A stretch of 64,000 bases of DNA, from NCBI GenBank assembly GCA_029213065.1, contig JARGPH010000002.1, positions 275,161 to 339,160 on the forward strand, in the 5' to 3' direction. Positions within the stretch are counted from its first letter, which is position 1. Each line of letters opens with the position of its first letter. The position numbers and the translations under genes were made by a program. This DNA comes from Verrucomicrobiales bacterium. Its GTDB lineage: Bacteria > Verrucomicrobiota > Verrucomicrobiia > Verrucomicrobiales > DEV007. Shown in pieces: positions 1 to 64,000 of this stretch. Below the pieces are notes generated by a model. The model ran no database searches, had not been told where the DNA came from, and worked only from the letters and a program-made list of their open reading frames with translations.

Positions 1-527
1 ACGATCCGGTGACTGAAGATTTTGGTCGTCAGTGTCTCCTCGCCCGTCGTTTCTGCGAGCGCGGGGTGCGGTTCGTTCAGGTTACCCACAGCGATTCCGA
101 AGTGCAGTGGGATCAGCATGGAAATCTTTATCAGGGACACACCAAGAACGCCGCCGAGGTCGACAAGCCGATCGCCGGATTGCTCAAAGATTTGAAGTCC
201 CGCGGGCTTCTCGAAGACACCCTCGTAATCTGGGGCGGCGAGTTCGGGAGAACCCCGACCGCTCAGGGAAATAACGGCAGGGATCACAACCCGCACGGGT
301 TCACCGTGTGGATGGCCGGAGGCGGTGTCAAAGGCGGCATGGCTTACGGCGCGACCGACGATTACGGGTATTACGCGGAGCGGGACAAAATGCACGTTCA
401 CGACCTCCACGCGACAATTCTCCATTTGCTGGGGCTTGATCATGAACGCCTCACCTTCCGATATGCCGGTAGAGATTTCCGTCTCACCGATGTCGACGGG
501 CACGTTGCCAAGGCGATTCTGGCCTAA
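1..527 (+). CDS. DUF1501 protein, C-terminal part (5' truncated by window edge)
   Basis: The open frame runs into the window from the left, so the N-terminus is missing. About 175 residues remain. They carry the usual end of DUF1501 proteins: the [10 protein letters not shown] stretch, [14 protein letters not shown], the [17 protein letters not shown] stretch, and a final [15 protein letters not shown] followed by a short [12 protein letters not shown] tail. DUF1501 proteins are distant relatives of the alkaline phosphatase/sulfatase fold. They are usually exported through the Tat system and are encoded next to DUF1549/DUF1553 cytochrome-type proteins in PVC bacteria. That partner would lie upstream of the window, which is inference. 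The biochemical role is not established. The family call is secure from these motifs. Confidence 0.9.
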
Positions 528-649
528 AAAGCAGGGCTTTGGCCCGAAGATTGCTTCCTTCCGCGTTTCTCGGGCGTAATCGGATAAAAACGGTGCAATT
601 CATGCTCTATTTGCACTATTCCGATCGTGCGCTATATCTCACTCAACCT

Positions 650-2419
650 ATGGCTATCACTATTCCCGAAATTCCAGAGGACGCACCTTTCTCAGCAGAA
701 CAACGTCAGTGGCTTAAATCCTATCTGACCGATCTGACGAAGTCCATTTCAGCAGGCGCACAGGCAATCCCGTCCTCTGCGGCGGGTAAACCGCGTGCTC
801 TTTTTCTTTACGGCAGCCAGAGCGGGAACGCTCAGGCTCTTTCCGAAGGCTTTGCCGAACGTTTTATGGAGAATGGCTGGTCCGCTGACGCTGTAGACAT
901 GGAGGACTACGGGACCGTCAATCTGCAAATGGAGCCGCTCGTGTTCATTATCACGAGCACCTGGGGTGAAGGCGATCCGCCGGACAACGCGATTGAATTC
1001 TGGGAGAAGTTTTCCTCTGACGAGCAGAGCCGGCTCGAGAACTCCCGTTTTTCCGTTCTGGCGCTCGGAGACACCAACTACGCGGATTTCTGCGAGATGG
1101 GTAAGCGTTTCGACGCCCGGCTTGAGGAACTCGGAGCAAAACGAATTGCCGCACGAGTGGACTGTGATGTCGACTACGAAGATCCCGCTGAAGAGTGGTT
1201 TCGCGTTGTTTCCTCGAAGATTGAAGAGATCGGAAAAGAGGTTTTCACCACGACCGTAACAACCAACGGTGCCAGCGAAGTAGCCTCGCTGGAGGATATT
1301 CCCTTCGGCAAGAAGCGCCCCTTCCCTGCTGCTTTGAGTTTCAGGAAGCAGCTCAATCCCACTTCCACAGACCGCGACACAAGACACATTGAGTTGAATC
1401 TCGAAGGATCCGGACTCGAATATGAAGTCGGTGATGCGATTGCCACATTTCCAAAGAACGATGCAGCTCTTATTGATGAGATGCTGTCAATTCTGCCTTT
1501 CAATACCGCTGTCTCCGTGACAACGCCTGATGGTGCGAAAAAGCCCTTGAGAGATGCGCTTCGCGAAGATTACTCGATTCGTCAGATCACGAAGTCATTG
1601 ATGAAAAAATGGCATGCCCTTACCTGCCATCCTTATCTGGATGCCATCATTGAGGACGACAAGGCGCTCGACGAGCTCATCGAAGGAAAAGAGATCATTG
1701 ATCTGATTTATGATTTCCCCGCTGACTTCAAGAGTGGTCAGGATTTCGTAAATCTGCTGCGCCGCCTTCAGCCCCGCCTTTACTCGATTGCCTCGAGCCC
1801 GAAAAAGCATCCCAACGAGGTTCACCTCACCGTAGCGAAAGTGACCTATGAGGCTCACGGCCGCGTTCGGAACGGCGTCTGCTCAACTTTCCTTTGTGAA
1901 GGCATGGCGGAAGATGAGGAAGTTCGCGTGTTCATGCAGCCGACGAAACACTTCAAGCTTCCGGAAGATCCATCAAGGGATGTCATCATGGTTGGGCCCG
2001 GAACCGGCATCGCCCCTTTCCGCGCCTTTCTCGAAGAACGCGAAGTAACCGAGGCACCGGGCCGCAACTGGCTTTTCTTCGGCAATCCGCACGAAGCGTC
2101 TGACTATTTCTACAAGGACGAGTTCGACGAAATGCAGAAGAGCGGTGTGCTCTCCCGTATCGACGTCGCCTGGTCGCGGGATCAGGCTTACAAGATCTAC
2201 GTTCAGGACAAAATTCGCGAGTTCTCCGAAGAAGTCTGGAACTGGATCGATGGCGGTGCCCATTTCTACGTCTGCGGAGATGCCAATTACATGGCTCCTG
2301 ACGTTGAGAAGGCTCTCTTCGAATTGATCCGTAAATACGGCAACCTCAACGATCAGGGCGCAGCCGACTACATCAAGCGCCTCAAAGACGAGCATCGCTA
2401 CCAGCGTGACGTCTATTAA
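650..2419 (+). CDS. cysJ: Sulfite reductase [NADPH] flavoprotein alpha-component (CysJ-type diflavin reductase)
   Basis: This 589-residue cytosolic protein passes electrons from NADPH through FAD and FMN, normally to the haemoprotein CysI, for assimilatory sulfite reduction. An FMN-binding flavodoxin domain comes first (YGSQSGNA near residues 54-61, then STWGEGDPPDN). The FAD domain (RLYSIASSP) and the NADPH-binding domain (GPGTGIAPFRAFL) follow, and the C-terminus is the family-typical YQRDVY. The start at 650 gives the FSAEQRQWL leader seen in short CysJ-like proteins. An in-frame ATG at 602 is the alternative, and the frame is open back to 539. No cysI or other sulfur gene is next to it, so the partner must be elsewhere. 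The gene is followed by a repeat-filled gap. Confidence 0.88.
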   Translation: MAITIPEIPEDAPFSAEQRQWLKSYLTDLTKSISAGAQAIPSSAAGKPRALFLYGSQSGNAQALSEGFAERFMENGWSADAVDMEDYGTVNLQMEPLVFIITSTWGEGDPPDNAIEFWEKFSSDEQSRLENSRFSVLALGDTNYADFCEMGKRFDARLEELGAKRIAARVDCDVDYEDPAEEWFRVVSSKIEEIGKEVFTTTVTTNGASEVASLEDIPFGKKRPFPAALSFRKQLNPTSTDRDTRHIELNLEGSGLEYEVGDAIATFPKNDAALIDEMLSILPFNTAVSVTTPDGAKKPLRDALREDYSIRQITKSLMKKWHALTCHPYLDAIIEDDKALDELIEGKEIIDLIYDFPADFKSGQDFVNLLRRLQPRLYSIASSPKKHPNEVHLTVAKVTYEAHGRVRNGVCSTFLCEGMAEDEEVRVFMQPTKHFKLPEDPSRDVIMVGPGTGIAPFRAFLEEREVTEAPGRNWLFFGNPHEASDYFYKDEFDEMQKSGVLSRIDVAWSRDQAYKIYVQDKIREFSEEVWNWIDGGAHFYVCGDANYMAPDVEKALFELIRKYGNLNDQGAADYIKRLKDEHRYQRDVY

Positions 2420-2447
2420 TCCCGGTCCCGGTTGACCCAGGTAATGC

Positions 2448-2780
2448 GTAGCGGAAGGAGGATTCCTTCCGTCGTGTTTGGTGTGAGCGGCTTGGCTTCT
2501 GCGGTCGGAACGAGTTTCGTTCCACTACGGCGGAGATTCGCGAGCGTAGCGGAAGGAGGATTCTTCCCGTCGTGTTTGGTGTGAGCGGCTTGGCTTTTGC
2601 GGTCGGAACGAGTTTCGTTCCGCTACGGCGGAGATTCGCGAGCGGTAGCGGAAGGAGGATTCCTTCCGAATCGTGTTTGGCGTGAGCGGCTTGGCTTCTG
2701 CGGTCGGAACGAGCTTCGTTCCGCTACGGCGGAGATTCGCGAGCGGTAGCGGAAGGAGGATTCCTTCCGAATCGTGTGAG
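2448..2780. repeat. Tandem array of ~99-bp intergenic hairpin repeats (3 full copies and 1 partial)
   Basis: Near-identical units begin at 2448, 2546, 2645 and 2746 (periods 98, 99 and 101 bp). The fourth breaks off after about 35 bp. Each unit carries two small palindromes: GGAAGGAGGATTCCTTCC (first copy about 2453-2470, slightly degraded in copy 2) and GGAACGAGTTTCGTTCC (first copy about 2507-2523). Copies differ at only a few positions. The 2420-2967 gap holds no convincing gene. After the array (2781-2895) I see nothing recognisable. The array could act as a transcription or mRNA-stability barrier or be a REP-like element, which is inference. Confidence 0.85.
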
Positions 2781-2895
2781 GCATACGCTGGACTGGCCGT
2801 GAATCGACAGCGTGCCCTGACTGCAGACTGAAGGCTCGCCCGCGGAAAGTCGCAGCGTTCCCCGGAAAGCAAAACAGGGCCAGATCCGAAGACCT

Positions 2896-2948
2896 AACCC
2901 TGTTAAAAGAGTGACTTAACCCTGTCTGATCATTGACCGAACAGGGTT
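2896..2948. repeat. Dispersed palindromic element with AACCCTGT / ACAGGGTT arms
   Basis: AACCCTGTT (2896-2904), AACCCTGT (2918-2925) and the complementary AACAGGGTT (2940-2948) lie together just after the stop of the DUF1080 gene. The second and third can pair as a hairpin with a 15-base loop. The core GTGACTTAACCCT recurs at about 63034-63045, and a related palindrome sits at 23140-23172. All three are intergenic. It may help terminate the minus-strand gene, or be a REP-like repeat. Confidence 0.6.
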
Positions 2949-2967
2949 GAGTTGAGAGGTTTGGCGC

Positions 2968-5900
2968 CTACTTCTTGAACATTTCGTTCGTGTTGTCGCC
3001 GCCGCTGAGGACATAGGCGACGAGGTCGAGGACTTCCTCTTTCGTGAGCATGCTCAGGAGCATTGGGGGCATCGGTGAGACTTTAGACACCTCGATGCTT
3101 TTCACCTCCTTGCGGTCGACGTTGACTCGCTGGTTGGGATCGGAAACGTCGGTGTTGATCGTCACGTTGTCACCGCTCAGGTTCACGACGACGCCGCTGA
3201 CGACTTCACCGTTGTTTCTTGTCACAACGATAGGTGCGAACTGCTCGTTGATCTCCTTGCTCGGATTGATGATCTGATCGAGGAAATCATGAGGAGAATA
3301 GCGACCTCCTGAACCCGTGAGATCAGGGCCGGTCATGCCGCCGCCGTCCTGGAAACGGTGGCAGGCGTAACAGGCTGCGGCAGCGAACATCTTACGACCA
3401 TTTTCGTAATCACGACCGGTCATGCCGGTTTCGGCAGCTTTGCTGAGCTCGTCGAGTGTCCACATCGTCGGGGTTCTCCCCACGAAGATGGCGCCGACGT
3501 TCTCAATCGCCGATTTCACCTCAGCTTTTTTCGCGATCAGTTCCGCGTGCTCTTTCTTTTCCGCTTCGGTGAAGGTCGCAAGTGCATCCGTGCGAATGAA
3601 CTCAATGAACTTGGTGAAGCTCGCCCCGCCTTTGTAGTTGGCTGCTTTGAGGAACCAGTTGAGGAAGGCAACGCGCGTTTCACTGGTCCAGCCGGTCTTA
3701 ACCATGCGAAGGCTTCTCGCGTATTCCATCTGCTCTTCCTGAGATACCGCGGATTCGAGCATCGCGATTCCCTTGGCAGCAACTGATGGCGCCTGAAGGT
3801 AGGCCAGGGTTTCAAGCAGGAGCCAGTTCTGGCTGAATTCTTTCGCTGGAAGTGATGAATCGAGAGCTGCGATGAGTTTTTCCTTTGTCGCTTCGTCAGG
3901 ATCGCCGAAGCGGTGAATCACAATCTGAATGGTGCGAAGCACGGTCAGTTTCGTGCGGAGCTTCAGCGATGGGTAATCATGGGCGAGAAGCGCATTGAGG
4001 ATCGCGTTGCCAACTGCGGGATCAGCGGCGGCTTCCCCCTCGGCGCGTTGCTGTGGATCGGTGCCGACAAGCCGCGCGAGAGCGAGGAGTGCGACAGCTT
4101 GTTTGTCAGGATTGGCTTCGTTGAGGGCTTTCTCCTGCCAGTTGGCAGCGGGCTGGTGCTCGAGGACAACACGAGCGGCGGAACTAACCCAGCGATCCGC
4201 GTTGTCGAGGTGAGGCCATGCTGCCGCGACTGCTTTCGGATTCGCGGCGCCGTGGAAAGCTTCGAGCTCGTGTCTCAGCTTGGCGGCGGGAGTGAATTCC
4301 TCCACTTCTGTAGCGGGAGCGGTCGATTCATCACCGGTGTAGGTGACGCGATAGAGTCCGGACTGAACGCGGCGACCGCCGATTGCAAAATACATGGCCC
4401 CGTCTTTCGGGTGAATGATCGCGTCGGTGACAGGGAGAGGCGCTCCCGTAATGAACTCTTCTTTGGTTCCCGAGTAGGATGCCCCATCCTGTTCGAGGGT
4501 GACGGCGTAAACTTTACCCCAGCTCCAGTCCATCACGTAGTAGGCCTCCTGATACTTTTCAGGGAATTTCGCGCCGTAGCCGAAAAGCGTTCCTGTCGGT
4601 GACCCCGGTCCGATATTCAGGGTTGCCGGCACGGTGTCAGGGTAGAACTCGGGGTATTTTCCTGCTCCGTTGCGCCACCCGTATTCGCCACCGCTGACGA
4701 CGTGATTCACGCGCGTGGGGCGATACCAGGGAGTATTGAAGTCATACTCCATGTCGGCATCGTAGGTGAAGAGCTCGCCCTGTTTGTTCAGGGAGCCCCC
4801 GTAAATGTTACGGAAACCGGATGCGTAAATCTCGAATTCTTTTCCGTCCCGTGAAATGCGATAGACGATTCCGCCGGGTGAAAGGACGTGGCGGTTGTGA
4901 CCGCGGCCGTCGGGCATACGGGGAAGAAGATGATCATCACCCCAGATTTTTGCTACAGGTGAGGAATCGAGGGTGCCTTCCTTAGGGCCGCCTTCGATAA
5001 CCGCGTTGTTGCCGGTGATGAGATAGAAATACTTACCGTCCGGTGTCGGAACGACTGCGTGAACGCCGTGGTCGCTTTTTGAGTCGAAAGCGCGAAGCAA
5101 TTCAACTTTGTCCAGCTCGCCATCGTTGTCGGAATCGGAGATGCGGTAGAAGCCCGAGGTCGCCTTCTTTTCGTAGTCATTCACACCGGCATAAAGGTAG
5201 CCGTCGGCGAATACCATGCCGTTGATGGCGCGGATGTTGACAGGCACCTTCTTAACGTCTTTCTGCTGAAGCGTTTCACCTGCGGCCGGAGCGGGAAAGT
5301 GGTAGAGGTCACCATACTGATCGCTCGCGTAAATCTCGCCGTTGTCGTCAGCCGCGAGTGCGACCCACGATCCCTGGTCACCGCCGGGAACGGAATAGAG
5401 AAGTTCGGTTTTGAAACCTTCAGGCACTTTAACACGGTCAACCGGAGTCGCGGTGTTTTCGCCGATGGCCGGTCCCACTTCAGCGGTCTTCGCCTTTGGC
5501 TTCGCTTTCGCTTTTGATTTAGCTGCGGGGCCTTTTCCTTTCGGCATCGCCTTGGCTTTTCCCTTCCCTTTCGCTTTCGCGGCGGGACGTGGAGCAGGTT
5601 TCATAATCTCCTGCGCATCATTGGGTATGTCAGCCTTCGCCCAGGGAGTAACGCCTCCGTCGGGAAGGACTTTGAGACGAATGTCTTTGATTTGAACCTT
5701 CATCGCCGGCCCCTGATGCACCTGAAACGCGAGAAGGCCTTCAAGTAAGCGGTTCTTCTCGTCATAGTCATCGATCTGCGCGGTGAGCTCGCCGTTCACT
5801 TTGTGAGTGAGATGGTTGCCGCGTGCGATGATGGTGTATTCGTTCCACTCGGCGACATCCACGGCGACGGGATCGCGGTCACCGACCTGCCATTTGCGGC

Positions 5901-6363
5901 CCTCTTTGTCGACCGCGACGGACTGGCCGTTTTTGGCAACGATTCCGCGTCCACGCTCGTGATAGAGCATCGCGTTGTTTTCCGCTTTAGGATGAACATC
6001 GCACTGGTAGCCGCCGATGGACCATTTTCCGATCTCGGGCATCGCCTTGCTGCGATACTGAATGCCGCTGTTGTTGCCTTCGACTTTGATTTTGGCGTGC
6101 AGCTCAAAATTCTTTACGACACCCCCCTGCCAAATCAAAAACTGATTGTAGGTCAGCGCTTCCGGACCACCGGTCTTTCCGGTAATGGCTCCGTCTTCGA
6201 CTGACCAGAGTTCAGGATTTCCGTCCCAGCCTTCAAGGGTTTTTCCGTTAAAAAGGGAGACAAAGTCCGCTTGGGGTTTCTCGTCCTGCGCCTGAGATGG
6301 CAGGAGCATTGCCACGGATGCACCGCAGGACAGAGCTAAGGTTAAGAAGGAGTTTAATCGCAT
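2968..6363 (-). CDS. Secreted DUF1080 / beta-propeller / HEAT / cytochrome c fusion protein
   Basis: This 1131-residue exported protein starts with a signal peptide (residues 1-25, ending SQAQ). A DUF1080 domain follows (3-keto-disaccharide hydrolase-like, lectin-like jelly roll; FVSLFNGKTLEGW, about 33-235). Next is a linker of about 45 residues made almost only of K, A, G and P (about 250-295). A sugar-dehydrogenase-like beta-propeller covers about 310-680 and an alpha-helical HEAT-like region about 690-980. The C-terminus is a monohaem cytochrome c of the PVC Planctomycete-type haem-binding family (TIGR02603-like), with CYACH at 998-1002 and a methionine-rich SPMPPML stretch that could supply the distal ligand. 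The likely role is periplasmic or surface carbohydrate oxidation coupled to electron transfer. The substrate is unknown. The next gene upstream, 85 bp away and co-oriented, is the ceramidase-like hydrolase. Confidence 0.88.
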   Translation of the reverse strand: MRLNSFLTLALSCGASVAMLLPSQAQDEKPQADFVSLFNGKTLEGWDGNPELWSVEDGAITGKTGGPEALTYNQFLIWQGGVVKNFELHAKIKVEGNNSGIQYRSKAMPEIGKWSIGGYQCDVHPKAENNAMLYHERGRGIVAKNGQSVAVDKEGRKWQVGDRDPVAVDVAEWNEYTIIARGNHLTHKVNGELTAQIDDYDEKNRLLEGLLAFQVHQGPAMKVQIKDIRLKVLPDGGVTPWAKADIPNDAQEIMKPAPRPAAKAKGKGKAKAMPKGKGPAAKSKAKAKPKAKTAEVGPAIGENTATPVDRVKVPEGFKTELLYSVPGGDQGSWVALAADDNGEIYASDQYGDLYHFPAPAAGETLQQKDVKKVPVNIRAINGMVFADGYLYAGVNDYEKKATSGFYRISDSDNDGELDKVELLRAFDSKSDHGVHAVVPTPDGKYFYLITGNNAVIEGGPKEGTLDSSPVAKIWGDDHLLPRMPDGRGHNRHVLSPGGIVYRISRDGKEFEIYASGFRNIYGGSLNKQGELFTYDADMEYDFNTPWYRPTRVNHVVSGGEYGWRNGAGKYPEFYPDTVPATLNIGPGSPTGTLFGYGAKFPEKYQEAYYVMDWSWGKVYAVTLEQDGASYSGTKEEFITGAPLPVTDAIIHPKDGAMYFAIGGRRVQSGLYRVTYTGDESTAPATEVEEFTPAAKLRHELEAFHGAANPKAVAAAWPHLDNADRWVSSAARVVLEHQPAANWQEKALNEANPDKQAVALLALARLVGTDPQQRAEGEAAADPAVGNAILNALLAHDYPSLKLRTKLTVLRTIQIVIHRFGDPDEATKEKLIAALDSSLPAKEFSQNWLLLETLAYLQAPSVAAKGIAMLESAVSQEEQMEYARSLRMVKTGWTSETRVAFLNWFLKAANYKGGASFTKFIEFIRTDALATFTEAEKKEHAELIAKKAEVKSAIENVGAIFVGRTPTMWTLDELSKAAETGMTGRDYENGRKMFAAAACYACHRFQDGGGMTGPDLTGSGGRYSPHDFLDQIINPSKEINEQFAPIVVTRNNGEVVSGVVVNLSGDNVTINTDVSDPNQRVNVDRKEVKSIEVSKVSPMPPMLLSMLTKEEVLDLVAYVLSGGDNTNEMFKK

Positions 6364-6448
6364 GGGGGAAATTATGCCCCATGCAGTTCAGGAAATCACG
6401 CACTTAACCGCGTGAGTCGTAGCAACTTTTGTATCGGATTTAAAGGAC

Positions 6449-7954
6449 CTATTCCAGTTCCGGCTTGTTGTCTCCGTATGTCCAACCCGCTGTGAATGAG
6501 GCAGCAGGGAGGCCTTTTGCGACTTTGTCAGGGCTCAGAGCGTTAGCCAGCTCGATCCCTTCGTCCCGAATCTGATCACCGGCTTCGGGGACGAGATTGC
6601 TGTAGGCGGTCAGTCGGGTCTCGTATCCCCCGCCCTTCGGTCCGAGCGCCTCAGTGGTGGGGACGTAGCCGACGCAGCCGTTGGCAAGACTGACAGGCCA
6701 GGTGAAAGGAAATTTTGAACCGGCTTTTTGCTGCAAGCCGAACTCGCAGAAGTACTCTGCCGGGTTGCTGATGAAGACGGCGGGACCAATCTGGATTGCC
6801 TGCACTTCGACGCTGCGAACCGGCTCCTTAGTCGTGAGAGCGTCGAGGATCACGATCTCTTTTGCCCAGACCCACTCCTGAACTGCTGCCGCCTCGGTGG
6901 GCTTCTCTTTTACCAGTTCAATGCTCTCCTCCAATCGTTCCGCGGAAATCCTGCGCCGGGGAATTTTCAGCACCGTTTGCCGTGAATCGACGGTGGCCTC
7001 CTTCGTTCTCGCTGCCCCGGGTATGCTGTAGAGCACTTTAACGACTTCGGCTCCGACGCTGCCTCCGACGCGCAGAGCGTCAGCCTCTCCGCTACTGCGG
7101 CGAATCGGAGAGGCATTGTCGACCTGAGTTACGTCTCCGGAATTGCCATTGAGGAAAACAACGACGACGTCTTCGCCGAAGCTTCCGCGTATCACTTTCT
7201 CCATCGCCCAGGGCCAGTTCGCTGAGATTCCCGGAGGGCTTGCGGTGGCATGGCAGGCAAAATTCACAACGCAGCCCAGGAGCTTCCCTGCATCATCATA
7301 GCCGCCGATGACACCGACTTCCGGGTCGATCGGTCCGGCTGTTTCCACCATATCAGGATTTCCGAATCGGGGATGCGTCGCGGTTTGCCCGTTTTTCATT
7401 CTCCAGCGGCGGTTGAAGCTCACTTTTTCCTCCGATCCGCTCCCAAAGGCCAGGCCCAGTTCGCTGCGGGTTTCCCAGGCTCGGGAAACGGCGGCGACGA
7501 TCCCGTCAATCATCCGCGCCACGTAGACCGGGTCGGCGGCCGACGACTGTTCGTAGGCGAGATCCTGAACCAATTCGCTCGCGTGATCTAAATCACCCGG
7601 GATCACCATGCCTGTCGGGCCCGATGAGTGCGAATGGGAGGCTCCGATGAGAATAGATTCGGCGGGAATGCCGGTGAGTTCCGAAATCCGGTTGCGGGCC
7701 GCGGCGACATGCCTTTCGTCGATGAAGAGTGCGTCGAGTCCGACGAGTGCGGTGCTTTTATCTCCGCTTTCAAAGACGACTGCCCTGGCTTTGCAGGTGT
7801 CATGGAACCTGGTGTGATAGCCCTTCGAGTAGCCGCCGGGACGCTCCATTCCGATATCAGGAGAAATATCCCAATCAGCGAAACCGGTTTTGACGGTTTC
7901 AGCCTTTACGAGGGAGAGGCAAGCCAGGGCGAAAATCACGAGCGACAGCTTCAT
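6449..7954 (-). CDS. Neutral/alkaline ceramidase-like secreted hydrolase
   Basis: The protein has 501 residues. A signal peptide (residues 1-18, LACLSLVKA) precedes a domain that matches the N-terminal part of neutral/alkaline non-lysosomal ceramidases. Visible features are GFADWDISP near residue 24, ALVGLDALFI near 69, and the metal-ligand-rich GASHSHSSGPTG at about 105-115, whose histidines 107 and 109 correspond to the zinc site. NFACHATAS and VVFLNGNSGDVTQ occur further on. PVC genomes carry many such proteins without a full ceramidase C-terminal domain, so the real substrate may be another amide or ester. Export to the periplasm or surface is expected. It probably forms an operon with the downstream DUF1080 fusion gene. 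Confidence 0.82.
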   Translation of the reverse strand: MKLSLVIFALACLSLVKAETVKTGFADWDISPDIGMERPGGYSKGYHTRFHDTCKARAVVFESGDKSTALVGLDALFIDERHVAAARNRISELTGIPAESILIGASHSHSSGPTGMVIPGDLDHASELVQDLAYEQSSAADPVYVARMIDGIVAAVSRAWETRSELGLAFGSGSEEKVSFNRRWRMKNGQTATHPRFGNPDMVETAGPIDPEVGVIGGYDDAGKLLGCVVNFACHATASPPGISANWPWAMEKVIRGSFGEDVVVVFLNGNSGDVTQVDNASPIRRSSGEADALRVGGSVGAEVVKVLYSIPGAARTKEATVDSRQTVLKIPRRRISAERLEESIELVKEKPTEAAAVQEWVWAKEIVILDALTTKEPVRSVEVQAIQIGPAVFISNPAEYFCEFGLQQKAGSKFPFTWPVSLANGCVGYVPTTEALGPKGGGYETRLTAYSNLVPEAGDQIRDEGIELANALSPDKVAKGLPAASFTAGWTYGDNKPELE

Positions 7955-8051
7955 GGGAAGCAGGCTAGAAAATCAGCACTGAGAGCGGAAAACAATTCTG
8001 CTCCGCAATCAGGTTAAGGCAAAGCAAAGGAGTGGCGCGGAACGTATTCGT

Positions 8052-9869
8052 TCAGTCTTTTGCAGGAGTCGGCCCAGCAGTGAGCCAGACTCCCTGTCTC
8101 CCGGATTCAGAATCGAGCTCCGGTGCGGTTGAGATGTCCGAGGTGCGATACTCGAACAGGCGAAGCTGATCCAGTTCGGACTCGATTCGGTCAAAGGCGA
8201 CTTCAGTACCGTTTCGTGAACCTTTTCCGGATACGGGCGAGGCAGTGATGATGTATCGGGGGGCGCGCCGCTCGGTGGCTCGATGCAGTGCCTCGAACTG
8301 GTCAATGAGTTTGTAGAGCCGGACGCGATCTCCTTTGCCCTTCGACGACACCTTTGCCGTGCCCGGCTCAAACTCGATAGTGGTGGCGTCGATCTCGCGC
8401 TTCAGATCGAGCATTCTTTGATCGGTATCGTCATTCAAGCCTGAGAAATCGACAGCGCGGCCGGAGAATATTCTACCGTCCCTGGCCATTTCGTGAATGA
8501 GTTGCCGCTGCTGATGGGTCACGGTCCCCGAAATTTTCCATCCCCCCTCATCGTGCCGGACATCGATCCTCTCTCTTGCGGGATCGAAACGTTCGTAAAA
8601 GAGTTCCTTCGTGAGGTGATCAATCAGCTCGAAAGCGGAGTTCATCGATGCGCGCTGTTCGCCGTAGGAGGCCTCAACGGTTTCGGCGAGATCGAGGTGC
8701 TCCCGGCGCGTCGCGAGCGAGTTGATCTCCTCCCTCAAATCATATTCCCGCAGTGCGACGATCGCGGGATTCGCTGAATGATAGGGCGTTGACTCAAACG
8801 CGATCTTCGTGACCGTCTCTCCCTTCTCCGCGAGAATCTCCGCAGCATCCCGAGCGAGCGGATCCTGAAGTAAAGTGAGGGATTTCGAGTTGAAAAGTGA
8901 ACGTTCCTCCTGAATGACTTCGATCCCGGGAGTTGCCTTGAGGTGATCGAGACTTCGTTGCCAGGTGAATTCACTATGCAGATTGAAGACGATGAAACCC
9001 AGGGAGGCGATTGCCAGGGTTCCTGCGGCGAAGCGTGAGAGCCACTTACTCTTCTTATCGGAGTCAGGTGAGCGATTCCCGAGGAGAAGCGTTTCGAGCG
9101 TGGGCGCGGATGAGGCGTCTCTCCCTTCCCCATCCGGACCGCATTCCGGTGATGTCTCAGAGGCCGATTCGCCGGCTTCGATCACTTCCCGCATCTTCCT
9201 GCGAAACTGTTTTGGTGCTGTTCCCGATCCCAGTGCGGCTAGAATCGTCTTCTGCCCTGTTTCCACGGAAATAGGCTGCTCATCGAAGAAGAGTTGTCCC
9301 GGCTCTGCCGGTCTCTTCTCCAACCCATCGAGCGATTCCCTCTCGAGTGAGGTTCTGACATGTTCCTGAATCGCACTGAGCATCCCGGCGCTGATATCGG
9401 TATTGAGAGGCTTGTCGGTGAGCCAGGCGACCTGCTGCAACAAATTTGCACTCTCCGCGTCAATGAGCAGAATCTGGTCTGCCTCATATTTGGCAGTCTT
9501 CCCTGCCCCGCCTTTTCCAAAGATCCGGCTGGTGATTCTATTTCGAAACAGTTCCCTGAAATAGAGTCTGATCGCGGGACCGATTACAGGATAGAGCGCT
9601 GAAGAGAGTTCCTGCTGGTCTTTTTCGGCACTCTGTTTGACCGCTTCGAGAAGCGGTTGCTGCAATGAGGCAATCAGTTCCTTCGAGGCGCAGGAATGAC
9701 TCTCAGCGAGAGCTTTAGGTAATTGCGCCCCGAGATAACTCGCGGCGGACACCTCATTGAGACGTCCTTCCAGATTGGACAGAGCATGATGCTCTTCCGA
9801 GAAAACAAGGTCTTTGAAACGTTGCATTTCGGAGTTCATCCGTGACTGCGAAGGCTCAGTTGTCGACAT
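8052..9869 (-). CDS. Membrane protein with cytosolic N-domain, one TM, BON-like and OmpA-like C-terminal domains
   Basis: The protein has 605 residues and no signal peptide. A cytosolic N-terminal region comes first (about 15-230; FKDLVFSEE at 18-26, ALYPVIGPAI at 91-100, ILLIDAESANLLQQV near 133-147, MLSAIQEHV near 163-171). A variable acidic linker leads to one membrane helix at about 278-297. Outside the membrane there is a BON-like segment (PGIEVIQEE, then LTLLQDPLARD). The C-terminal region is OmpA-like (about 470-590; IEFEPGTAKVSS), which could bind peptidoglycan although the usual binding residues are not clear. From memory the arrangement resembles an uncharacterised OmpA-family protein found in diverse Gram-negatives and encoded beside a coiled-coil gene, as here. 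Residues 119-125 spell KGGAGKT, a match to a ParA-type deviant Walker A. The coiled-coil partner lies 21 bp upstream. Confidence 0.72.
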   Translation of the reverse strand: MSTTEPSQSRMNSEMQRFKDLVFSEEHHALSNLEGRLNEVSAASYLGAQLPKALAESHSCASKELIASLQQPLLEAVKQSAEKDQQELSSALYPVIGPAIRLYFRELFRNRITSRIFGKGGAGKTAKYEADQILLIDAESANLLQQVAWLTDKPLNTDISAGMLSAIQEHVRTSLERESLDGLEKRPAEPGQLFFDEQPISVETGQKTILAALGSGTAPKQFRRKMREVIEAGESASETSPECGPDGEGRDASSAPTLETLLLGNRSPDSDKKSKWLSRFAAGTLAIASLGFIVFNLHSEFTWQRSLDHLKATPGIEVIQEERSLFNSKSLTLLQDPLARDAAEILAEKGETVTKIAFESTPYHSANPAIVALREYDLREEINSLATRREHLDLAETVEASYGEQRASMNSAFELIDHLTKELFYERFDPARERIDVRHDEGGWKISGTVTHQQRQLIHEMARDGRIFSGRAVDFSGLNDDTDQRMLDLKREIDATTIEFEPGTAKVSSKGKGDRVRLYKLIDQFEALHRATERRAPRYIITASPVSGKGSRNGTEVAFDRIESELDQLRLFEYRTSDISTAPELDSESGRQGVWLTAGPTPAKD

Positions 9870-9890
9870 GAGAAAACGGGAATGGATCGT

Positions 9891-10490
9891 CTAGCCGTGA
9901 AGTTCCACTGAACCATCCTGTGAGGGATTCTCATGAGGCGGGTCAATCTCACGGGTCTGGTATTTCATCCCCAGGTCGATGAGGAATCCGCTCAGGTCGC
10001 TGCGATGCGCGGCGCTGGCGGAAAGCTTTTCAATCTCGGCGTTCATCCGCTTATTGAGTTCATCCCGAATGGAATCAATCTCTGATCTCAAACAATCAAC
10101 CTGCTCTTTCAGTTCTTCACGGGATTTGCTACCCAACTGATCAATCGAGGAATGAAGCTCCCCCGCCTTCTCATCGCATTTTGAGTCGAGCGCTCCCACG
10201 ACATCGTTCATGCTGTTAAGATCGAACTTCCGGTTCTCGACCTCGCTCCGCAAGCGATCATCGAGGGACAGCATAGGAGCACTGAGAGCGCCAATCTCCG
10301 CTTTGACGAACTGATGAATCGAGTCCATGCGACCATTCATCCTCTCCTCGACTCGTTTCATCGCTTCATGAAGCGATTTCTCAAGCCTATCGAACCGATC
10401 ATCGATTTCCTGATTTCTCTTTCCGAAGAGAAGATCACGAACCGCATCCATGCTATTGGCATCCTCCCGGGACGTATTTTCAGAGTTCAT
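9891..10490 (-). CDS. Coiled-coil partner protein of the OmpA-like protein
   Basis: The protein has 199 residues and is soluble, with no signal peptide or membrane helix. Most of it (about 25-155) has heptad periodicity rich in E, K, R and L, indicating a long coiled coil. The N-terminal VRDLLFGKRNQEI (17-29) resembles FKDLVFSEEHHAL at the same place in the downstream OmpA-like protein. A conserved-looking patch, SDLSGFLIDLGMKYQ, lies at 164-178 before a disordered tail. The gene starts just after a very AT-rich stretch and runs into the OmpA-like gene, so the two are probably co-transcribed. A cytosolic scaffold or regulator of that membrane protein is an inference. I know of no established function. 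Confidence 0.65.
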   Translation of the reverse strand: MNSENTSREDANSMDAVRDLLFGKRNQEIDDRFDRLEKSLHEAMKRVEERMNGRMDSIHQFVKAEIGALSAPMLSLDDRLRSEVENRKFDLNSMNDVVGALDSKCDEKAGELHSSIDQLGSKSREELKEQVDCLRSEIDSIRDELNKRMNAEIEKLSASAAHRSDLSGFLIDLGMKYQTREIDPPHENPSQDGSVELHG

Positions 10491-10545
10491 ACTCTAAAAA
10501 TATATTATAATTTCTATAATTATCAATATTAATTATATATCAGGC
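10491..10545 (-). promoter_or_regulatory. AT-rich leader/promoter region for the coiled-coil/OmpA-like pair
   Basis: About 55 bases of nearly pure A/T lie directly upstream of the coiled-coil start codon, in otherwise GC-rich sequence. On the minus strand they contain a perfect TATAAT about 13 bases before the ATG, with a weak TTAATA 17 bases upstream of it, and short self-complementary AATTAT tracts. A promoter is likely. The exact elements are uncertain, and the TATAAT would leave a very short leader. Confidence 0.45.
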
Positions 10546-10567
10546 AGTCCGAGAGCGAAATCACTAC

Positions 10568-11344
10568 CTATTCCTCATTGTCGATCCAGTTTCGAACCAT
10601 CGCGTGGACTTTCGCAGTCCTGCCCATGTAATGATCCATTGAATAATCAATCGCAGCGAGACGGATATGTCTTTTTGATTCTTCATTATTACCCATCGCC
10701 TCATAGTAAAGGCCTAGATACAAATGCGCGTAGCAAAGGTGGTTTCTTTCCCGTTCTGAGAGGACGCCATCGCTATCCGGTGCGGCGGCGGAGAGAACAT
10801 CTTCGACCTTAGCCCGGCCCGCAAAGAGGTCGTGAACTTCTTTCATTGGCACACGGGAATCCCGCTCGATCGGGATAAGCTCTTCCTGAGCCTCCTCGAT
10901 ATTGCCCCCTGGTGCCCGCACCGCGCAGAGGAAATGCCAGACTGCGTTTTCGACATCCTGCGTATTCACCGTTTGGTGACGCTCAAACTGTTCCTTTCCT
11001 TTTTGGTATTCTTCCGCGTAATAATAGGAAAGTCCCCTTTGCCAGTGATAGGGATCCTGAGAGGGTTCCAGCTCAATCACTTCGTCAAAGTCAGCGATCG
11101 ATCCTTTGATGTCGGCCTCGAAAAAACGGGACTCTCCCCTTCGCTGTAGCGCACTCAGCCTGATCTGCCCCGCCTCTGTTTCCGCAACGGCGCCCTCGGT
11201 AAGGCGGATCGCTTCATCGTAGTTGCCGGAGCGATAAGCTGTCGCGATCGCCGCAATATCTGCCTTCTTCGCAGTCTGCGAGACGGCAGAGGTAATCGTT
11301 GAAAGCGCGAAAAGAAAAACGCCAAGGCGGAGGTGCTGAATCAT
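10568..11344 (-). CDS. Secreted TPR-repeat protein
   Basis: The protein has 258 residues. A signal peptide (about 1-23, ending TSAVSQ) precedes at least three tetratricopeptide repeats (AYRSGNYDEAIRLTEGAV near 35, GSIADFDEVIELEP, YAEEYQKGKEQFERH), then a linker and a further TPR-like pair around LCYAHLYLGLYYEAMGN. The overall pattern is NlpI-like. The start at 11344 was chosen because it opens directly on the signal peptide; an in-frame ATG five codons upstream is less likely. The gene lies upstream of the coiled-coil/OmpA-like pair on the same strand, but an AT-rich gap separates them. It is probably a periplasmic scaffold. Its function is unknown. Confidence 0.7.
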   Translation of the reverse strand: MIQHLRLGVFLFALSTITSAVSQTAKKADIAAIATAYRSGNYDEAIRLTEGAVAETEAGQIRLSALQRRGESRFFEADIKGSIADFDEVIELEPSQDPYHWQRGLSYYYAEEYQKGKEQFERHQTVNTQDVENAVWHFLCAVRAPGGNIEEAQEELIPIERDSRVPMKEVHDLFAGRAKVEDVLSAAAPDSDGVLSERERNHLCYAHLYLGLYYEAMGNNEESKRHIRLAAIDYSMDHYMGRTAKVHAMVRNWIDNEE

Positions 11345-11422
11345 GGTTTCAGCATCCACGAAAAACGGGAGCCCGTAAAGAGCTCCCGTTTCCGAAATCG
11401 TGTAAGTTGAAGTCGCTTCCGA

Positions 11423-12865
11423 CTACAGCTTGAGATCCCAACCTTCGCGATACTCGCGCTTGATGAGCTTCGCTGCTTCAGGAGTATTCGGAGAACTGAG
11501 TGTCTCCGTATCCCATTCAACCTTCTTGTTGAGGCGAACCGCGAGGTTTCCGAGGAGAACCATCTCAGTAAACGGTCCGCTGTGAGCGAACTTCGACTGG
11601 GGAAGTGACGGATCACCTGCCTTGATCGCATCGTAGAACTCCTTGTGCGGGTCTTCGTCGCGTGAACGTGGGATCGAAGGCTCGGGAAAATCAAACCCGT
11701 CGACAAGGTTGCCGGGCTTAACGACCCAGTTGTCTTTGCCGCGATTGAACCAGACTTTTCCTTTTGAACCGATGACGACACAGCCGTAGCCGCCTTTTTC
11801 ATCGCTGCCGAAGCCTTCAGTGATTTCTTCCGGAGGAAGATTGCGTTCGCGGATTTTGCCACCGTCGATTGAACTCTCGAGAGCCCATTTTTCAGGATTG
11901 AAGACCGCATCTTTGTAGCCGTCGTACCAGACATACTTGACCGGTGGTTTCTCGCCGCGCTTGGGAAACTGATATTCGATCGTCGCCCAGGTCGGAGGGG
12001 AAAGTTCGCTTTGAGCGCCACGACCGTCAGCGCTCACGGCACTCACACTCGTAGGGGCACCGAGATCAGCGGCCCAGAAGCTCATGTCCATGATGTGACA
12101 GGCCATGTCACCGAGCGCACCGGTTCCGAAGTCCCAGTAACCACGCCATTTGAAAGGAGCAATCTTCGAGCTGTATTCGCGGAAAGGTGCCGGCCCGATC
12201 CAGAGATCCCAGTTCACGTGCTTCGGTGCTTCTTCCGCTTCGGGCCACTCAGGAATTCCCTGTGGCCAGATCGGACGGTTCGTCCAGGCGTGCACTTCCT
12301 GGACATCACCGATCAAACCGGCACGAATGAGCTCCACCATGCGGCGCATGTGGTTCTCGGAGTGCGCCTGATTACCCATCTGAGTGACGACTCCGGTTTT
12401 CTCTGCGAGCTCCGTGAGCATCCGGGCTTCCCAAATGCCGTGTGTGAGTGGCTTCTGACAGTAGACCGCGCAGTCCTTTTTCATCGCGGCAACAGCAGCG
12501 TGTGCGTGAACGTGGTCAGGAGTGGAAATCGTGACCGCGTCGATCTTGTCGCCCTCGGCTTCGATCATCTCGCGCCAGTCTTCGAAAAACTTCGCATCGG
12601 GAAAGTCACCGCGGGTCTTCGTCCATCCGCCACCCATGTTCGGGTATTTGTCAGTGTTAACAATGTCACAAAGGTGTGTTACCTGGAATCCGGCACCGGC
12701 CGAATTGGCGATATCACTGGCGCCTTTTCCGGAGGTTCCGATTCCGGCGAGAGTGATCTTGTCGTTCGCGCCGAATACACGGCTCGGGACGACTTGGAAA
12801 TTGAAAGCAGCAGCTGCGGCAGCGGCCCCTTTTACGAATGTTCTGCGGGTAGGTGATTTTTCCAT
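11423..12865 (-). CDS. Tat-exported Gfo/Idh/MocA family oxidoreductase
   Basis: The protein has 480 residues and begins with a twin-arginine signal (SPTRRTFVKG at 4-13, then an alanine run), so it is exported already folded. A Rossmann fold follows, with the dinucleotide-binding turn AGIGTSGKG at about 40-48. The family EKP motif appears as YCQKPL. Later come FRWRG-type substrate-domain residues and a C-terminal alpha/beta domain. Family members are NAD(P)-dependent sugar, inositol or glycoside-oxidising enzymes with a tightly bound cofactor. Exported versions are common in PVC bacteria. The start at 12865 was chosen over the longer frame (to 12922) because it places the RR motif at the N-terminus. 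The neighbours are unrelated, so no pathway can be assigned. Confidence 0.88.
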   Translation of the reverse strand: MEKSPTRRTFVKGAAAAAAAFNFQVVPSRVFGANDKITLAGIGTSGKGASDIANSAGAGFQVTHLCDIVNTDKYPNMGGGWTKTRGDFPDAKFFEDWREMIEAEGDKIDAVTISTPDHVHAHAAVAAMKKDCAVYCQKPLTHGIWEARMLTELAEKTGVVTQMGNQAHSENHMRRMVELIRAGLIGDVQEVHAWTNRPIWPQGIPEWPEAEEAPKHVNWDLWIGPAPFREYSSKIAPFKWRGYWDFGTGALGDMACHIMDMSFWAADLGAPTSVSAVSADGRGAQSELSPPTWATIEYQFPKRGEKPPVKYVWYDGYKDAVFNPEKWALESSIDGGKIRERNLPPEEITEGFGSDEKGGYGCVVIGSKGKVWFNRGKDNWVVKPGNLVDGFDFPEPSIPRSRDEDPHKEFYDAIKAGDPSLPQSKFAHSGPFTEMVLLGNLAVRLNKKVEWDTETLSSPNTPEAAKLIKREYREGWDLKL

Positions 12866-12966
12866 GGAATCAATGATGTCCCGGATTTTCCGGGAAGGTA
12901 ATGGTAAGACACTTTCCCCCATTTCAGCAACGCCGGATTCCCGTGAAAATTGACCGGCAAACGGGT

Positions 12967-14292
12967 TTACGCCGGTGTCTCCTCAACGAAGAGTTGCTCC
13001 CCTTCGGACTTCGCAACCACGATCGCTCCGCAGGAGTCGCTGAAGATGTTTACCGCGGTGCGCGTCATGTCGAGAGGTCGATCCACTGCGAGGATCAAAC
13101 CGATCACCACCTCAGCGTTCGGAATGCCCACGTTGTGGACGATGATGGTGATCGCGACGAGACTCGCCGAGGGAATTCCGGCGACTCCGATACTGGTCAG
13201 GAGGGCCAGCATCACGACCATAAACTGGGTCGTCAGCGCCATTTCAAAGTTCAATACTTGAGCAACAAACATCACCGCGACACACTCATAAAGCGCTGTC
13301 CCGTCCATGTTTACCGTGGCCCCGAGAGGAAGCACGAAGCTGGTGACCCGATTGGAAACGCCGGCACCTTCGTGGAGCCCCCGCATCGTCACGGGAAGTG
13401 TCGTCGAACTCGATGCGGTGGAGAAAGCGGTCAGTAGCGCATTGCGCATCGCATAAAAGTGCTTTCTCGGGCTGACCCCTCCCATGGTCTTGAGAATGAT
13501 CGGCATGACGACGAGCATGTGGATGAGGAGCGCTGCGAGGACGACGAGAAAATATTTGCCCAGCAAGAGGACTATTGGCAATCCGGTCTGCGCAGTGGTT
13601 TCAGCAACGAGGCCGAAAACCCCGATCGGAGCGAGCCACATGACCCAGTTCGTGATGAGGAGGGACAGTTCGTTGAGTCCCTCGAAAAATCCGAGAACGG
13701 CGTCGCGACCACTGTTACTGATGAAGATCAATCCGATTCCGGTGAGCAGGCTGACGAAGATGAGCGACAACATTTTGTTGTTCGATCCGAAGGCTTCGAA
13801 CACGTTCTGGGGGATCATTCGAATGAAGAGGTCCCTCACTGCGTCGAGTCCACCTGTCTGGCCCTGCAGCTTTCCGGCAACACGGCCTTTGTATTCCTCT
13901 GCATTGGTTTCGATCTGTTGCTGAATCGCCGCATTCGGTTTTCCGTCGACGAGTCCCGGTTTAAAGACGTTTACCACGGTGAGTCCGATCAAAATCGCAA
14001 TGAGACTGGTGAGAGCGTAGTAGCCAATCGTTTTGAAGCCGAGTCTCGCGAACCCGTCGGTTTTCCCGAGGCCGGCGATACCCACGACAATGGAAGTGAA
14101 GACGAGCGGAACGATCACCATCTTCAACAGATTCATGAAAATGGTCCCGATGTAGTCAAAAACAGAAATCAGAGAATTCCCTAATGCGTTGAACTCCATC
14201 GGGTCCGTGGAAACCACGCAAGTGGCATTGATCACGGCTCCGGTGATCAGAGCGAAAATCATTGCGAAAAGGATCCATTGCCACGGTTTCAT
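12967..14292 (-). CDS. Dicarboxylate/amino acid:cation symporter (DAACS family)
   Basis: The inner-membrane carrier has 441 residues, the usual length. It imports glutamate, aspartate or C4-dicarboxylates with Na+ or H+. Multiple membrane helices are visible. The family signature is complete: the serine-rich hairpin SSSTTLPVT, the unwound NMDGTALYE motif in the helix-7 position, and the second hairpin with GIPSASLVAITIIV. Substrate choice between glutamate and dicarboxylate cannot be decided by eye. The gene stands alone between the oxidoreductase and dnaB. The minus-strand leader holds a GGAGG 15 bases before the start codon, too far to be a normal ribosome site. Confidence 0.9.
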   Translation of the reverse strand: MKPWQWILFAMIFALITGAVINATCVVSTDPMEFNALGNSLISVFDYIGTIFMNLLKMVIVPLVFTSIVVGIAGLGKTDGFARLGFKTIGYYALTSLIAILIGLTVVNVFKPGLVDGKPNAAIQQQIETNAEEYKGRVAGKLQGQTGGLDAVRDLFIRMIPQNVFEAFGSNNKMLSLIFVSLLTGIGLIFISNSGRDAVLGFFEGLNELSLLITNWVMWLAPIGVFGLVAETTAQTGLPIVLLLGKYFLVVLAALLIHMLVVMPIILKTMGGVSPRKHFYAMRNALLTAFSTASSSTTLPVTMRGLHEGAGVSNRVTSFVLPLGATVNMDGTALYECVAVMFVAQVLNFEMALTTQFMVVMLALLTSIGVAGIPSASLVAITIIVHNVGIPNAEVVIGLILAVDRPLDMTRTAVNIFSDSCGAIVVAKSEGEQLFVEETPA

Positions 14293-14496
14293 AAGTCGAA
14301 TTGTCTACCTCCGGAGACGTCCCGTGTCGAGCAAACAGGCCAACAAATTCAGGATTTATTTTCCGACTTCTCTCTTCTTTGTCCTTCTGTTAGTCACTCT
14401 TAATGGTTTTGCCCGTGATGCAGGCATAGAAGCACACAGTGAGATCAGCTGAAAAGATAAGGATAATGAAAAAGATAAAGCAACCTGACGGAGTGA

Positions 14497-15990
14497 CTAC
14501 TCTCCGTCGACCTTCGCGCGGTTGTCGAAGCGCATGAACTCCTTGTGGAAGGTCAGTGGAACTTCACCGGTGGGGCCGTTACGCTGTTTGGCGATGATGA
14601 ACTCGGCCTCGCCCCATTTGCTCTCTCTGTCGTCCTCGTCGTCGGCGTAAACCTCGGCACGCATGAGAAGGCCAATAAGGTCGGCATCCTGCTCAATCGA
14701 TCCAGATTCCCGAAGGTCACTCATTCGAGGCTTACCACCACGGGAATCAGGGTTACGGTTCAACTGAGCCAAAACGATAATGGGAATGTGGAGCTCTTTG
14801 GCGATTCCCTTCAAGCCACCGGAAATCTCCGCAACCTCCTTCTCTCGACCGTCTTTACGGGCCGTCTCAGGTGATTTGAGGAGCTGCAGGTAATCCACTG
14901 CGATCAAGCCGATATCGTGCTGCTGTTTGAGTCGGCGGGCTTTCGCCTGCAATTCGTTAATCGTCAACCCCGGTGTGTCATCGATCCAAATGGGAGCTTC
15001 GGCGAGTTGCCCTGCGACCGTCATCAGCTTGGGAAAGTCAGTTTTGGAAAGGAATCCCCCCCGCAACTTCTGCATCTGCACTTTTGCGCGGGAACACAAT
15101 ACCCGCTGAACCAGTGATTCGCAGCTCATCTCCAAACTGAAGACAGCGGTGGCAACCGGGTTGTCCTTTCGAATCGAAATGTTCTCGATAATGTTCATCG
15201 CGAACGACGTTTTACCCATCGAGGGGCGGGCCGCGATCACGATCATTTCACCGCCGTGGAAACCATTCGTCATCTCATCGAGATCGTCGAATCCACTCAT
15301 GACTCCGGCAGACTGTCCTCCTTCGCCGTTATACATGTCGTCAATCGACTGGATGACATTGAGGACGTGGACTTTCATTTCCTCGATCCCCTTTTCCTGT
15401 TCGGTTTCGTCACGGATCTTGAGAACGCTTTTCTCAACGGAGTCGAGGAACTCTGGAGCGCTCTCCGGTCCGTCGTAGGCGCGGGCAATGCACTCGGTGC
15501 AATCCTGGATGACGCGCCGGAGGATGAATTTTTCTTTCAGGAAATCCGCGTAATCTTCAAAGAGCGCAGTTGTGGGCACATCGTCGAGCAGGTCGGCAAG
15601 AGTCTTTGGCCCCCCGACAGCATCGAGCTGCTCTTTGGAATCGAGCTCAGTGGTGAGGACGATGAGGTCGAGCTTGCCTTCGGGACGGGTTTTGTAGAGG
15701 TGGAGGAGTGCTTCGTAGATGATACGGTGCGCCGGGATGTAGAAGTAGCCCGGGTTCATCTTCTCAATTGCTTTCGGAATGATCAGGCTCGGATCCAGCA
15801 GCATACAGGAAAGGGCAGCCCGCTCGGCGTCGGCGTTGACCGGCATCGATTTGAGGCTGTTTTCAGCATTGGACGAGTAATCGTCATCGCCGCCTCTTTT
15901 GAATTTTTTATTCTTTCCGGGACCTTTGCGGAGAGAATTGTCGTCTCCACCATAGAACGGTTTGGAGTCTTTTGAAGAGAAGTCGGCCAT
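14497..15990 (-). CDS. dnaB: Replicative DNA helicase DnaB
   Basis: The protein has 497 residues. It is the hexameric 5'-3' helicase that unwinds DNA at the replication fork and recruits primase. The N-terminal DnaB domain starts near residue 50 (NADAERAALSCMLLDP). The RecA-like motor domain has the Walker A ARPSMGKTSFAMN, the Walker B region IAVDYLQLL, the IIVLAQLNR stretch and RESGSIEQDADLI. About 48 residues precede the usual beginning of the family; they are lysine-, glycine- and aspartate-rich and probably disordered. The start at 15990 (MADFSS) was preferred to the longer frame. rplI lies upstream on the same strand, but a strong hairpin terminator stands between them. Confidence 0.95.
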   Translation of the reverse strand: MADFSSKDSKPFYGGDDNSLRKGPGKNKKFKRGGDDDYSSNAENSLKSMPVNADAERAALSCMLLDPSLIIPKAIEKMNPGYFYIPAHRIIYEALLHLYKTRPEGKLDLIVLTTELDSKEQLDAVGGPKTLADLLDDVPTTALFEDYADFLKEKFILRRVIQDCTECIARAYDGPESAPEFLDSVEKSVLKIRDETEQEKGIEEMKVHVLNVIQSIDDMYNGEGGQSAGVMSGFDDLDEMTNGFHGGEMIVIAARPSMGKTSFAMNIIENISIRKDNPVATAVFSLEMSCESLVQRVLCSRAKVQMQKLRGGFLSKTDFPKLMTVAGQLAEAPIWIDDTPGLTINELQAKARRLKQQHDIGLIAVDYLQLLKSPETARKDGREKEVAEISGGLKGIAKELHIPIIVLAQLNRNPDSRGGKPRMSDLRESGSIEQDADLIGLLMRAEVYADDEDDRESKWGEAEFIIAKQRNGPTGEVPLTFHKEFMRFDNRAKVDGE

Positions 15991-16048
15991 GGAGCAGGAG
16001 TGGTGTTTGTGTTGGGAACTTGGGAGGGCTGCCGTTTTCCGTGCGTAC

Positions 16049-16083
16049 AAAAAAAGGCGGGTATGCTATCTAAGCAACCCGCC
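16049..16083 (-). terminator. Rho-independent terminator after rplI
   Basis: On the minus strand GGCGGGT and ACCCGCC (16077-16083 and 16056-16062) form a 7-bp GC-rich stem with a 14-base loop. A run of seven T (16055-16049) follows directly. It lies 60 bp after the rplI stop codon and before dnaB, so it should uncouple the two genes at least partly. Confidence 0.85.
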
Positions 16084-16142
16084 TCCGTTTCGCAAAGTGA
16101 TTCGATCAGGAACTGACCAAAATCACTATTTTCGATCTGAAA

Positions 16143-16637
16143 TCAGTCTTCTGACTCTTCTTTCGATGCTTCACCATCTGCATCCGCAGCAAGAACCCGC
16201 AAAGTGATTCCGGCTTCGACGTCAGCGTGAAGTTTCACAGGGATGTCATAGCTGCCGAGAGTCTTGATTGGCTTGTCGAGAAGGATCTGGTGACGATCGA
16301 TTTCGAGTTTGCTCTTCTCAGCGATGAGAGCGGCGATATCAGCAGTGGTAACAGAACCAAATGCTTTTCCACCCTGACCCATTGAGAGTTCGAGAGAAAG
16401 ACGGAGCTTTTTGAGCTTGGTTGCTGTGTTCTCAGCGTCAGCGCGTTCCTCGGCTTCGCGCTTCGCACGAACTTCCTGGAGTTGCTGGAGATGACGGAGG
16501 TTTGCACGAGTTGCCTCGTAGGCTCGTCCCTGCGGAAGCAGGAAGTTGCGCGCAAACCCACGCTTTACCTTGACCACGTCGGCCTCGGAGCCGAGTCCTT
16601 CGATCTTTTGTTTTAAAATTACTTCTACAGTTGCCAT
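16143..16637 (-). CDS. rplI: 50S ribosomal protein L9
   Basis: The protein has 164 residues and binds domain V of 23S rRNA at the base of the L1 stalk. The N-terminal domain is typical: VEVILKQKIEGLGSEADVVKVKRGFARNFLLP begins at residue 4 of the protein, with the family GxARNxLxP core (here GFARNFLLP). The long connecting helix (about 40-75) and the C-terminal domain follow. The acidic C-terminal tail (EASKEESED) is slightly longer than in many homologues. Usual operon partners rpsF, ssb and rpsR are absent. The gene has its own likely promoter and a strong terminator. Confidence 0.95.
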   Translation of the reverse strand: MATVEVILKQKIEGLGSEADVVKVKRGFARNFLLPQGRAYEATRANLRHLQQLQEVRAKREAEERADAENTATKLKKLRLSLELSMGQGGKAFGSVTTADIAALIAEKSKLEIDRHQILLDKPIKTLGSYDIPVKLHADVEAGITLRVLAADADGEASKEESED

Positions 16638-16675
16638 TGTAAGCGTGAGTTTTTCGGTACAGAAAAAGAGCGGGA

Positions 16676-16704
16676 CATTTAGGCGCGATCAGATAGATTG
16701 TCAA
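16676..16704 (-). promoter_or_regulatory. Sigma70-like promoter of rplI
   Basis: On the minus strand a perfect TTGACA (16704-16699) is followed, after 17 bases, by TAAATG (16681-16676). The start codon of rplI is 38 bases further. The same architecture (TTGACA, 17 bases, TAAGTG) is present upstream of rpmF at 38690-38718, which supports both. Confidence 0.65.
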
Positions 16705-16762
16705 CCCAGTCTCGACAAGATTTAGAAAAGTTAATTAAGTTTATCACCTTTCCAGACCGATT

Positions 16763-17344
16763 ATGGCCGAAGTTCCCTCCACTTTCCAATTAAAACGCGG
16801 CGAATCAGCGCCTGATTTCGAACTTCCTGACGGGAAAGGCGAAATTCATCAGCTTTCCAACCTCGTTGCCGGTAAAAAAGGTCTCGTTGTGGCCTTTGTT
16901 TGCAATCACTGCCCCTTTGTCGTTCATCTCGCAGAAGCACTGGGCACTTTTGCCGCTGATGTCGCCGGTAAGGGAATTCAAACCGTGGCGATCAGCGCCA
17001 ATGACGTTTCGAATTACCCTGCCGATTCTCCGGAGAGGATGGTCACGTTTGCTGCGGAGAGTGAATGGCACTTTCCCTATCTATACGATGAGTCCCAGAA
17101 CGTGGCCAAATCCTACGCCGCCGCCTGCACACCCGACTTCTATCTTTTCGACTCCTCACTCAAGCTCGTCTACGCGGGACAGTTCGATGACAGCCGTCCC
17201 GGGCGTGGTACCGCTGACGGCGCCGATCTCCGGGCTGCGGTGGACCAGCTCCTCGCCGATCGTGCGGTTCCGGAGCCCTGGTATCCGAGCAGTGGTTGTA
17301 ATATTAAGTGGAAGCCGGGTGAGGCGCCTGATTACTTTGGATAA
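16763..17344 (+). CDS. Thioredoxin-fold peroxiredoxin-like protein
   Basis: The protein has 193 residues and belongs to the AhpC/TSA-like thioredoxin family. It opens with the usual GESAPDFELPDG segment. The active site is FVCNHCPFV with cysteines 47 and 50 in a C-x-x-C arrangement, characteristic of a widespread subgroup of redoxin proteins. AISANDVSNYPADSPERM and the CTPDFYLFD stretch follow, as in homologues. No signal peptide is visible, so it is probably cytosolic. A thiol peroxidase or disulfide-exchange role is likely, but the partner is unknown. It is followed 16 bp later by a lipoprotein gene, probably in the same transcript. Confidence 0.88.
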   Translation: MAEVPSTFQLKRGESAPDFELPDGKGEIHQLSNLVAGKKGLVVAFVCNHCPFVVHLAEALGTFAADVAGKGIQTVAISANDVSNYPADSPERMVTFAAESEWHFPYLYDESQNVAKSYAAACTPDFYLFDSSLKLVYAGQFDDSRPGRGTADGADLRAAVDQLLADRAVPEPWYPSSGCNIKWKPGEAPDYFG

Positions 17345-17360
17345 GAGCCCGCCCCCGGAC

Positions 17361-17816
17361 ATGAGTCGTTGTTTCATTCTTCTTTCCCCACTTCTGCTTT
17401 TGATCACGCAGTGCAGCACCGCACCGGTCACGAAAAGCGCGATGGGCCTGCAACCGGTCGGCTCTGCGCAGCTCGTGATCTCCCGGGCGGAAGTTCAGGA
17501 TGGAAAACTCTACGTGGCGGGAAGGCTTTTCAGCCCGCTCAATACCTTGAACCGGGCAAAGGTAAAACGCTCCGGTGGCACCGCCCGCATTTCAATGACA
17601 CAGGCGATGCTGCGGATCGACGGCAGCCCTGACTTCACCGCTGTGGTCGTCCTCGATTCCAAAATCAACTCCGTCGTGATCGGAAAAGACAGGCGCGAGA
17701 TTTGGAATCGCAGCGAAGGCGTCAAAGTGCAAACCTCGGACACGGCCGGGCAAACACAGCGGGCGATGCAAGACCTCGAATCGCGAGTTCAGGGCGTCAT
17801 GCGGGCCTTTGATTGA
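17361..17816 (+). CDS. Putative lipoprotein
   Basis: The protein has 151 residues. The start at 17361 gives a short lipoprotein signal (MSRCFILLSPLLLLITQC, lipidation at cysteine 18). The mature part is mostly beta and includes the pattern VGSAQLVISRAEVQDGKLYV. The C-terminal helix ends QDLESRVQGVMRAF. I do not recognise the family. It lies 16 bp after the thioredoxin-like gene and is probably co-transcribed with it. It would be anchored in the inner or outer membrane facing the periplasm. Confidence 0.65.
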   Translation: MSRCFILLSPLLLLITQCSTAPVTKSAMGLQPVGSAQLVISRAEVQDGKLYVAGRLFSPLNTLNRAKVKRSGGTARISMTQAMLRIDGSPDFTAVVVLDSKINSVVIGKDRREIWNRSEGVKVQTSDTAGQTQRAMQDLESRVQGVMRAFD

Positions 17817-17864
17817 GCAGTCGCAAACGATTTTGATTTCGTGAAATCTAAATTTTACTCCTTT

Positions 17865-19229
17865 ATGATCAGACAGTTAACTTTCCTGACACTGGTATTG
17901 TGCCTTCTCCCTTCGGGGTTTTGCCTCGCCTCCCCCAATATCATCTTCATCGTCGCCGATGACATGGGCTATGCGGATATTTCCTCCTTCGGCGCACCCG
18001 ATCTGAAAACGCCAAACATTGATGCTCTTGCCGCTGAAGGAGTTCGCTTTACCAATATCTACGCGATGGGTCCCGAATGCACCCCTTCCCGGACCTCCTT
18101 TCTCACCGGTCGCTACCCGCAGCGTGTCGGCGGGATGGAGTGTGCTATCGGAACCGGCAACGTGGGCCGCTACGATGATGCGATTCGCCTCGCGGAGAAA
18201 AATGACCTCGGGCTTCCGGCTGATTACGCCGTGCTTGCCCCCACTTTAAAAAAGGCGGGTTATCACAATGGCGTTTTCGGGAAATGGCATCTCGGCTATG
18301 AGGACAAATTTTCACCGCTTGACCAGGGTTTCGATGAATTCACCGGGTTTCTCGGCGGGAACGTCGAGTATTTTCGTCATACAGAGCTGTCCGAACTTGA
18401 GGTTTATCTGAAAGGCAGAAAGCCGGTCAAACGCGAAGGCTACCTTACCGATCTCATCACGGAGGACGCTCTTACCTTTCTTGATCAACGCGCCGGGATC
18501 CCCGATGTGCCCTTTTTCCTCTATCTCCCCCACGCCGCACCGCATTTTCCTTTCCAGGGACCCGATGATGATCTCGGTCGCCTTCCCACCGAAGAGGAAT
18601 GGATGGAGGGAAAACGGGAAAACTACATCGAGATGATGAAGCGCCTCGACTGGTCCGTCGGCGAAATCGTTAAAGCGCTCGAAATTCACGGCATGACAGA
18701 GAACACCATCGTCGTTTTCACAAGCGATCACGGGGCAATGAAACCGGGGCTGAATGACCCGTGGCGGGATTTTAAAGGCACCCTGTTCGACGGCGGAATT
18801 CGCGTGCCTCTCATCGCGAGATGGCCCGGTAAGTTGGCCGGCGGGAAAACCAGCGAGCAGGTCGGCACTCTCATGGACGTGACCTCAAGTTTTCTCCATG
18901 CTGCCGCGCCGGACAAGGTTGGAGACCTCGAGCTCGACGGCATCGATCTGTTTGGTCATGTCATCGCAGGAGAACCTGACCAACCGCGAACCCTGCACTG
19001 GCGGGCGAAACGTGGCGACCGAACCTGGTGGGCGATCCGCGAAGGAAATCTGAAATACCTCAGAAAAAAGGAAGCCGGCCAGTCAGAGGAATGGCTCTTC
19101 GATCTTTCCAGTGATCCCGGCGAACAGGAAAACCTTTTCGGCCCCTCTCATACCGCCGAACTGAACGAGCTCCGCCGGCATCTCCACGAATGGGAAGCCG
19201 AAGTCGCCCCGACTCGAGGTCAGCCCTAG
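17865..19229 (+). CDS. Secreted sulfatase (formylglycine-dependent)
   Basis: The protein has 454 residues. A signal peptide (about 1-22, ending FCLAS) precedes the sulfatase fold. Metal-ligand residues are visible in IVADDMGYADIS (D32, D33), and the catalytic cysteine is C72 in ECTPSRTSFLTGRYP, the C-x-P-S-R motif that is converted to formylglycine. GKWHLGY and the second metal site FTSDHG follow. Family members hydrolyse sulfate esters of polysaccharides or small molecules; the substrate is unknown. A GTG at 17841 would add eight residues, but the ATG at 17865 gives a cleaner signal. The next gene is another sulfatase, 61 bp downstream. No sulfatase-maturing enzyme is present in the window. 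Confidence 0.9.
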   Translation: MIRQLTFLTLVLCLLPSGFCLASPNIIFIVADDMGYADISSFGAPDLKTPNIDALAAEGVRFTNIYAMGPECTPSRTSFLTGRYPQRVGGMECAIGTGNVGRYDDAIRLAEKNDLGLPADYAVLAPTLKKAGYHNGVFGKWHLGYEDKFSPLDQGFDEFTGFLGGNVEYFRHTELSELEVYLKGRKPVKREGYLTDLITEDALTFLDQRAGIPDVPFFLYLPHAAPHFPFQGPDDDLGRLPTEEEWMEGKRENYIEMMKRLDWSVGEIVKALEIHGMTENTIVVFTSDHGAMKPGLNDPWRDFKGTLFDGGIRVPLIARWPGKLAGGKTSEQVGTLMDVTSSFLHAAAPDKVGDLELDGIDLFGHVIAGEPDQPRTLHWRAKRGDRTWWAIREGNLKYLRKKEAGQSEEWLFDLSSDPGEQENLFGPSHTAELNELRRHLHEWEAEVAPTRGQP

Positions 19230-19290
19230 GCTCTTATTTCTCCGGAATTACGGAGTATCGCGAATCGTGAGGTCGTGCTTCAGTCAGGGC

Positions 19291-20766
19291 ATGAGCACTC
19301 GTCGTCGATTCATCAAAACCGCTGCCGCTGCATCGGTCGCAGCACCTCTCGCTGCTTCCCGGGCGGCTGAAGACCGGAAACCCAATATCCTCTACGTTTT
19401 TTCCGATCAGTGGCGGGCCACCGATCACGGGTATGCGGGGAATTCTGATGTGATCACACCGAATCTCGATAAGCTTGCGACGCAGAGCGTGAACTTCACT
19501 CACGCGGTTTCAGGGATTCCGGTTTGCTGTCCTCACCGCGCATCATTGATCACCGGTAAGTACCCGCTCACGCATGGCCTCTACTTGAACGATCTCTCGC
19601 TTTCAACCGATCACCGAAGCGTCGCTCACTGTCTCAACGACGGTGGTTACAGCACCGGTTGGATCGGGAAATGGCATATCGATGGTCAGGGCCGGAGTGA
19701 ATTCACTCCCCCTGAGCGACGTCAGGGCTTCCAGTACTGGCGAACCCTCGAATGCACTCATGACTACAATCACTCCCCCTACTACGGCGATTCTCCTGAG
19801 AAGAAAATGTGGGAAGGTTATGACGCTATTTCTCAAACCGAAGACGCGCAGGAGTATCTCGAGAATTACTCCCGTTCCGGGACCGATAATCCCTTCGCGC
19901 TCTTCCTTTCCTGGGGACCACCGCACGCGCCTTATCATACCGCTCCCGAGGAGTATCAAAAGCTTTACGCCGACAAAGAGATCACGCTGAGGGAGAACGT
20001 TCCACAGGAGCACGAAAAAGCGGCCCTGAGGGACTATCGGGGCTACTACGCTCACATGACCGCGCTCGATCACTGCATGGGCGATTTGCTCAAGACCCTT
20101 GAGGAGACCGGCCTCGCAGACAACACCATCGTCGTCTACACCTCGGATCACGGCGACATGATGCATACCCGCGGCGCGATGAAGAAGCAGCAGCCCTGGG
20201 ATGAATCGCTGCGCGTTCCCTTTCTGGTGCGTTGGCCTGAGAAGCTGAAGAATCAGCCGCGGGAGATTTCGATGCCGATCGACACACCGGATATCATGCC
20301 GACCTTGCTGGGGCTTGCTGATCTCAGCATTCCGGAAGAAGTCGAAGGAATCGACCGCTCAAAGGTGATACTTGGAGCCGAGGCGCCCGATGACAACCAC
20401 GCCGCTCTCATGACCTGTCCTGCCCCCTTCGGACAGTGGAGCCGCGACCGTGGTGGCCGTGAGTACCGCGGCGTCCGCACGACACGCTACACCTATTGTC
20501 GCGATCTCAACGGTCCCTGGTTGTTTTATGACAACGAGACCGATCCGTTCCAGCAAACCAACCTCGTTGGCAAGCCGGAGCACGCCGCGCTTCAGACGAA
20601 ACTCGACGAGCGCCTCAATGCGCTCTTGAAGCAGACTCGCGATGAATTTCTTCCCGGCCCCGAGTTGATCAAACGCTCCGGCTACGTCGTCGACCCGAAG
20701 GACGAAACGGTGAACTACAAGATTCCCTTCAACTCAGCGAACCTGACGAAAAGCCCATTGGTGTAA
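19291..20766 (+). CDS. Tat-exported sulfatase with CCPHR active-site motif
   Basis: The protein has 491 residues. The N-terminus is a twin-arginine-like signal (STRRRFIKTAAAASVA) ending near ASRAAE at about 26. Sulfatase features follow: FSDQWRATDHG (D39 and Q40 at the first metal site), the active-site motif CCPHR at 79-83 in a C-x-P-x-R register, GKWHIDGQGRSEFTPP and YTSDHGDMM at the distal metal site. H replaces the usual S at motif position 4, and R83 is retained. The second position is itself cysteine, which some subfamilies also have. The substrate is unknown. The start at 19291 was chosen because it puts the Tat signal at the N-terminus. It probably forms a pair with the preceding sulfatase, which uses Sec export instead. 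Confidence 0.88.
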   Translation: MSTRRRFIKTAAAASVAAPLAASRAAEDRKPNILYVFSDQWRATDHGYAGNSDVITPNLDKLATQSVNFTHAVSGIPVCCPHRASLITGKYPLTHGLYLNDLSLSTDHRSVAHCLNDGGYSTGWIGKWHIDGQGRSEFTPPERRQGFQYWRTLECTHDYNHSPYYGDSPEKKMWEGYDAISQTEDAQEYLENYSRSGTDNPFALFLSWGPPHAPYHTAPEEYQKLYADKEITLRENVPQEHEKAALRDYRGYYAHMTALDHCMGDLLKTLEETGLADNTIVVYTSDHGDMMHTRGAMKKQQPWDESLRVPFLVRWPEKLKNQPREISMPIDTPDIMPTLLGLADLSIPEEVEGIDRSKVILGAEAPDDNHAALMTCPAPFGQWSRDRGGREYRGVRTTRYTYCRDLNGPWLFYDNETDPFQQTNLVGKPEHAALQTKLDERLNALLKQTRDEFLPGPELIKRSGYVVDPKDETVNYKIPFNSANLTKSPLV

Positions 20767-20793
20767 ATAAAAGTGCCAATCCGGGCGTAAGTG

Positions 20794-20808
20794 CCTTTTG
20801 CCAAAAGG
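20794..20808. repeat. Short perfect hairpin CCTTTTGCCAAAAGG
   Basis: A 6-bp inverted repeat with a 3-base loop lies 28 bp after the sulfatase stop. A nearly identical element, GCCTTTTGCTAAAAGGC, is at 26790-26806, followed in both places by a loosely similar stretch ending CGCTCTTA or CGTTCTTA. This suggests a dispersed intergenic element or a weak terminator. Confidence 0.4.
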
Positions 20809-20896
20809 GACATTTAACGACGCGCTCTTATGCGGTCGTAACGGATCCTCTAAGAAATTGTTTTACAATGTAAATACATTTCGGTAATCTGGCTGG

Positions 20897-22063
20897 ATGT
20901 TAGATTTCCTGTCCCGAAGAGTCTTTATTTGCTGCTCACTGGTTTTCCTGGCAGCTCCGGAAATGGTGCTCTCCTGCATCAACACCAGTTACTCACGCAA
21001 GCACGAGAAACAAATCACGAGCGACCTTCCCCGACTCATCTCCGGTCAGTTCGCCACGCACGGCGACGCTTTCTATGAGCAGCAACTCGTCTGGACAACG
21101 CGGCTGATCGAGCTCCAGCCGGATGATTTCAGCGCTCGAATCGACCGTTCTGCGGCACTTCTAAAGCTGCAGCGATACACCGAAGCGGAGTCGCTCCTCC
21201 TGCAGATTGAAAAGGACACTCCCGGACAATACAAGACCCACGCGAATCTAGGCGTCCTCTACAAGAAGATGGGTGAGATCGATAAAGCGGTTCAGCATAC
21301 GAAACGCGCTTTGGAGATACAGCCGGAAGGTCACCTCGGCCTCGGTGATTACTATCTACAAATGCTCAAGTGGAAGAAGGAGAACCCCTTCCCCGAAGCC
21401 GCTACAGAGAATTTTCTCGGTGTGAAATATGAGGCTGGAACTAAGGCAACTGCGAATTCGCCCTTGGCGAACGAGGAGTGGTTGAAGACTCTGATCATAT
21501 CAGACCGCCATTTCCATGACGTATACTGGGTCCTCGGGGATGTCCTTTTTGAAAAGGGTGATCTCCAGAATGCGATGCGCAGCTACCAACGGGCAGGAGC
21601 GCACCTGGAGCACTCCGCATCTGACCCGGAAATGCCGCGAACAGAGAAAGTTGGACATACATTGTTGAGCCAGCGCATTGATCTGGTCCAAAAAGCATTT
21701 TGGGAGCGTGCTGAAGGAAGTGCTGACTTGGTTTTTGACGTCAATTATTATACTCAGATCGAGTCAGAGATCTCGACTGCCAATAAATGGCTGAGTTCTT
21801 TCCAAAAATCGGAAGCGGAACTGATAGCCGATGGCATGAGCCCGGATTTCGATGAAGTGAATGCAAGGATGAAGGAAAAGCGTATCTCCGAGCCGACGTA
21901 TCTGGACCTCGGGGTGTTTGAAGGAAAGGAAGTCGAGGAGAATGGTACCGCTCACATCGCCGGCACCATTCTCGCCGCAGCGGTTGCACTCATGGGGCTC
22001 ATCATCCTCAGTGTCGCCGGGTACGGCCTTGTCCGCTTTTACCGGTCACGACTTGTGGCATAG
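20897..22063 (+). CDS. TPR-repeat membrane protein
   Basis: The protein has 388 residues. An N-terminal hydrophobic segment (about 9-30) ends at LSC, which could be a lipoprotein signal or an uncleaved anchor. Tetratricopeptide repeats lie around 65-150 (TRLIELQPDDFSARIDRSAA, LGVLYKKMGEIDKAVQHTKRALEIQP), and a further TPR-like unit near 215 (YWVLGDVLFEKGDLQNAMRSYQ). The C-terminus has one clear membrane helix (about 357-380) and a short basic tail. The domain between the ends would therefore be periplasmic and tethered at one or both ends. The function is unknown. The gene is single, with a 130-bp leader upstream. Confidence 0.68.
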   Translation: MLDFLSRRVFICCSLVFLAAPEMVLSCINTSYSRKHEKQITSDLPRLISGQFATHGDAFYEQQLVWTTRLIELQPDDFSARIDRSAALLKLQRYTEAESLLLQIEKDTPGQYKTHANLGVLYKKMGEIDKAVQHTKRALEIQPEGHLGLGDYYLQMLKWKKENPFPEAATENFLGVKYEAGTKATANSPLANEEWLKTLIISDRHFHDVYWVLGDVLFEKGDLQNAMRSYQRAGAHLEHSASDPEMPRTEKVGHTLLSQRIDLVQKAFWERAEGSADLVFDVNYYTQIESEISTANKWLSSFQKSEAELIADGMSPDFDEVNARMKEKRISEPTYLDLGVFEGKEVEENGTAHIAGTILAAAVALMGLIILSVAGYGLVRFYRSRLVA

Positions 22064-22202
22064 CACTTTCAAATTCTTGAAAAAGCCGACTCAGCTGTTG
22101 CGGGATCAACAACCGGAGAACTTTCCGCAGAATTCAACATCATCGGCGGTGCGATTCCTGAAGAGAGCGAGGAACGGCGCAGGCAATAAAGTCGGGCTGT
22201 GC

Positions 22203-22760
22203 TCAGGATCGGGGTTCTGGATCCACGAGTGGCTGAACGATAGCCCATGCCTCGCGGCCTTCGATCAACCGGTAGCTTATAATGACATCTCCATCGCCGA
22301 GCTGAGCACCGACCAATCCTCCATCGTGAGCGCAAAAGAAGCGTTCCTCGCTTCCGGGGGCTTCGGGCAGGTGAAAGCTGTCCATGACCCGTATCCGACC
22401 GAGCGCGGTCTTGAGCCCGTCGTTAAAGATCACTCCCGGCTGCATCGCAGTTTCCAGATTGGCCTTCTCTTCATCGGTAAAGTGCAGGAGATGATCAATC
22501 CAGATTTGGCGCGCTTCTTCGTTGCTCACTGAGGACGCCCTGTGCGCCATCCCATCACTGTTGACATGAACCCACATGAAGCCGCCTTCCGCGCAGCAAT
22601 AGAGCAATCTCTGCCCCTTGCTATCGTCCAGCCTCGTGACGAATTCCCAGCTGGGAAAGCGATCGTGTTCTGTCAGGTGACTGACGGGAACATCCTCGCC
22701 AATCCCGCTATGCAGTTGCGAGAACGAGGGCAATGAGACTCTGTTAAATTCAACACTCAT
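22203..22760 (-). CDS. Hypothetical protein, 185 aa
   Basis: I do not recognise this protein. It has 185 residues, no signal peptide and no membrane helix, with mixed alpha/beta character. Notable parts are RLLYCCAEGGFMWVHVNSDG near residue 50 and YRLIEGREAWAIVQP near the end. It lies 30 bp downstream of another small orphan gene on the same strand, so the two are probably co-transcribed. A plus-strand frame covers the same region but shows no protein-like pattern. Confidence 0.5.
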   Translation of the reverse strand: MSVEFNRVSLPSFSQLHSGIGEDVPVSHLTEHDRFPSWEFVTRLDDSKGQRLLYCCAEGGFMWVHVNSDGMAHRASSVSNEEARQIWIDHLLHFTDEEKANLETAMQPGVIFNDGLKTALGRIRVMDSFHLPEAPGSEERFFCAHDGGLVGAQLGDGDVIISYRLIEGREAWAIVQPLVDPEPRS

Positions 22761-22790
22761 GAGGATTTGTTAGATGAGGGGTCGAGAGTC

Positions 22791-23138
22791 TCACTCTATC
22801 TCCATCGCCTCCACCACCTGATTTTTGATCGCATCAGAGACTTCCCGAGCCGGTTTGCGTTTGAAATCCGAAAACGATTGTCTCGAATCATCGTGCATGA
22901 ATCCGAGTCCGCCCATGGCGTCGCCTGCCTTCCAATGCATCCCTTCCGGCAACCGGGGATAGAAATACCACCTTACCTCGTCCTCGTCCCGGTGGGGCTC
23001 CACGTAGCAATCGACCGTAGTAACGCTGTCCTCTTCCGACCGGGAAAGAATTTTGTTCTCCATGCGAGTAAGGTCAGCAGAAGAAAGTAACTCCTCAAGT
23101 CGGATTTTGGTGCAATGAGAGAGTCCGATTTTCTTCAT
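22791..23138 (-). CDS. Hypothetical protein, 115 aa
   Basis: This small acidic protein has 115 residues and no signal or membrane segment. It contains DCYVEPHRDEDEVRWYFYP, which looks like a beta hairpin, then GDAMGGLGFMHDD and a C-terminal helix. It begins with an ATG right beside a palindromic intergenic repeat, and it precedes the 185-residue orphan by 30 bp. No family is recognised. Confidence 0.45.
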   Translation of the reverse strand: MKKIGLSHCTKIRLEELLSSADLTRMENKILSRSEEDSVTTVDCYVEPHRDEDEVRWYFYPRLPEGMHWKAGDAMGGLGFMHDDSRQSFSDFKRKPAREVSDAIKNQVVEAMEIE

Positions 23139-23139
23139 C

Positions 23140-23172
23140 CAACCCTGTTAGATTGGTGACCTGACAGGGTTG
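23140..23172. repeat. Dispersed palindromic element, second copy
   Basis: CAACCCTGT (23140-23148) and ACAGGGTTG (23164-23172) form a perfect 9-bp inverted repeat with a 15-base spacer that includes GGTGACC. The arms and the GTGAC core match the element at 2896-2948. It lies between the start of the 115-residue gene and the end of the beta-helix gene. Confidence 0.6.
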
Positions 23173-23200
23173 GGTTGTCTCGGAACTCACAGATCCGGCG

Positions 23201-24349
23201 TCATAGGTTCCCTTGTTTTTGCGAGTCCTCGAACGGAATGACGGTATTGCCGGAGGGTTCCGGGCCACTCCCGGGTTGTAGGTACCAGGTTCGGGTTGTT
23301 GCGCCGTTGCTAAGTATATTGTTTGTAACCGCAACCCCGGATGGATTCGCAAACGTTTTGCCTCCGGCAGTCACGAGGATGAGGTGAGGCCGGTTCCCGT
23401 TAGGCCTTGCATCAATGTAGTTGCTGTCGATGACTACTGATTTGGAATCATTTACTACCATGATAACTCCGTTGGGTTGCTTCATGGAGCCGCCGACAAT
23501 GGTATTCCCTGATAGGTGGATATTCTCAGATCGATCTTCGACGTGAAGCGCCTCCGAGCCATAATTCCGGATATGACAATTCGTGACGGCTCCTGTTTTG
23601 ACATTCGCAAAGCCGACCGCAAAGCCTGCACTGGCGGTTTGAGAGAGATTATCGCGAAAGGTACAGTCGCGAACAGTGATGTTATTCATTTTGCCTCGAG
23701 GTGAGTTGAACTCGAGATCTGAAGCGTGATTGTTTACAAAGAGGCAGCGTTCCACGAGGACCGATTCCAAGCTGCCGACGGCATTATTTGCCTGAAAGAG
23801 CCCGAAGCTGCAGTCTCTGATTTCAAGCCCGTGAAGGAGTAGACTTTTGACATTCCCGACACCTACTTGAATGGCGTGGCAATACTTCTCCGGATACAGC
23901 GTCTTGTTGCCGGCGATCGTGCAATTGCGAAGCGAGACATTGCTCAGTTCCCCGAAGACCGGAAAAATCACGATAGGAAAGTCGGCTCCGCGTTCCACTG
24001 AGATGCCTTCAATCGTGACATCGCTGGAAACTTTCAAGAAGTCACGGTGCTTCACGGCGCCTTGAGAGGACTCGAGAGAGAATTTGGACTTACCGCTTTG
24101 CCCGAGGAGGGTCACCCCGACGGGAATCTTCAGCGACTTGTCATTGAGCGATACCCGGTAATTCCCGGGGGGCACGTAGAGGGTATCCCCCGCCTTCAGC
24201 GATGCGAGCGCGTCTCCGAGTGCTTCCCGGTTATCCGTCGTGCCATCACCGATCGCTGCGAATGGAGCTTTCGTAAGGTCGATCGTATCCGCATAAATCG
24301 GGAAGGAGTAGCTGAGGAGCAAGATAAGGATTCCGGAGATGTGAGACAT
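23201..24349 (-). CDS. Secreted right-handed beta-helix (pectate-lyase-3-like) protein
   Basis: The protein has 382 residues. A signal peptide (about 1-20, SFPIYA) precedes a classic N-terminal cap of pectate-lyase-superfamily proteins, AIGDGTTDNREALGDAL near 31-47, followed by DTLYVPPGNYRVS. The rest is a series of parallel beta-helix coils rich in N and V (NVSLRNCTIAGN, SVLVERCLFVNNHASD, MNNITVRDCTFRDN, GAVTNCHIRN, NIHLSGNTIVGG). This fold binds or cleaves acidic polysaccharides, but no catalytic residue set can be assigned by eye. The start at 24349 places the signal peptide at the N-terminus. The neighbouring genes are unrelated. Confidence 0.83.
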   Translation of the reverse strand: MSHISGILILLLSYSFPIYADTIDLTKAPFAAIGDGTTDNREALGDALASLKAGDTLYVPPGNYRVSLNDKSLKIPVGVTLLGQSGKSKFSLESSQGAVKHRDFLKVSSDVTIEGISVERGADFPIVIFPVFGELSNVSLRNCTIAGNKTLYPEKYCHAIQVGVGNVKSLLLHGLEIRDCSFGLFQANNAVGSLESVLVERCLFVNNHASDLEFNSPRGKMNNITVRDCTFRDNLSQTASAGFAVGFANVKTGAVTNCHIRNYGSEALHVEDRSENIHLSGNTIVGGSMKQPNGVIMVVNDSKSVVIDSNYIDARPNGNRPHLILVTAGGKTFANPSGVAVTNNILSNGATTRTWYLQPGSGPEPSGNTVIPFEDSQKQGNL

Positions 24350-24527
24350 AGATTCGTTCAAAGCTGGATCTCCGAAGTACAATCTCTACTCACTTTATAG
24401 TCAACGACGTTCGTTGCCTAAGCCGACGATGCCCCCTGCTTTCGCCGCCGACAGGGCCGCTTCCATCAGCAAAAATAAGGGAATTCGAAACCCTTTTGTA
24501 ACAATTCATTTCGCGCTTTCTATTTGT

Positions 24528-24569
24528 ATTACCGAAATTTTATCTTATTATGGTAATTATGGGAATTAC
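24528..24569 (+). promoter_or_regulatory. Two alternative hairpins around the start codons of the coiled-coil gene
   Basis: GTAATT (24553-24558) and AATTAC (24564-24569) flank a 5-base loop ATGGG, so the second in-frame ATG (24559) lies in the loop. ATTACC (24528-24533) can instead pair with GGTAAT (24552-24557), which overlaps the first arm. The two pairings exclude each other. They might control which start is used, though the stems are short and AT-rich. Confidence 0.3.
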
Positions 24570-26610
24570 TATAAAATTCAAAAACGCATTTCTCTACTGC
24601 GGTGTAGCGGGAATGGTTTGGTCCGGATGTGGTATCTCAGCCTCTGCGCTGGATAAAATTCCAAGTCTTCCTGCGAAGTCAGTGTTGAACGACTTAGAAC
24701 TCCGATTCGAGGATGCGAAGAGCGCTGAAGCAATTGCTCAGAAGCGACTCGCCAGTTTCGAGCGCCTTCTTGAGAGAGGTAGCGCTTCCCCTCTCGAGGT
24801 GAAACGGGCGAGAGCAAATGTGGCAGTGGCTTCCGAGACGCGAAACAACGCGGAAGCTCTCCTTTCCTTTCTGGAAAAGGCTCCGGCAGCGGAAGCCGAC
24901 GGTGCGGAGGATCCTGAGATGTTCCTCGCTCTTCCCGGCCTCTCCATGCAAATGGGGCTGATTGGATTTGGACACCTTCGAGTCCTCAATAAAAATGAGA
25001 CGCTCAATAAGACGGCTGATTTGATTCGTTTCGATCGCAGCAACCCCAATTCCCTTGAGTATATCGAGGCAATGCGTGATTTTCGCGGAACGGACCTCGC
25101 AAAGCTTACCGGAAAATTCGCAACCGATTCAGAGCTGAGAACCTCCAATGCGAGTCTCGCCTCGTTGAATCGTCGTGCCAAAGATATTGCTGAGAGCACG
25201 ACCGGTTCACCTCTTCTGGGTGATTCCAAGCTGTCGTTTTCCGAGATGTTGAATAATCAGGATAGCGATCCCGGTGCCGGATACCTTGCTACCTTGTTTT
25301 CGTGGACGGCTACGACGGATCCTATGGAACTGGAAGCGACGAGAAACCTTTGTCGCGTCTTTGCTGACTCGACCGCTGAAGTTGAGTTTGCCAAGGCCGT
25401 TGTAGAGCTTGCCGAGATCAGTGCCGAAGCACGCCGTGCCATCGAGCAGCGCGGTTCCGGCAGCCCGATTGAAGTGCGTATCGCCGAGGGCAAACTTGGT
25501 GTCGCCAAAGCTGAGCTCCAGCGTGCCGAGGAGAATCTGGAAATCTGGAAGGCAAAAGAATCGCTCGTTCTCAGTCTCATCGAGACGCCTGCGGAGAGCG
25601 AACAGTCCGTTTCCTATCCGAAGACAATGAAGGAAGCCATTTCCCGTTTCGAGGAGATCGCTGAAAGTGTAGACCTCGCTGAGAATGATCGCCTTGCTCA
25701 GTCAGGGTATTCGATCCTGCTGAGTCAGTTTGACGCTTTGGTTGAACTGGCCCGCAGCGAGGAAGTTTGCGAGATGTCATCGTGGAAAATGGCGGCTCTT
25801 GAGAAAAGCAAGGCTCCTGCGACAGAACAGCGCCGTGCGAAACTGACACTTGCAAAAAATGAAGCCTACAAGCGCTTTCAGGAGACTCTTTGCGAAGGAT
25901 TGGCTGCGAAACTGGATCAGTTGGCGGCGATCGGCAACACGATTAGTGAAGCACAACGCCAGGGCAAGAGCCGTGACAACTTCTCACTCCCCCATAGCGA
26001 AGCGCTTGCTTCTTCACTGGCCCGTCTTCACGAGTTCAAGTCGAAATCACTGGCTTCAAAAAATCGTGAACTGGAAGTCAAAAAATTCTACGAGTGGAAG
26101 CATTCTCAGCTCCTTGGTCTTCACAAGAATGATGCAGACCACATCGAAGTGCATCGCACCGCCCAGAAGCTGGAGGAATCCCGTCTCATGGAGCGTCAGA
26201 TCGATGAGGCGCTCACTCTTGAGAAGCTTCAATCCAAAATTGCTGATAAGATGTTCAGCGCTCTCTCAGGCAATCAGCCTCCTCTTTCCGTCGGTGACCT
26301 CGCCGCGGAGGTTCGTGACTCTCTGTTTGGCTATCATGCCGTGCAGATTCAGCAGGACAGCGAGATTGAGCTGGCGAAGTTGAATCTACAGATCGAAAGC
26401 GAGAAACTTGAGCGTGTCGAATCGATCCGATCCAAAGGCCTCGCTTCCGAGAGAGAACTCAACAGTGCAAAACTGAGAGAGAAGATCGCTGCTATTCAGG
26501 TTGCGAACAGCGACCGGAGAAACGACGAGATCCACGGATTGTCACAGCAGATGGCAGCCGCTTTCGGTGTTGCTGATGCTTCGATGACCTCAACCGCTAC
26601 CGAAGAGTGA
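24550..26610 (+). CDS. Large exported coiled-coil protein with repeated HlyD/TolC-like hairpin-tip motifs
   Basis: The protein has 686 residues and is almost entirely alpha-helical. The N-terminus has a hydrophobic stretch ending in WSGC (residues 24-27), so it may be a lipoprotein. A motif like the hairpin tip of membrane-fusion proteins recurs five times: ERGSASPLEVKRA (75-87), QRGSGSPIEVRIA (300-312), EKSKAPATEQRRA (418-430), a weaker copy HKNDADHIEVHRT near 535, and RSKGLASERELNSA (627-640). Each sits between long amphipathic helices. No lipoyl or beta-barrel domain is visible, so it is not a normal HlyD or TolC protein. The function is unknown; it could be an envelope-spanning or spacer protein. 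A rho-independent terminator follows. Confidence 0.65.
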   Translation: MVIMGITIKFKNAFLYCGVAGMVWSGCGISASALDKIPSLPAKSVLNDLELRFEDAKSAEAIAQKRLASFERLLERGSASPLEVKRARANVAVASETRNNAEALLSFLEKAPAAEADGAEDPEMFLALPGLSMQMGLIGFGHLRVLNKNETLNKTADLIRFDRSNPNSLEYIEAMRDFRGTDLAKLTGKFATDSELRTSNASLASLNRRAKDIAESTTGSPLLGDSKLSFSEMLNNQDSDPGAGYLATLFSWTATTDPMELEATRNLCRVFADSTAEVEFAKAVVELAEISAEARRAIEQRGSGSPIEVRIAEGKLGVAKAELQRAEENLEIWKAKESLVLSLIETPAESEQSVSYPKTMKEAISRFEEIAESVDLAENDRLAQSGYSILLSQFDALVELARSEEVCEMSSWKMAALEKSKAPATEQRRAKLTLAKNEAYKRFQETLCEGLAAKLDQLAAIGNTISEAQRQGKSRDNFSLPHSEALASSLARLHEFKSKSLASKNRELEVKKFYEWKHSQLLGLHKNDADHIEVHRTAQKLEESRLMERQIDEALTLEKLQSKIADKMFSALSGNQPPLSVGDLAAEVRDSLFGYHAVQIQQDSEIELAKLNLQIESEKLERVESIRSKGLASERELNSAKLREKIAAIQVANSDRRNDEIHGLSQQMAAAFGVADASMTSTATEE

Positions 26611-26655
26611 GATGAGAAGTAGCCGGTTTACCGGTTAGCAAAATTCCCGGACGAG

Positions 26656-26683
26656 ACGGCACCAGAAATGGTGCCGTTTTTTT
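26656..26683 (+). terminator. Rho-independent terminator after the coiled-coil gene
   Basis: ACGGCACC (26656-26663) pairs with GGTGCCGT (26670-26677), giving an 8-bp stem with a 6-base loop. Seven T (26677-26683) follow. It is about 45 bp after the stop of the plus-strand coiled-coil gene. Confidence 0.85.
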
Positions 26684-26789
26684 GTGGGTAGATTCTCATC
26701 GTGAGTCGTGGGGTATGGACACGAAGTGCGCCGCAGCGGAGCGCCGCTAAACCTTTCCGGTCACCGCAGGCGAGACGAATACTGGAGAG

Positions 26790-26806
26790 GCCTTTTGCTA
26801 AAAGGC
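26790..26806. repeat. Short perfect hairpin GCCTTTTGCTAAAAGGC
   Basis: A 7-bp inverted repeat with a 3-base loop lies in the convergent gap after the vWA gene. It is a second copy of the element at 20794-20808. On the minus strand it could also act as a weak terminator for the vWA gene. Confidence 0.4.
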
Positions 26807-26849
26807 GTTTCAGGGCGTTCTTAAACCTCGCCATTTCGCAGCCGAAAAT

Positions 26850-29033
26850 CTACTGAAGCGATACTTCAAGCATTTTCCCGGCTTCGACAGTGAATGCGGT
26901 ATCAGAAGACTGCACTTCACCGTTCACCTTGTGATCGTAGGTGGCAACGTAATCACCAGCGGGGAGATAGGCTCTTACTTCGTGGTTGTAAGCCAGAGCA
27001 ACCTGTTTTGTTTTTTCAGGATCCGCAGGGACAACCCTGATCTTTGATCCTTCATGGTTCTCATTGCCTTTCAAAACCACAATTCCGGCGTTGAGAACAA
27101 AGCGATCCTTCTTCTTTTCACCGGGGCTGATTGAGATTTCTTTTTCGACACTGGCAGCTCCGCGAGTGAGCCGGGCGAGATAGGTTCCCGCGGTTAGGTA
27201 GTAAGTCGCCTCGTTATAGCTGACGGTGACCTGCTTACGCTTCCCTTCCGCGTTCGGCTGGGAAAAGATTTTCCAACCGGTATCGTCGGTCACAGGCTCC
27301 TTCGAATCTTCGGCCATGAAGGCTTCACCAGACCAGATTCCGGCATTCAGTGTCAGGGTCACCTCCTCGGTCGCACCGGCAGATACAACGACCTCCTGCT
27401 CTGCGGCGGCACTTCCGCGCTTCAGTTGAAGAAGGTAGACACCGGACGGCACCTTAAAGCTCTCCGAATCGCTGTAACCAACGGCGACTTGCCTTCGTTT
27501 TCCCTCTTCATTGGGAGGTCCTAAGAGCTTCCAGCCGAGGTCGCCTTCTGCCAACGCCATACCTTCTGCCATCCTCGCATGCGTAATCACTGTGCCCGCC
27601 CCGAACGTCAGAATCACTTCGGTGTTCTCTCCTGCTTTCACTTCCACTTCTTTCTGAGTAGCGGATTCCTTATGTGCCGCTCTCAGCAGATATTTTCCTG
27701 CGGGAACCACCATTTCGGATTTCGGATCGTAGTTGAAGGCGACTACTTTCCGGTCACCTTCGCTGTCCGCTTTCGCCGGGAAAAGTTTCCATGACATGTC
27801 AGCAGTGATGACATCGCTGTCCTCGCTCATCTTTGCCTGCGAAATGAGTCTGCCTGACCCGAAGATTACTTTCACATCAGAAGCTTTTCCCTCAACAATC
27901 TCGACTTCAACTTCCGCTCTCGATTCTTCATATCGGCCAGCGAGAAAATAGATTCCCGGTGCCAGCTGAAAAGTGGCGGCGGCCTCATAGGAATTGGCGA
28001 TCGATTGTCGCTCAGTCGTGGAAGGAGGCTCAGTGTAGATTTTCCAGCTGAGACCGTCCTCCAAATCGGAGCCGTCTTTCGTAAGTGCTCCGCGGACAGT
28101 CAGCCCGGTAGCCTCAAAGGTCAGTTCGTAGCTTGTTGTTTCCTCTCCCGGGACTTTAATGCTTCCTTCCGCGCTGGCTTCTCCAAATTTTGCAACGATT
28201 TGGTAGTCTCCGGCTTCAAGCGGCGTCCGGAATTTGCCCCCGGTGCCCCGGTGTGAAGGCTCTTCAGATGCTTTGCCTGAATAGATTTCAAAATTCACCC
28301 CGTCGAGAAGCTCACCGGCACCATTGCGCGCGGATAGAATTAAGGCCGTCTCAGGTCTAACGGCGGCCTGGACTGCTTCATTGAGAGCCTCATAGAGTCC
28401 GTCGGCATCTTTCGCTTCAAGGTAGAGCCCGCCGGTCTTGCTGGAAAGGGCATCGAGTCCGGCGTTCTTGTCTTTCTCAATGTCGAAGGCTACGACATGA
28501 CAAACGAAGTCGATCCCTTTTGCCGCCAACAGGTCCCCTACCGTCGCAGGATCTTTTCCGCAGGTTTCGATTCCGTCGGAGACTAAAATCACGGTCGCTT
28601 TGTTCTCTTCATACTTAAGCGCATCCGCTGCCAGCATCACCGCGTCACAGAGTGGCGTCTTTCCAATAGGAATGAGATTACGGGTCCTGGTCAGGATCGC
28701 CTCCCGATTGTCCATCGCCGGCGGCACGAGAAGTTCGATATCGCTGCAGTCGCCTTTCTTGCGGTGCCCATAAGCCATCAATCCAAGTTCGATTCCGGGA
28801 TTGATCGAGGGAACGAGTCTTGCGACAGTTTCCTTCGCGACGTCAATTTTAACGCCGCCGGGGACTTCTCCCCACATTGAGCCGGACGCGTCGAGAACAA
28901 TGATCGTCTTTCCTTTGGAGCCGGAGTCCTGGGCAATTGCGGCGGGTTGGAGAAACCCAACGAGAGCAAGAAATAGAAAGGAGATGGCGCCACGGAGTGC
29001 GCGCCTGCGGAAATCGGCCGTTTTGGGTTCCAT
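26850..29033 (-). CDS. Secreted vWA-domain protein with about six tandem beta-sandwich repeats
   Basis: The protein has 727 residues. A signal peptide (about 1-35, ending AAIAQ) precedes a von Willebrand A domain at about 40-215, with an intact metal site DASGSMWG (48-55) and later TPLCDAVMLA and VSDGIETCG. The remaining 500 residues consist of about six repeats of 80-90 residues. Each has a GWKIF or SWKLF strand, a stretch like EGKRKQVTVSYN, then VPAGKYLLR and KEVEVKAGE, as in carboxypeptidase-regulatory-like or PEGA-type beta sandwiches. vWA proteins of this kind bind partners through a divalent metal. A surface adhesion or envelope-binding role is inferred. It stands alone and converges on the coiled-coil gene. 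Confidence 0.8.
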   Translation of the reverse strand: MEPKTADFRRRALRGAISFLFLALVGFLQPAAIAQDSGSKGKTIIVLDASGSMWGEVPGGVKIDVAKETVARLVPSINPGIELGLMAYGHRKKGDCSDIELLVPPAMDNREAILTRTRNLIPIGKTPLCDAVMLAADALKYEENKATVILVSDGIETCGKDPATVGDLLAAKGIDFVCHVVAFDIEKDKNAGLDALSSKTGGLYLEAKDADGLYEALNEAVQAAVRPETALILSARNGAGELLDGVNFEIYSGKASEEPSHRGTGGKFRTPLEAGDYQIVAKFGEASAEGSIKVPGEETTSYELTFEATGLTVRGALTKDGSDLEDGLSWKIYTEPPSTTERQSIANSYEAAATFQLAPGIYFLAGRYEESRAEVEVEIVEGKASDVKVIFGSGRLISQAKMSEDSDVITADMSWKLFPAKADSEGDRKVVAFNYDPKSEMVVPAGKYLLRAAHKESATQKEVEVKAGENTEVILTFGAGTVITHARMAEGMALAEGDLGWKLLGPPNEEGKRRQVAVGYSDSESFKVPSGVYLLQLKRGSAAAEQEVVVSAGATEEVTLTLNAGIWSGEAFMAEDSKEPVTDDTGWKIFSQPNAEGKRKQVTVSYNEATYYLTAGTYLARLTRGAASVEKEISISPGEKKKDRFVLNAGIVVLKGNENHEGSKIRVVPADPEKTKQVALAYNHEVRAYLPAGDYVATYDHKVNGEVQSSDTAFTVEAGKMLEVSLQ

Positions 29034-29092
29034 ATAGATAATTAGCTATTGGCCGTTTAGACGAATAGCGACAATTCCCTATGCGGAAAAAA

Positions 29093-30136
29093 TTAATCCT
29101 CCAGCCAGCGTTCCAGATTGTGCTCGATAAAGGGGGTGTCCTGTAGAACCCGGTAAGCCCGGCTGACCCGGTCGATCTCCTCTTTCTGGCCCGGTGAGAG
29201 AACCTCCTTCGGATTGAGGCAGCGGGTCGAGGGGAGAAGCCCTTCGCGGTGGAGCATTTCATTAATCCCCGGGATGCAGCCTTTGAAATCGTTGGCTGCA
29301 TCGAAAATGGCGCTGTTGAAATCGGTAAGCTCGGCGTTCTGTCTCGCCCATTCCCCTGTCGCGCCGCCACCGGTTCTGATTTTTCGCATCGTCTCCTGAG
29401 CGCTCTTGGTTCCAATCGCCCATTGCCCCAGCAATCCCCCCATGATTCTCAAAGTGGTCTCGCCAAACTGAAAGGGAGTGAGGAGATCGTGGATGATGTT
29501 GTCATCGTTTCCGGTGTAGAGAATGATATCGTCGCGACCGCTCTCGGCGACCGCGCGAACCACGTCGAGAGTTCCGTAGCGGTTGAAAGGCGCGATTTTG
29601 ATGGCGACAACGTTCTCGATCTTCACGAACTCCTTCCAAAAGGCGTAGGAATATTTCCGTCCTCCAATCGCAGGTTGCAGGTAGAAGCCGATTAACGGGA
29701 TAACCTCGGACACTTTCTGACAATGAGTGAGCATGACCTTGTCGCTGGCACCTTCAAAGGCAGCGAGACTGAGCAACCCGGCGTTGTATCCGTGTTTCAT
29801 CGCGAAGTTGGCCTCTTTCTTCGCATCGCGAGTCTTTCCGCAAATCCCTGCGATTTTGGCAAAGGTATTCCGACTGTCGCGATGCCGGTCGATTTCCGCT
29901 GAACAGAACTCCAGAACCGGTTCGAAGAGCTTGTGCTTCGGATCACGGATCTCGAATTGCATCGTGTGCGCTCCGATCGCAAGTCCACCGGCACCCGACT
30001 CTAAATAGTAGCGAAGCAGTGCCCGCTGATACTTTTGACTCCAGGTTCCATCCTTTTCCAATGCCAGTGGCACCGCTGGTATAACCTGGCCTTTCACCAG
30101 ATGCTTCCGCAGGTTTATCGCTTCAATATTTTCCAT
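29093..30136 (-). CDS. Dihydrodipicolinate synthase (DapA) family aldolase/lyase
   Basis: The protein has 347 residues, longer than the usual 290-310. The TIM-barrel family pattern is visible: PAVPLALEKDGTW at the first strand, GGLAIGAHTMQFE in place of the usual GTTGE loop, the FYLQP tyrosine strand, and VVAIKIAPFN containing the Schiff-base lysine. Because the GTTGE motif is lost, it is probably not the lysine-biosynthesis enzyme but a pyruvate-type aldolase or keto-acid dehydratase in sugar-acid breakdown, which is inference. The start at 30136 was preferred to a TTG at 30148. It overlaps the upstream SDR gene by 14 bp, so the two are translationally linked. Confidence 0.82.
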   Translation of the reverse strand: MENIEAINLRKHLVKGQVIPAVPLALEKDGTWSQKYQRALLRYYLESGAGGLAIGAHTMQFEIRDPKHKLFEPVLEFCSAEIDRHRDSRNTFAKIAGICGKTRDAKKEANFAMKHGYNAGLLSLAAFEGASDKVMLTHCQKVSEVIPLIGFYLQPAIGGRKYSYAFWKEFVKIENVVAIKIAPFNRYGTLDVVRAVAESGRDDIILYTGNDDNIIHDLLTPFQFGETTLRIMGGLLGQWAIGTKSAQETMRKIRTGGGATGEWARQNAELTDFNSAIFDAANDFKGCIPGINEMLHREGLLPSTRCLNPKEVLSPGQKEEIDRVSRAYRVLQDTPFIEHNLERWLED

Positions 30137-31157
30137 CTCGAACTTCAAAGTGTGTCGGTTTACCTAGTAAAGGGCGATCCTTTTCGATCCACTGCGCGAC
30201 CCATTCCATCAATACCTCTTCTGAAACCCGTGGCGCTCCGAAGAGACGATGTGATTTCCCGGCATTGTTGAGCCATGCTGTTTTCGCTTCACATCCAGTT
30301 AGGGTAACGTGCCTGTCAAATCGCTTCGAGAACCAGTGTGCGACCTCCCTGATTTTCAGTATCCGCGATCCGGTTACATTGAGAATAAAGGGTTCCGGTG
30401 CCGGTGTTGCTTCAGCGATCGATTGAATAATATGCTCCGTCGCATCGCCCTGCCAAATGCAGTTGAGGTAACCCATCGTCAGGTCGATTTCCTCTCCTCC
30501 ATACACCTTCGCTGCGAGATCAACGAGAACTCCGTAGCGCAAATCGACCGAGTAGTTCAGACGAATCAGGGAAAGTGGAGTCCCGTGTCTTTCGCTGACA
30601 CGGGTAAACGCCTTTTCCCGACCGAGGCATGATTGTGCATAGTCGCCGACCGGCCCGGTGAAATCGGTTTCTATGGAACCTCCTGATTCAGGAGTGACAA
30701 ATGAATACACACATCCGGTTGATAAGGCGACGATTCTGGAATCCGCGTAGCGCTCCGCAACCATCGCCGGCATTTCCTCATTGAAAAGGCGAAGCGTATC
30801 CGGGGAATCACTGGTTCCGAACTTTCGACCGGCCAGAAAAAAGAGAGCCGACGCATTCGGAAGTGAGGCATAAGAGTTTGGATCGGTCAGGTCGGCGGAA
30901 AACGTTCTGATCCCCTCTCTCTCGAACGCGCTGCGGGTTTCCCCGCTACCAAATCGCGACACCCCGAAAACCTCGTTGTCTTTGCCGAGTTTATCGAGCC
31001 CTCTCCGCAACATCCGGCACAGGTGAAAGCCCATCTTTCCTCCGGCGCCGGCGACGACAATATCGCCGGCGATCCCGCGCAGCGTTTCGATGACGCCTTC
31101 ACCCGGACTAGTCGCTAGCTCATCGAGTTCGGCGATGGATTGGGGCCCTCTGATCAT
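30123..31157 (-). CDS. NAD-dependent epimerase/dehydratase-like SDR protein lacking the catalytic lysine
   Basis: The protein has 344 residues. The Rossmann turn is VVAGAGGKMGFHL (a GxGGxxG variant), and VALSTGCVYSF gives the serine/threonine strand. The active-site segment is DYAQSCLGREKAF: the tyrosine is present, but the YxxxK lysine is replaced by cysteine. Extended SDRs normally need that lysine, so this protein may work by another mechanism or use a non-standard substrate. The upstream frame is open to 31313. The start at 31157 begins MIRGPQS and fits best. Its end overlaps the DapA-like gene, so the two probably act in one sugar-acid pathway. Confidence 0.78.
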   Translation of the reverse strand: MIRGPQSIAELDELATSPGEGVIETLRGIAGDIVVAGAGGKMGFHLCRMLRRGLDKLGKDNEVFGVSRFGSGETRSAFEREGIRTFSADLTDPNSYASLPNASALFFLAGRKFGTSDSPDTLRLFNEEMPAMVAERYADSRIVALSTGCVYSFVTPESGGSIETDFTGPVGDYAQSCLGREKAFTRVSERHGTPLSLIRLNYSVDLRYGVLVDLAAKVYGGEEIDLTMGYLNCIWQGDATEHIIQSIAEATPAPEPFILNVTGSRILKIREVAHWFSKRFDRHVTLTGCEAKTAWLNNAGKSHRLFGAPRVSEEVLMEWVAQWIEKDRPLLGKPTHFEVRDGKY

Positions 31158-31409
31158 GTAAAAGCGATTGCGGCAGGAGAAATGCTTTTTTATACATGGC
31201 AGTATAAATGCTCCTGTCTTCAGGATCATACCCGAACCGGCTTCGCCGGAAAAGACAAAGGTTTGAACCTCGTCTGGCGCAATCATGAACCAATAGTAAA
31301 TCATCCCTCTCACCGCCGAAAAACGTTGCCGTCGATATGATCGGTTTTACCCTTAGGGCGCGCGGCCTTCCCGTTGGATTGCGGCGTCAAATCACCGGCA
31401 ATTTCCTCC

Positions 31410-32321
31410 ATGGCTACTCACTCTAAGAAAAAGTCCTCATTTTGGCAGAAAGTGAAGGAATATGGTCTTATTCTGCTGGCTGGCTTCCTCTACGCGATTG
31501 CCTTGAAGTATTTCGTGCTTCCCTCAAAAGTGATCCTGACAGGAACAGAGGGAATCGCGACGGCGCTGTCTTACTATTTCGAGAACTACCAGCTCTTTAT
31601 TGTTCTCTACGTGATTTTCCAGGCCATACTGCTCACTTTCGCCTTTGTAAAAGTGAGCAAGGTCTTCGCGCTCCGTTCTTTTGTCGTTGTCGGCACCGTC
31701 GTCCTCGCCCTCATCGTGATGCCCGAGCTGCGATTCGCAGCGCCGGAGTCCCAGAATGAGCGGATCATTCTCGTGATCTTCGGAGGTATCCTGGCCGGTG
31801 TCGCCAAGGCTTTAGCTTTTAGAAACCGGGGTTCCACAGGTGATGAAGACATTGCAGGAGCCTATTTCGCGATCAAATACCTGAAGCCGGTGGGATCGAT
31901 CGCGATCATCGCCTCGATTGTCTCAACAACATTCGGTCTCGCGCTCGACTTTTTGAAGAATGGAGACTTTGAATCTGTCGTGAACACGCTGATGTACACC
32001 TGCATCTATATCTTCGTGTCGGCCGAGACCTTGAACAACCTCTACAGGAAGTTCAAAATCATGATGCTGGCGGTGATTACCCGCGAACACGGACCGATTG
32101 GGATGGCGATTACGTCCACCTCAGCTCACCGCACCTACACACTTCACAAAGGGACCGGAGGTCGCAGCCTCGAGCCTTTTCATGAAGTAAGAACGATCAT
32201 CACGCATGAGGAACTGCCGCAGATGATCTCCGCGATTCAAATCGTGGATCCGGACTGCTTTTACTACTATCACGATATCGAAGGTATATCGGGGAGATAC
32301 TACATCGCGCCGATCGGCTGA
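31410..32321 (+). CDS. YitT-family integral membrane protein with DUF2179 domain
   Basis: The protein has 303 residues. The N-terminal half has five or six membrane helices typical of YitT (LLAGFLYAIALKYFVLPS, GTEGIATALSY, IAGAYFAIKYL). The C-terminal half, from about 205, is the soluble DUF2179 domain (MMLAVITREHGPIGMAITSTSAHRTYTL and IVDPDCFYYYHDI). The family is widespread. Its substrate is unknown, and a transport role is suspected. The start at 31410 begins MATHSKKKSSFW; the frame also opens from a TTG at 31374. The gene is divergent from the SDR gene and convergent with the sensor gene. Confidence 0.88.
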   Translation: MATHSKKKSSFWQKVKEYGLILLAGFLYAIALKYFVLPSKVILTGTEGIATALSYYFENYQLFIVLYVIFQAILLTFAFVKVSKVFALRSFVVVGTVVLALIVMPELRFAAPESQNERIILVIFGGILAGVAKALAFRNRGSTGDEDIAGAYFAIKYLKPVGSIAIIASIVSTTFGLALDFLKNGDFESVVNTLMYTCIYIFVSAETLNNLYRKFKIMMLAVITREHGPIGMAITSTSAHRTYTLHKGTGGRSLEPFHEVRTIITHEELPQMISAIQIVDPDCFYYYHDIEGISGRYYIAPIG

Positions 32322-32351
32322 AGTCCCGGCAGCCGGAGCCTCTGACTTCAG
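32318..32351. terminator. Bidirectional inverted repeat in a convergent gap
   Basis: CTGAAGTC (32318-32325) and GACTTCAG (32344-32351) form an 8-bp stem, with a CCGG-cag-CCGG mini-hairpin inside the loop. It overlaps the stop codons of both converging genes (YitT-like and sensor). There is no T-run, so it may work by blocking converging transcription. Confidence 0.45.
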
Positions 32352-33364
32352 GAATTCAGAATCTCGGAATAGTGTTTCTGAGCGCAGGGTTCACAGACCC
32401 CGTGGCTGAACTGAGCGTCACTGTGGTTTCGAATGTATTCTTCGATTTGATGCCACTCTCCGTCCTCGTCGCGGATCGCTTTGCAAAAAGAGCAGGTTGG
32501 TAAAATTCCCCGCAGGGTTTTCACTTCATTCAGGGCCGTTTGAAGAGAATTGATGAGCTGTTCATTCTCCCTTTCGAGCTCCTTGCGACGCTCAATTTCC
32601 TGCTGGGCAAAGGTGAGTTCGAGGCGGGCTTCGGTCACTTCTTTGAGAATTGCGAGAACGGGACGGTGCTCGATCTCCATTCCATTTTTCTTGTTCTGCC
32701 AGACCAAATAGAGGTAGAGAAACGGGAAAGCGAAGAGGCAGATCAGAAGACGGCTCGCGAATGTCCCGGACATGATACTGAAATACTCTTCACTCCCGAG
32801 AAATGCCCCGGTCGAGAACAGAAGGACGTCCAGCCACATCACGCCCAAAAGCGTAAAAAAGGCGCGTATTCCCATGCGGATATTGAATCTGGGAGTGCCC
32901 AGAAACTCCCACGAGATCGCGAGAAAGATCAGGTCGGCGAGCGCAGCGGCAATCGATGCGACGTAGATGCGAAGTGCCTGAGGTGGAAAATAATTGATCT
33001 GCTCCGCCCCGGTTGAAAGCTTCACCTGCCAGTGAAGCACCATTGTCACCACCGGAACCATGACCGAGACGCCGATGATGGTGGAGATTGCAATCCGGGT
33101 CGCCCTCGGGCCGTCAAACACGTAAACGACGAAAACCGCGAGAAGTAGAGCCGTGTAAAAGACAGAAGAACCCACCATCAGGGAAACAGATCCCAATTCC
33201 ACTCTTACTCCGGCATCTGTGGTCCAGACCATCACGGCGGTGAGGCTCCCGATGAGCGCGTAAAAGTGAGCCAGTCCAATGCGATTCCGCAGCGAGTGAG
33301 CGAAAAGAACCAGAAAGTAAACCGCGATGGCCTCGATAATCAGGATCAGTAATTCATGGTTCAT
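32348..33364 (-). CDS. Seven-helix membrane sensor (VUPS-like) with coiled coil and C-terminal Cys4 motif
   Basis: The protein has 338 residues. The first ~230 are six or seven membrane helices of the kind seen in vitamin-uptake-like sensor (VUPS) domains (HSLRNRIGLAHFYALIGSLTA, FDGPRATRIAISTIIG). A coiled coil (about 245-285; LELTFAQQEIERRKELERENEQL) links to a C-terminal module with C-x2-C at 291/294 and C-x2-C at 324/327 (SFCKAIRDEDGEWHQIEEYI and FSHGVCEPC). This tail occurs at the C-terminus of many PAS proteins and response regulators and probably binds a metal. No kinase, cyclase or GGDEF domain is present, so the Cys4 module may itself be the output. The start at 33364 opens directly into the first helix. 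Confidence 0.78.
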   Translation of the reverse strand: MNHELLILIIEAIAVYFLVLFAHSLRNRIGLAHFYALIGSLTAVMVWTTDAGVRVELGSVSLMVGSSVFYTALLLAVFVVYVFDGPRATRIAISTIIGVSVMVPVVTMVLHWQVKLSTGAEQINYFPPQALRIYVASIAAALADLIFLAISWEFLGTPRFNIRMGIRAFFTLLGVMWLDVLLFSTGAFLGSEEYFSIMSGTFASRLLICLFAFPFLYLYLVWQNKKNGMEIEHRPVLAILKEVTEARLELTFAQQEIERRKELERENEQLINSLQTALNEVKTLRGILPTCSFCKAIRDEDGEWHQIEEYIRNHSDAQFSHGVCEPCAQKHYSEILNS

Positions 33365-33625
33365 AGATATCCGGATCAGGTGGGGTACTTGCAAAGACGC
33401 GCAATCGTCTAACAGAAGATAAAAAGAGCGCTGATGAAACTGTTTTTTTCTATTACTGGCGGGGTTCTTTTTGTCCTCTGTTTCCAAGATGAGGCTTCCC
33501 GGGTCTCGAATTCACTTTCGTGCTGTGGCAAGGTCAGTGCAAATCCCCTCCTCCCTTTCGCTGAAAATGCTTTGGGCAGCACGGACATCTGCGTCTCTGC
33601 GAGGCGTTTCCACGAGAGAGATGTT

Positions 33626-34075
33626 TCAGGGATTAACTGCATAATTGCAGGGATTCTCACGGGTCATCTCCTTTTCGATCGATGAAGAGTAGCCGCAATT
33701 GCCCACAAAAAGAACCTGAGTTCCGTTTACAATGATGACCTCCACGCCATGATGGGTTTCCCAGTTGCATTGATAGTGATAACGGACCGCACGCCTTTCG
33801 GCCCCGCTGGATCCATCCAAAATGACGTACCGGGGGGATGTGTTTTCCTGAATCTCACGCTCCGTGCTAAGAGAGACATCCAGATCCCCGCACTCCTCTT
33901 CAAGATCTTTATGCATTCGGAGCATTGCGGATAGAATCCTTGATTGAACCGCTTGAGGCATCCTCGCGACATCATCGAGCATTTTTGTGAGCAATGTCCC
34001 GTCATCTTGAATGTCATCTTCGATGATGAGTTCACTGTTGGTTCCAATGAGAGGGTCGGTTATCGTCGTGCTCAT
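33626..34075 (-). CDS. Hypothetical protein, 149 aa
   Basis: I do not recognise this protein. It has 149 residues, is acidic in its first half (TNSELIIEDDIQDDG) and has no signal or membrane segment. The second half is a beta-rich segment with YHYQCNWETHHGVEVIIVNG and VLFVGNCGYSSSIEKE. The CNWETHHGVEV stretch resembles a pattern in small uncharacterised DUF domains, but I cannot name one. It lies 74 bp downstream of the sulfatase start codon's neighbour gene order, transcribed on the same strand as the sulfatase but in front of it, not behind. The 33365-33625 gap holds nothing convincing. Confidence 0.42.
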   Translation of the reverse strand: MSTTITDPLIGTNSELIIEDDIQDDGTLLTKMLDDVARMPQAVQSRILSAMLRMHKDLEEECGDLDVSLSTEREIQENTSPRYVILDGSSGAERRAVRYHYQCNWETHHGVEVIIVNGTQVLFVGNCGYSSSIEKEMTRENPCNYAVNP

Positions 34076-34149
34076 ATAAGTTCGTCAGCGTTGGAGCCAC
34101 CGAAAGCGCTTCATTCAGACTCGGGGACCACCTGCAAGGTTCAGGCGAC

Positions 34150-35532
34150 TCACTCTTTGTGCCAGTCTTTGCCGTCCATCATGATGCTGTCATTCACTTC
34201 GAGAAGCTGGTCTTTCAGTCTCTCGAGGAGGGCGGGGTTTTCACTGGCAATGTTAGTGGTTTGATTCGGATCAGCTTCGAGATCAAAAAGCTGATAGTTC
34301 GTGTATCGCCCGTTCTTGATCGCCGGAATCCACGCCTCGTCAAACATGTTGCTGGTGGAAAGTTCGTAATCAGGGTCGGCGACGAGTGAATATTTCCCCG
34401 CCCGCATCGCCACAACAGGGCGTGACTTCTGAAGGTGCCAGAAGAGTGGCTGCTTTCGATCCAGAACTGCATCGCTCTTGAGCAGCAGCGGCGCGAGACT
34501 CGTGCCGTCGAGGTGAACCCCTTCAGGACGCGGAACGCCAACCAGTTCGCAAACCGTGGGAAGCACGTCGACCAGTCCCGCGGGTTCCTGAAGAACCACA
34601 TCTGTCTTGATTTTACCCGGCCAGTTGAAAATCCCGGGGACGCGAATTCCGCCGTCCCAGTTCATCCCTTTTCGGCCTCTGAGGCCCCCGGTTCGATCAT
34701 CGCGGTAACTTCCGTTGTCGGAGGCATAGACAATGATGGTGTCTTCGGGAGCGCCGACCTCTTTCAGCTTCGCGAGGAGTCGCTTGATCGCGCGGTCGGT
34801 GTTGTCGATTGTGCCCGAGTAAACCGCTCCTTTATCCTTGAGTTTGCCATAGTCCTCGACAATCTCATCAGGTGCGGCAATCGGTGCGTGCGGCTCGTGG
34901 AACCAGACATTGAGAAAAAACGGTTCCTCGGTATCGGTTCTATCGTCGAGCCATTGAATGGCTTCGTCGACGACGAGCTGACAGGAATAGCCGTCCAGCT
35001 TTCCGACCGGTTCCCCGTTCCGGATAAAAGTCTCAGGATTGTGATGGCTCGGTTCGGCATTGTTCCAGGTCGCGAACCAGTGGTCGAAACCATGTTCCTT
35101 CGGAGTCGGTTTGTCACGGGCTTCAGTTGGCAATCCGAGGTGCCATTTTCCGACGTGGGCGGTGGCGTAGCCTGCTTTCTTCAGAATCTCGGCGAGGGTC
35201 ACTTCCCTCTCCAGCAAATGAGACTTCTGGCCTTGATCAAAAATCCAACTGTAAACTCCGGTCCGGATGTGATGCCTCCCCGTAATCAGTGTGGCGCGTG
35301 AGGGCGAGCAGACCGCGCAACCTGAATAGAATTGCTGAAACCGGGTCCCCCCGGCTGCGAGCGTATCGATCGTCGGTGTCTTCACGGGGCCTCCGTAGCA
35401 GCCGACGTCCTCATACCCGAGATCATCGGCAAGGAGGATCACGACATTGGGCTTTTCCTGCTGAGCTTCACCCTCGCTGATCGAGGCAAAGAGGAGCACC
35501 AAAGTTAAACTGATTCGAAAGAGAATACGCAT
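34150..35532 (-). CDS. Secreted arylsulfatase-type sulfatase
   Basis: The protein has 460 residues. A signal peptide (about 1-24, ending SEGEAQ) precedes a complete sulfatase domain: VILLADDLGYEDVGCYG (D36 and D37 at the metal site), the catalytic motif CSPSR at 75-79, GKWHLGLP and YASDNGSYRDD at the second metal site. It resembles arylsulfatase A/N-acetylgalactosamine-6-sulfatase types, but the substrate cannot be read from sequence. A GTG at 35547 is an alternative start. It is flanked downstream by an orphan gene (33626-34075) and upstream by the NlpC/P60-like pair on the same strand. Confidence 0.9.
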   Translation of the reverse strand: MRILFRISLTLVLLFASISEGEAQQEKPNVVILLADDLGYEDVGCYGGPVKTPTIDTLAAGGTRFQQFYSGCAVCSPSRATLITGRHHIRTGVYSWIFDQGQKSHLLEREVTLAEILKKAGYATAHVGKWHLGLPTEARDKPTPKEHGFDHWFATWNNAEPSHHNPETFIRNGEPVGKLDGYSCQLVVDEAIQWLDDRTDTEEPFFLNVWFHEPHAPIAAPDEIVEDYGKLKDKGAVYSGTIDNTDRAIKRLLAKLKEVGAPEDTIIVYASDNGSYRDDRTGGLRGRKGMNWDGGIRVPGIFNWPGKIKTDVVLQEPAGLVDVLPTVCELVGVPRPEGVHLDGTSLAPLLLKSDAVLDRKQPLFWHLQKSRPVVAMRAGKYSLVADPDYELSTSNMFDEAWIPAIKNGRYTNYQLFDLEADPNQTTNIASENPALLERLKDQLLEVNDSIMMDGKDWHKE

Positions 35533-35574
35533 GCGACACTTTTTCACGCAATTGCTGTTCTGTCACTCGCACCA

Positions 35575-36753
35575 TCACGGATTTCTTTTTGGAACCGGAC
35601 TCGAACGGTTGATTTGACGCAGATACGAAATTTCAGAATCATTCCGAATCGAGTATCGGTTTTTGATGTCTTTAATCCTCATGAAAACCCACGGTGTGAG
35701 GACTGACTTGCCGTTCTTGGTGTAGGCGATGTCATCCGCAATGTAGGTGCAAACGTGAAGCAGTTGATTCCGGGCGGGGTCTCGAAACGAAACAACGTCG
35801 CCAAACTGCAAAGGTGGCTTTACCTCTTCGTAGTCAGCTGTTAGCACACTATCAGCGCGCAGTTTGCGCATAAACCGCGGATCAGGGCTGATTTTGAAAA
35901 AATTCAGAGTGCTCCAAAAACTGTTGGGATAAGAACCGGTGAGCCCGTCCCCCGGCGAAGGGAAGCTGTTGAGATGCTTCCGAGGCAACGGAGGAAGCAC
36001 TTCCGCCACGTTGAAGCTGAAACGTTCCGGGAGGAGGCGAAACGATTCCAGTAAAGGTTTCCCGCTCAGGGCGGTGTCGGAGCAGGTCCAGTAATCGACG
36101 AGTTGGTCAAAATCAGCCCCCGGGGCGACCTGCACATCGAGGAGAAGCGAGCGGGTCCGGGTCAGCGCCTTCCTCAGGGCGATTTCCTCCCTCTCCGTCC
36201 TAACCGTGGGGAGAAGGGATGGCAGATCAACGAAGGCAAGCGAATCGCCGAGCGGAAAAGACAACTCCTCGATCAGTGAAAGCGCCTCGGCGGAAATCCG
36301 CCCCTCGGGGAACCAGGAGCGAACCTCATTCGTCTCGATAATCACAGGTTGAAAATGCCCGGGGTTTTCTTCATATCGTGAGAGGACCCGATAGAGGCTG
36401 ATCCGGGCTGACACCGGCAAGGCACGAATAATCTTCGGCGAAGGAAAGGCCCGCGTTTCAGCGTCAAAGGTTTGCAGTGGCACCTCCCTGCGCATCTCCT
36501 GAAGGAGAACCGGGTCATCGGTAAGAGAATTGAGCAGGGCCGTGACCACCTCAATGTCCATACCCGGAAATCTCCAGACAGTCTGGCTGGATGGCGCGGG
36601 GATGAGCCGAATCAGGGATTCCGGTGCTTCAAGAAAGATTTCGGAAACCCTGATATCCCCCCATGGTCCCGGGGCGCACTTACCCGAACCTGCGGCGCAG
36701 GCTCCGCCCGTCATCAGCGCTGAGAGAAGGAAAATGAATCCGGATGGCTTCAT
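35575..36753 (-). CDS. Secreted NlpC/P60-like paralogue with Cys-to-Ser change in the presumed active site
   Basis: The protein has 392 residues. A signal peptide (about 1-21, GGACAAG) precedes a helical N-terminal region with no known family. The C-terminal 130 residues are a clear paralogue of the upstream gene. In the presumed NlpC/P60-like fold the nucleophile position reads NSFWSTLNFF with serine 278 where the paralogue has cysteine. The following FGDVVSF, LLHVCTYIADDIAYTKNG (histidine 333, asparagine in TKNG) are retained. It may be an inactive paralogue with a binding role, or use serine. Its start overlaps the upstream stop by four bases (36750-36753). Confidence 0.68.
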   Translation of the reverse strand: MKPSGFIFLLSALMTGGACAAGSGKCAPGPWGDIRVSEIFLEAPESLIRLIPAPSSQTVWRFPGMDIEVVTALLNSLTDDPVLLQEMRREVPLQTFDAETRAFPSPKIIRALPVSARISLYRVLSRYEENPGHFQPVIIETNEVRSWFPEGRISAEALSLIEELSFPLGDSLAFVDLPSLLPTVRTEREEIALRKALTRTRSLLLDVQVAPGADFDQLVDYWTCSDTALSGKPLLESFRLLPERFSFNVAEVLPPLPRKHLNSFPSPGDGLTGSYPNSFWSTLNFFKISPDPRFMRKLRADSVLTADYEEVKPPLQFGDVVSFRDPARNQLLHVCTYIADDIAYTKNGKSVLTPWVFMRIKDIKNRYSIRNDSEISYLRQINRSSPVPKRNP

Positions 36754-38027
36754 TCACGAAACTCGGGTTTTAATCTGAAAAAGAAGGCCTGTATTTTTTC
36801 GTCTACGAGATAGCTCGAAAGAACATCGTCGGTCGTCTGGAACACCCATGGCCGGTTGTTGCTTCTGCCATTTTTAGTAAACAGAATTTCACCGGCAATG
36901 AAATTGCAGGCATGGATCCACTGACCTTGAGACGACTGTATCATCAAGACATCGCCAAAGCGCCACGGCGCAGTGGCTCGCTCATATCTTTCTCTGTGAA
37001 TTTCGAGGACGGATTCCCCATCCAGCATCCTCGGAGGCAGCGCGTTGGAGAAAAAGCTGAAGGCGGTCGCAAAGCAATCCGGCATATCATCGCCCAGCCC
37101 CTCTTCCCGTTCAGGATAGGTATTGATGAGGCGCTTTGCCACCGGAGGTAGAAGGTGGACGAGATCGAGGCGTTGAATTCCGGGATTCTCCAATATTGCC
37201 TCGAGCGCGGTCCTGCCTGTCTGGTTTCGGCCGCCCGCGCCCCAGTAGTCGAGAACAGCGCTTCGATCGGTAGCTCGCGAGAGCTCCAGCGAAGCATGCA
37301 GGGAGATCTCCCGGGTGATCGTTTTGATGATTCTCAATCGTTCAGTGTCATCAGCGGCCCTGCTTAGAACCAGTTTCCAGTCAGAAAAATAAAGCCCTCC
37401 CCCTCGCTTTGGATACGAAAGACTGCAAATCAGGTCGATCGTCTCAGCGCTCAGGCCGCTCGGAACTTCTGCCAGCCTCGGAAATCCACCGGAGATAAAG
37501 GGAACGGCATTTTGAAACTTGTTATCCCTTACCGGAAGCCCGATCCGCGGGTAAAGCCTCGCGCGGGTTTGAGGAGACAAACCGATAATGAGATCATGAG
37601 GCGGCCGAATTGTCGTTGCCCCGTCGCGATACTCGGCGAAGGGAGCCCGTGTCAGTCTCTCGATGCTGCTCTCATCCAGGCCGGAATCCCGAAGGATCCG
37701 GGTCACAGTTGCAAGGTCATTGTAGAATTCCCATTTGGTTCCGGATCTCCAGGTTTGAAGTTCTTTACTGTGGCCGACATTGGCATCGGGTATCTCGAGA
37801 GTCAGCTCCCGAACTCTCACTTTGCCCCAGTGGCCCTCGTAAACCACGGGAGCGGTCATACTTCCCGGGTTGATCGATGGGGCGGAATTGCCGGTAGCCG
37901 TTGAACCGGGCGGTTCGGTCAAGGCAGCGGTTCGTTCCAGTGCCTGAAGCAGATGGGCGCACCCGAGTAATTGAAGGCAAAGGAGCGTCCACACACGACC
38001 GGTTCGGAAATGACAACTGCCTCTCAT
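36750..38027 (-). CDS. Secreted NlpC/P60-like protein with intact Cys-His-Asn set
   Basis: The protein has 425 residues. A signal peptide (about 1-29, LLGCAHLLQA) leads into a helical domain of about 270 residues without an obvious family. The C-terminal region has DCFATAFSFF (cysteine 318), then WRFGDVLMI and WIHACNFIAGEILFTKNG (histidine 372 and the TKNG asparagine). The Cys-to-His spacing of 54 residues and the FGD motif fit a papain-like NlpC/P60 peptidase that would cut peptidoglycan peptides or a similar amide in the periplasm. This is inferred from motifs only. It overlaps the next gene by ATGA, so the pair is co-translated. Confidence 0.68.
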   Translation of the reverse strand: MRGSCHFRTGRVWTLLCLQLLGCAHLLQALERTAALTEPPGSTATGNSAPSINPGSMTAPVVYEGHWGKVRVRELTLEIPDANVGHSKELQTWRSGTKWEFYNDLATVTRILRDSGLDESSIERLTRAPFAEYRDGATTIRPPHDLIIGLSPQTRARLYPRIGLPVRDNKFQNAVPFISGGFPRLAEVPSGLSAETIDLICSLSYPKRGGGLYFSDWKLVLSRAADDTERLRIIKTITREISLHASLELSRATDRSAVLDYWGAGGRNQTGRTALEAILENPGIQRLDLVHLLPPVAKRLINTYPEREEGLGDDMPDCFATAFSFFSNALPPRMLDGESVLEIHRERYERATAPWRFGDVLMIQSSQGQWIHACNFIAGEILFTKNGRSNNRPWVFQTTDDVLSSYLVDEKIQAFFFRLKPEFRE

Positions 38028-38168
38028 GCTAATGGGCTTTGAACAGAAAAAATCAGGAACCGGAAATCTACCGACTGTTGTGATTTTGTCATTCCCTCAA
38101 TGATGGTATTGCGACCGCGAAAGAGTGCCTGAAAAGGGGTGACTTTTAATGGGAAATCCACTGTAAGC

Positions 38169-38194
38169 CGATTTAGAATGACTCGTCTAAATCG
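38169..38194. promoter_or_regulatory. 9-bp inverted repeat upstream of the DUF5069 gene
   Basis: CGATTTAGA (38169-38177) and TCTAAATCG (38186-38194) are a perfect inverted repeat with an 8-base spacer. It ends three bases before the start codon at 38198. It could be an operator or an mRNA hairpin that covers the start region. A TAGAAT lies within the left arm and spacer and might be a promoter -10. Confidence 0.4.
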
Positions 38195-38197
38195 ACC

Positions 38198-38650
38198 ATG
38201 AGTGATACAGCCCTTTCCAATCTCGCCCTGGATTTGAATTCTGAAACCCCGCGAAGCCCCCGGAGCGTGCTCGGTGGCTTTGTCGTTGCAGGACGAACCC
38301 TCGACAAGTGCCGGGCCGTTATCAATGGAACCGCGGGTGAATACCACTTCGACTGCCCTCTCGACAGTCTTTTTCTGAGTTTCTCAGGGATCACCGCTGA
38401 TGAGTTCAAGGCAAAGGTCGCGACCGGCGCCGATGATAAAGAAATGGCAGCCTGGATCGAAGAGCGCACCGCCCATCTCGCTAAAATCGATATCATCAAA
38501 TGGAACAACGATCTCCGCTACAAGCGCATCAGTGAGATGCCCGACGAACTCCAGGAATTCCTCGAAGGATACATTCCTGAATTTCTTCCTGCGGAAAAAG
38601 TTGTTTACTACTGGTTCGACGTCTACGATATCGAAGAGGGAAGAATTTAA
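38198..38650 (+). CDS. DUF5069 domain-containing protein
   Basis: The protein has 150 residues, with no signal or membrane helix. It matches the small DUF5069 family common in Verrucomicrobia and relatives: PRSPRSVLGGFVVAGRTLDKCRA near 18-40, GEYHFDCPLDSLFLSFSGI, DEFKAKVATGADDKEMAAWI and a C-terminal YYWFDVYDIEEGR. The biochemical function is unknown. It precedes rpmF by 94 bp on the same strand, but rpmF has its own promoter-like sequence. Confidence 0.85.
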   Translation: MSDTALSNLALDLNSETPRSPRSVLGGFVVAGRTLDKCRAVINGTAGEYHFDCPLDSLFLSFSGITADEFKAKVATGADDKEMAAWIEERTAHLAKIDIIKWNNDLRYKRISEMPDELQEFLEGYIPEFLPAEKVVYYWFDVYDIEEGRI

Positions 38651-38689
38651 CCTTCCTTAACTTTTCTCGCTACTTATGACATTACACCG

Positions 38690-38718
38690 TTGACATTCGA
38701 CGGAAAAACGCTTAAGTG
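38690..38718 (+). promoter_or_regulatory. Sigma70-like promoter of rpmF
   Basis: A perfect TTGACA at 38690-38695 is followed by 17 bases and TAAGTG at 38713-38718. The rpmF start codon is 26 bases further. The layout and the TAARTG -10 match the rplI promoter at 16676-16704. The -10 is weak compared with TATAAT. Confidence 0.6.
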
Positions 38719-38744
38719 CGCGTCCAATCAAATTTTAGCACGCT

Positions 38745-38927
38745 ATGGCAGTCCCAAAACGCAAAACCTCCAAAATGAAAAAACGTCTCCGCCGCACAGG
38801 CCAGAGATGGCGTGCAGCTAAGCTCAATACGTGTTCGGAATGCGGCAGCGCAGCTCCTGCACATATCGTTTGCCCTAGTTGCGGATATTACAAAGGCCGT
38901 CAGGTTATCACGGTGGACGAATTTTAA
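38745..38927 (+). CDS. rpmF: 50S ribosomal protein L32
   Basis: The protein has 60 residues, the normal size for L32. It opens with the conserved MAVPKRKTSK, followed by a basic segment, and carries a zinc ribbon with C30, C33, C43 and C46 (C-x2-C and C-x2-C), so this is the zinc-binding form. In many bacteria rpmF precedes plsX and fabH in one operon, as here. A strong terminator after rpmF suggests the lipid genes can be transcribed separately. Confidence 0.96.
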   Translation: MAVPKRKTSKMKKRLRRTGQRWRAAKLNTCSECGSAAPAHIVCPSCGYYKGRQVITVDEF

Positions 38928-38958
38928 TCGTTGCTCCGTCACCACTTTTTTTCCTACG

Positions 38959-38992
38959 AAGTCACCTCTAACCGGGTGACTTTGTTTGTTTT
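38959..38992 (+). terminator. Rho-independent terminator between rpmF and plsX
   Basis: AAGTCACC (38959-38966) pairs with GGTGACTT (38975-38982), giving an 8-bp stem with an 8-base loop. A T-rich run (TGTTTGTTTT) follows. It is 32 bp after the rpmF stop and 64 bp before plsX. Partial read-through is possible. Confidence 0.8.
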
Positions 38993-38997
38993 GGGAG

Positions 38998-39027
38998 TTG
39001 CACAGTTTCTCCCATTGTTCCTAGATT
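38998..39027 (+). promoter_or_regulatory. Possible promoter of plsX
   Basis: TTGCAC at 38998-39003 and TAGATT at 39022-39027 are 18 bases apart, just after the rpmF terminator and 28 bases before the plsX start codon. The elements are only four of six matches each, so support is weak. Confidence 0.3.
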
Positions 39028-39055
39028 AGCGGATGCTGTATACCCGTTTCCGAAA

Positions 39056-40069
39056 ATGAGAATTGCACTCGATGTCATGGGTGGCGACAAAGCCCCTGAA
39101 GCCACGATGGAGGGCGCCATGGAGGCGCTCGACAGTTTTGGCGAAGATCTGGAAGTGCTCTTTCTCGTAGGAGACGAAACGCTGATTAAGAAGAGTCTCG
39201 ACCATTATTCCTATGCGCATCGCCGCATCGAGGTGATTCACGCTTCCGAGGTCGTTTCGATGCATGATTCGGCGGTGAAATCGGTGAGGCAGAAAAAGGA
39301 CTCATCGATCAGTGTCGCGGTCGATCTCGTCAAGAAAGGCAACTGTGATGCCGTCGTCAGCGCCGGAAACACCGGTGCCGCTGTCGCAGCCGCTACGATC
39401 AAGCTTCGTAACATCCGCGGCGTCGAGAGAGCCGGGATCGCTTCGGCCCTCCCCAACGAGCACGGGCCGTGTAATATCGTCGATGCCGGCGCGAATGTCG
39501 ACGCCAAGCCCAGCCACCTGCTGGGCTATGCGATCATGGGCAGCATCTATGCGAAGCACGTTCAGGGGAAAAAGAACCCCATCGTCGGGCTCATGTCTGT
39601 CGGTGAGGAGGATTCCAAAGGAACCGATTTCACTCGCGAGGTGTTTGAATTGCTCAGCGAGTCCGGTTTGAATTTCAGGGGCAATATTGAGGGGCACGAT
39701 CTGTTTGAGAGTGAGCTCGACGTCGTTGTCTGTGACGGCTTTGTCGGCAACGTGATTTTGAAGTCATGCGAGGCCACCGCAAAGGTGATGTTCAAGTGGC
39801 TGAAGCAGGACATCAAGGCGACTCCGATCCGCCAGATGGGTGCCCTCATTGCAAAAGATGCCTTCAAAGCCACCAAAGAGCGGGGAAATTACGAAACTTA
39901 CGGAGGAAGTCCCTTGCTAGGTGTCAATGGAACCTGCATTATTGGTCACGGTTCGAGTTCGCCTCGGGCCATTCGGAATGCGATTCGCGTCGCCGCTGAA
40001 GCGGTCAAACACCACGTGAACCCGCACATTGAGGAAGCCATGGCTGAACTGGCCAAAAAGACCTCGTAA
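39056..40069 (+). CDS. plsX: Phosphate acyltransferase PlsX
   Basis: The protein has 337 residues, matching the family length. It converts acyl-ACP and phosphate into acyl-phosphate, the acyl donor for glycerol-3-phosphate acylation in membrane lipid synthesis. The start IALDVMGGDKAPE is the signature of the family, and AVVSAGNTGA, GLMSVGEED and VVCDGFVGNV follow. It is a peripheral membrane enzyme. It is followed after 23 bp by fabH, the classical rpmF-plsX-fabH order. Confidence 0.96.
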   Translation: MRIALDVMGGDKAPEATMEGAMEALDSFGEDLEVLFLVGDETLIKKSLDHYSYAHRRIEVIHASEVVSMHDSAVKSVRQKKDSSISVAVDLVKKGNCDAVVSAGNTGAAVAAATIKLRNIRGVERAGIASALPNEHGPCNIVDAGANVDAKPSHLLGYAIMGSIYAKHVQGKKNPIVGLMSVGEEDSKGTDFTREVFELLSESGLNFRGNIEGHDLFESELDVVVCDGFVGNVILKSCEATAKVMFKWLKQDIKATPIRQMGALIAKDAFKATKERGNYETYGGSPLLGVNGTCIIGHGSSSPRAIRNAIRVAAEAVKHHVNPHIEEAMAELAKKTS

Positions 40070-40092
40070 CCTTTTTTTCTATCGATCTACGC

Positions 40093-41088
40093 ATGAGTAA
40101 TTCTCACACCTCCGTCCGTATTGCCGGCACCGGCAGCTATTTACCGGAGCGAATCATGACGAACGCGGATCTTGAGGCATCGGTGGATACCTCCGATGAA
40201 TGGATCAGGACGCGTACTGGAATTCGCGAGCGTCGCATCGCTGCAGAAGGCGAATTCACCAGTCACCTCGCCACCAAAGCAGGTCTTCAGGCGCTCGAGC
40301 AGTCGGGGATCGCTCCTGCCGAGGTGGAGATGATCATCGTCGCTACGATTACTCCCGATACTCTCACGCCCGCTACCGCCTGCTATGTGCAGCAGCAGAT
40401 CGGGGCGCTCAATGCCGTCGCCTTTGATGTTTCGGCCGCTTGTTCGGGTTTCCTTTACGCCATGGAGCTGGCCCGCCACAGTGTCGGTGCAGGGGCTTTC
40501 AAAAATGCTCTCATTATCGGTGCCGAGAAACTCAGCGCTTTCGTCGACTGGAGTGACCGGAACACCTGCGTGCTCTTCGGGGACGGCGCCGGTGCCGCCG
40601 TTCTCGTCCCGTCGACCAATGGCGACGGTAAGATTCTTTCCTCTCATTTGGGAACCGATGGTGCTCAGGCTGAGTTGTTAAATATCCCCGGCGGCGGTTC
40701 AGCCTGCCCGGTAACGCTCGAAAACGCACCTGAGAAGCTCGCAACACTCGCGATGCAGGGCCGTGAGGTCTTTAAGCACGCGGTCAATGCGATGAAGCGC
40801 GCCAGCCTTGAGGCGATTGAATCGGCCGGGTTGACCTCGAAAGACATCAAGCTGTTGATTCCCCATCAGGCCAATCTACGCATCATAGACGCGACGGTGG
40901 AGCGTCTCGACATCAGCCGCGACGACGTCTTTATCAATCTGGACAAGTATGGCAATACTTCCGCAGCGGCTGTGGCGATTGCGCTCGATGAAGCCAACCG
41001 CCAAGGACGAATTGCGAAAGGCGACAAGATCCTTCTCGTAGCCTTCGGGGCCGGACTCACCTGGGCCAGCGCCGTCATCGAATGGTAA
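40093..41088 (+). CDS. fabH: Beta-ketoacyl-ACP synthase III (FabH)
   Basis: The protein has 331 residues. It starts fatty acid synthesis by condensing acetyl-CoA (or another primer) with malonyl-ACP. The active-site cysteine is C117 in DVSAACSGFLYAM, the histidine is in IPHQANLRI, and the asparagine is in KYGNTSAAAVAIAL, so the catalytic triad is complete. The substrate-binding TSDEWIRTRTGIRERRI is also present. It is cytosolic and clustered with plsX. The batA gene begins 48 bp downstream on the same strand. Confidence 0.96.
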   Translation: MSNSHTSVRIAGTGSYLPERIMTNADLEASVDTSDEWIRTRTGIRERRIAAEGEFTSHLATKAGLQALEQSGIAPAEVEMIIVATITPDTLTPATACYVQQQIGALNAVAFDVSAACSGFLYAMELARHSVGAGAFKNALIIGAEKLSAFVDWSDRNTCVLFGDGAGAAVLVPSTNGDGKILSSHLGTDGAQAELLNIPGGGSACPVTLENAPEKLATLAMQGREVFKHAVNAMKRASLEAIESAGLTSKDIKLLIPHQANLRIIDATVERLDISRDDVFINLDKYGNTSAAAVAIALDEANRQGRIAKGDKILLVAFGAGLTWASAVIEW

Positions 41089-41136
41089 AAATCCTGAGCA
41101 AATTCTCCACAGTGGTGTCGCTTACTGCGTGACCTG

Positions 41137-42147
41137 ATGACTTTGCTTGCGGATACGACCTTCAGACTTGCCGCCCCCTGGGCATTGGGATTGCTTCTAC
41201 TCATTCCCCTTCTTGCGATTCTGAAGGGGAAAACCGGGCGTCAGGGCGCGGTTATCTTTTCATCGCTTCACATCCTCAACCGGCTCGGGCCTCTCGCAAA
41301 AGGGCGTGCAGGCGGTTTCCGACTCGCCTTTCTTTTCCTCGCTCTCGCCTCTCTGATCGCGGCGCTGGCGAGACCCCAGTGGGTGAACCGTTCCGAGATC
41401 GTTTCAGAGAGTGGTGTCGAGCTGATCCTCGCGATCGATGTTTCCCGCTCGATGCAGGTGGAGGACTTCCGGATTGAAGGGAGTCGTGCGAACCGGCTTC
41501 AGGCAGCGAAGAAAGTGACACGCGATTTCATCCGCGGACGAACCACCGACCGGATCGGGATTCTCGCTTTCGCGGGCCGCCCCTACCTCGCCAGTCCCCT
41601 CACCCTTTCCAAAGAATGGCTCGAAGGTCCCAACGGGCTCGGTCGTGTCAAAATCGGACTTGTCGAAGACGGCACCGCGATTGGCTCTGCGATCGCTGCA
41701 GCAGCAAAGCGTCTCGACAAGCGTGAGTCGAAGAGCAAAGTAATTGTCCTTCTCACCGACGGGGTTAACAATGCGGGCGCGCTCCCGCCGATCGAAGCGG
41801 CAAAGCTCGCCAAAACGCTCGGGATACGCGTCTACACCATCGCAGTCGGAACCTATGGAGATTACGTCGTGCAAACGCCGGTGGGGCCTCAGAAGCTGCG
41901 TCAGGAATTCGATGAAAAGACCCTCAAGGAGATTGCTACAATCGCCAACGGTGAGTATTTTCGTGCTCAGGACACCTCCGGTCTGGAGAGGATCTTTGAA
42001 CTGATCGACGAAATGGAGAAAACGGAAATCAACCGCAGCACGCGAGTCGAAACAGATGAACTCTTTCACTGGTTTGCGATCGTCGGACTCGGATTCGGGT
42101 TGATTACCGTGATCGGAGATCAAACTTTCTGGAGGCGGCTACCATGA
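41137..42147 (+). CDS. batA: vWA-domain membrane protein BatA
   Basis: The protein has 336 residues and the BatA layout: two N-terminal membrane helices (about 13-30 and 62-80), then a vWA domain with the metal-binding DVSRSM at 101-106, LLTDGVNNAG and IYTIAVG-type strand RVYTIAVGT, and a C-terminal membrane helix (about 308-328). Bat (Bacteroides aerotolerance) proteins form an envelope complex usually encoded with a MoxR ATPase. Here no MoxR is visible. The gene overlaps batB by four bases (42144-42147), indicating coupled translation. Its function in stress tolerance is inferred from the family only. Confidence 0.88.
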   Translation: MTLLADTTFRLAAPWALGLLLLIPLLAILKGKTGRQGAVIFSSLHILNRLGPLAKGRAGGFRLAFLFLALASLIAALARPQWVNRSEIVSESGVELILAIDVSRSMQVEDFRIEGSRANRLQAAKKVTRDFIRGRTTDRIGILAFAGRPYLASPLTLSKEWLEGPNGLGRVKIGLVEDGTAIGSAIAAAAKRLDKRESKSKVIVLLTDGVNNAGALPPIEAAKLAKTLGIRVYTIAVGTYGDYVVQTPVGPQKLRQEFDEKTLKEIATIANGEYFRAQDTSGLERIFELIDEMEKTEINRSTRVETDELFHWFAIVGLGFGLITVIGDQTFWRRLP

Positions 42148-44330
42148 GCGGACTCACCTTTGGACAACCTGTGTTTTTTCTGGGGCTGTTGCTGCTCTTG
42201 CCCCTTTTGATTCTCCGTGTCCGTGCGCATTTCCAGGGCAGCAGGAATATGCCCGGGCTCGTCTCACCCCGTCTCCACAAAAAACTCGTCGTCAACTCAG
42301 CCCGTGCCACTGCATGGGTCACCTTTGCCCTGCAGTGTCTCGGCCTTGCTTCAATCCTCGCTGCCCTGGCGCGCCCCCAGCTCGGATTTGATGAAATCGA
42401 ATCTCAAACCGAAGGACGCAATCTCATCATCGCGATCGACACTTCCCGGAGCATGCTTGCCGATGACTTGCGTCCGAATCGACTGACGCGGGCGAAGCTG
42501 GCCGCGAAGGACATCATTCTAGCACTGCCGGAGGATCGGGTCGGTCTTCTCGCCTTCGCCGGTCGTCCTTTCATTCAGGCCCCCCTCACCGTTGATCACG
42601 AAGCAGTCATTGAATCGATCGATCAGCTCGACACTGAAATCATTCCCCGCGGCGGCACTAACATTGCTGCCGCAGCACGCATGGCGATAGAGGCGTTCGA
42701 AGAGGCCAAGGTCGAGCAGAGCGCCCTCGTCATTTTCTCGGACGGTGAAGCCCTCGAGGGTACCGAAGAGGTGGAGAAAGTGAGAGACGAGGCAAAAGAG
42801 GCGGGAATGACAATTCTCTCAGTTGGAGTCGGAACGCTGGAGGGCGCGATCATTCCTGAGATTACGGATAAGGGGCAGCCGATTCCGGGGCGCTTTGTGA
42901 TGGACGCCAATGGTCAGGTCGTCAAAACACGACTTGAGCCGTCTGCGCTTCAGGGCCTCGCTTCACTGGGCGGCACCTACATCCATCTCGGTGGTCAGGC
43001 ATCGCTCACGCAGGTCGCTCAGCAGATTCGCGAGGGTATCGCAACGTCACGGGAAGACAGCGAAACCCGTCTCCGGCCCATCGAGCGCTTCATGTGGCCG
43101 CTCGGTGCCTCGATTCTGTTTTTTGTGATCGCCTACCTCATTCCCATTGTTCTTGGTAAACGTCGCCGGGTTTCCCCTAAGGGAGCCGGAAAAGCACGCG
43201 TGGCGGTGGTGGCGGTGGTTCTCCTTGCGTCTTCCGACCTCAGGGCGCTTGAAGGATTCGAGAACGGATACAAAGCCTTTGAAGCCGGTGATTATGAGAC
43301 CGCTCTCGAACTCTACGAAGGCGCCCTCGCCGAGAAGATTACCGAGAAAGACAGAACGCGTCTGCAGATGGGCGTCGGTGCGACTGCCTACAAACTCGGC
43401 GATTTTGAACGCGCCGCAGCCGCCTATGGTGAGGCGCTGACGCACCGGGACCGCACCCTTCGTGAGCAGGCTCATTACAATCTCGGCAATACCCTGTATC
43501 AGCGTGGCGAAGCAGCCCTTCAGGCCATCGGGCAACCCGCCAACCCGGATCAACTTCAGAATCTTTCCGGATCCAGTGAATCCCTCGACACCACGATTCA
43601 GCAGTGGGAAAGCGCCATCGAGCACTATCAATCGACCCTGTCCCTGAATGAAGGCAATGCCCGCGCGACCCACAACATGGAAGTGGTGAAGAAAAAGCTC
43701 GAGGAGCTGAAGCAACAGCAGAAAGAGCAGGAGGAACAGGAAAAGCAGGAGGAGGAGCAAAAGCAGGAAGAAGAGGAGAAAGACAAAGACAAGGAGGAAG
43801 AGGAAAGCGACGAAAAGGACAAACAGGATAAGGAGAGCGAAGATCAAGAAGAGCCCTCAGACGGCGAGCCGGAAGAAAATCCTGACGGAGAGCCTGAAGA
43901 CAAGGACAGCGAAGGTGACCCCGAAGAGAAACCTCCCGGCGAGGACGAGAAGAAGCCTGACGAGCCCGAGGACGAAAAGGAAAATGATCAGGAGAAAGAT
44001 CAAGATCAGGACGGCGAAGAGGAGAAGGATTCCGAGGGAGATAAAGGTGAGGATGAAAAGGATGAGTCCCCTCCTCAACAACCTGAAGGCGGAGAACCTG
44101 AGCAACCGGACGAGCCGAAGGATGGCGATCTCGAAGCCGACCCGAATCAGGAACAGCCGCCGTCGAATCCTCAGGATCCGTCTCAGGGCAATCCCGCCGA
44201 CATGCAACCCAACCCCGAAACCGGCTATTCGCCCAGCGAAGCAAGGCAATTGCTTGATACGCTGGCGGATGAGACCGAGGTTCGCCCCATCCTTCTGCCC
44301 TCGCGGGGAGAGGTGTATAAAAACTGGTAA
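42144..44330 (+). CDS. batB: BatB-BatC fusion: vWA domain, TPR repeats and a long acidic tail
   Basis: The protein has 728 residues, about twice the length of a usual BatB. It has two N-terminal membrane helices, a vWA domain with DTSRSM at 99-104, and a third membrane helix near 315-335. A periplasmic part follows with TPR units (GYKAFEAGDYETALELYEGAL near 375, AYGEALTHRDR, ALYQRGE-type), which matches the separate BatC proteins of other bacteria. Residues about 515-690 are a low-complexity E/K/D/Q/P tail, followed by a conserved-looking end, SPSEARQLLDTLADE. The four-base overlap with batA and nine bases to batD indicate one operon. Confidence 0.85.
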   Translation: MSGLTFGQPVFFLGLLLLLPLLILRVRAHFQGSRNMPGLVSPRLHKKLVVNSARATAWVTFALQCLGLASILAALARPQLGFDEIESQTEGRNLIIAIDTSRSMLADDLRPNRLTRAKLAAKDIILALPEDRVGLLAFAGRPFIQAPLTVDHEAVIESIDQLDTEIIPRGGTNIAAAARMAIEAFEEAKVEQSALVIFSDGEALEGTEEVEKVRDEAKEAGMTILSVGVGTLEGAIIPEITDKGQPIPGRFVMDANGQVVKTRLEPSALQGLASLGGTYIHLGGQASLTQVAQQIREGIATSREDSETRLRPIERFMWPLGASILFFVIAYLIPIVLGKRRRVSPKGAGKARVAVVAVVLLASSDLRALEGFENGYKAFEAGDYETALELYEGALAEKITEKDRTRLQMGVGATAYKLGDFERAAAAYGEALTHRDRTLREQAHYNLGNTLYQRGEAALQAIGQPANPDQLQNLSGSSESLDTTIQQWESAIEHYQSTLSLNEGNARATHNMEVVKKKLEELKQQQKEQEEQEKQEEEQKQEEEEKDKDKEEEESDEKDKQDKESEDQEEPSDGEPEENPDGEPEDKDSEGDPEEKPPGEDEKKPDEPEDEKENDQEKDQDQDGEEEKDSEGDKGEDEKDESPPQQPEGGEPEQPDEPKDGDLEADPNQEQPPSNPQDPSQGNPADMQPNPETGYSPSEARQLLDTLADETEVRPILLPSRGEVYKNW

Positions 44331-44339
44331 ATTTTCACG

Positions 44340-46073
44340 ATGTTTCCCCGAATCTATATCGTTCTGCTTCTTTCACTTTTCGGGACGCTTCCGCTCTTTT
44401 CACAGTCGGCGTCCGAACCTTCCGTCACCGCCCACGTCCTCTCGAACAAGGTCGCGATCGGGGAGTTTGGCACGTTCATCGTTGAAGTGATCAACGGCGA
44501 CGCTCAGATGCCGGCGAGAATCGATACCGAGGGGCTCGAGATTATCAGCTCGGGTTCGCAGTTCACTCAGCAGATCACCAACGGGAGCCGCACCGCAAAG
44601 AATTCGTATTACTTCCGCTTCAAAGGCGACAAGCCGGGAGAATTTATCATCCCGCCACTGACCCTCGACATCCGGGGGAAGCAATTAATCACCCGGTCGA
44701 TTGCTGTCACAGTATTTGAAAGAGAGTTTGATGATGAGGCCCGTGACGCGACCAAAGCTTATTTCGCGAAGCTTGAACTGACTAAGGATACTTTTTACGT
44801 CAACGAGGTCGTTCCCTTTTCTCTCACTGCTTACGCGCGAGGTCGCAATGCGATCAGTCAGGTCGTGAGCCCACAGATAGACAACGAGAGCTTTGTCTTT
44901 CGCGGCTTTCGCGAGGTGAGAACCGATGGCGGCACGCTTGGAAATTCCAATGCTTATTTTTCTACCGCAGTGGTTCCCTCGAACCTGTTTGCTCTGAAGG
45001 AAGGCTCCCACAGTCTCGGGCCGGCTAAAATTGGAGTCAATATTCTGGATTCCAGCAGCGGATTCGGACTCTCCGCTTTCTTCCAGCGGGCAATCACCAA
45101 AGAGATGACTACCAATGTCGTTAACGTCACCGTGAAGCCCCTTCCCAATGGCGAGCCGATCAGTTTCACCGGCGGTGTCGGTAAATTCGAAATGACGACG
45201 ACGCCTTCCACCCGGACCGTGAGTGTCGGCGACCCTATCTCAATGGAGTTTGTCGTCTCCGGAGTAGGCAACTTGCGAACGATGAGCGCTCCGGTGTTCT
45301 CTGTGCCGCAGAAAGGAATCTGGAAATCCTACGAACCTAACAAAACGCTCGAAGACGAAAACGATTCCGACGGCTACAAGGAAGGCCAGGCCAAATTCTC
45401 CATTGTCATCATTCCCGAGGCAAAGGTGAATGCCATCCCGTCCTTTGAGCTCAGCTACTTTGATCCGGAGGAGGAGAAATACGTTACGAGGAAGTCGGAG
45501 CCGATTCCGATTTCCATGATCGAAGGCAGGAGCAGCGCCGCGCCCACTGTGATCCAGTTTCCTGAAGGAGGACAGAACGGAGCCGGCTCGCAGATGACGG
45601 CCGCGCAATCGCCCTCTCCTGAATTCAACGGAATGCTTCATATCTCAACCGGTGCTCCCCATTGGATCGCTGATTCTAAGATCGGAAAACACGGTCCGTT
45701 CTACTTTGCCGTTCAGGCCATTTTCTCGATCACATTCTTCACCGTCCTCGGGTTCGGAGTGATGCGGATGTACAAGGACGGCCGTTTCGAGCGGGCCACT
45801 GGCAGCGGTCCTGACAATTTCGCTCAGGCTCTCAAAAAACTACCTGGACAGGGAGCGACGAAACACGATTTTTTCCACTCCGTGAATGTCGCCATCGATC
45901 TCTGGAAGAGCGAGCACCCGAGTCCTCCGAAGGAACTTGAGAAGGTCATCTCAAGGGTTCATGAATTGTCAGACGCAGCCCTCTACAGCGGGACGCTTTC
46001 CGCCGAGGAACGGGTCTCGCCGGCCGAGGTTTCCGAATTTCGAAACGTTCTTGAAAAGCTCCCACGCCGCTGA
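44340..46073 (+). CDS. batD: BatD-like periplasmic protein with C-terminal membrane anchor
   Basis: The protein has 577 residues. A signal peptide (about 1-21, LFSQSA) leads into several beta-sandwich domains typical of BatD (SVTAHVLSNKVAIGEFGTF, GLEIISSGSQFTQQIT, YYFRFKGDKPGEFIIPPLTL). A membrane helix lies near 455-478 (FAVQAIFSITFFTVLGFGV), with a short cytosolic helical tail after it. It is the third gene of the Bat cluster, nine bases after batB and five before the batE-like gene. It probably holds the extracytoplasmic parts of BatA and BatB together. Confidence 0.85.
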   Translation: MFPRIYIVLLLSLFGTLPLFSQSASEPSVTAHVLSNKVAIGEFGTFIVEVINGDAQMPARIDTEGLEIISSGSQFTQQITNGSRTAKNSYYFRFKGDKPGEFIIPPLTLDIRGKQLITRSIAVTVFEREFDDEARDATKAYFAKLELTKDTFYVNEVVPFSLTAYARGRNAISQVVSPQIDNESFVFRGFREVRTDGGTLGNSNAYFSTAVVPSNLFALKEGSHSLGPAKIGVNILDSSSGFGLSAFFQRAITKEMTTNVVNVTVKPLPNGEPISFTGGVGKFEMTTTPSTRTVSVGDPISMEFVVSGVGNLRTMSAPVFSVPQKGIWKSYEPNKTLEDENDSDGYKEGQAKFSIVIIPEAKVNAIPSFELSYFDPEEEKYVTRKSEPIPISMIEGRSSAAPTVIQFPEGGQNGAGSQMTAAQSPSPEFNGMLHISTGAPHWIADSKIGKHGPFYFAVQAIFSITFFTVLGFGVMRMYKDGRFERATGSGPDNFAQALKKLPGQGATKHDFFHSVNVAIDLWKSEHPSPPKELEKVISRVHELSDAALYSGTLSAEERVSPAEVSEFRNVLEKLPRR

Positions 46074-46078
46074 TTTCT

Positions 46079-46909
46079 ATGCGATTTGTTCACCTCCATT
46101 TTCTATTTCTACTCTTTGCCTCCGGCCTCCCTGCAGGCGGCCTCCTTGCTCAGGATCAGAGTGATGAGCAGCCAAAACTCGTCATGCCCGTAGAGGACGG
46201 CGCGTCCCTATCGGCCGACGAAGCTTACGAAGAGGCAATTAAGGACTTCACTTCAGGGAGTTATGATGACGCGGAGGCGAAGTTCCTGACATTGGTGAAA
46301 CGCGGATTAATCTCTAAAGAGCTCTACTTTAATCTCGGGACGACCCTTGAGAAGAAAGACGAGGCCGGAAGAGCAGCCCTCTGGATGCGACGTGCTCTCC
46401 TTCTTGCTCCCGGGATGGTTGAACCTCGCCAGAATCTCGTCTATTTGAAAAAGAAGCTCGGTTATCTCGAGTTTGCCGACGAGGGAGCTGAGGCACTGTT
46501 CCGCAATCTCCCCCCCACCGTCGGCGACTGGATTGCGATGACGGGGCTCTGGCTCGTTGCGATCTGCCTGGCGATGGCGTTTCTATTGCCGCGTTATCAG
46601 GAGCGGCGCTTCCGTCCTCTTCTCTTCGCCTGCCTTGCTGCGATACTGGCTTTTGGCGGAGCCTGGTTTTCCCAACACTACGCGCGCCACTATGCGATTG
46701 AGAATTTCGCGACAGTGACAGCGAAAGGCGCTACCGCACTTACGTCCCCCGTTCCCGATGCGAAAGCGGTTATTGACTTGCCGCCGGGATCGGAAGTTCG
46801 CATTCTACAGGAAACAGGTCCCTGGACCTACGTGGAAATTCCCGGCGAAATCCGGGGCTGGCTCCGCAATGAACAACTCGCTGCGGTTTGGCCGATCACC
46901 TTTCGTTGA
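46079..46909 (+). CDS. BatE-like TPR membrane protein with SH3-like C-terminal domain
   Basis: The protein has 276 residues. After a signal peptide (about 1-23) come TPR-like repeats (AYEEAIKDFTSGSYDDAEAKFL near 43, LYFNLGTTLEKKDEAGRAALWMRRALLLAPG). Two membrane helices follow (about 148-165 and 177-197), and the C-terminal ~75 residues form an SH3-like fold (AVIDLPPGSEVRILQETGPWTYVEIPGEIRGWLRNEQL). This is the BatE architecture. It starts five bases after batD and closes the Bat operon proper. Confidence 0.85.
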   Translation: MRFVHLHFLFLLFASGLPAGGLLAQDQSDEQPKLVMPVEDGASLSADEAYEEAIKDFTSGSYDDAEAKFLTLVKRGLISKELYFNLGTTLEKKDEAGRAALWMRRALLLAPGMVEPRQNLVYLKKKLGYLEFADEGAEALFRNLPPTVGDWIAMTGLWLVAICLAMAFLLPRYQERRFRPLLFACLAAILAFGGAWFSQHYARHYAIENFATVTAKGATALTSPVPDAKAVIDLPPGSEVRILQETGPWTYVEIPGEIRGWLRNEQLAAVWPITFR

Positions 46910-46939
46910 TTCCGCTCCGCGGAAAAGCACCACCTGCCT

Positions 46940-47929
46940 ATGAAACGCCTCATTCTATTCCTCTCACTGTGTCTGCCCTGTCTCAGCGATGCCGCTCCGC
47001 CTGAACGTCTCGTCATCGGGGCCGAGGGAAACAAAGGTGTCGCTATTATCGATCCTGCCGATGGAAACAAACTCCTCTGGCATCATCCCATCGGTGCGGT
47101 GCACGATCTCCACCTTCTCCCGGGAAATCGTATCCTCACCCAGGATGGATGGCCGAAAATTATCGAAATCAATCTGAGGAAGAAAATCGTCTGGGAATAC
47201 GACGCGACACAAACCAATCGTGAGGCCGATGATGGAAAGGTCGAGATTCATGCCTACCAGCGCCTCAAAGGTGGCTCAACCATGATCGTCGAGTCCGGTC
47301 CGGGCCGCATTATCGAAGTCAGCTCTGAGAAAGAAATCATCAAAGAAATTCCTCTTCAGCTTGCCTCCTCAAACGCTCACTCCGACACCCGTCTCGTGCG
47401 CCAGTTGGACAATGGGAACTACCTCGTCGCCCAGGAGAATGATCAAACGGTTAAGGAATACGATCCCGAAGGAAATGTGATCTGGGAATTCCCCGTTCCC
47501 CTATTCGGAAAAGAGCCCGCGAAGGGACACGGGCCTGACGCGTTCGGCGGAAAGTGCTTCGCTGCAATCAAAGCGAAAAACGGCAACTACCTCATCACGA
47601 CCGGAAACGGTCATAGCATTCTTGAGGTGACACCCGAGAAAGAGATCGTCTGGAAGCTCGAGCAGAACGACCTCGAAGGCATCACCCTCGCCTGGGTCAC
47701 CAATATTGAAGAACTCAAGAACGGCAACCTCCGTTTCGGCAACTGCCACGCCGGTCCTGAGAATCCTCAAATCATCGAAATTACACGGGACAAGGAAGTC
47801 GTCTGGACCTTTCACGATTTCAAAAACTTCGGTGACGCCCTCGCGAATACCCTCGTAGTCGACGGGAAGCGGGCCGAAAAGCTCCGCGAAATCCTCGCGG
47901 GGCTGAATCGTGAAGGCGCAGAGAAGTAA
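46940..47929 (+). CDS. Secreted beta-propeller protein in the Bat cluster
   Basis: The protein has 329 residues. A signal peptide (about 1-19, CLSDAAPP) precedes a propeller of about six blades, each with a pattern like GNYLVAQENDQTVKEYDPEGNVIWEF or NGNYLITTGNGHSILEV. It resembles PQQ-like or arylsulfotransferase-like propellers found in PVC and Bacteroidetes proteins, but no PQQ-binding or catalytic residues can be named. It starts 30 bp after the batE-like gene on the same strand and is likely co-transcribed. Its link to Bat function is unknown. Confidence 0.78.
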   Translation: MKRLILFLSLCLPCLSDAAPPERLVIGAEGNKGVAIIDPADGNKLLWHHPIGAVHDLHLLPGNRILTQDGWPKIIEINLRKKIVWEYDATQTNREADDGKVEIHAYQRLKGGSTMIVESGPGRIIEVSSEKEIIKEIPLQLASSNAHSDTRLVRQLDNGNYLVAQENDQTVKEYDPEGNVIWEFPVPLFGKEPAKGHGPDAFGGKCFAAIKAKNGNYLITTGNGHSILEVTPEKEIVWKLEQNDLEGITLAWVTNIEELKNGNLRFGNCHAGPENPQIIEITRDKEVVWTFHDFKNFGDALANTLVVDGKRAEKLREILAGLNREGAEK

Positions 47930-48048
47930 AGAATCCGGACGACAAAGACGCCCGACTTTCAGACATACCCTTTGCGCGACAGCGCCCCGCAGCCTACAGG
48001 ACCTTTTACCTTTCACTTTTTACCTTTTACGGCGCGCAGCGCCTCATC

Positions 48049-49278
48049 ATGTCAGCACGCCGCTGCGCTCTCGAAGCGCTTACTCAATGGGAGGAAACTT
48101 CCCGCTACGCCTCCGATATTCTCACTGACCTCGGAGGGCGTTTCCGTCTCACTCCGCAGGATCGCGCTCTCGCGCAGGAAATTCTTTTCGGAACGATTCG
48201 AAATCTTTATCTGCTCGATACCATAATCGACAGATTTCGAAAAGGCAGCTTGCAGAGTGGAACTCAGGATTTGCTCCGCATCGGTCTCTATCAGCTCTTC
48301 CTCACCGAAATCGCTGAGCATGCCGCCGTGAACGAAACCGTGAACCTTTCCAAAAAGCACGAGAAAGGGCTCGTCAACGCGATCCTGCGCAACGCGCAAC
48401 GGCAAAAGGACGAGATCATTGCTGACATCAAGACCTGGCCGCTGGAGGACCAGTTTTCGCAGCCGGAATTTCTTATTGAGCGATGGACCGAACAATACGG
48501 CGCAGAGGCCGCACTGTCCCTCTGCCAATGGAATAACGAGGCTCCGAAGGTTTATGGCCGAATCAACGCCCTCGCTCCTGACAAAGAGGCACTCAACAGG
48601 GTCAGGTCGGAGACTGAACCCTCTTTACTCGGCGACGATTACCCGGATTTCTTCGTCATTGAAGGCCCGCCGAATACCGATTGGCTCGACGAGGGGCTGA
48701 TTTACATTCAGGATCCAAGCACCTCACAAGCCTGTTCGCTGCTCGCGCCCCAACCGGGTGAGGCAATCCTCGACGCCTGCGCTGCACCGGGTGGAAAGAC
48801 CGCGCTCCTCGCTGCGATGCGCGGCAACGAAGGGCGGATCGTTGCGACGGATAATGTTGAGCTGCGACTCGAGCAGATGCAGGAGAATTTTAAACGCCTT
48901 CACCTCTCCAACGTCGAAGTGGCCCTCGCCGATTGGGCGTTCGATGCAGAAGAACCGTTCGGTGGTGAAAAGTTCGACGCGATTCTTCTCGATGCCCCCT
49001 GTTCGAACACCGGCGTGATGCGCCGTCGTATCGATGTCCGCTGGAGAGTTCAGCCGCGTGATTTTGCGACCTCTGCGAAGCTTCAGTCGACTTTGATCAG
49101 AAACACCGCCCGTGCTCTCAAGCCGGGTGGGCGACTCATCTACAGCACCTGTTCGATCGACCGGGTAGAGAATGAAGAAGTAATCGAGGCCTCGGGTATG
49201 ACGATAGAAAAAGTCGTCACGAGTCTCCCCTGGAGAGACGGCCACGACGGCGCTTTTGCCGCGACCCTGCGTGCCTAG
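48049..49278 (+). CDS. rsmB: 16S rRNA (cytosine-967-C5)-methyltransferase RsmB-type
   Basis: The protein has 409 residues. An N-terminal NusB-like RNA-binding domain (about 1-130; SARRCALEALTQWEE, AVNETVNLSKKHEKGLVNAILRN) is followed by an SAM-dependent methyltransferase domain with ILDACAAPGGKT, LLDAPCSNTG (the catalytic cysteine motif), and STCSIDRVENEEVI (the second cysteine). It methylates C967 of 16S rRNA using SAM. The NusB-like domain separates RsmB from other NSUN-type enzymes. It is single, with a 119-bp leader after the propeller gene. Confidence 0.9.
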   Translation: MSARRCALEALTQWEETSRYASDILTDLGGRFRLTPQDRALAQEILFGTIRNLYLLDTIIDRFRKGSLQSGTQDLLRIGLYQLFLTEIAEHAAVNETVNLSKKHEKGLVNAILRNAQRQKDEIIADIKTWPLEDQFSQPEFLIERWTEQYGAEAALSLCQWNNEAPKVYGRINALAPDKEALNRVRSETEPSLLGDDYPDFFVIEGPPNTDWLDEGLIYIQDPSTSQACSLLAPQPGEAILDACAAPGGKTALLAAMRGNEGRIVATDNVELRLEQMQENFKRLHLSNVEVALADWAFDAEEPFGGEKFDAILLDAPCSNTGVMRRRIDVRWRVQPRDFATSAKLQSTLIRNTARALKPGGRLIYSTCSIDRVENEEVIEASGMTIEKVVTSLPWRDGHDGAFAATLRA

Positions 49279-49367
49279 ATCGTATCAGGGAGATTGATTT
49301 GCCCTCGCCCCGTTGAAAACCATTTGCGGCACTTGCATTAAAAGTGTTTTTGCCTAAAAATTACGGA

Positions 49368-50801
49368 ATGTTCCGCACCCTTGCCAGTTCTCTCATCACG
49401 CTTGTAGCTATTCTGCTGTTCGCGTTCATGATTCTTTTCCTCTGGACCGGCAGTCAAAAGGTGGAGTTCAAAAGAGTCGGCTTTGAAGGCGACCGCTCGA
49501 CCGTCGCTATTGTGGAAGAGATCCGCCTGAAGAAACTTCGCGCCAGAGAGGCGGCGACGGAAACCGTTGAAATGCCGGTCGCTGACACTGCTCCGGCAGC
49601 GGGCTCCGGAGATGGACCTCCCGTAGTTCTCTGGGTCAGTATCCCCGGCTTTCGCGGTGACTATATTGAGAAAGCGGAGACTCCGTTTTTTGACGAGTTG
49701 GTTTCGGACGGTGGCGCCACCAACAAGATGCGCCCGAGCTTTCCCTGCCTTACTTATCCTTCTCATACGACAATGGCGACCGGTGTCACTCCGGACAAGC
49801 ACGGGATCACCGCAGACCGGATTCGCACCGGGCCCGGTGAAGTGGTGGTTTCCCCGACTGATGATGCGCTGCTCCTCGCAGAGCCGATTTGGAAAACAGC
49901 GAGCCGCCAGGGAATCAAAACGCTGGTGCATGACTGGCCGCTCTCACAGAATCAGACCGGTGAGAACGCCGCGGCTCACTTTCTTGATGCCTACAATCCC
50001 GATTCCACCGACGAAGAGCGTTTGAATCTCGCACTGGAACAATGGCGCGCCGCTTCCGAAGGCGATGATAAATTGCGCCTTGTGATGCTGAGACTCAATG
50101 GCGTCCTCGATGCCGGAATCGTTCACGGTCCCCGCGCCGATGATACCTACGCAGCCGTGGGAGCCGTTGATGCCTCCCTCAAAAAATTCGTCGATACCGT
50201 TCGAGGCGAATGGGAGAAACTCGCTCCTGCCAATGCCAACCTCATCGTTCTCGTGACAACCGATCACGGCCTCGCAGAGGTCGATAAGAACGTCAATATC
50301 GCGCACCTCCTCGGCGACGAGATGATGAAGAATGCCGACATCGTTGCGCACAATGCGATTGCAAACCTCTTCTTCAAGGACCTTCCTGAGAATGAGGGCG
50401 AAGCGAAAATCTTTATCGACAAATTCGACAGCGAATTGAGTAAGCGTATCTACTTCCGCACCATCAAAAAGGAAGACCTCCCCGAAGAGTGGTCCTATCA
50501 AAGTGACCGCAGCGGCGATCGTGTTCTTGTTTTGAAAACCGGCTATTCTTTCTCCGACGAGAAATCAGAGGAACCCGTTTTTGATCCTGCCGATGCCGGT
50601 GGCAACTTCGGTGGCTACGGCTATCCCGTTGGCGAGTCGATCAGGATGTCAGGTCAGGTTCTCATTTCCGGATTCCCCAATTCCCCTGCCTCAGGCACTC
50701 TCGGCGAGATCGGCCAACTGAGCTTCCACGCCACGGTTTGTAAACTCCTCGGGATCGAACCAGCCGAAGGCGCCACGACTGAGACGCTGGACGTGAACTA
50801 G
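49368..50801 (+). CDS. Membrane-anchored type I phosphodiesterase/nucleotide pyrophosphatase
   Basis: The protein has 477 residues. One N-terminal membrane helix (about 7-27, LITLVAILLFAFMILFLW) anchors an extracytoplasmic alkaline-phosphatase-fold domain. The NPP/phosphodiesterase nucleophile region is present: VVLWVSIPGFRGDY, then PCLTYPSHTTMATGVTPDKHGI with the nucleophile threonine in CLTYPSHTT. The later metal residues are TTDHGLAE and FGGYGYPVGESIRM. Such enzymes cleave phosphodiesters of nucleotides or phospholipids; the substrate is unknown. The start at 49368 gives the anchor; a GTG at 49344 is the alternative. Confidence 0.83.
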   Translation: MFRTLASSLITLVAILLFAFMILFLWTGSQKVEFKRVGFEGDRSTVAIVEEIRLKKLRAREAATETVEMPVADTAPAAGSGDGPPVVLWVSIPGFRGDYIEKAETPFFDELVSDGGATNKMRPSFPCLTYPSHTTMATGVTPDKHGITADRIRTGPGEVVVSPTDDALLLAEPIWKTASRQGIKTLVHDWPLSQNQTGENAAAHFLDAYNPDSTDEERLNLALEQWRAASEGDDKLRLVMLRLNGVLDAGIVHGPRADDTYAAVGAVDASLKKFVDTVRGEWEKLAPANANLIVLVTTDHGLAEVDKNVNIAHLLGDEMMKNADIVAHNAIANLFFKDLPENEGEAKIFIDKFDSELSKRIYFRTIKKEDLPEEWSYQSDRSGDRVLVLKTGYSFSDEKSEEPVFDPADAGGNFGGYGYPVGESIRMSGQVLISGFPNSPASGTLGEIGQLSFHATVCKLLGIEPAEGATTETLDVN

Positions 50802-50814
50802 CGAGGCGTGGAAG

Positions 50815-50943
50815 GTCGGAAAGGATTCCGCCCCTCCATTCATCAACTGGCATTGGAGGGTCGCAGTCCTCTGCGACTGTGCGGGTGTTGCTTTCAGTAA
50901 GCCGCTGGCAAAGAGCGCTGCCCACAAGTCGGAAAGGAATCCG
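50815..50943. repeat. Hairpin-rich intergenic segment with a short direct repeat
   Basis: GTCGGAAAGGATTCCG (50815-50830) recurs as GTCGGAAAGGAATCCG (50928-50943). Between them lies a perfect hairpin GTCGCAG-tcct-CTGCGAC (50860-50877). The GGAAAGGATTCCG core resembles the palindrome of the array at 2448-2780. The rest of the 50802-51056 gap holds nothing I can name. Confidence 0.45.
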
Positions 50944-51056
50944 TCCCCCTTCTTTATCCCGCCTGAGTTTTTGAATCGATTTTCACGTGATTCATTATTA
51001 AGGTCTTAGCAACGAGTATCTCCCGTCCCGGAGGTAGTGTGATTTGACCTCCATCA

Positions 51057-51623
51057 ATGAATGCCACTCTCATCATTACCTTCGCCTTAGGGGGATCGCT
51101 TCTCCTCGCCCTGATCATCCTGATGGTTGCTCGAGTCGGCCGACGTCCTCTCGAAATTATAGCGAACTCAGCCAACGAACCTGCCTCTGTTGCCAAAATC
51201 ATCTTTCCTAATTGGCTTTCGTATCTTTACATTTTTTCCTCAAGCCTCTTCATCATTATTGAGTTTTTTGTGGATGGCAGATTTGACCGTTTCGAAAGTC
51301 ACTGGTCCCTCTATGCGGCCGGTATCGTCACGGGAGCTTTCGGGTCGATCCATTACAAATCATTGCTCAGGCGCTTTCCCACTGACACCAATGCTCACTC
51401 ATCAGTGAAGTTTGGTCTCTGGGCCTCGATATTTGTTGTTCTGACCTCCCTCTATCTGTTTATCTCCTCATTTTCGGAATCAGAAAGATCAAATAATCCG
51501 GGTAAGTCAGAGAGCGGCAGCATTGCGTTGGCTGTGCCAATTTCTCCGGAGAAGGCCCCTGAAACAAGGACGTATATAAACTCCCGGCAGCTGAATCTTC
51601 AGCCTACCGTTCACCGCACCTGA
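51057..51623 (+). CDS. Small integral membrane protein, unknown family
   Basis: The protein has 188 residues with four probable membrane helices (about 3-25, 55-75, 85-102 and 120-140). Its C-terminal ~45 residues are hydrophilic and probably disordered. An uncharged serine-rich loop, FPTDTNAHSSVKF, lies before the last helix. I do not recognise the family. It converges with the DUF1552 gene, with 12 bp between them. Confidence 0.55.
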   Translation: MNATLIITFALGGSLLLALIILMVARVGRRPLEIIANSANEPASVAKIIFPNWLSYLYIFSSSLFIIIEFFVDGRFDRFESHWSLYAAGIVTGAFGSIHYKSLLRRFPTDTNAHSSVKFGLWASIFVVLTSLYLFISSFSESERSNNPGKSESGSIALAVPISPEKAPETRTYINSRQLNLQPTVHRT

Positions 51624-51635
51624 ATGTATTGCGGC

Positions 51636-53069
51636 TCACGCCATGATCGAATCAGCGTTGACGTGCTGGTGATCCTTTGGCCCCAGTCGCTCCTTCACAT
51701 CCATTGCTGACAGCATCGTGTTGTAGAGATTGATCCCTTCGGCCTTTGCGTTGAGAACCTGGCCGGTTTTGAAACGGCCCCCTGCTCCGGTCACGGCGTG
51801 GAAGACGCCTGAGAGTTCACGCTTTACGTCGTTGTGGCGCCCGTCGCCGGACTCGGTTGAAATCGTGAGCATCGAGTTTTCGAGAATGGATTTCCCGTTG
51901 GCCTCGCGGCATTCCCCGCCTTCGTGGAGACTCTTGAGGAAGTAGGCGACCTCGTTCATTTTCATGTGAGCATGAGCCCGCAACTGGTCGTTTTTACTCT
52001 TCTCGTTGAACTTGTGCCACCACTCGTGGCTGCAGCCTTTTGAACCGGAAGCCTTGAGCTGAGCGCTGTCATCGAACTGATGAATCAGTTTGCCGTTGTA
52101 GTGATAGTCACCTTTAAGGCGGATCCGTTCGCCTGCCGCGAGAAAGGTAATCGATCCGAACCGGGCTCGGTCCATTTGAATGGCGAGTGCGTAAAGATCA
52201 GCCATGAGACGCCATTCGGTTCTCAATTGATCCAGTGTGATATCGATGCCCTCACCGCCCGGATCGGCCGCGCCGCCGTGTTTCAGTTGAGACGGTGGCG
52301 GCATCGACGGTGCCCGGGGATCATCGATTTCGAGGGCAAAGGCCCGTTGCTCGTATTCGCGGATGCGATCGAGGTGATCCTTAAATTTCTCCTTTGAAAC
52401 CGCACCCAACGGAGAGTTAGGGCCGACGTAGTGCTGGTATTGGCCAACGACACTGTCGAGGACACTGCGCTTCAAATTTTCAAGGCGCTCGTCCTCCTCG
52501 CCGGTGCTCCGCATTTTCCCAAAGACCCTTTCAAAAAGATCGCGCGGTCGTTCCTGAATCGTCGCGGCAACGGTTCCGTCAGGATTGTAGCTGTGAACGT
52601 AACGACCGACCCGGCTCCGCCGGAAAAAAGTTCCTCCGACGAGGGTGGAGACCATCCCGTCAGGCAATCCCTTCGGGTAATGGGAGCGTCTCACGAGCTG
52701 ATCGATTGAGGCACCTCCTGACCTCGCCTCACCATCCGGAGGCGTTGCCGTGAAGGCTCCCGAGGCGCCGTCGAAGTGCGCGTTCATCCCTGAGCGGTCG
52801 CAGCGCACCTGATCCACTTCGCGAAGTATGAGCAGCTGATCCTTCAGCGGCGCGAGTGGCTCGAGAACGTCGGTAAAATCACCGGGTTGAACCGGAGCAG
52901 GAATCCCCAGCCCGAAAAACACGTTAAAAGCGCGAACCGGAATATCCGCGGCCGGCTTTACCGCTGCGTAGGAGATCCCCGGCAGCATCTCTTCGAGGAG
53001 CGGAAGCCCCACGGCGATTCCGCCAAGGCCCTTGAGCAGTTTTCTTCGATTGAGAGTCGGAGCGTTCAT
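51636..53069 (-). CDS. Tat-exported DUF1552 protein
   Basis: The protein has 477 residues. It starts with a Tat-like signal (TLNRRKLLKGLGGIAVGLPLLEEM), as in all DUF1552 proteins. Family features include SIDQLVRRSHY, MADLYALAIQMDRARFGSITFLAAG and the NSMLTISTESGDG stretch. These proteins are distant members of the alkaline-phosphatase superfamily and are common in PVC and myxobacteria. The function is not established. The gene is the second of a two-gene unit: the DUF1592 cytochrome gene ends nine bases before it. Confidence 0.93.
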   Translation of the reverse strand: MNAPTLNRRKLLKGLGGIAVGLPLLEEMLPGISYAAVKPAADIPVRAFNVFFGLGIPAPVQPGDFTDVLEPLAPLKDQLLILREVDQVRCDRSGMNAHFDGASGAFTATPPDGEARSGGASIDQLVRRSHYPKGLPDGMVSTLVGGTFFRRSRVGRYVHSYNPDGTVAATIQERPRDLFERVFGKMRSTGEEDERLENLKRSVLDSVVGQYQHYVGPNSPLGAVSKEKFKDHLDRIREYEQRAFALEIDDPRAPSMPPPSQLKHGGAADPGGEGIDITLDQLRTEWRLMADLYALAIQMDRARFGSITFLAAGERIRLKGDYHYNGKLIHQFDDSAQLKASGSKGCSHEWWHKFNEKSKNDQLRAHAHMKMNEVAYFLKSLHEGGECREANGKSILENSMLTISTESGDGRHNDVKRELSGVFHAVTGAGGRFKTGQVLNAKAEGINLYNTMLSAMDVKERLGPKDHQHVNADSIMA

Positions 53070-53078
53070 ATTGAATTT

Positions 53079-55634
53079 TCAGTTAGAGGAAGTGGCATCG
53101 CCGGCAAAAGCGTAGCGAATCAGGTCGCTTTGAACAATGGCGCTGATGACATCTTCGTAGCGCCCACCTGCCTCCTCTGAGGTTTTGTGAATTGCAAAAA
53201 CAGCCTCCGCATCGGCGGCATTGAGCGGTCGGCCCACCGCAAATTGAGTGAGCTTCCAGGTAAGGGTTTCTCTAACACGGTCACTCCCGGCAAGCAGGTC
53301 CATGAGCTCTCCCACGTGATCGAAAGCAACCGGTTCTGCAGCGCCCGGGAATAGAATTTCACCGTCGTCACGGAGAGCGTTTCCATAGTGATCTTTCTCC
53401 TGAAAGCTGCCGAGACCGTCGAAACGCTCCAGTCCGTAGGCGAGTGGCTCAAAGCGAACATGGCAGGCTCCGCAGCTTTTGCTGGCAACGCGTTCCATTG
53501 CGATGGTGCGCTGGGTCTTCCCCGGTTCACTCGGAACTGGAACGGTGCTGACGCAGGGTGGCGGATCTTTGATGACGCCCCGGAGGAGATCATTGAGAAC
53601 AAAGAGCCCGCGGGTCACCATTGAAGCTTCATCGCCCCCGATCGTGAGAACACTGCCCTGGGTGAGAATTCCCCCGCGCGTCGGCTCTTTCGACAAATCG
53701 ACTCGCTGGAGCTTTTCTCCGGCAGGCGCAGGAAGGCCGTAGTGTTCTGCGAGAGCGGGCGTGAGAAAAGTAAAGGGTGCATTCAGGAGCGAACTGAGCG
53801 GCAGCTTTTCTTTCCAGATGACTTCGCGATAAAAGGCGAGCGTTTCCGATCTCATTTGAGCAGCGAGAGCGGGATCCCAGTCCGGGTAGTGCTTTTTACC
53901 GGGCTGGAGGTGAAGAAGCCGGTCGAGGTGGAGCCAGTCCGAAGCAAAATCGAGCGACCTTTCGATCGCCCTGGGATCTTTCAACATGCGGGCGGCCTGC
54001 CCTTCGATTTGGCCGGGGTAATTGAGGCTCCCGTTGCCGGCGAGCTTGAGGAGTTCGCTGTCCGGAGCGGTGCCCCAGATCACGTAGCTGAGGCGTGAGG
54101 CCATCTCGTAGTCATCGAGGAGCCTGCTGCCTTTCGCGGGAGTTCTTTCGAGCCGGTAGATGAAACGGGGAGATTGCAGCATCGTTTCAACGACAAAGCG
54201 GACCGCCTCATCGAAATTTCCCCCGGCAGAGGCAACCGAAGTGGAAACGCCACGATAGAGAGCCGTCTCTTCACCCGTGAGCGGCCCGCGCAGGATCTGG
54301 ATACCCGTGGCCTCGATGAGAGCGATCATGGTTTTGTCAGTGAGATCGCGCTTGTTGGTGAAACGTTTAGCGAGGGCAGCGGCATCAATTTTCCCGGCAA
54401 CGAAGCCGGCCAGCTTTGAGAACCCCTCGATATGTTCGAGATCAACGGTGAGGTTGTAAGCGGTATTGGAAAACCCGTCCGCCCTTACATCGCGCGGGAG
54501 CCATTCCCGGGCCTGTGATTCGACGTCGACGCCGAAAACGTCTCGAATCGTGCGGACATATTCCGTCACCGTGAGACGCTGGGCGCGGGTCGGGCTGATC
54601 TCGGGTGGGCGGGAATAGATCGCCGGATCAACGAAATCGATCGTCCAGGCGGCGCCGCCATTGAGCCAGTCTTTGAGAATTTTCTTCTCGTCGCTGCTCA
54701 GCGGATCCCGGTCCTTCGGCATATCGTCGTGCTCGACCGATTCCCATAAAAGACTCTCAGCCGCTTTTCCCGCTACGATGATGCTCTCTTCCGAATGTGA
54801 CTTGAGGCGTTTCGAGAGATCCAGATCACCCTTCCCGCTCGCCGAGTCGTGGCACTCAAGACAATGTTTCGTCAGGATCGTCGTGACCTTGGTTTCGAAG
54901 AGGATTTCGTTGGGATTCTTAGCGGGCCCGGTTTCTTCCTTCGGCTTTCCCGGAAGCGCGGCCCCCGGTCCGGATGCGTGGAGCTTTTGAATTTCTGAGG
55001 GGCTCAACGCGGAATCGAGAACACGGACCGAGTAGACGTCGCCTTTCCAAGGGCGTCCTCCGCCGTTCTCATCACCGAGGAGGAGGTTGAAATCCGGATT
55101 CCAGTTTGAGAAGTCCCCTTCGATTCGCTTTTTCGCGACTTCCCGACCGTCCAGATAGATGCGGGCGTCTCCGTTGCGCTGCCTCGTAAAGACGAGATGG
55201 GTCCGTTCGGTCTTGAGCGCGTTTTTCGGCGATGCCATTGCGGGGAGCCCGTTACTGCTCGTCTTCGTGGTTCGCAGTCTCATCTCGATGTGACCGGCTT
55301 CCTGTCCGACCGTGAAATTCCGCTCAGAGGTGGTTTTGGAGAAGGTGAAAAGCCGTGCAGGCCCCTTCTGACTGAGGTTGCCCGGTTTAAACCAGAGTTC
55401 GAAGGACAGCTCATTTGAGGCTCGAACTTTTTTGATGAGATCCTTTTTGTCTGCGCTGATCACAAGATGCCCCCCATTGAGAGAAAGAGCCTCTTTGTCC
55501 ACCTTGGCACTTCCCTTGAGGGACGAGCGAGGGGGCTGTCCATCGTTGAAATCAGTGAACAGGACCGAATCCTGAGCGATCGCGAGATTCGAGATAGACG
55601 CCAGGAGAATTGAAAGAATGGAGGCCCTCAGCAT
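53079..55634 (-). CDS. Secreted DUF1592-type multi-domain c-type cytochrome with N-terminal LamG domain
   Basis: The protein has 851 residues. A signal peptide (about 1-20) is followed by a LamG/concanavalin-like domain (about 25-225; SFELWFKPGNL, ARIYLDGREVAKK). A PSCyt1 haem motif CLECH is at 258-262. Then come the standard DUF1587, DUF1595, DUF1592, DUF1588 and DUF1585 domains in order (about 345-840), with a second CxxCH (CGACH, in the DUF1588 region). It is therefore a dihaem periplasmic protein. The DUF1552 protein is its usual partner, nine bases downstream. The pair probably oxidises an extracellular organic substrate, but this has not been shown. Confidence 0.92.
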   Translation of the reverse strand: MLRASILSILLASISNLAIAQDSVLFTDFNDGQPPRSSLKGSAKVDKEALSLNGGHLVISADKKDLIKKVRASNELSFELWFKPGNLSQKGPARLFTFSKTTSERNFTVGQEAGHIEMRLRTTKTSSNGLPAMASPKNALKTERTHLVFTRQRNGDARIYLDGREVAKKRIEGDFSNWNPDFNLLLGDENGGGRPWKGDVYSVRVLDSALSPSEIQKLHASGPGAALPGKPKEETGPAKNPNEILFETKVTTILTKHCLECHDSASGKGDLDLSKRLKSHSEESIIVAGKAAESLLWESVEHDDMPKDRDPLSSDEKKILKDWLNGGAAWTIDFVDPAIYSRPPEISPTRAQRLTVTEYVRTIRDVFGVDVESQAREWLPRDVRADGFSNTAYNLTVDLEHIEGFSKLAGFVAGKIDAAALAKRFTNKRDLTDKTMIALIEATGIQILRGPLTGEETALYRGVSTSVASAGGNFDEAVRFVVETMLQSPRFIYRLERTPAKGSRLLDDYEMASRLSYVIWGTAPDSELLKLAGNGSLNYPGQIEGQAARMLKDPRAIERSLDFASDWLHLDRLLHLQPGKKHYPDWDPALAAQMRSETLAFYREVIWKEKLPLSSLLNAPFTFLTPALAEHYGLPAPAGEKLQRVDLSKEPTRGGILTQGSVLTIGGDEASMVTRGLFVLNDLLRGVIKDPPPCVSTVPVPSEPGKTQRTIAMERVASKSCGACHVRFEPLAYGLERFDGLGSFQEKDHYGNALRDDGEILFPGAAEPVAFDHVGELMDLLAGSDRVRETLTWKLTQFAVGRPLNAADAEAVFAIHKTSEEAGGRYEDVISAIVQSDLIRYAFAGDATSSN

Positions 55635-55760
55635 GCATCGCAGAATAGAACAATTTTGCGGAGGCGTGTCACGCTCAAACAGGGGCGTCTCGCACCGGAT
55701 TCATGGATAGTTGGCAATTACCGGACTTGGCATTCCGGCCAGAATCTGCTTCAGTCAGGC

Positions 55761-57320
55761 ATGATTCGTTCCCACGGTTTTCTTTCTATTCTCTGCCTGT
55801 TTTTCGTAAGCCTCGGCTTTTCTCAGGATGACAGTGAGAAGGCTGAGGCAGAACCCCTTTCACCCGGGGAGGCAGCGAAACAGGCCGAGCTTTTGAAACT
55901 TCCCAATCTCGTTCTCATCATCGCCGATGACCTCGCCTGGGATGATTCGTCTCCCTACGGACACAACTCGATTCTTACACCGAATTTACAGCGCATGGCC
56001 GATGAGGGAATGCGTTTTGACAACGCCTTCACGACGACTTCGTCCTGCAGCCCGAGTCGTGCCAGCATCATCACGGGGCGTTACCCGCATCAGACCAATG
56101 CGGAGGAGCTTCACTTTCCGGTTCCGGCCGATCAGACAACCTTTGTCGAGAAACTGCGGGAAAAGGGCTACTGGACTGCCGCAGCGGGCAAATGGCATCT
56201 TGGTGACGAGATTCGGGATCGCTTCGACGAGATTCGGGAAGTCGACACATCCGGCTTTCAACTGCCAAGCGGCGATACGACCGGAAAGTTCAGTGAAACC
56301 CTCGAGGGTGAAGCGCAAAGCGGTTGCGTCGATTGGGTTCCGATGATGCGCGATCGCCCCGCCGGAAAGCCCTTCTTTCTCTGGCTCGCGGCGCTTGATC
56401 CTCACCGTCCCTACCACTCAGGCATCATCCCCGAGCCGTCCCGCCCCGATGAGATCAAGGTTCCCCCCTATCACCCTGACACACCGGCGGTGCGCGCTGA
56501 CTACCAGCTTTACTATGACGAAGTGACCCGCCTCGATAAGTATGTCGGTCTCGTCATGGATGAACTCGACGCTCAGGGCGTCGCCGACAACACGATGATC
56601 CTTTTCATCAGTGACAACGGAAGGCCATTCCCCCGCGACAAAACGACCGTCTACGACAGTGGGATCAAAACCCCTTGGCTCGTCCGCTGGCCCGCTGCGG
56701 TGCAACCCGGCACCTCGACCGATAAGATCGTGAGCACGGTCGACATCGCCAAGACCTTCATGAAGCTCGGTGGAATCACCAACATGGGGCAAACCTTCGA
56801 GGGCGTCGATTTTTCCCCGCTCCTCACAAACCCTGACAAACCGATCCGCGAGTATGTCTACGCTGAGAAAAACTGGCACGATTACGAGGATCATGTCCGC
56901 GCGGTTCGAAATCAGCGATACAAGTATATCCGCAACTACTACAACGATTTGCCGCAAACGCCCTCAGCGGACGGACTGCGAAGCGCCACCTTTGTCGAGC
57001 TCGTAAGACTCCGCGAGAAAGGCGAACTCACTCCGGCTCAGGAAGCCTGTTTCATCGCTCCGCGACCTGAGGAGGAGCTTTACGATACGAAGCTGGATCC
57101 TTACGAGCTCAACAATCTCGTTGCTGATGAACGCAACGCACCTCTCCTTCGGGCGATGCGGGCGGCATTGACGGATTGGGAAAAGCGGACCAAAGATTCC
57201 GCTCCCGAACTTCGCACTGCTGATGAGTTCGATCGCGTCAGTGGATTGCCAACCCCGGCACGTGTCCGGCCCCGCTTGTCAAAAGCCGAGATGGTGGAAA
57301 AAGGACTCGTAGCCCCCTGA
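55761..57320 (+). CDS. Secreted sulfatase
   Basis: The protein has 519 residues. A signal peptide (about 1-21, SLGFSQ) is followed by an acidic linker of about 25 residues before the domain. Metal-ligand residues are in LIIADDLAWDD (D56, D57), the catalytic cysteine is C96 in SCSPSRASIITGRYPHQ, and AGKWHLGDE and FISDNGRPFPRD follow. It is longer at the C-terminus than the other sulfatases in the window. The start at 55761 puts the signal peptide first, while the frame is open from 55656. It leads a likely operon with DUF6807, DUF58 and DUF4381 genes (gaps of 11, 5 and 10 bp). Confidence 0.9.
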   Translation: MIRSHGFLSILCLFFVSLGFSQDDSEKAEAEPLSPGEAAKQAELLKLPNLVLIIADDLAWDDSSPYGHNSILTPNLQRMADEGMRFDNAFTTTSSCSPSRASIITGRYPHQTNAEELHFPVPADQTTFVEKLREKGYWTAAAGKWHLGDEIRDRFDEIREVDTSGFQLPSGDTTGKFSETLEGEAQSGCVDWVPMMRDRPAGKPFFLWLAALDPHRPYHSGIIPEPSRPDEIKVPPYHPDTPAVRADYQLYYDEVTRLDKYVGLVMDELDAQGVADNTMILFISDNGRPFPRDKTTVYDSGIKTPWLVRWPAAVQPGTSTDKIVSTVDIAKTFMKLGGITNMGQTFEGVDFSPLLTNPDKPIREYVYAEKNWHDYEDHVRAVRNQRYKYIRNYYNDLPQTPSADGLRSATFVELVRLREKGELTPAQEACFIAPRPEEELYDTKLDPYELNNLVADERNAPLLRAMRAALTDWEKRTKDSAPELRTADEFDRVSGLPTPARVRPRLSKAEMVEKGLVAP

Positions 57321-57331
57321 TTACCAATTAT

Positions 57332-58303
57332 ATGAAAATATTTTTATCACTCAGTCTAGTCCTCCTCGGATCATGCCTTGTCCCTCAAAATGCGTCGGCT
57401 GAATACACCTGGGAAAAAGTGGAAGGTAAGCACCTCGACCTTCTTTACAAAACCCGGTTGGTTGCCCGTTACATGTTCGAGCCGATCGATGAATCCTCGA
57501 AGGAGCGCCGTGACGAGACCTACAAGCCCTATTGCCACATCTACAAGTGGAACAGCAAAGATCACTTCATCACCAAGGGAGCCGGCGGGAAATTCCCGCA
57601 TCATCGCGGCATCTACTATGGCTTTTCGAAGATCAGTTACACCGATGCTGAAGGTAAGAAGCACAGCAATGTCGACACCTGGCATTGCCGCATGGCGCAT
57701 CAGATCCACCGCGAGTTTTCCGCAATGGAGACGGACGATGAGTCAGCGAGTTTCACCTCGGTGATCGACTGGATTGGCAATGATGGCAAAGCTTTCGCAT
57801 CCGAAGCGAGAACGATGCGTTTTTCGGTAGTGGATAATGACGTCGTCGTCGATTTTAATTCGGTCCTCACCCCCCTCGTTCCCACAATGAGGGTCGACGG
57901 AGATCCGCAGCATGCAGGGTTTCAGTTTCGGGCGAGCAATGAAGTTTCTGAGCTGGGCACCAAATCCACCTATTACCTGCGCCCCGAGTCCGGAAAGGGC
58001 AATCCGGGAACGACGATCAACTGGTCCGCTAAAAACGATACGGAAGCGACTCGCGATCTTCCCTGGAAAGGGATGTGTTTCACTGTGGAGAACAAGCAAT
58101 ACACCGTGGCCTATCTCGACAGTCCCGAAAATCCGAAGCCGGCCCGCTACAGTGAACGGGACTACGGCCGGTTCGGGAGCTATTTTGCGACGGACGTTTC
58201 CAAAGAAAAGCCACTTGAAGTCAACTACCGCCTCGTGATACGTGAAGGAGAAATGGAGCCGGAGGAAATCGCCGCTCTCAGCGAAGCCTTCACGAAAGAA
58301 TAG
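57332..58303 (+). CDS. Secreted DUF6807 (PmoA-like) protein
   Basis: The protein has 323 residues. A signal peptide (about 1-23, PQNASA) precedes a single beta-rich domain with the family hallmark HHRGIYYGFSKI near 90 and the HIYKWNSKDHF stretch. Later features are DPQHAGFQFRASNEVSE and YSERDYGRFGSYF. DUF6807 is called PmoA in some databases although it is unrelated to methane monooxygenase. It occurs in PVC and Bacteroidetes genomes beside sulfatases and oxidoreductases. The function is unknown. The next gene, DUF58, begins five bases after its stop. Confidence 0.85.
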   Translation: MKIFLSLSLVLLGSCLVPQNASAEYTWEKVEGKHLDLLYKTRLVARYMFEPIDESSKERRDETYKPYCHIYKWNSKDHFITKGAGGKFPHHRGIYYGFSKISYTDAEGKKHSNVDTWHCRMAHQIHREFSAMETDDESASFTSVIDWIGNDGKAFASEARTMRFSVVDNDVVVDFNSVLTPLVPTMRVDGDPQHAGFQFRASNEVSELGTKSTYYLRPESGKGNPGTTINWSAKNDTEATRDLPWKGMCFTVENKQYTVAYLDSPENPKPARYSERDYGRFGSYFATDVSKEKPLEVNYRLVIREGEMEPEEIAALSEAFTKE

Positions 58304-58308
58304 TCTTC

Positions 58309-59244
58309 ATGCCCATCCGCAAGTCAGCAAAGCCGGTCGAACCGGTCGGCGACCAGAGTCGTCTCGAAGTGAGCGAAATCCTCAAGAAGGTTCGCAAGAT
58401 CGAGCTGCGAACCCGTGGACTTGTCAGGGAGAGCTTCGGCGGTGAATACCACAGTTGTTTCAAAGGCGAGGGAATCGATTTCGAAGACTTCCGGGAGTAT
58501 CAACCCGGCGACGAAGTCCGCGCGATCGACTGGAATGTGACCGCCCGGATGGGACACCCCTTCGTGAAGAAATTCACCGAGGAACGGGAGCTGACCGTCT
58601 TTGTCTGCGTCGACATCAGCGCCTCTGGACAATACGGCAGCCACCACCTCAGTAAGCGTGAGATGATGGCTGAGGTCGCGGCGCTTCTCACCTTCAGCGC
58701 CCTGCAGAACAAGGACAAAGTCGGCTTGATTCTTTTCACCGACGAGGTCGAGCTCTACCTCCCGCCCCGCAAGGGAACAGGCCACGCCCTGCGGCTCATT
58801 CGCGAGATTCTCCACTTTGAACCCGAGGGGCATGGCACTTCGTTGAAACCACCCATCGAGATCTTGAAAAATGCGGTGAGAAGGCGCTCTCTCGTTTTCA
58901 TGCTTTCAGATTTTCTCTTCGAAGAGGATCTGGGGAATGATCTTCGCATCATCAATCGCAAACACGACCTCGTTGCGATTCAGGTGAGCGATCCGGCTGA
59001 ACTCGCGCTGCCCGCTGTCGGACATGTCCGCCTCGAAGACCCCGAAACAGGGAGACAGATCGAAGTGAATACCGGCAACGCCAAGCTGCGGGCCGCCTAC
59101 AACGCGGAAGCGAAACGCTGGCAGGAAGCGATTGATCAGGATTTCAAACGACTTTCGATTGATAAGATCGCGCTCCGCACCGACGAGGAGTATCTCCCCG
59201 CTCTCCACGGTTTCTTCAAACGCCGCGATCGTTCGGGTGTCTAG
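58309..59244 (+). CDS. DUF58 domain protein (Bat/MoxR-associated)
   Basis: The protein has 311 residues and no membrane helix. DUF58 signatures are clear: FKGEGIDFEDFREYQPGDEVRAIDW near 50-74, RMGHPFVKKFTEERE and a vWA-like DISASGQYG. Members are encoded between MoxR ATPases and Bat genes. Here the gene sits in an operon with a sulfatase and a DUF6807 gene, and about 11 kb after the Bat cluster. The membrane-associated partner DUF4381 follows ten bases later. A signalling link to the Bat complex is inferred. Confidence 0.9.
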   Translation: MPIRKSAKPVEPVGDQSRLEVSEILKKVRKIELRTRGLVRESFGGEYHSCFKGEGIDFEDFREYQPGDEVRAIDWNVTARMGHPFVKKFTEERELTVFVCVDISASGQYGSHHLSKREMMAEVAALLTFSALQNKDKVGLILFTDEVELYLPPRKGTGHALRLIREILHFEPEGHGTSLKPPIEILKNAVRRRSLVFMLSDFLFEEDLGNDLRIINRKHDLVAIQVSDPAELALPAVGHVRLEDPETGRQIEVNTGNAKLRAAYNAEAKRWQEAIDQDFKRLSIDKIALRTDEEYLPALHGFFKRRDRSGV

Positions 59245-59254
59245 ATTCATAGCG

Positions 59255-59794
59255 ATGACTTTTCTTCTGGGACAACAAACACCCGCTGCGGACGAGCTTT
59301 ACGATATTGTCGTGTTAGAGCCGATTCCTCCGATATGGCCTCAGGTTTTCTGGGCCGTTCTCGGAATACTGTTGCTGGCCGGCATCTGCGTGGCGATCTG
59401 GTATTTCCTCAAAAGAAAAAACGGGAACTCCGAAGCATCTGCTCTCTCAAAGGTAAAAAGCCGCTTCGTCGAAATCGAGAGAGGGCGGGGCGATCTCGAC
59501 GCGAATCAGTTCAGCCTTGCCATTTCCGACGCGCTGAAAAATTATCTGAGTGAAAAATTCAGTGACCCGCTCCGCTACGAAACCTCTCAGGAGTATCTCA
59601 AGCGGACCTCCCAACTGCAAAACAATCTGCCGGAACCGGCCCGGCCTTTGCTGGCGAATTTTCTAAGAGAAAGCGAGGAAGTTAAGTTTGGTCACACCGC
59701 GGATGCCGATTCCAAACTCCTTCCGCTCCTGAAGAGAGCCGATGAGATTGTGAACGCGTGCGAAAAGGTGGAAGTGGAAAAGAAGGGGGCCTGA
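59255..59794 (+). CDS. DUF4381-like membrane protein
   Basis: The protein has 179 residues. A short leader containing DIVVLEPIPP precedes one membrane helix (about 27-48, VFWAVLGILLLAGICVAIWYF), then a cytosolic helical domain with the ALKNYLSEKF and YETSQEYLKRT stretch. The family usually follows DUF58 and precedes batA. The start at 59255 was chosen because it begins ten bases after the DUF58 stop and gives a compact leader. It shares the operon with DUF58. No Bat gene follows here. Confidence 0.8.
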   Translation: MTFLLGQQTPAADELYDIVVLEPIPPIWPQVFWAVLGILLLAGICVAIWYFLKRKNGNSEASALSKVKSRFVEIERGRGDLDANQFSLAISDALKNYLSEKFSDPLRYETSQEYLKRTSQLQNNLPEPARPLLANFLRESEEVKFGHTADADSKLLPLLKRADEIVNACEKVEVEKKGA

Positions 59795-59864
59795 GCGCCA
59801 TTGTCCCGTCTCATTTTGCAGTTGATGCGGGGCGTGAAATGCGTTTCTTTTCGCGGAGCCCCTG

Positions 59865-60311
59865 ATGATTACCATTTACCGAATACTCCCCGTTCTGGCC
59901 GCACTTTCGCTTTGCAGTTGCATGACTTTCGAGCAGGAATGGTCACAGGCAGTGAGCGCCTACCAGTCGGGTAAAACAGCTTCCCCCGAAGGGCCCTGGA
60001 TCGGCGATTGGACCACGGTGACGAACGGACATGAGGGCGACCTTCGAGCGATCGTTTCCAAGTCGAAGTCAAAACCCGATGAGTATGAGTTCCGCTACCA
60101 CGCGACCTGGAAGAAGATTCTCTCCGGCTCCTACAAAGTCTCCTTCCCTGTGAGAAAACGCGGCTCGAGCTATCTGGTCGACGGAGGAAAAGACCTAGGT
60201 CTCTTTGGCGACTTCGGGCACAAGGCCACAATCACCGGGAATACATTCAAGGCAACCTACTCAAACGACCGCGAGGAACTCGGAGAATTCCGTATGACCC
60301 GCCCCGAGTGA
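59865..60311 (+). CDS. Putative lipoprotein, beta-barrel-like
   Basis: The protein has 148 residues. The N-terminus is a lipoprotein signal ending LCSC (cysteine near residue 19). The mature domain (about 45-148) is beta-rich: GPWIGDWTTVTNG near 47, YEFRYHATWKKILSGSYKVSF, and ATITGNTFKATYSND. It resembles small conserved lipoproteins of PVC bacteria, but I cannot assign a family. The preceding gene is the DUF4381 gene (70-bp gap), and the following one is hrpB. Confidence 0.7.
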   Translation: MITIYRILPVLAALSLCSCMTFEQEWSQAVSAYQSGKTASPEGPWIGDWTTVTNGHEGDLRAIVSKSKSKPDEYEFRYHATWKKILSGSYKVSFPVRKRGSSYLVDGGKDLGLFGDFGHKATITGNTFKATYSNDREELGEFRMTRPE

Positions 60312-60375
60312 AGGTCTCTCCTTTCCCCCTTTCTATTTGTTTCAGCGGCCCCGGCGTTGAGCGACACCTCTTCTG

Positions 60376-62937
60376 ATGCCCCGCGACCGTTCTCTACCCA
60401 TTTTCGATCTTGAGATCGATCTCGCTGCCGCCGTCAGCCAATCCAATGCCCGGGTCGTGATCGAAGCGCCGACCGGTTCGGGAAAATCAACCCAGGTCCC
60501 CCAGTTCCTCCTCGACAGTGGCTTGTGCGGCGATGGCGAAATCTACGTGCTGCAACCCCGTCGCCTTGCCGCGCGCATGCTCGCGACGCGCGTTGCCAGT
60601 GAGCGCGAAGGATCACTCGGCGATGAAGTGGGATTTCAGGTTCGCTTTGAGAACGCCGTATCCGCGAAGACCCGAATTCGCTTCGTGACCGAAGGGATTC
60701 TCCTGCGGAAACTGATGGACGAGCCGGATCTGGGCAGTATCTCCGCTGTCGTTCTCGATGAATTCCACGAGCGTCATTTCTTCGGTGACATCAGCCTCGC
60801 CCGTTGTCTCGAAGTGCAGCAAACATTGCGCCCCGACCTGAAGATCGTCGTGATGTCAGCGACGCTCGAAACTGCGGCGCTGAAACAGTATCTCGGTGAC
60901 GACTGCCGGCACCTTATTTCCGAAGGACGAACCTTTCCCGTGGGTATCGCTTATGAACCGCCCCGTGAGCGTCACAAAGGCGAACTCTGGGATCACATCG
61001 CCCGGGTCATTCGAGATTATTTGAAGGTCAACGGTGTCGACGGTCACATTCTCGTCTTCCTGCCCGGTCGATATGAGATCCAGAAGACCGCTTCGGCCCT
61101 GCAACGAGCGGTTGGAAGCTCCTACGAGATTCACGAGCTTTACGGGGAACTCCCGCCTCAGAAACAGGACGCGGCCGTTTCGAGAAGCAGCCGACCCAAA
61201 ATCGTCATCGCAACGAATGTGGCCGAAACCTCAATCACGATTGATGGCGTCACCCTCGTGGTCGACTCAGGGCTGGAGCGACGTTCCGCTTTCGATCATC
61301 GACGCGGCATCACGACCCTGCACATCGAGAAAATTTCCCAAGCCTCCGCAGCGCAGCGGGCAGGTCGGGCCGGTCGAACCGCCGAAGGCACTGCGATTCG
61401 CCTCTGGAGTAAACGCGAACACGAGCAGCGCGCTCCCGCCACTGCCGCCGAGATTCAGCGAATGGACCTGACCGAGGCAATTCTGATTCTCTATTCCAGC
61501 GGGATCACTTCAATCAGAGACTTTAACTGGTTCGAAAAACCGGATCGGGGCGCTCTCGACGAAGCGATGGCACGACTCATCGAGCTGGGTGCCCTCGACC
61601 GTGAGGAACGTCTCACCTCGGACGGCCGGAAGATCAGCCAATTACCTGTCCCTCCCCGCTTCGGCAAGGTTCTCCTCGAAGCCGCCAAGCTCGGCTATCT
61701 CGATTTTCTCGCCCTTGTCGCGGCCCTGACTCAGGCTCGCCCCCTCTTTCCCCTGCGGAAACGTCAATCCGACCATCTCATGCCGGATGACTTTGCGCAG
61801 CCGGATGATATCTCCGACTTTCAAGCGCTCGCCCGCGCCTGGTCGCAGATGAAACAGAACGGTTTCCGTCGCGAGATCGGAGAGCGTCTCGGGATTCATG
61901 CCGGCGCCTCGCGAGATGTCGACCGTATTGCGAAACAACTCATCCGGATCGCTGATCGATGGGGCTACCGCGGCGGCGCCAGCTTCGCCGAACCCGACAA
62001 CGAAACGCTGGCGAAAATCCTCCTCTCCGGTTTTTCGGACCGACTCGCGCTGCGGCACAATCCGAGCACACTGACTTGTGCGGTGATTGGCGGACGTCGT
62101 GGCCAGGTTGAGAAAGACAGCGTTGCGGGCGACAAAGACTGCCGGATATTCATCGCCGGGGAAATGATCGAGGTCGAAGGACGCGATCTCACCGTAAAGC
62201 TGGGTCTTTGCACCCGGATTGAGGAGAGCTGGCTTGCGCAACTCTTTCCCGACGCCTTTGAGCAGAAAGAAGGCGCGGTCTACGATGAGCGCTCCCGTAA
62301 AGTCGAGGCCCGCCTTGAAAAGCGCTTCCGCGATCTCGTTCTCGAAACGAAGCCGAGCGGAGAAGTCCCTCTCGAAGAAGCCGCGACACTCCTCGCCGAA
62401 CGGGTTCTTTCCGGTGAACTGAATCTCAAAAAGTGGGACGCCAAAGTCGAAGCCTGGTTCAGTCGGGTCAATCTTGTCGCGGAGCACTGTCCTCAATACG
62501 AAATTCAGCCGATCGACGACGAGTCAAAACTGCTCATGCTCGAGCAGATCTGCGCGGGGGGAACGAGTTACAAGCAGATCAAGGATCGCCCTGTCGGAGG
62601 AGTCCTCAACGAATGGCTCCCGCCTCATCAGGCCGGAGTGATCGATCACGCTGCACCGGAATCAATCACCCTTTCCAACGGCAAAGTGGTGCGGGTCCAC
62701 TACGCACCGGACGAAAAGCCAAAGATCTCCGTTCTGATTCAGCACATCTTCGGGCTGAAGGACGCCCCCACCATTTGCGAAGGCACCGTTCCCGTTGTCG
62801 TCGAAATCCTCGGGCCGAATTCCCGCCCCGTTCAGGTCACCGAGAATCTCGCCGGATTCTGGACCGGAAGCTACCCCGCGGTGCGATCCCAACTCCGCGG
62901 CCGCTATCCCAAACACGAGTGGCCCGAGTTCGAGTGA
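60376..62937 (+). CDS. hrpB: ATP-dependent helicase HrpB
   Basis: The protein has 853 residues, close to the ~820 of the family. It is a DEAH-box RNA helicase-like enzyme, probably acting on RNA. The Walker A is APTGSGKSTQ (31-40), the DEFH box is at 128-131, and SAT is at 161-163. The second RecA domain has VATNVAETSITIDGV-type strand and the QRAGRAGRT motif VI. The C-terminal half has the HrpB-specific region with RPVQVTENLAGFWTGSY and KHEWPE, which distinguishes it from HrpA. The catalytic set is complete. Confidence 0.94.
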   Translation: MPRDRSLPIFDLEIDLAAAVSQSNARVVIEAPTGSGKSTQVPQFLLDSGLCGDGEIYVLQPRRLAARMLATRVASEREGSLGDEVGFQVRFENAVSAKTRIRFVTEGILLRKLMDEPDLGSISAVVLDEFHERHFFGDISLARCLEVQQTLRPDLKIVVMSATLETAALKQYLGDDCRHLISEGRTFPVGIAYEPPRERHKGELWDHIARVIRDYLKVNGVDGHILVFLPGRYEIQKTASALQRAVGSSYEIHELYGELPPQKQDAAVSRSSRPKIVIATNVAETSITIDGVTLVVDSGLERRSAFDHRRGITTLHIEKISQASAAQRAGRAGRTAEGTAIRLWSKREHEQRAPATAAEIQRMDLTEAILILYSSGITSIRDFNWFEKPDRGALDEAMARLIELGALDREERLTSDGRKISQLPVPPRFGKVLLEAAKLGYLDFLALVAALTQARPLFPLRKRQSDHLMPDDFAQPDDISDFQALARAWSQMKQNGFRREIGERLGIHAGASRDVDRIAKQLIRIADRWGYRGGASFAEPDNETLAKILLSGFSDRLALRHNPSTLTCAVIGGRRGQVEKDSVAGDKDCRIFIAGEMIEVEGRDLTVKLGLCTRIEESWLAQLFPDAFEQKEGAVYDERSRKVEARLEKRFRDLVLETKPSGEVPLEEAATLLAERVLSGELNLKKWDAKVEAWFSRVNLVAEHCPQYEIQPIDDESKLLMLEQICAGGTSYKQIKDRPVGGVLNEWLPPHQAGVIDHAAPESITLSNGKVVRVHYAPDEKPKISVLIQHIFGLKDAPTICEGTVPVVVEILGPNSRPVQVTENLAGFWTGSYPAVRSQLRGRYPKHEWPEFE

Positions 62938-63646
62938 TCGCGCCGGAAGCGCGAAAAGAGAGGCCGGGAAAGGTTCGCCAGCAAAGTGGGGCGTCCGGCT
63001 CATCACTCCGCAAACCAAACAGGGTTCGGTCGGTGACTTAACCCTCTTGAATGCCTCGTGACGACTCTGGAAAGATCATTGCTTCTTCCGCAAAAGGCTT
63101 AGAGGCGTGCCATCCGGGGAGATGCGTAAATTTTAATATATTTATAAAATTGATTTTAAAATTAAAACAATTTTCCCACGCTGGTGTGCTGGCCCGTTGA
63201 ATTGCCCCTGAGTCGCTCGTCGCCGTGTCACAGGCAGAGCAAGGCTCCAGGCTCAGGGACACGTTGATCTGCATTTTTGTCAGCAAGCCGACAGGCAGGT
63301 AGGGATATTAGCTCACAGGTTCCGACAACGTGGTCGCGGCTTCCTCGCGGGTTAACGAACACGGAGGTCTTCAGTGGATCGGAGAGCGGGGTCGCGGTCC
63401 TCGCCTACAGAAATATTCGCGAATTTACTCCCGCTCTCACCTTGGGTAGAGATGAAAGAATCCCCTTGAGAGAATACCATTATCAGCCAAGCGCGTACTC
63501 GAAAGAGCTATAATTTCGAGCAAATTAGAGATTTACATATTGTCAAGACTTCTTAAGTATTCAGGTGATAACTGTTCATTTGGTAGCGCCGGGCGCTTTT
63601 GTTTGGTGATGCCGACACACTTGTCTAACCACTCAATCTATGCGCC
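62938..63646. other. 709-bp intergenic region with AT-rich segments and a dispersed repeat
   Basis: No convincing gene is present. A copy of the dispersed AACAGGGTT/GTGACTTAACCCT element lies at 63018-63045. An A/T stretch of about 45 bases at 63128-63174 includes the inverted repeat AAAATTG/CAATTTT (63146-63152 and 63168-63174). A second AT-rich run is at about 63505-63545, and a short GC hairpin (AGCG-ccggg-CGCT with four T after it) lies near 63584-63600. The AT-rich parts may hold a promoter for the downstream DUF4407 gene. A 78-residue frame at 63277-63513 looks random. Confidence 0.5.
63018..63045. repeat. Dispersed palindromic element, third copy (degenerate)
   Basis: AACAGGGTT (63018-63026) and AACCCT (63040-63045) flank GGTGACTT. 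The GTGACTTAACCCT core is identical to that at 2911-2923. The right arm is one base different at its end (CT for GT). Confidence 0.55.
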
Positions 63647-64000
63647 ATGATCTCAACGACACCCCCTGCCCCGCCACGTTCTAACAATCCTCTCAAGCAC
63701 TTCTTCTTCTGGCTCTCGGGAGCCGGAGCTGACACGCTTGAGCAATGCCCCGGCTGGGAACAGCGAAAATACGTCGCTTTCGGAGCGACCGTTCTCGTGC
63801 CGACCGTTTTTGCTTTCATCGCCTGTGCTTACGCGCTTTCGACCCTGACAGACAACTGGAAGATCATTATTCCGGTGGCGACAGCCTGGGGGCTTATCAT
63901 CATGACGATCGACCGCTCATTGCTTGCGATCTACCGCTCCTATCAGAAGTTTCACCGCAAAGTGGCTCAGTTCTTCCTCCGGATTCTCGTGGCCGCGCTC
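63647..64000 (+). CDS. DUF4407 membrane protein (3' truncated by window edge)
   Basis: The visible 118 residues are the N-terminus. HFFFWLSGAGADTLEQCP (18-35) followed by RKYVAFGATVLVPTVFAF matches the start of DUF4407 proteins, which have two or more N-terminal membrane helices and a long coiled-coil cytosolic or periplasmic part. Helices are seen at about 45-65 and 78-95. Members are widespread in Bacteroidetes and PVC and are uncharacterised. The start at 63647 (MISTTPPAP) was chosen over an out-of-frame ATG seven bases upstream. Confidence 0.85.
   Translation, partial: MISTTPPAPPRSNNPLKHFFFWLSGAGADTLEQCPGWEQRKYVAFGATVLVPTVFAFIACAYALSTLTDNWKIIIPVATAWGLIIMTIDRSLLAIYRSYQKFHRKVAQFFLRILVAAL

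Follow-up and report, generated by a model that had tools for sequence, protein, structure and literature searches.

Longin domains are a type of module that handles Rab switches in human cells, and Fuzzy-Inturned is an exchange factor. The relevant part of PMC3521125 describes longin and roadblock domains as related by circular permutation, and longins as eukaryotic. Asgard small GTPases, roadblocks and longins are treated in PMC10933270 (cited here in part), and a table of PMC4917890, likewise cited in part, gives "Longin/Roadblock" as present in bacteria with the two not separated. In bacteria, the neighbourhood of the Group 1 Rup small GTPases was described in 2014 by genome analysis (PMC4316618). 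According to the passages of that paper drawn on here, Group 1 Rup lacks the Gln of its G3 motif, and its partner is an output protein with a conserved Gln that might act as a GAP residue. By the same passages, these GTPases are very similar to the eukaryotic Rab/Ran/Ras/Rho group, their GAP was not identified in 2014, and the Rup family and the MglA family are distinct.

We analysed a pair of genes in the window (the whole stretch of DNA under study, 64,000 nucleotides), which encode a coiled-coil protein and a membrane protein on the minus strand, their ORFs separated by 21 bp (Table 1). As in the Group 1 Rup neighbourhood, going by the portion of PMC4316618 that sets it out, a gene for a coiled-coil protein stands beside a gene that combines a conserved domain, a membrane helix and an OmpA domain. 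Judged by sequence, the pair and its family are the membrane and coiled-coil parts of that neighbourhood. The window coil matched an HMM of the coil family built without it (E 4e-33) and has 37% identity with the coil of genome G008. Unlike the described neighbourhood, the window is without the GTPase and the output gene: no Rup lies beside the pair, and the adjoining ORFs, the only ones examined for an output kinase or cyclase gene, encode a ceramidase-like and a TPR protein instead. The TPR protein (window 10568-11359), encoded on the strand of the coil and 77 bp upstream of it, is similar to the lipoprotein NlpI model.

Table 1. Features of the gene pair; positions are those of the window and residues those of the respective protein.
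Feature	Position	Strand	Basis
Coiled-coil protein, 199 aa, first gene of the pair	9891..10490	-	ORF intact; coil-family HMM match
N-terminal motif of coil protein, residues 14-40 (MDAVRDLLFG...)	10371..10451	-	Aligned coils; register test
Conserved C-terminal end of coil protein, residues 162-177	9960..10007	-	Family alignment, by eye, no separate score
Membrane protein, 605 aa	8052..9869	-	ORF intact; 57-member family alignment; model
N-terminal motif of membrane protein, residues 15-37	9759..9827	-	Family alignment; register test
Conserved ALYPVIGPAIR segment, residues 91-101	9567..9599	-	Membrane-protein family alignment
Longin-like domain (predicted), residues 128-267	9069..9488	-	VIA Z 11.3 to Sec22b longin domain
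Transmembrane segment, residues 277-297	8979..9041	-	Hydropathy maximum 1.72 at 277
Periplasmic alpha/beta region, residues 316-480, earlier called "BON-like"	8430..8924	-	Model
OmpA/Pal-like domain without the usual Asp, residues 485-600	8070..8417	-	VIA Z 11.6 to 5wtp

The N-terminal alignment of the membrane protein has 405 relatives in genome contigs, and our analysis rests on 80 of these, from Verrucomicrobia, Proteobacteria, Acidobacteria, Cyanobacteria, Bacteroidetes and other phyla. Operons were counted at 75 loci with an intact anchor ORF among the relatives listed. Left out were the duplicates L033, L041 and L051 (of L026, L025 and L024), L114-L124 and, for want of an intact anchor ORF, L040, L044, L050, L067 and L081. 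Loci with at least 700 bp on the side in question were testable (67 upstream, 70 downstream). The sequence-only reading had proposed a conserved pair, and this neighbourhood survey supports it: 64 of the 67 testable loci among the relatives listed, across several phyla, have the coil immediately upstream of the membrane gene. Of the 70 loci testable downstream, 55 have a Rup-type GTPase on that side in the same orientation and 64 have one anywhere in the locus, none being found in the fetched stretch of the other 6; these counts too are among the relatives listed, and the operon HMMs were built from many of the loci they were scored on. In 44 loci, the same-strand gene that follows the GTPase falls into one cluster, whose products we read as PAS/kinase proteins.

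Among the Rup sequences, 31 of 32 lack the G3 Gln, and 39 of 44 output-protein N-termini share one conserved Gln, which we take to be the Gln of PMC4316618. The complete operons of the family share both traits, a GTPase without the G3 Gln and an output protein with a Gln, with Group 1 Rup as portrayed in the cited passages. All 32 Rup sequences matched Pfam Ras, and the closest PDB relative of the Rup profile was Rab23 (E 6.1e-40), then SEC4, Rab35, Rab1 and Rab7. The pair had also been called undescribed in function, which stands, but its neighbourhood was already on record as Group 1 Rup (PMC4316618, cited passages).

The conserved domain of the membrane protein is assigned neither fold nor function in those passages of PMC4316618; here a longin fold is predicted. 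Modelled over its N-terminal 274 residues (pLDDT 79.8, pTM 0.55), the G008 homologue has, at residues 142-266, the order strand-strand-helix-strand-strand-strand-helix-helix. Its best VIA-align match was the Sec22b longin (Z 13.7, 125 aligned, 2.8 A), ahead of Fuzzy-Inturned with Rab23 (13.0), CPLANE (12.9), Vamp7 (12.8) and COPI (12.7), with Ykt6 (12.2), TRAPP (11.6), Mon1-Ccz1 with Ypt7 (11.4) and a Lokiarchaeal longin (11.3) lower. By their titles, the best 50 rows all belong to the longin/roadblock superfamily. The window model also aligned with the Sec22b longin domain (Z 11.3, 121 aligned, 3.1 A), and by model the longin fold including its C-terminal helix is present in both proteins. 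Foldseek returned the same protein kinds, but of its 883 matches only 2 reached an E of 0.001 or lower. Thus, the GTPase of the operon is closest to Rab23, and one of the closest fold matches of the domain is a protein whose structure was solved together with Rab23.

No longin match by sequence exceeded the Pfam cut-off: the window membrane protein matched 0 Pfam/NCBIfam families at E up to 1, and matches among the 57 family members stayed below it (Fuz_longin_1 in 2 of 57, best E 0.0011; Robl_LC7 in 1 of 57, E 0.0057). Two of these matches fall at the expected place, Fuz_longin_1 at residues 170-269 of L083 and Robl_LC7 at residues 154-225 of L108; the per-member scans covered 50 of the 57 members, with the second Fuz_longin_1 member outside the located matches. 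Unrelated Pfam families reach E-values similar to the Fuz_longin_1 match in the same scan, so the Fuz_longin_1 and Robl_LC7 matches add little to the case. A PDB search with the domain profile gave 2 chance hits and no relative by sequence. On the structural models, we predict that this domain, formerly of no assigned function, is a longin domain. The model-based assignment is new here: none for the Rup neighbourhood appeared in the open-access literature searched by title and beginning of abstract, and a prior description is possible.

A roadblock, our first guess for the domain, is kept as a rival. Under this alternative, the cytosolic domain would be an MglB-like roadblock GAP that switches Rup off in complete operons. 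Such a role would suit the absence of the G3 Gln in Group 1 Rup, which leaves it in need of a GAP (PMC4316618, cited passages), the weak Robl_LC7 match of one member, and the presence of MglB and roadblock proteins among the Foldseek matches. However, MglB stands at rank 50 of the Foldseek list with an alignment of only 86 columns, the leading longin rows of VIA cover the C-terminal helix, and the Gln of the output protein might itself serve as the GAP residue, as the same passages propose. Fold alone cannot fix GAP or GEF, and we regard the GAP role as unlikely.

The remaining parts of the window membrane protein were assessed in its model (mean pLDDT 80.0, pTM 0.39), in which the N-terminus is helical, and in the family alignment. 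Within the ALYPVIGPAIR segment, P94, P98, A99 and R101 are invariant across the 57 members. The longin-proximal helices that follow are shortened in the window protein, a gap unique among the alignment rows shown, and the segment bearing a conserved N, S and W-R is missing. The single membrane span of the sequence-only reading agrees with one hydrophobic segment at about 277-297, held within a long helix (271-312) of the model, and its OmpA-like part is likewise borne out by a modelled C-terminal OmpA/Pal fold. Of the region it called BON-like, the model retains an alpha/beta architecture; no Pfam BON match was obtained in the 57 members, and the fold search barely covered the region. OmpA was the sole Pfam family at E up to 0.001 in a scan of the 57 members (40 of 57). 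A shorter paralogue with the membrane and periplasmic part only (query residues about 276-498 or 281-575) is present in 15 of 36 relatives searched, the window's own genome included (L002 on contig C11; L005-L018). In L025 (G005, contig C4), a second membrane-gene copy, at 10496-12376, is split into two ORFs, and the Beggiatoa-type loci L068, L069 and L104 have two membrane-gene copies each, of up to 1077 aa.

We searched the window genome (96.21% complete) for Rup by protein and by profile and found none. Among the other genomes, all 19 that carry a canonical-type copy also have a Rup (E below 1e-36), in some cases on a different contig (G005, G008, G285, G199, G208, G352, G417, G418, G460, G464, G476, G490, G506, G535, G542, G552, G564, G449 and G547); the longin frame is only 285 aa in G464 and 298 aa in G552. 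A window-type pair, with no detectable Rup in its genome and a shortened longin region, is newly seen here. On another contig of the window genome (C59, L172), an MglA-like ORF (TVPGQ) lies between two roadblock-like ORFs.

GTPase-free pairs proved common in family f2, which belongs to the same order as the window genome, and this too is newly seen here. The profile of the f2 form matched 81 of 386 genomes of the order, 66 of them in f2, where 65 are of the GTPase-free type and 1 is canonical (G547); the 65 were counted by profile match, with G541, G709 and G630 as fragments, and G421, which has weak matches to both, was left unclassified. A profile search found no Rup at E below 1e-20 in the 65 GTPase-free genomes; weak matches in 11 of them (best 8.2e-15) all lay in open frames of 601-1139 aa. 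The ten f2 longin proteins examined have neither a membrane segment (maximum hydropathy 1.57) nor the N-terminal motif, which the f2 coils retain. Of 30 f2 loci, 28 have the coil directly upstream, 1 has it fused and 1 ends there, so that the coil is present in 29 of 29 testable loci; 9 of the 30 are genomes already counted in the first f2 set, and many of these loci also went into the HMMs. The fusion is one ORF in genome G296 (L147, identical to L135 and L120). Coil and longin therefore persist together without GTPase, anchor or second motif. Fusion and adjacency suggest that the two proteins interact, and the GTPase-free pairs suggest that they form a unit in their own right.

Two further ideas about these loci were dropped. 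Loss of the W-R segment is not tied to loss of the GTPase, as f2 longins from GTPase-free pairs still have W-R together with the residues that follow. A BLAST cluster joining coil and membrane ORFs was not counted as evidence of shared ancestry because the fused gene (L120) was in the set and can link both. Among 10 f2 loci, 8 have a large protein of a kinase-like cluster in the vicinity of the pair and 6 have a sigma-factor-like ORF there (L128, L129, L132-L137); one such kinase-like neighbour scanned as Pkinase with FGE-sulfatase and PEGA, and one sigma-factor-like neighbour as Sigma70_r2.

The f2 pairs bear on a second alternative, by which the window pair would be a decaying remnant with its function gone. 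The window copy is a single example and may be decaying: its genome yielded no Rup, its longin region is shortened, and the long form occurs in only 2 other same-genus genomes searched (G005 and G008). Yet both window ORFs are intact, and GTPase-free pairs of coil and longin are kept in 65 f2 genomes; we think it improbable that function has been lost.

The sequence-only reading further held that the two proteins share an N-terminal motif. We compared coil-family and membrane-family profiles, with the window rows left out, across 101,360 ungapped 28-column registers. The best register joined N-terminus to N-terminus (score 21.45), a score reached by 0 of 100 column shuffles (maximum 20.0, mean 14.5), with a reversed-profile control close behind at 19.4. 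A short-motif HMM test gave no significance, with matches at E up to 10 in 8 of 57 membrane proteins, the window one not among them; the controls gave 1 match in 57 reversed sequences, none in 57 shuffled ones and 14 in 993 other ORFs (13 of the 14 weak). The similarity is thus above chance and lies in the best register, but it is modest, its reversed control is close, and it falls short of significance as a short-motif HMM. As the interface the motif is not supported: the ten f2 longins examined lack it despite their pairing or fusion with the coil, so it is unlikely to be essential for the contact.

In OmpA domains, an Asp and an Arg act in peptidoglycan binding. None of the 10 Verrucomicrobial members has the Asp, which 43 of the 47 others do have, and the Arg is kept in 56 of 57; the window domain likewise lacks the Asp and keeps the Arg. 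Because all ten Verrucomicrobial copies lack the usual Asp, their binding of peptidoglycan is doubtful, which weakens the link to the cell wall drawn earlier. A third alternative builds on that link: by way of the shared motif, the pair would anchor a cytosolic scaffold to the cell wall. One membrane segment, an OmpA fold and the modest motif similarity speak for it; the missing Asp, the f2 longins that remain paired without motif and membrane segment, and an operon context of signalling speak against it, and we give it little credence.

We moderately favour another reading, which takes the window pair as the GTPase-free, membrane-anchored scaffold half of a Group 1 Rup operon, with the longin domain as the Rup platform in complete operons. 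There, the membrane protein would sit in the inner membrane, its cytosolic longin domain would act as a docking and nucleotide-exchange platform for the Rab-like Rup, and the coiled-coil protein would bind the same cytosolic part. The Rup switch would in turn control the product of the following gene, a histidine kinase or another output protein; binding, exchange activity and the direction of signalling are what we infer for this scheme. In the window, GTPase and output genes are missing beside the pair, the GTPase also from the rest of the genome searched, and coil and longin protein would stay at the membrane as a GTPase-free complex comparable to the f2 pair. That the pair works with another small GTPase of its own genome, such as the MglA-like one, is the least probable alternative, since that ORF, although present with its TVPGQ motif, has its own roadblock neighbours, sits on another contig and belongs to a family distinct from Rup (PMC4316618, cited passages).

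The longin domain is a concrete candidate regulator for Group 1 Rup, and its place in the Rup operon bears on the origin of the eukaryotic Rab-longin partnership. Among bacterial systems, the actinobacterial conservon is alike in being a four-gene set with a small GTPase, a kinase and a roadblock protein; it differs in having a roadblock instead of a longin-type domain and an MglA-family GTPase, and the OmpA protein is unmentioned in the passages of PMC4316618 cited for it. MglA/MglB similarly joins a small GTPase to a protein of the roadblock/longin superfamily, MglB being among the Foldseek matches. The elements of MglB, a roadblock, are arranged in a different order, and MglA has a different G3 motif (PMC4316618, cited passages). 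With Fuzzy-Inturned (with Rab23), Mon1-Ccz1 (with Ypt7) and TRAPP, the family shares the predicted longin fold and, in its operons, a Rab-like GTPase. Unlike these longin Rab regulators, it is bacterial, is joined to a membrane segment and an OmpA domain, has no significant sequence relation to them, and its exchange activity is putative. Tentatively, Rab23-like Rup and the membrane-anchored longin exchange platform could form a bacterial Rab-longin switch, with the window and f2 pairs as its GTPase-free second stage. If so, the partnership of Rab and longin could be older than eukaryotes, or it could have passed between them and bacteria, and the switch would parallel Fuzzy-Inturned for Rab23 and Mon1-Ccz1 for Rab7.
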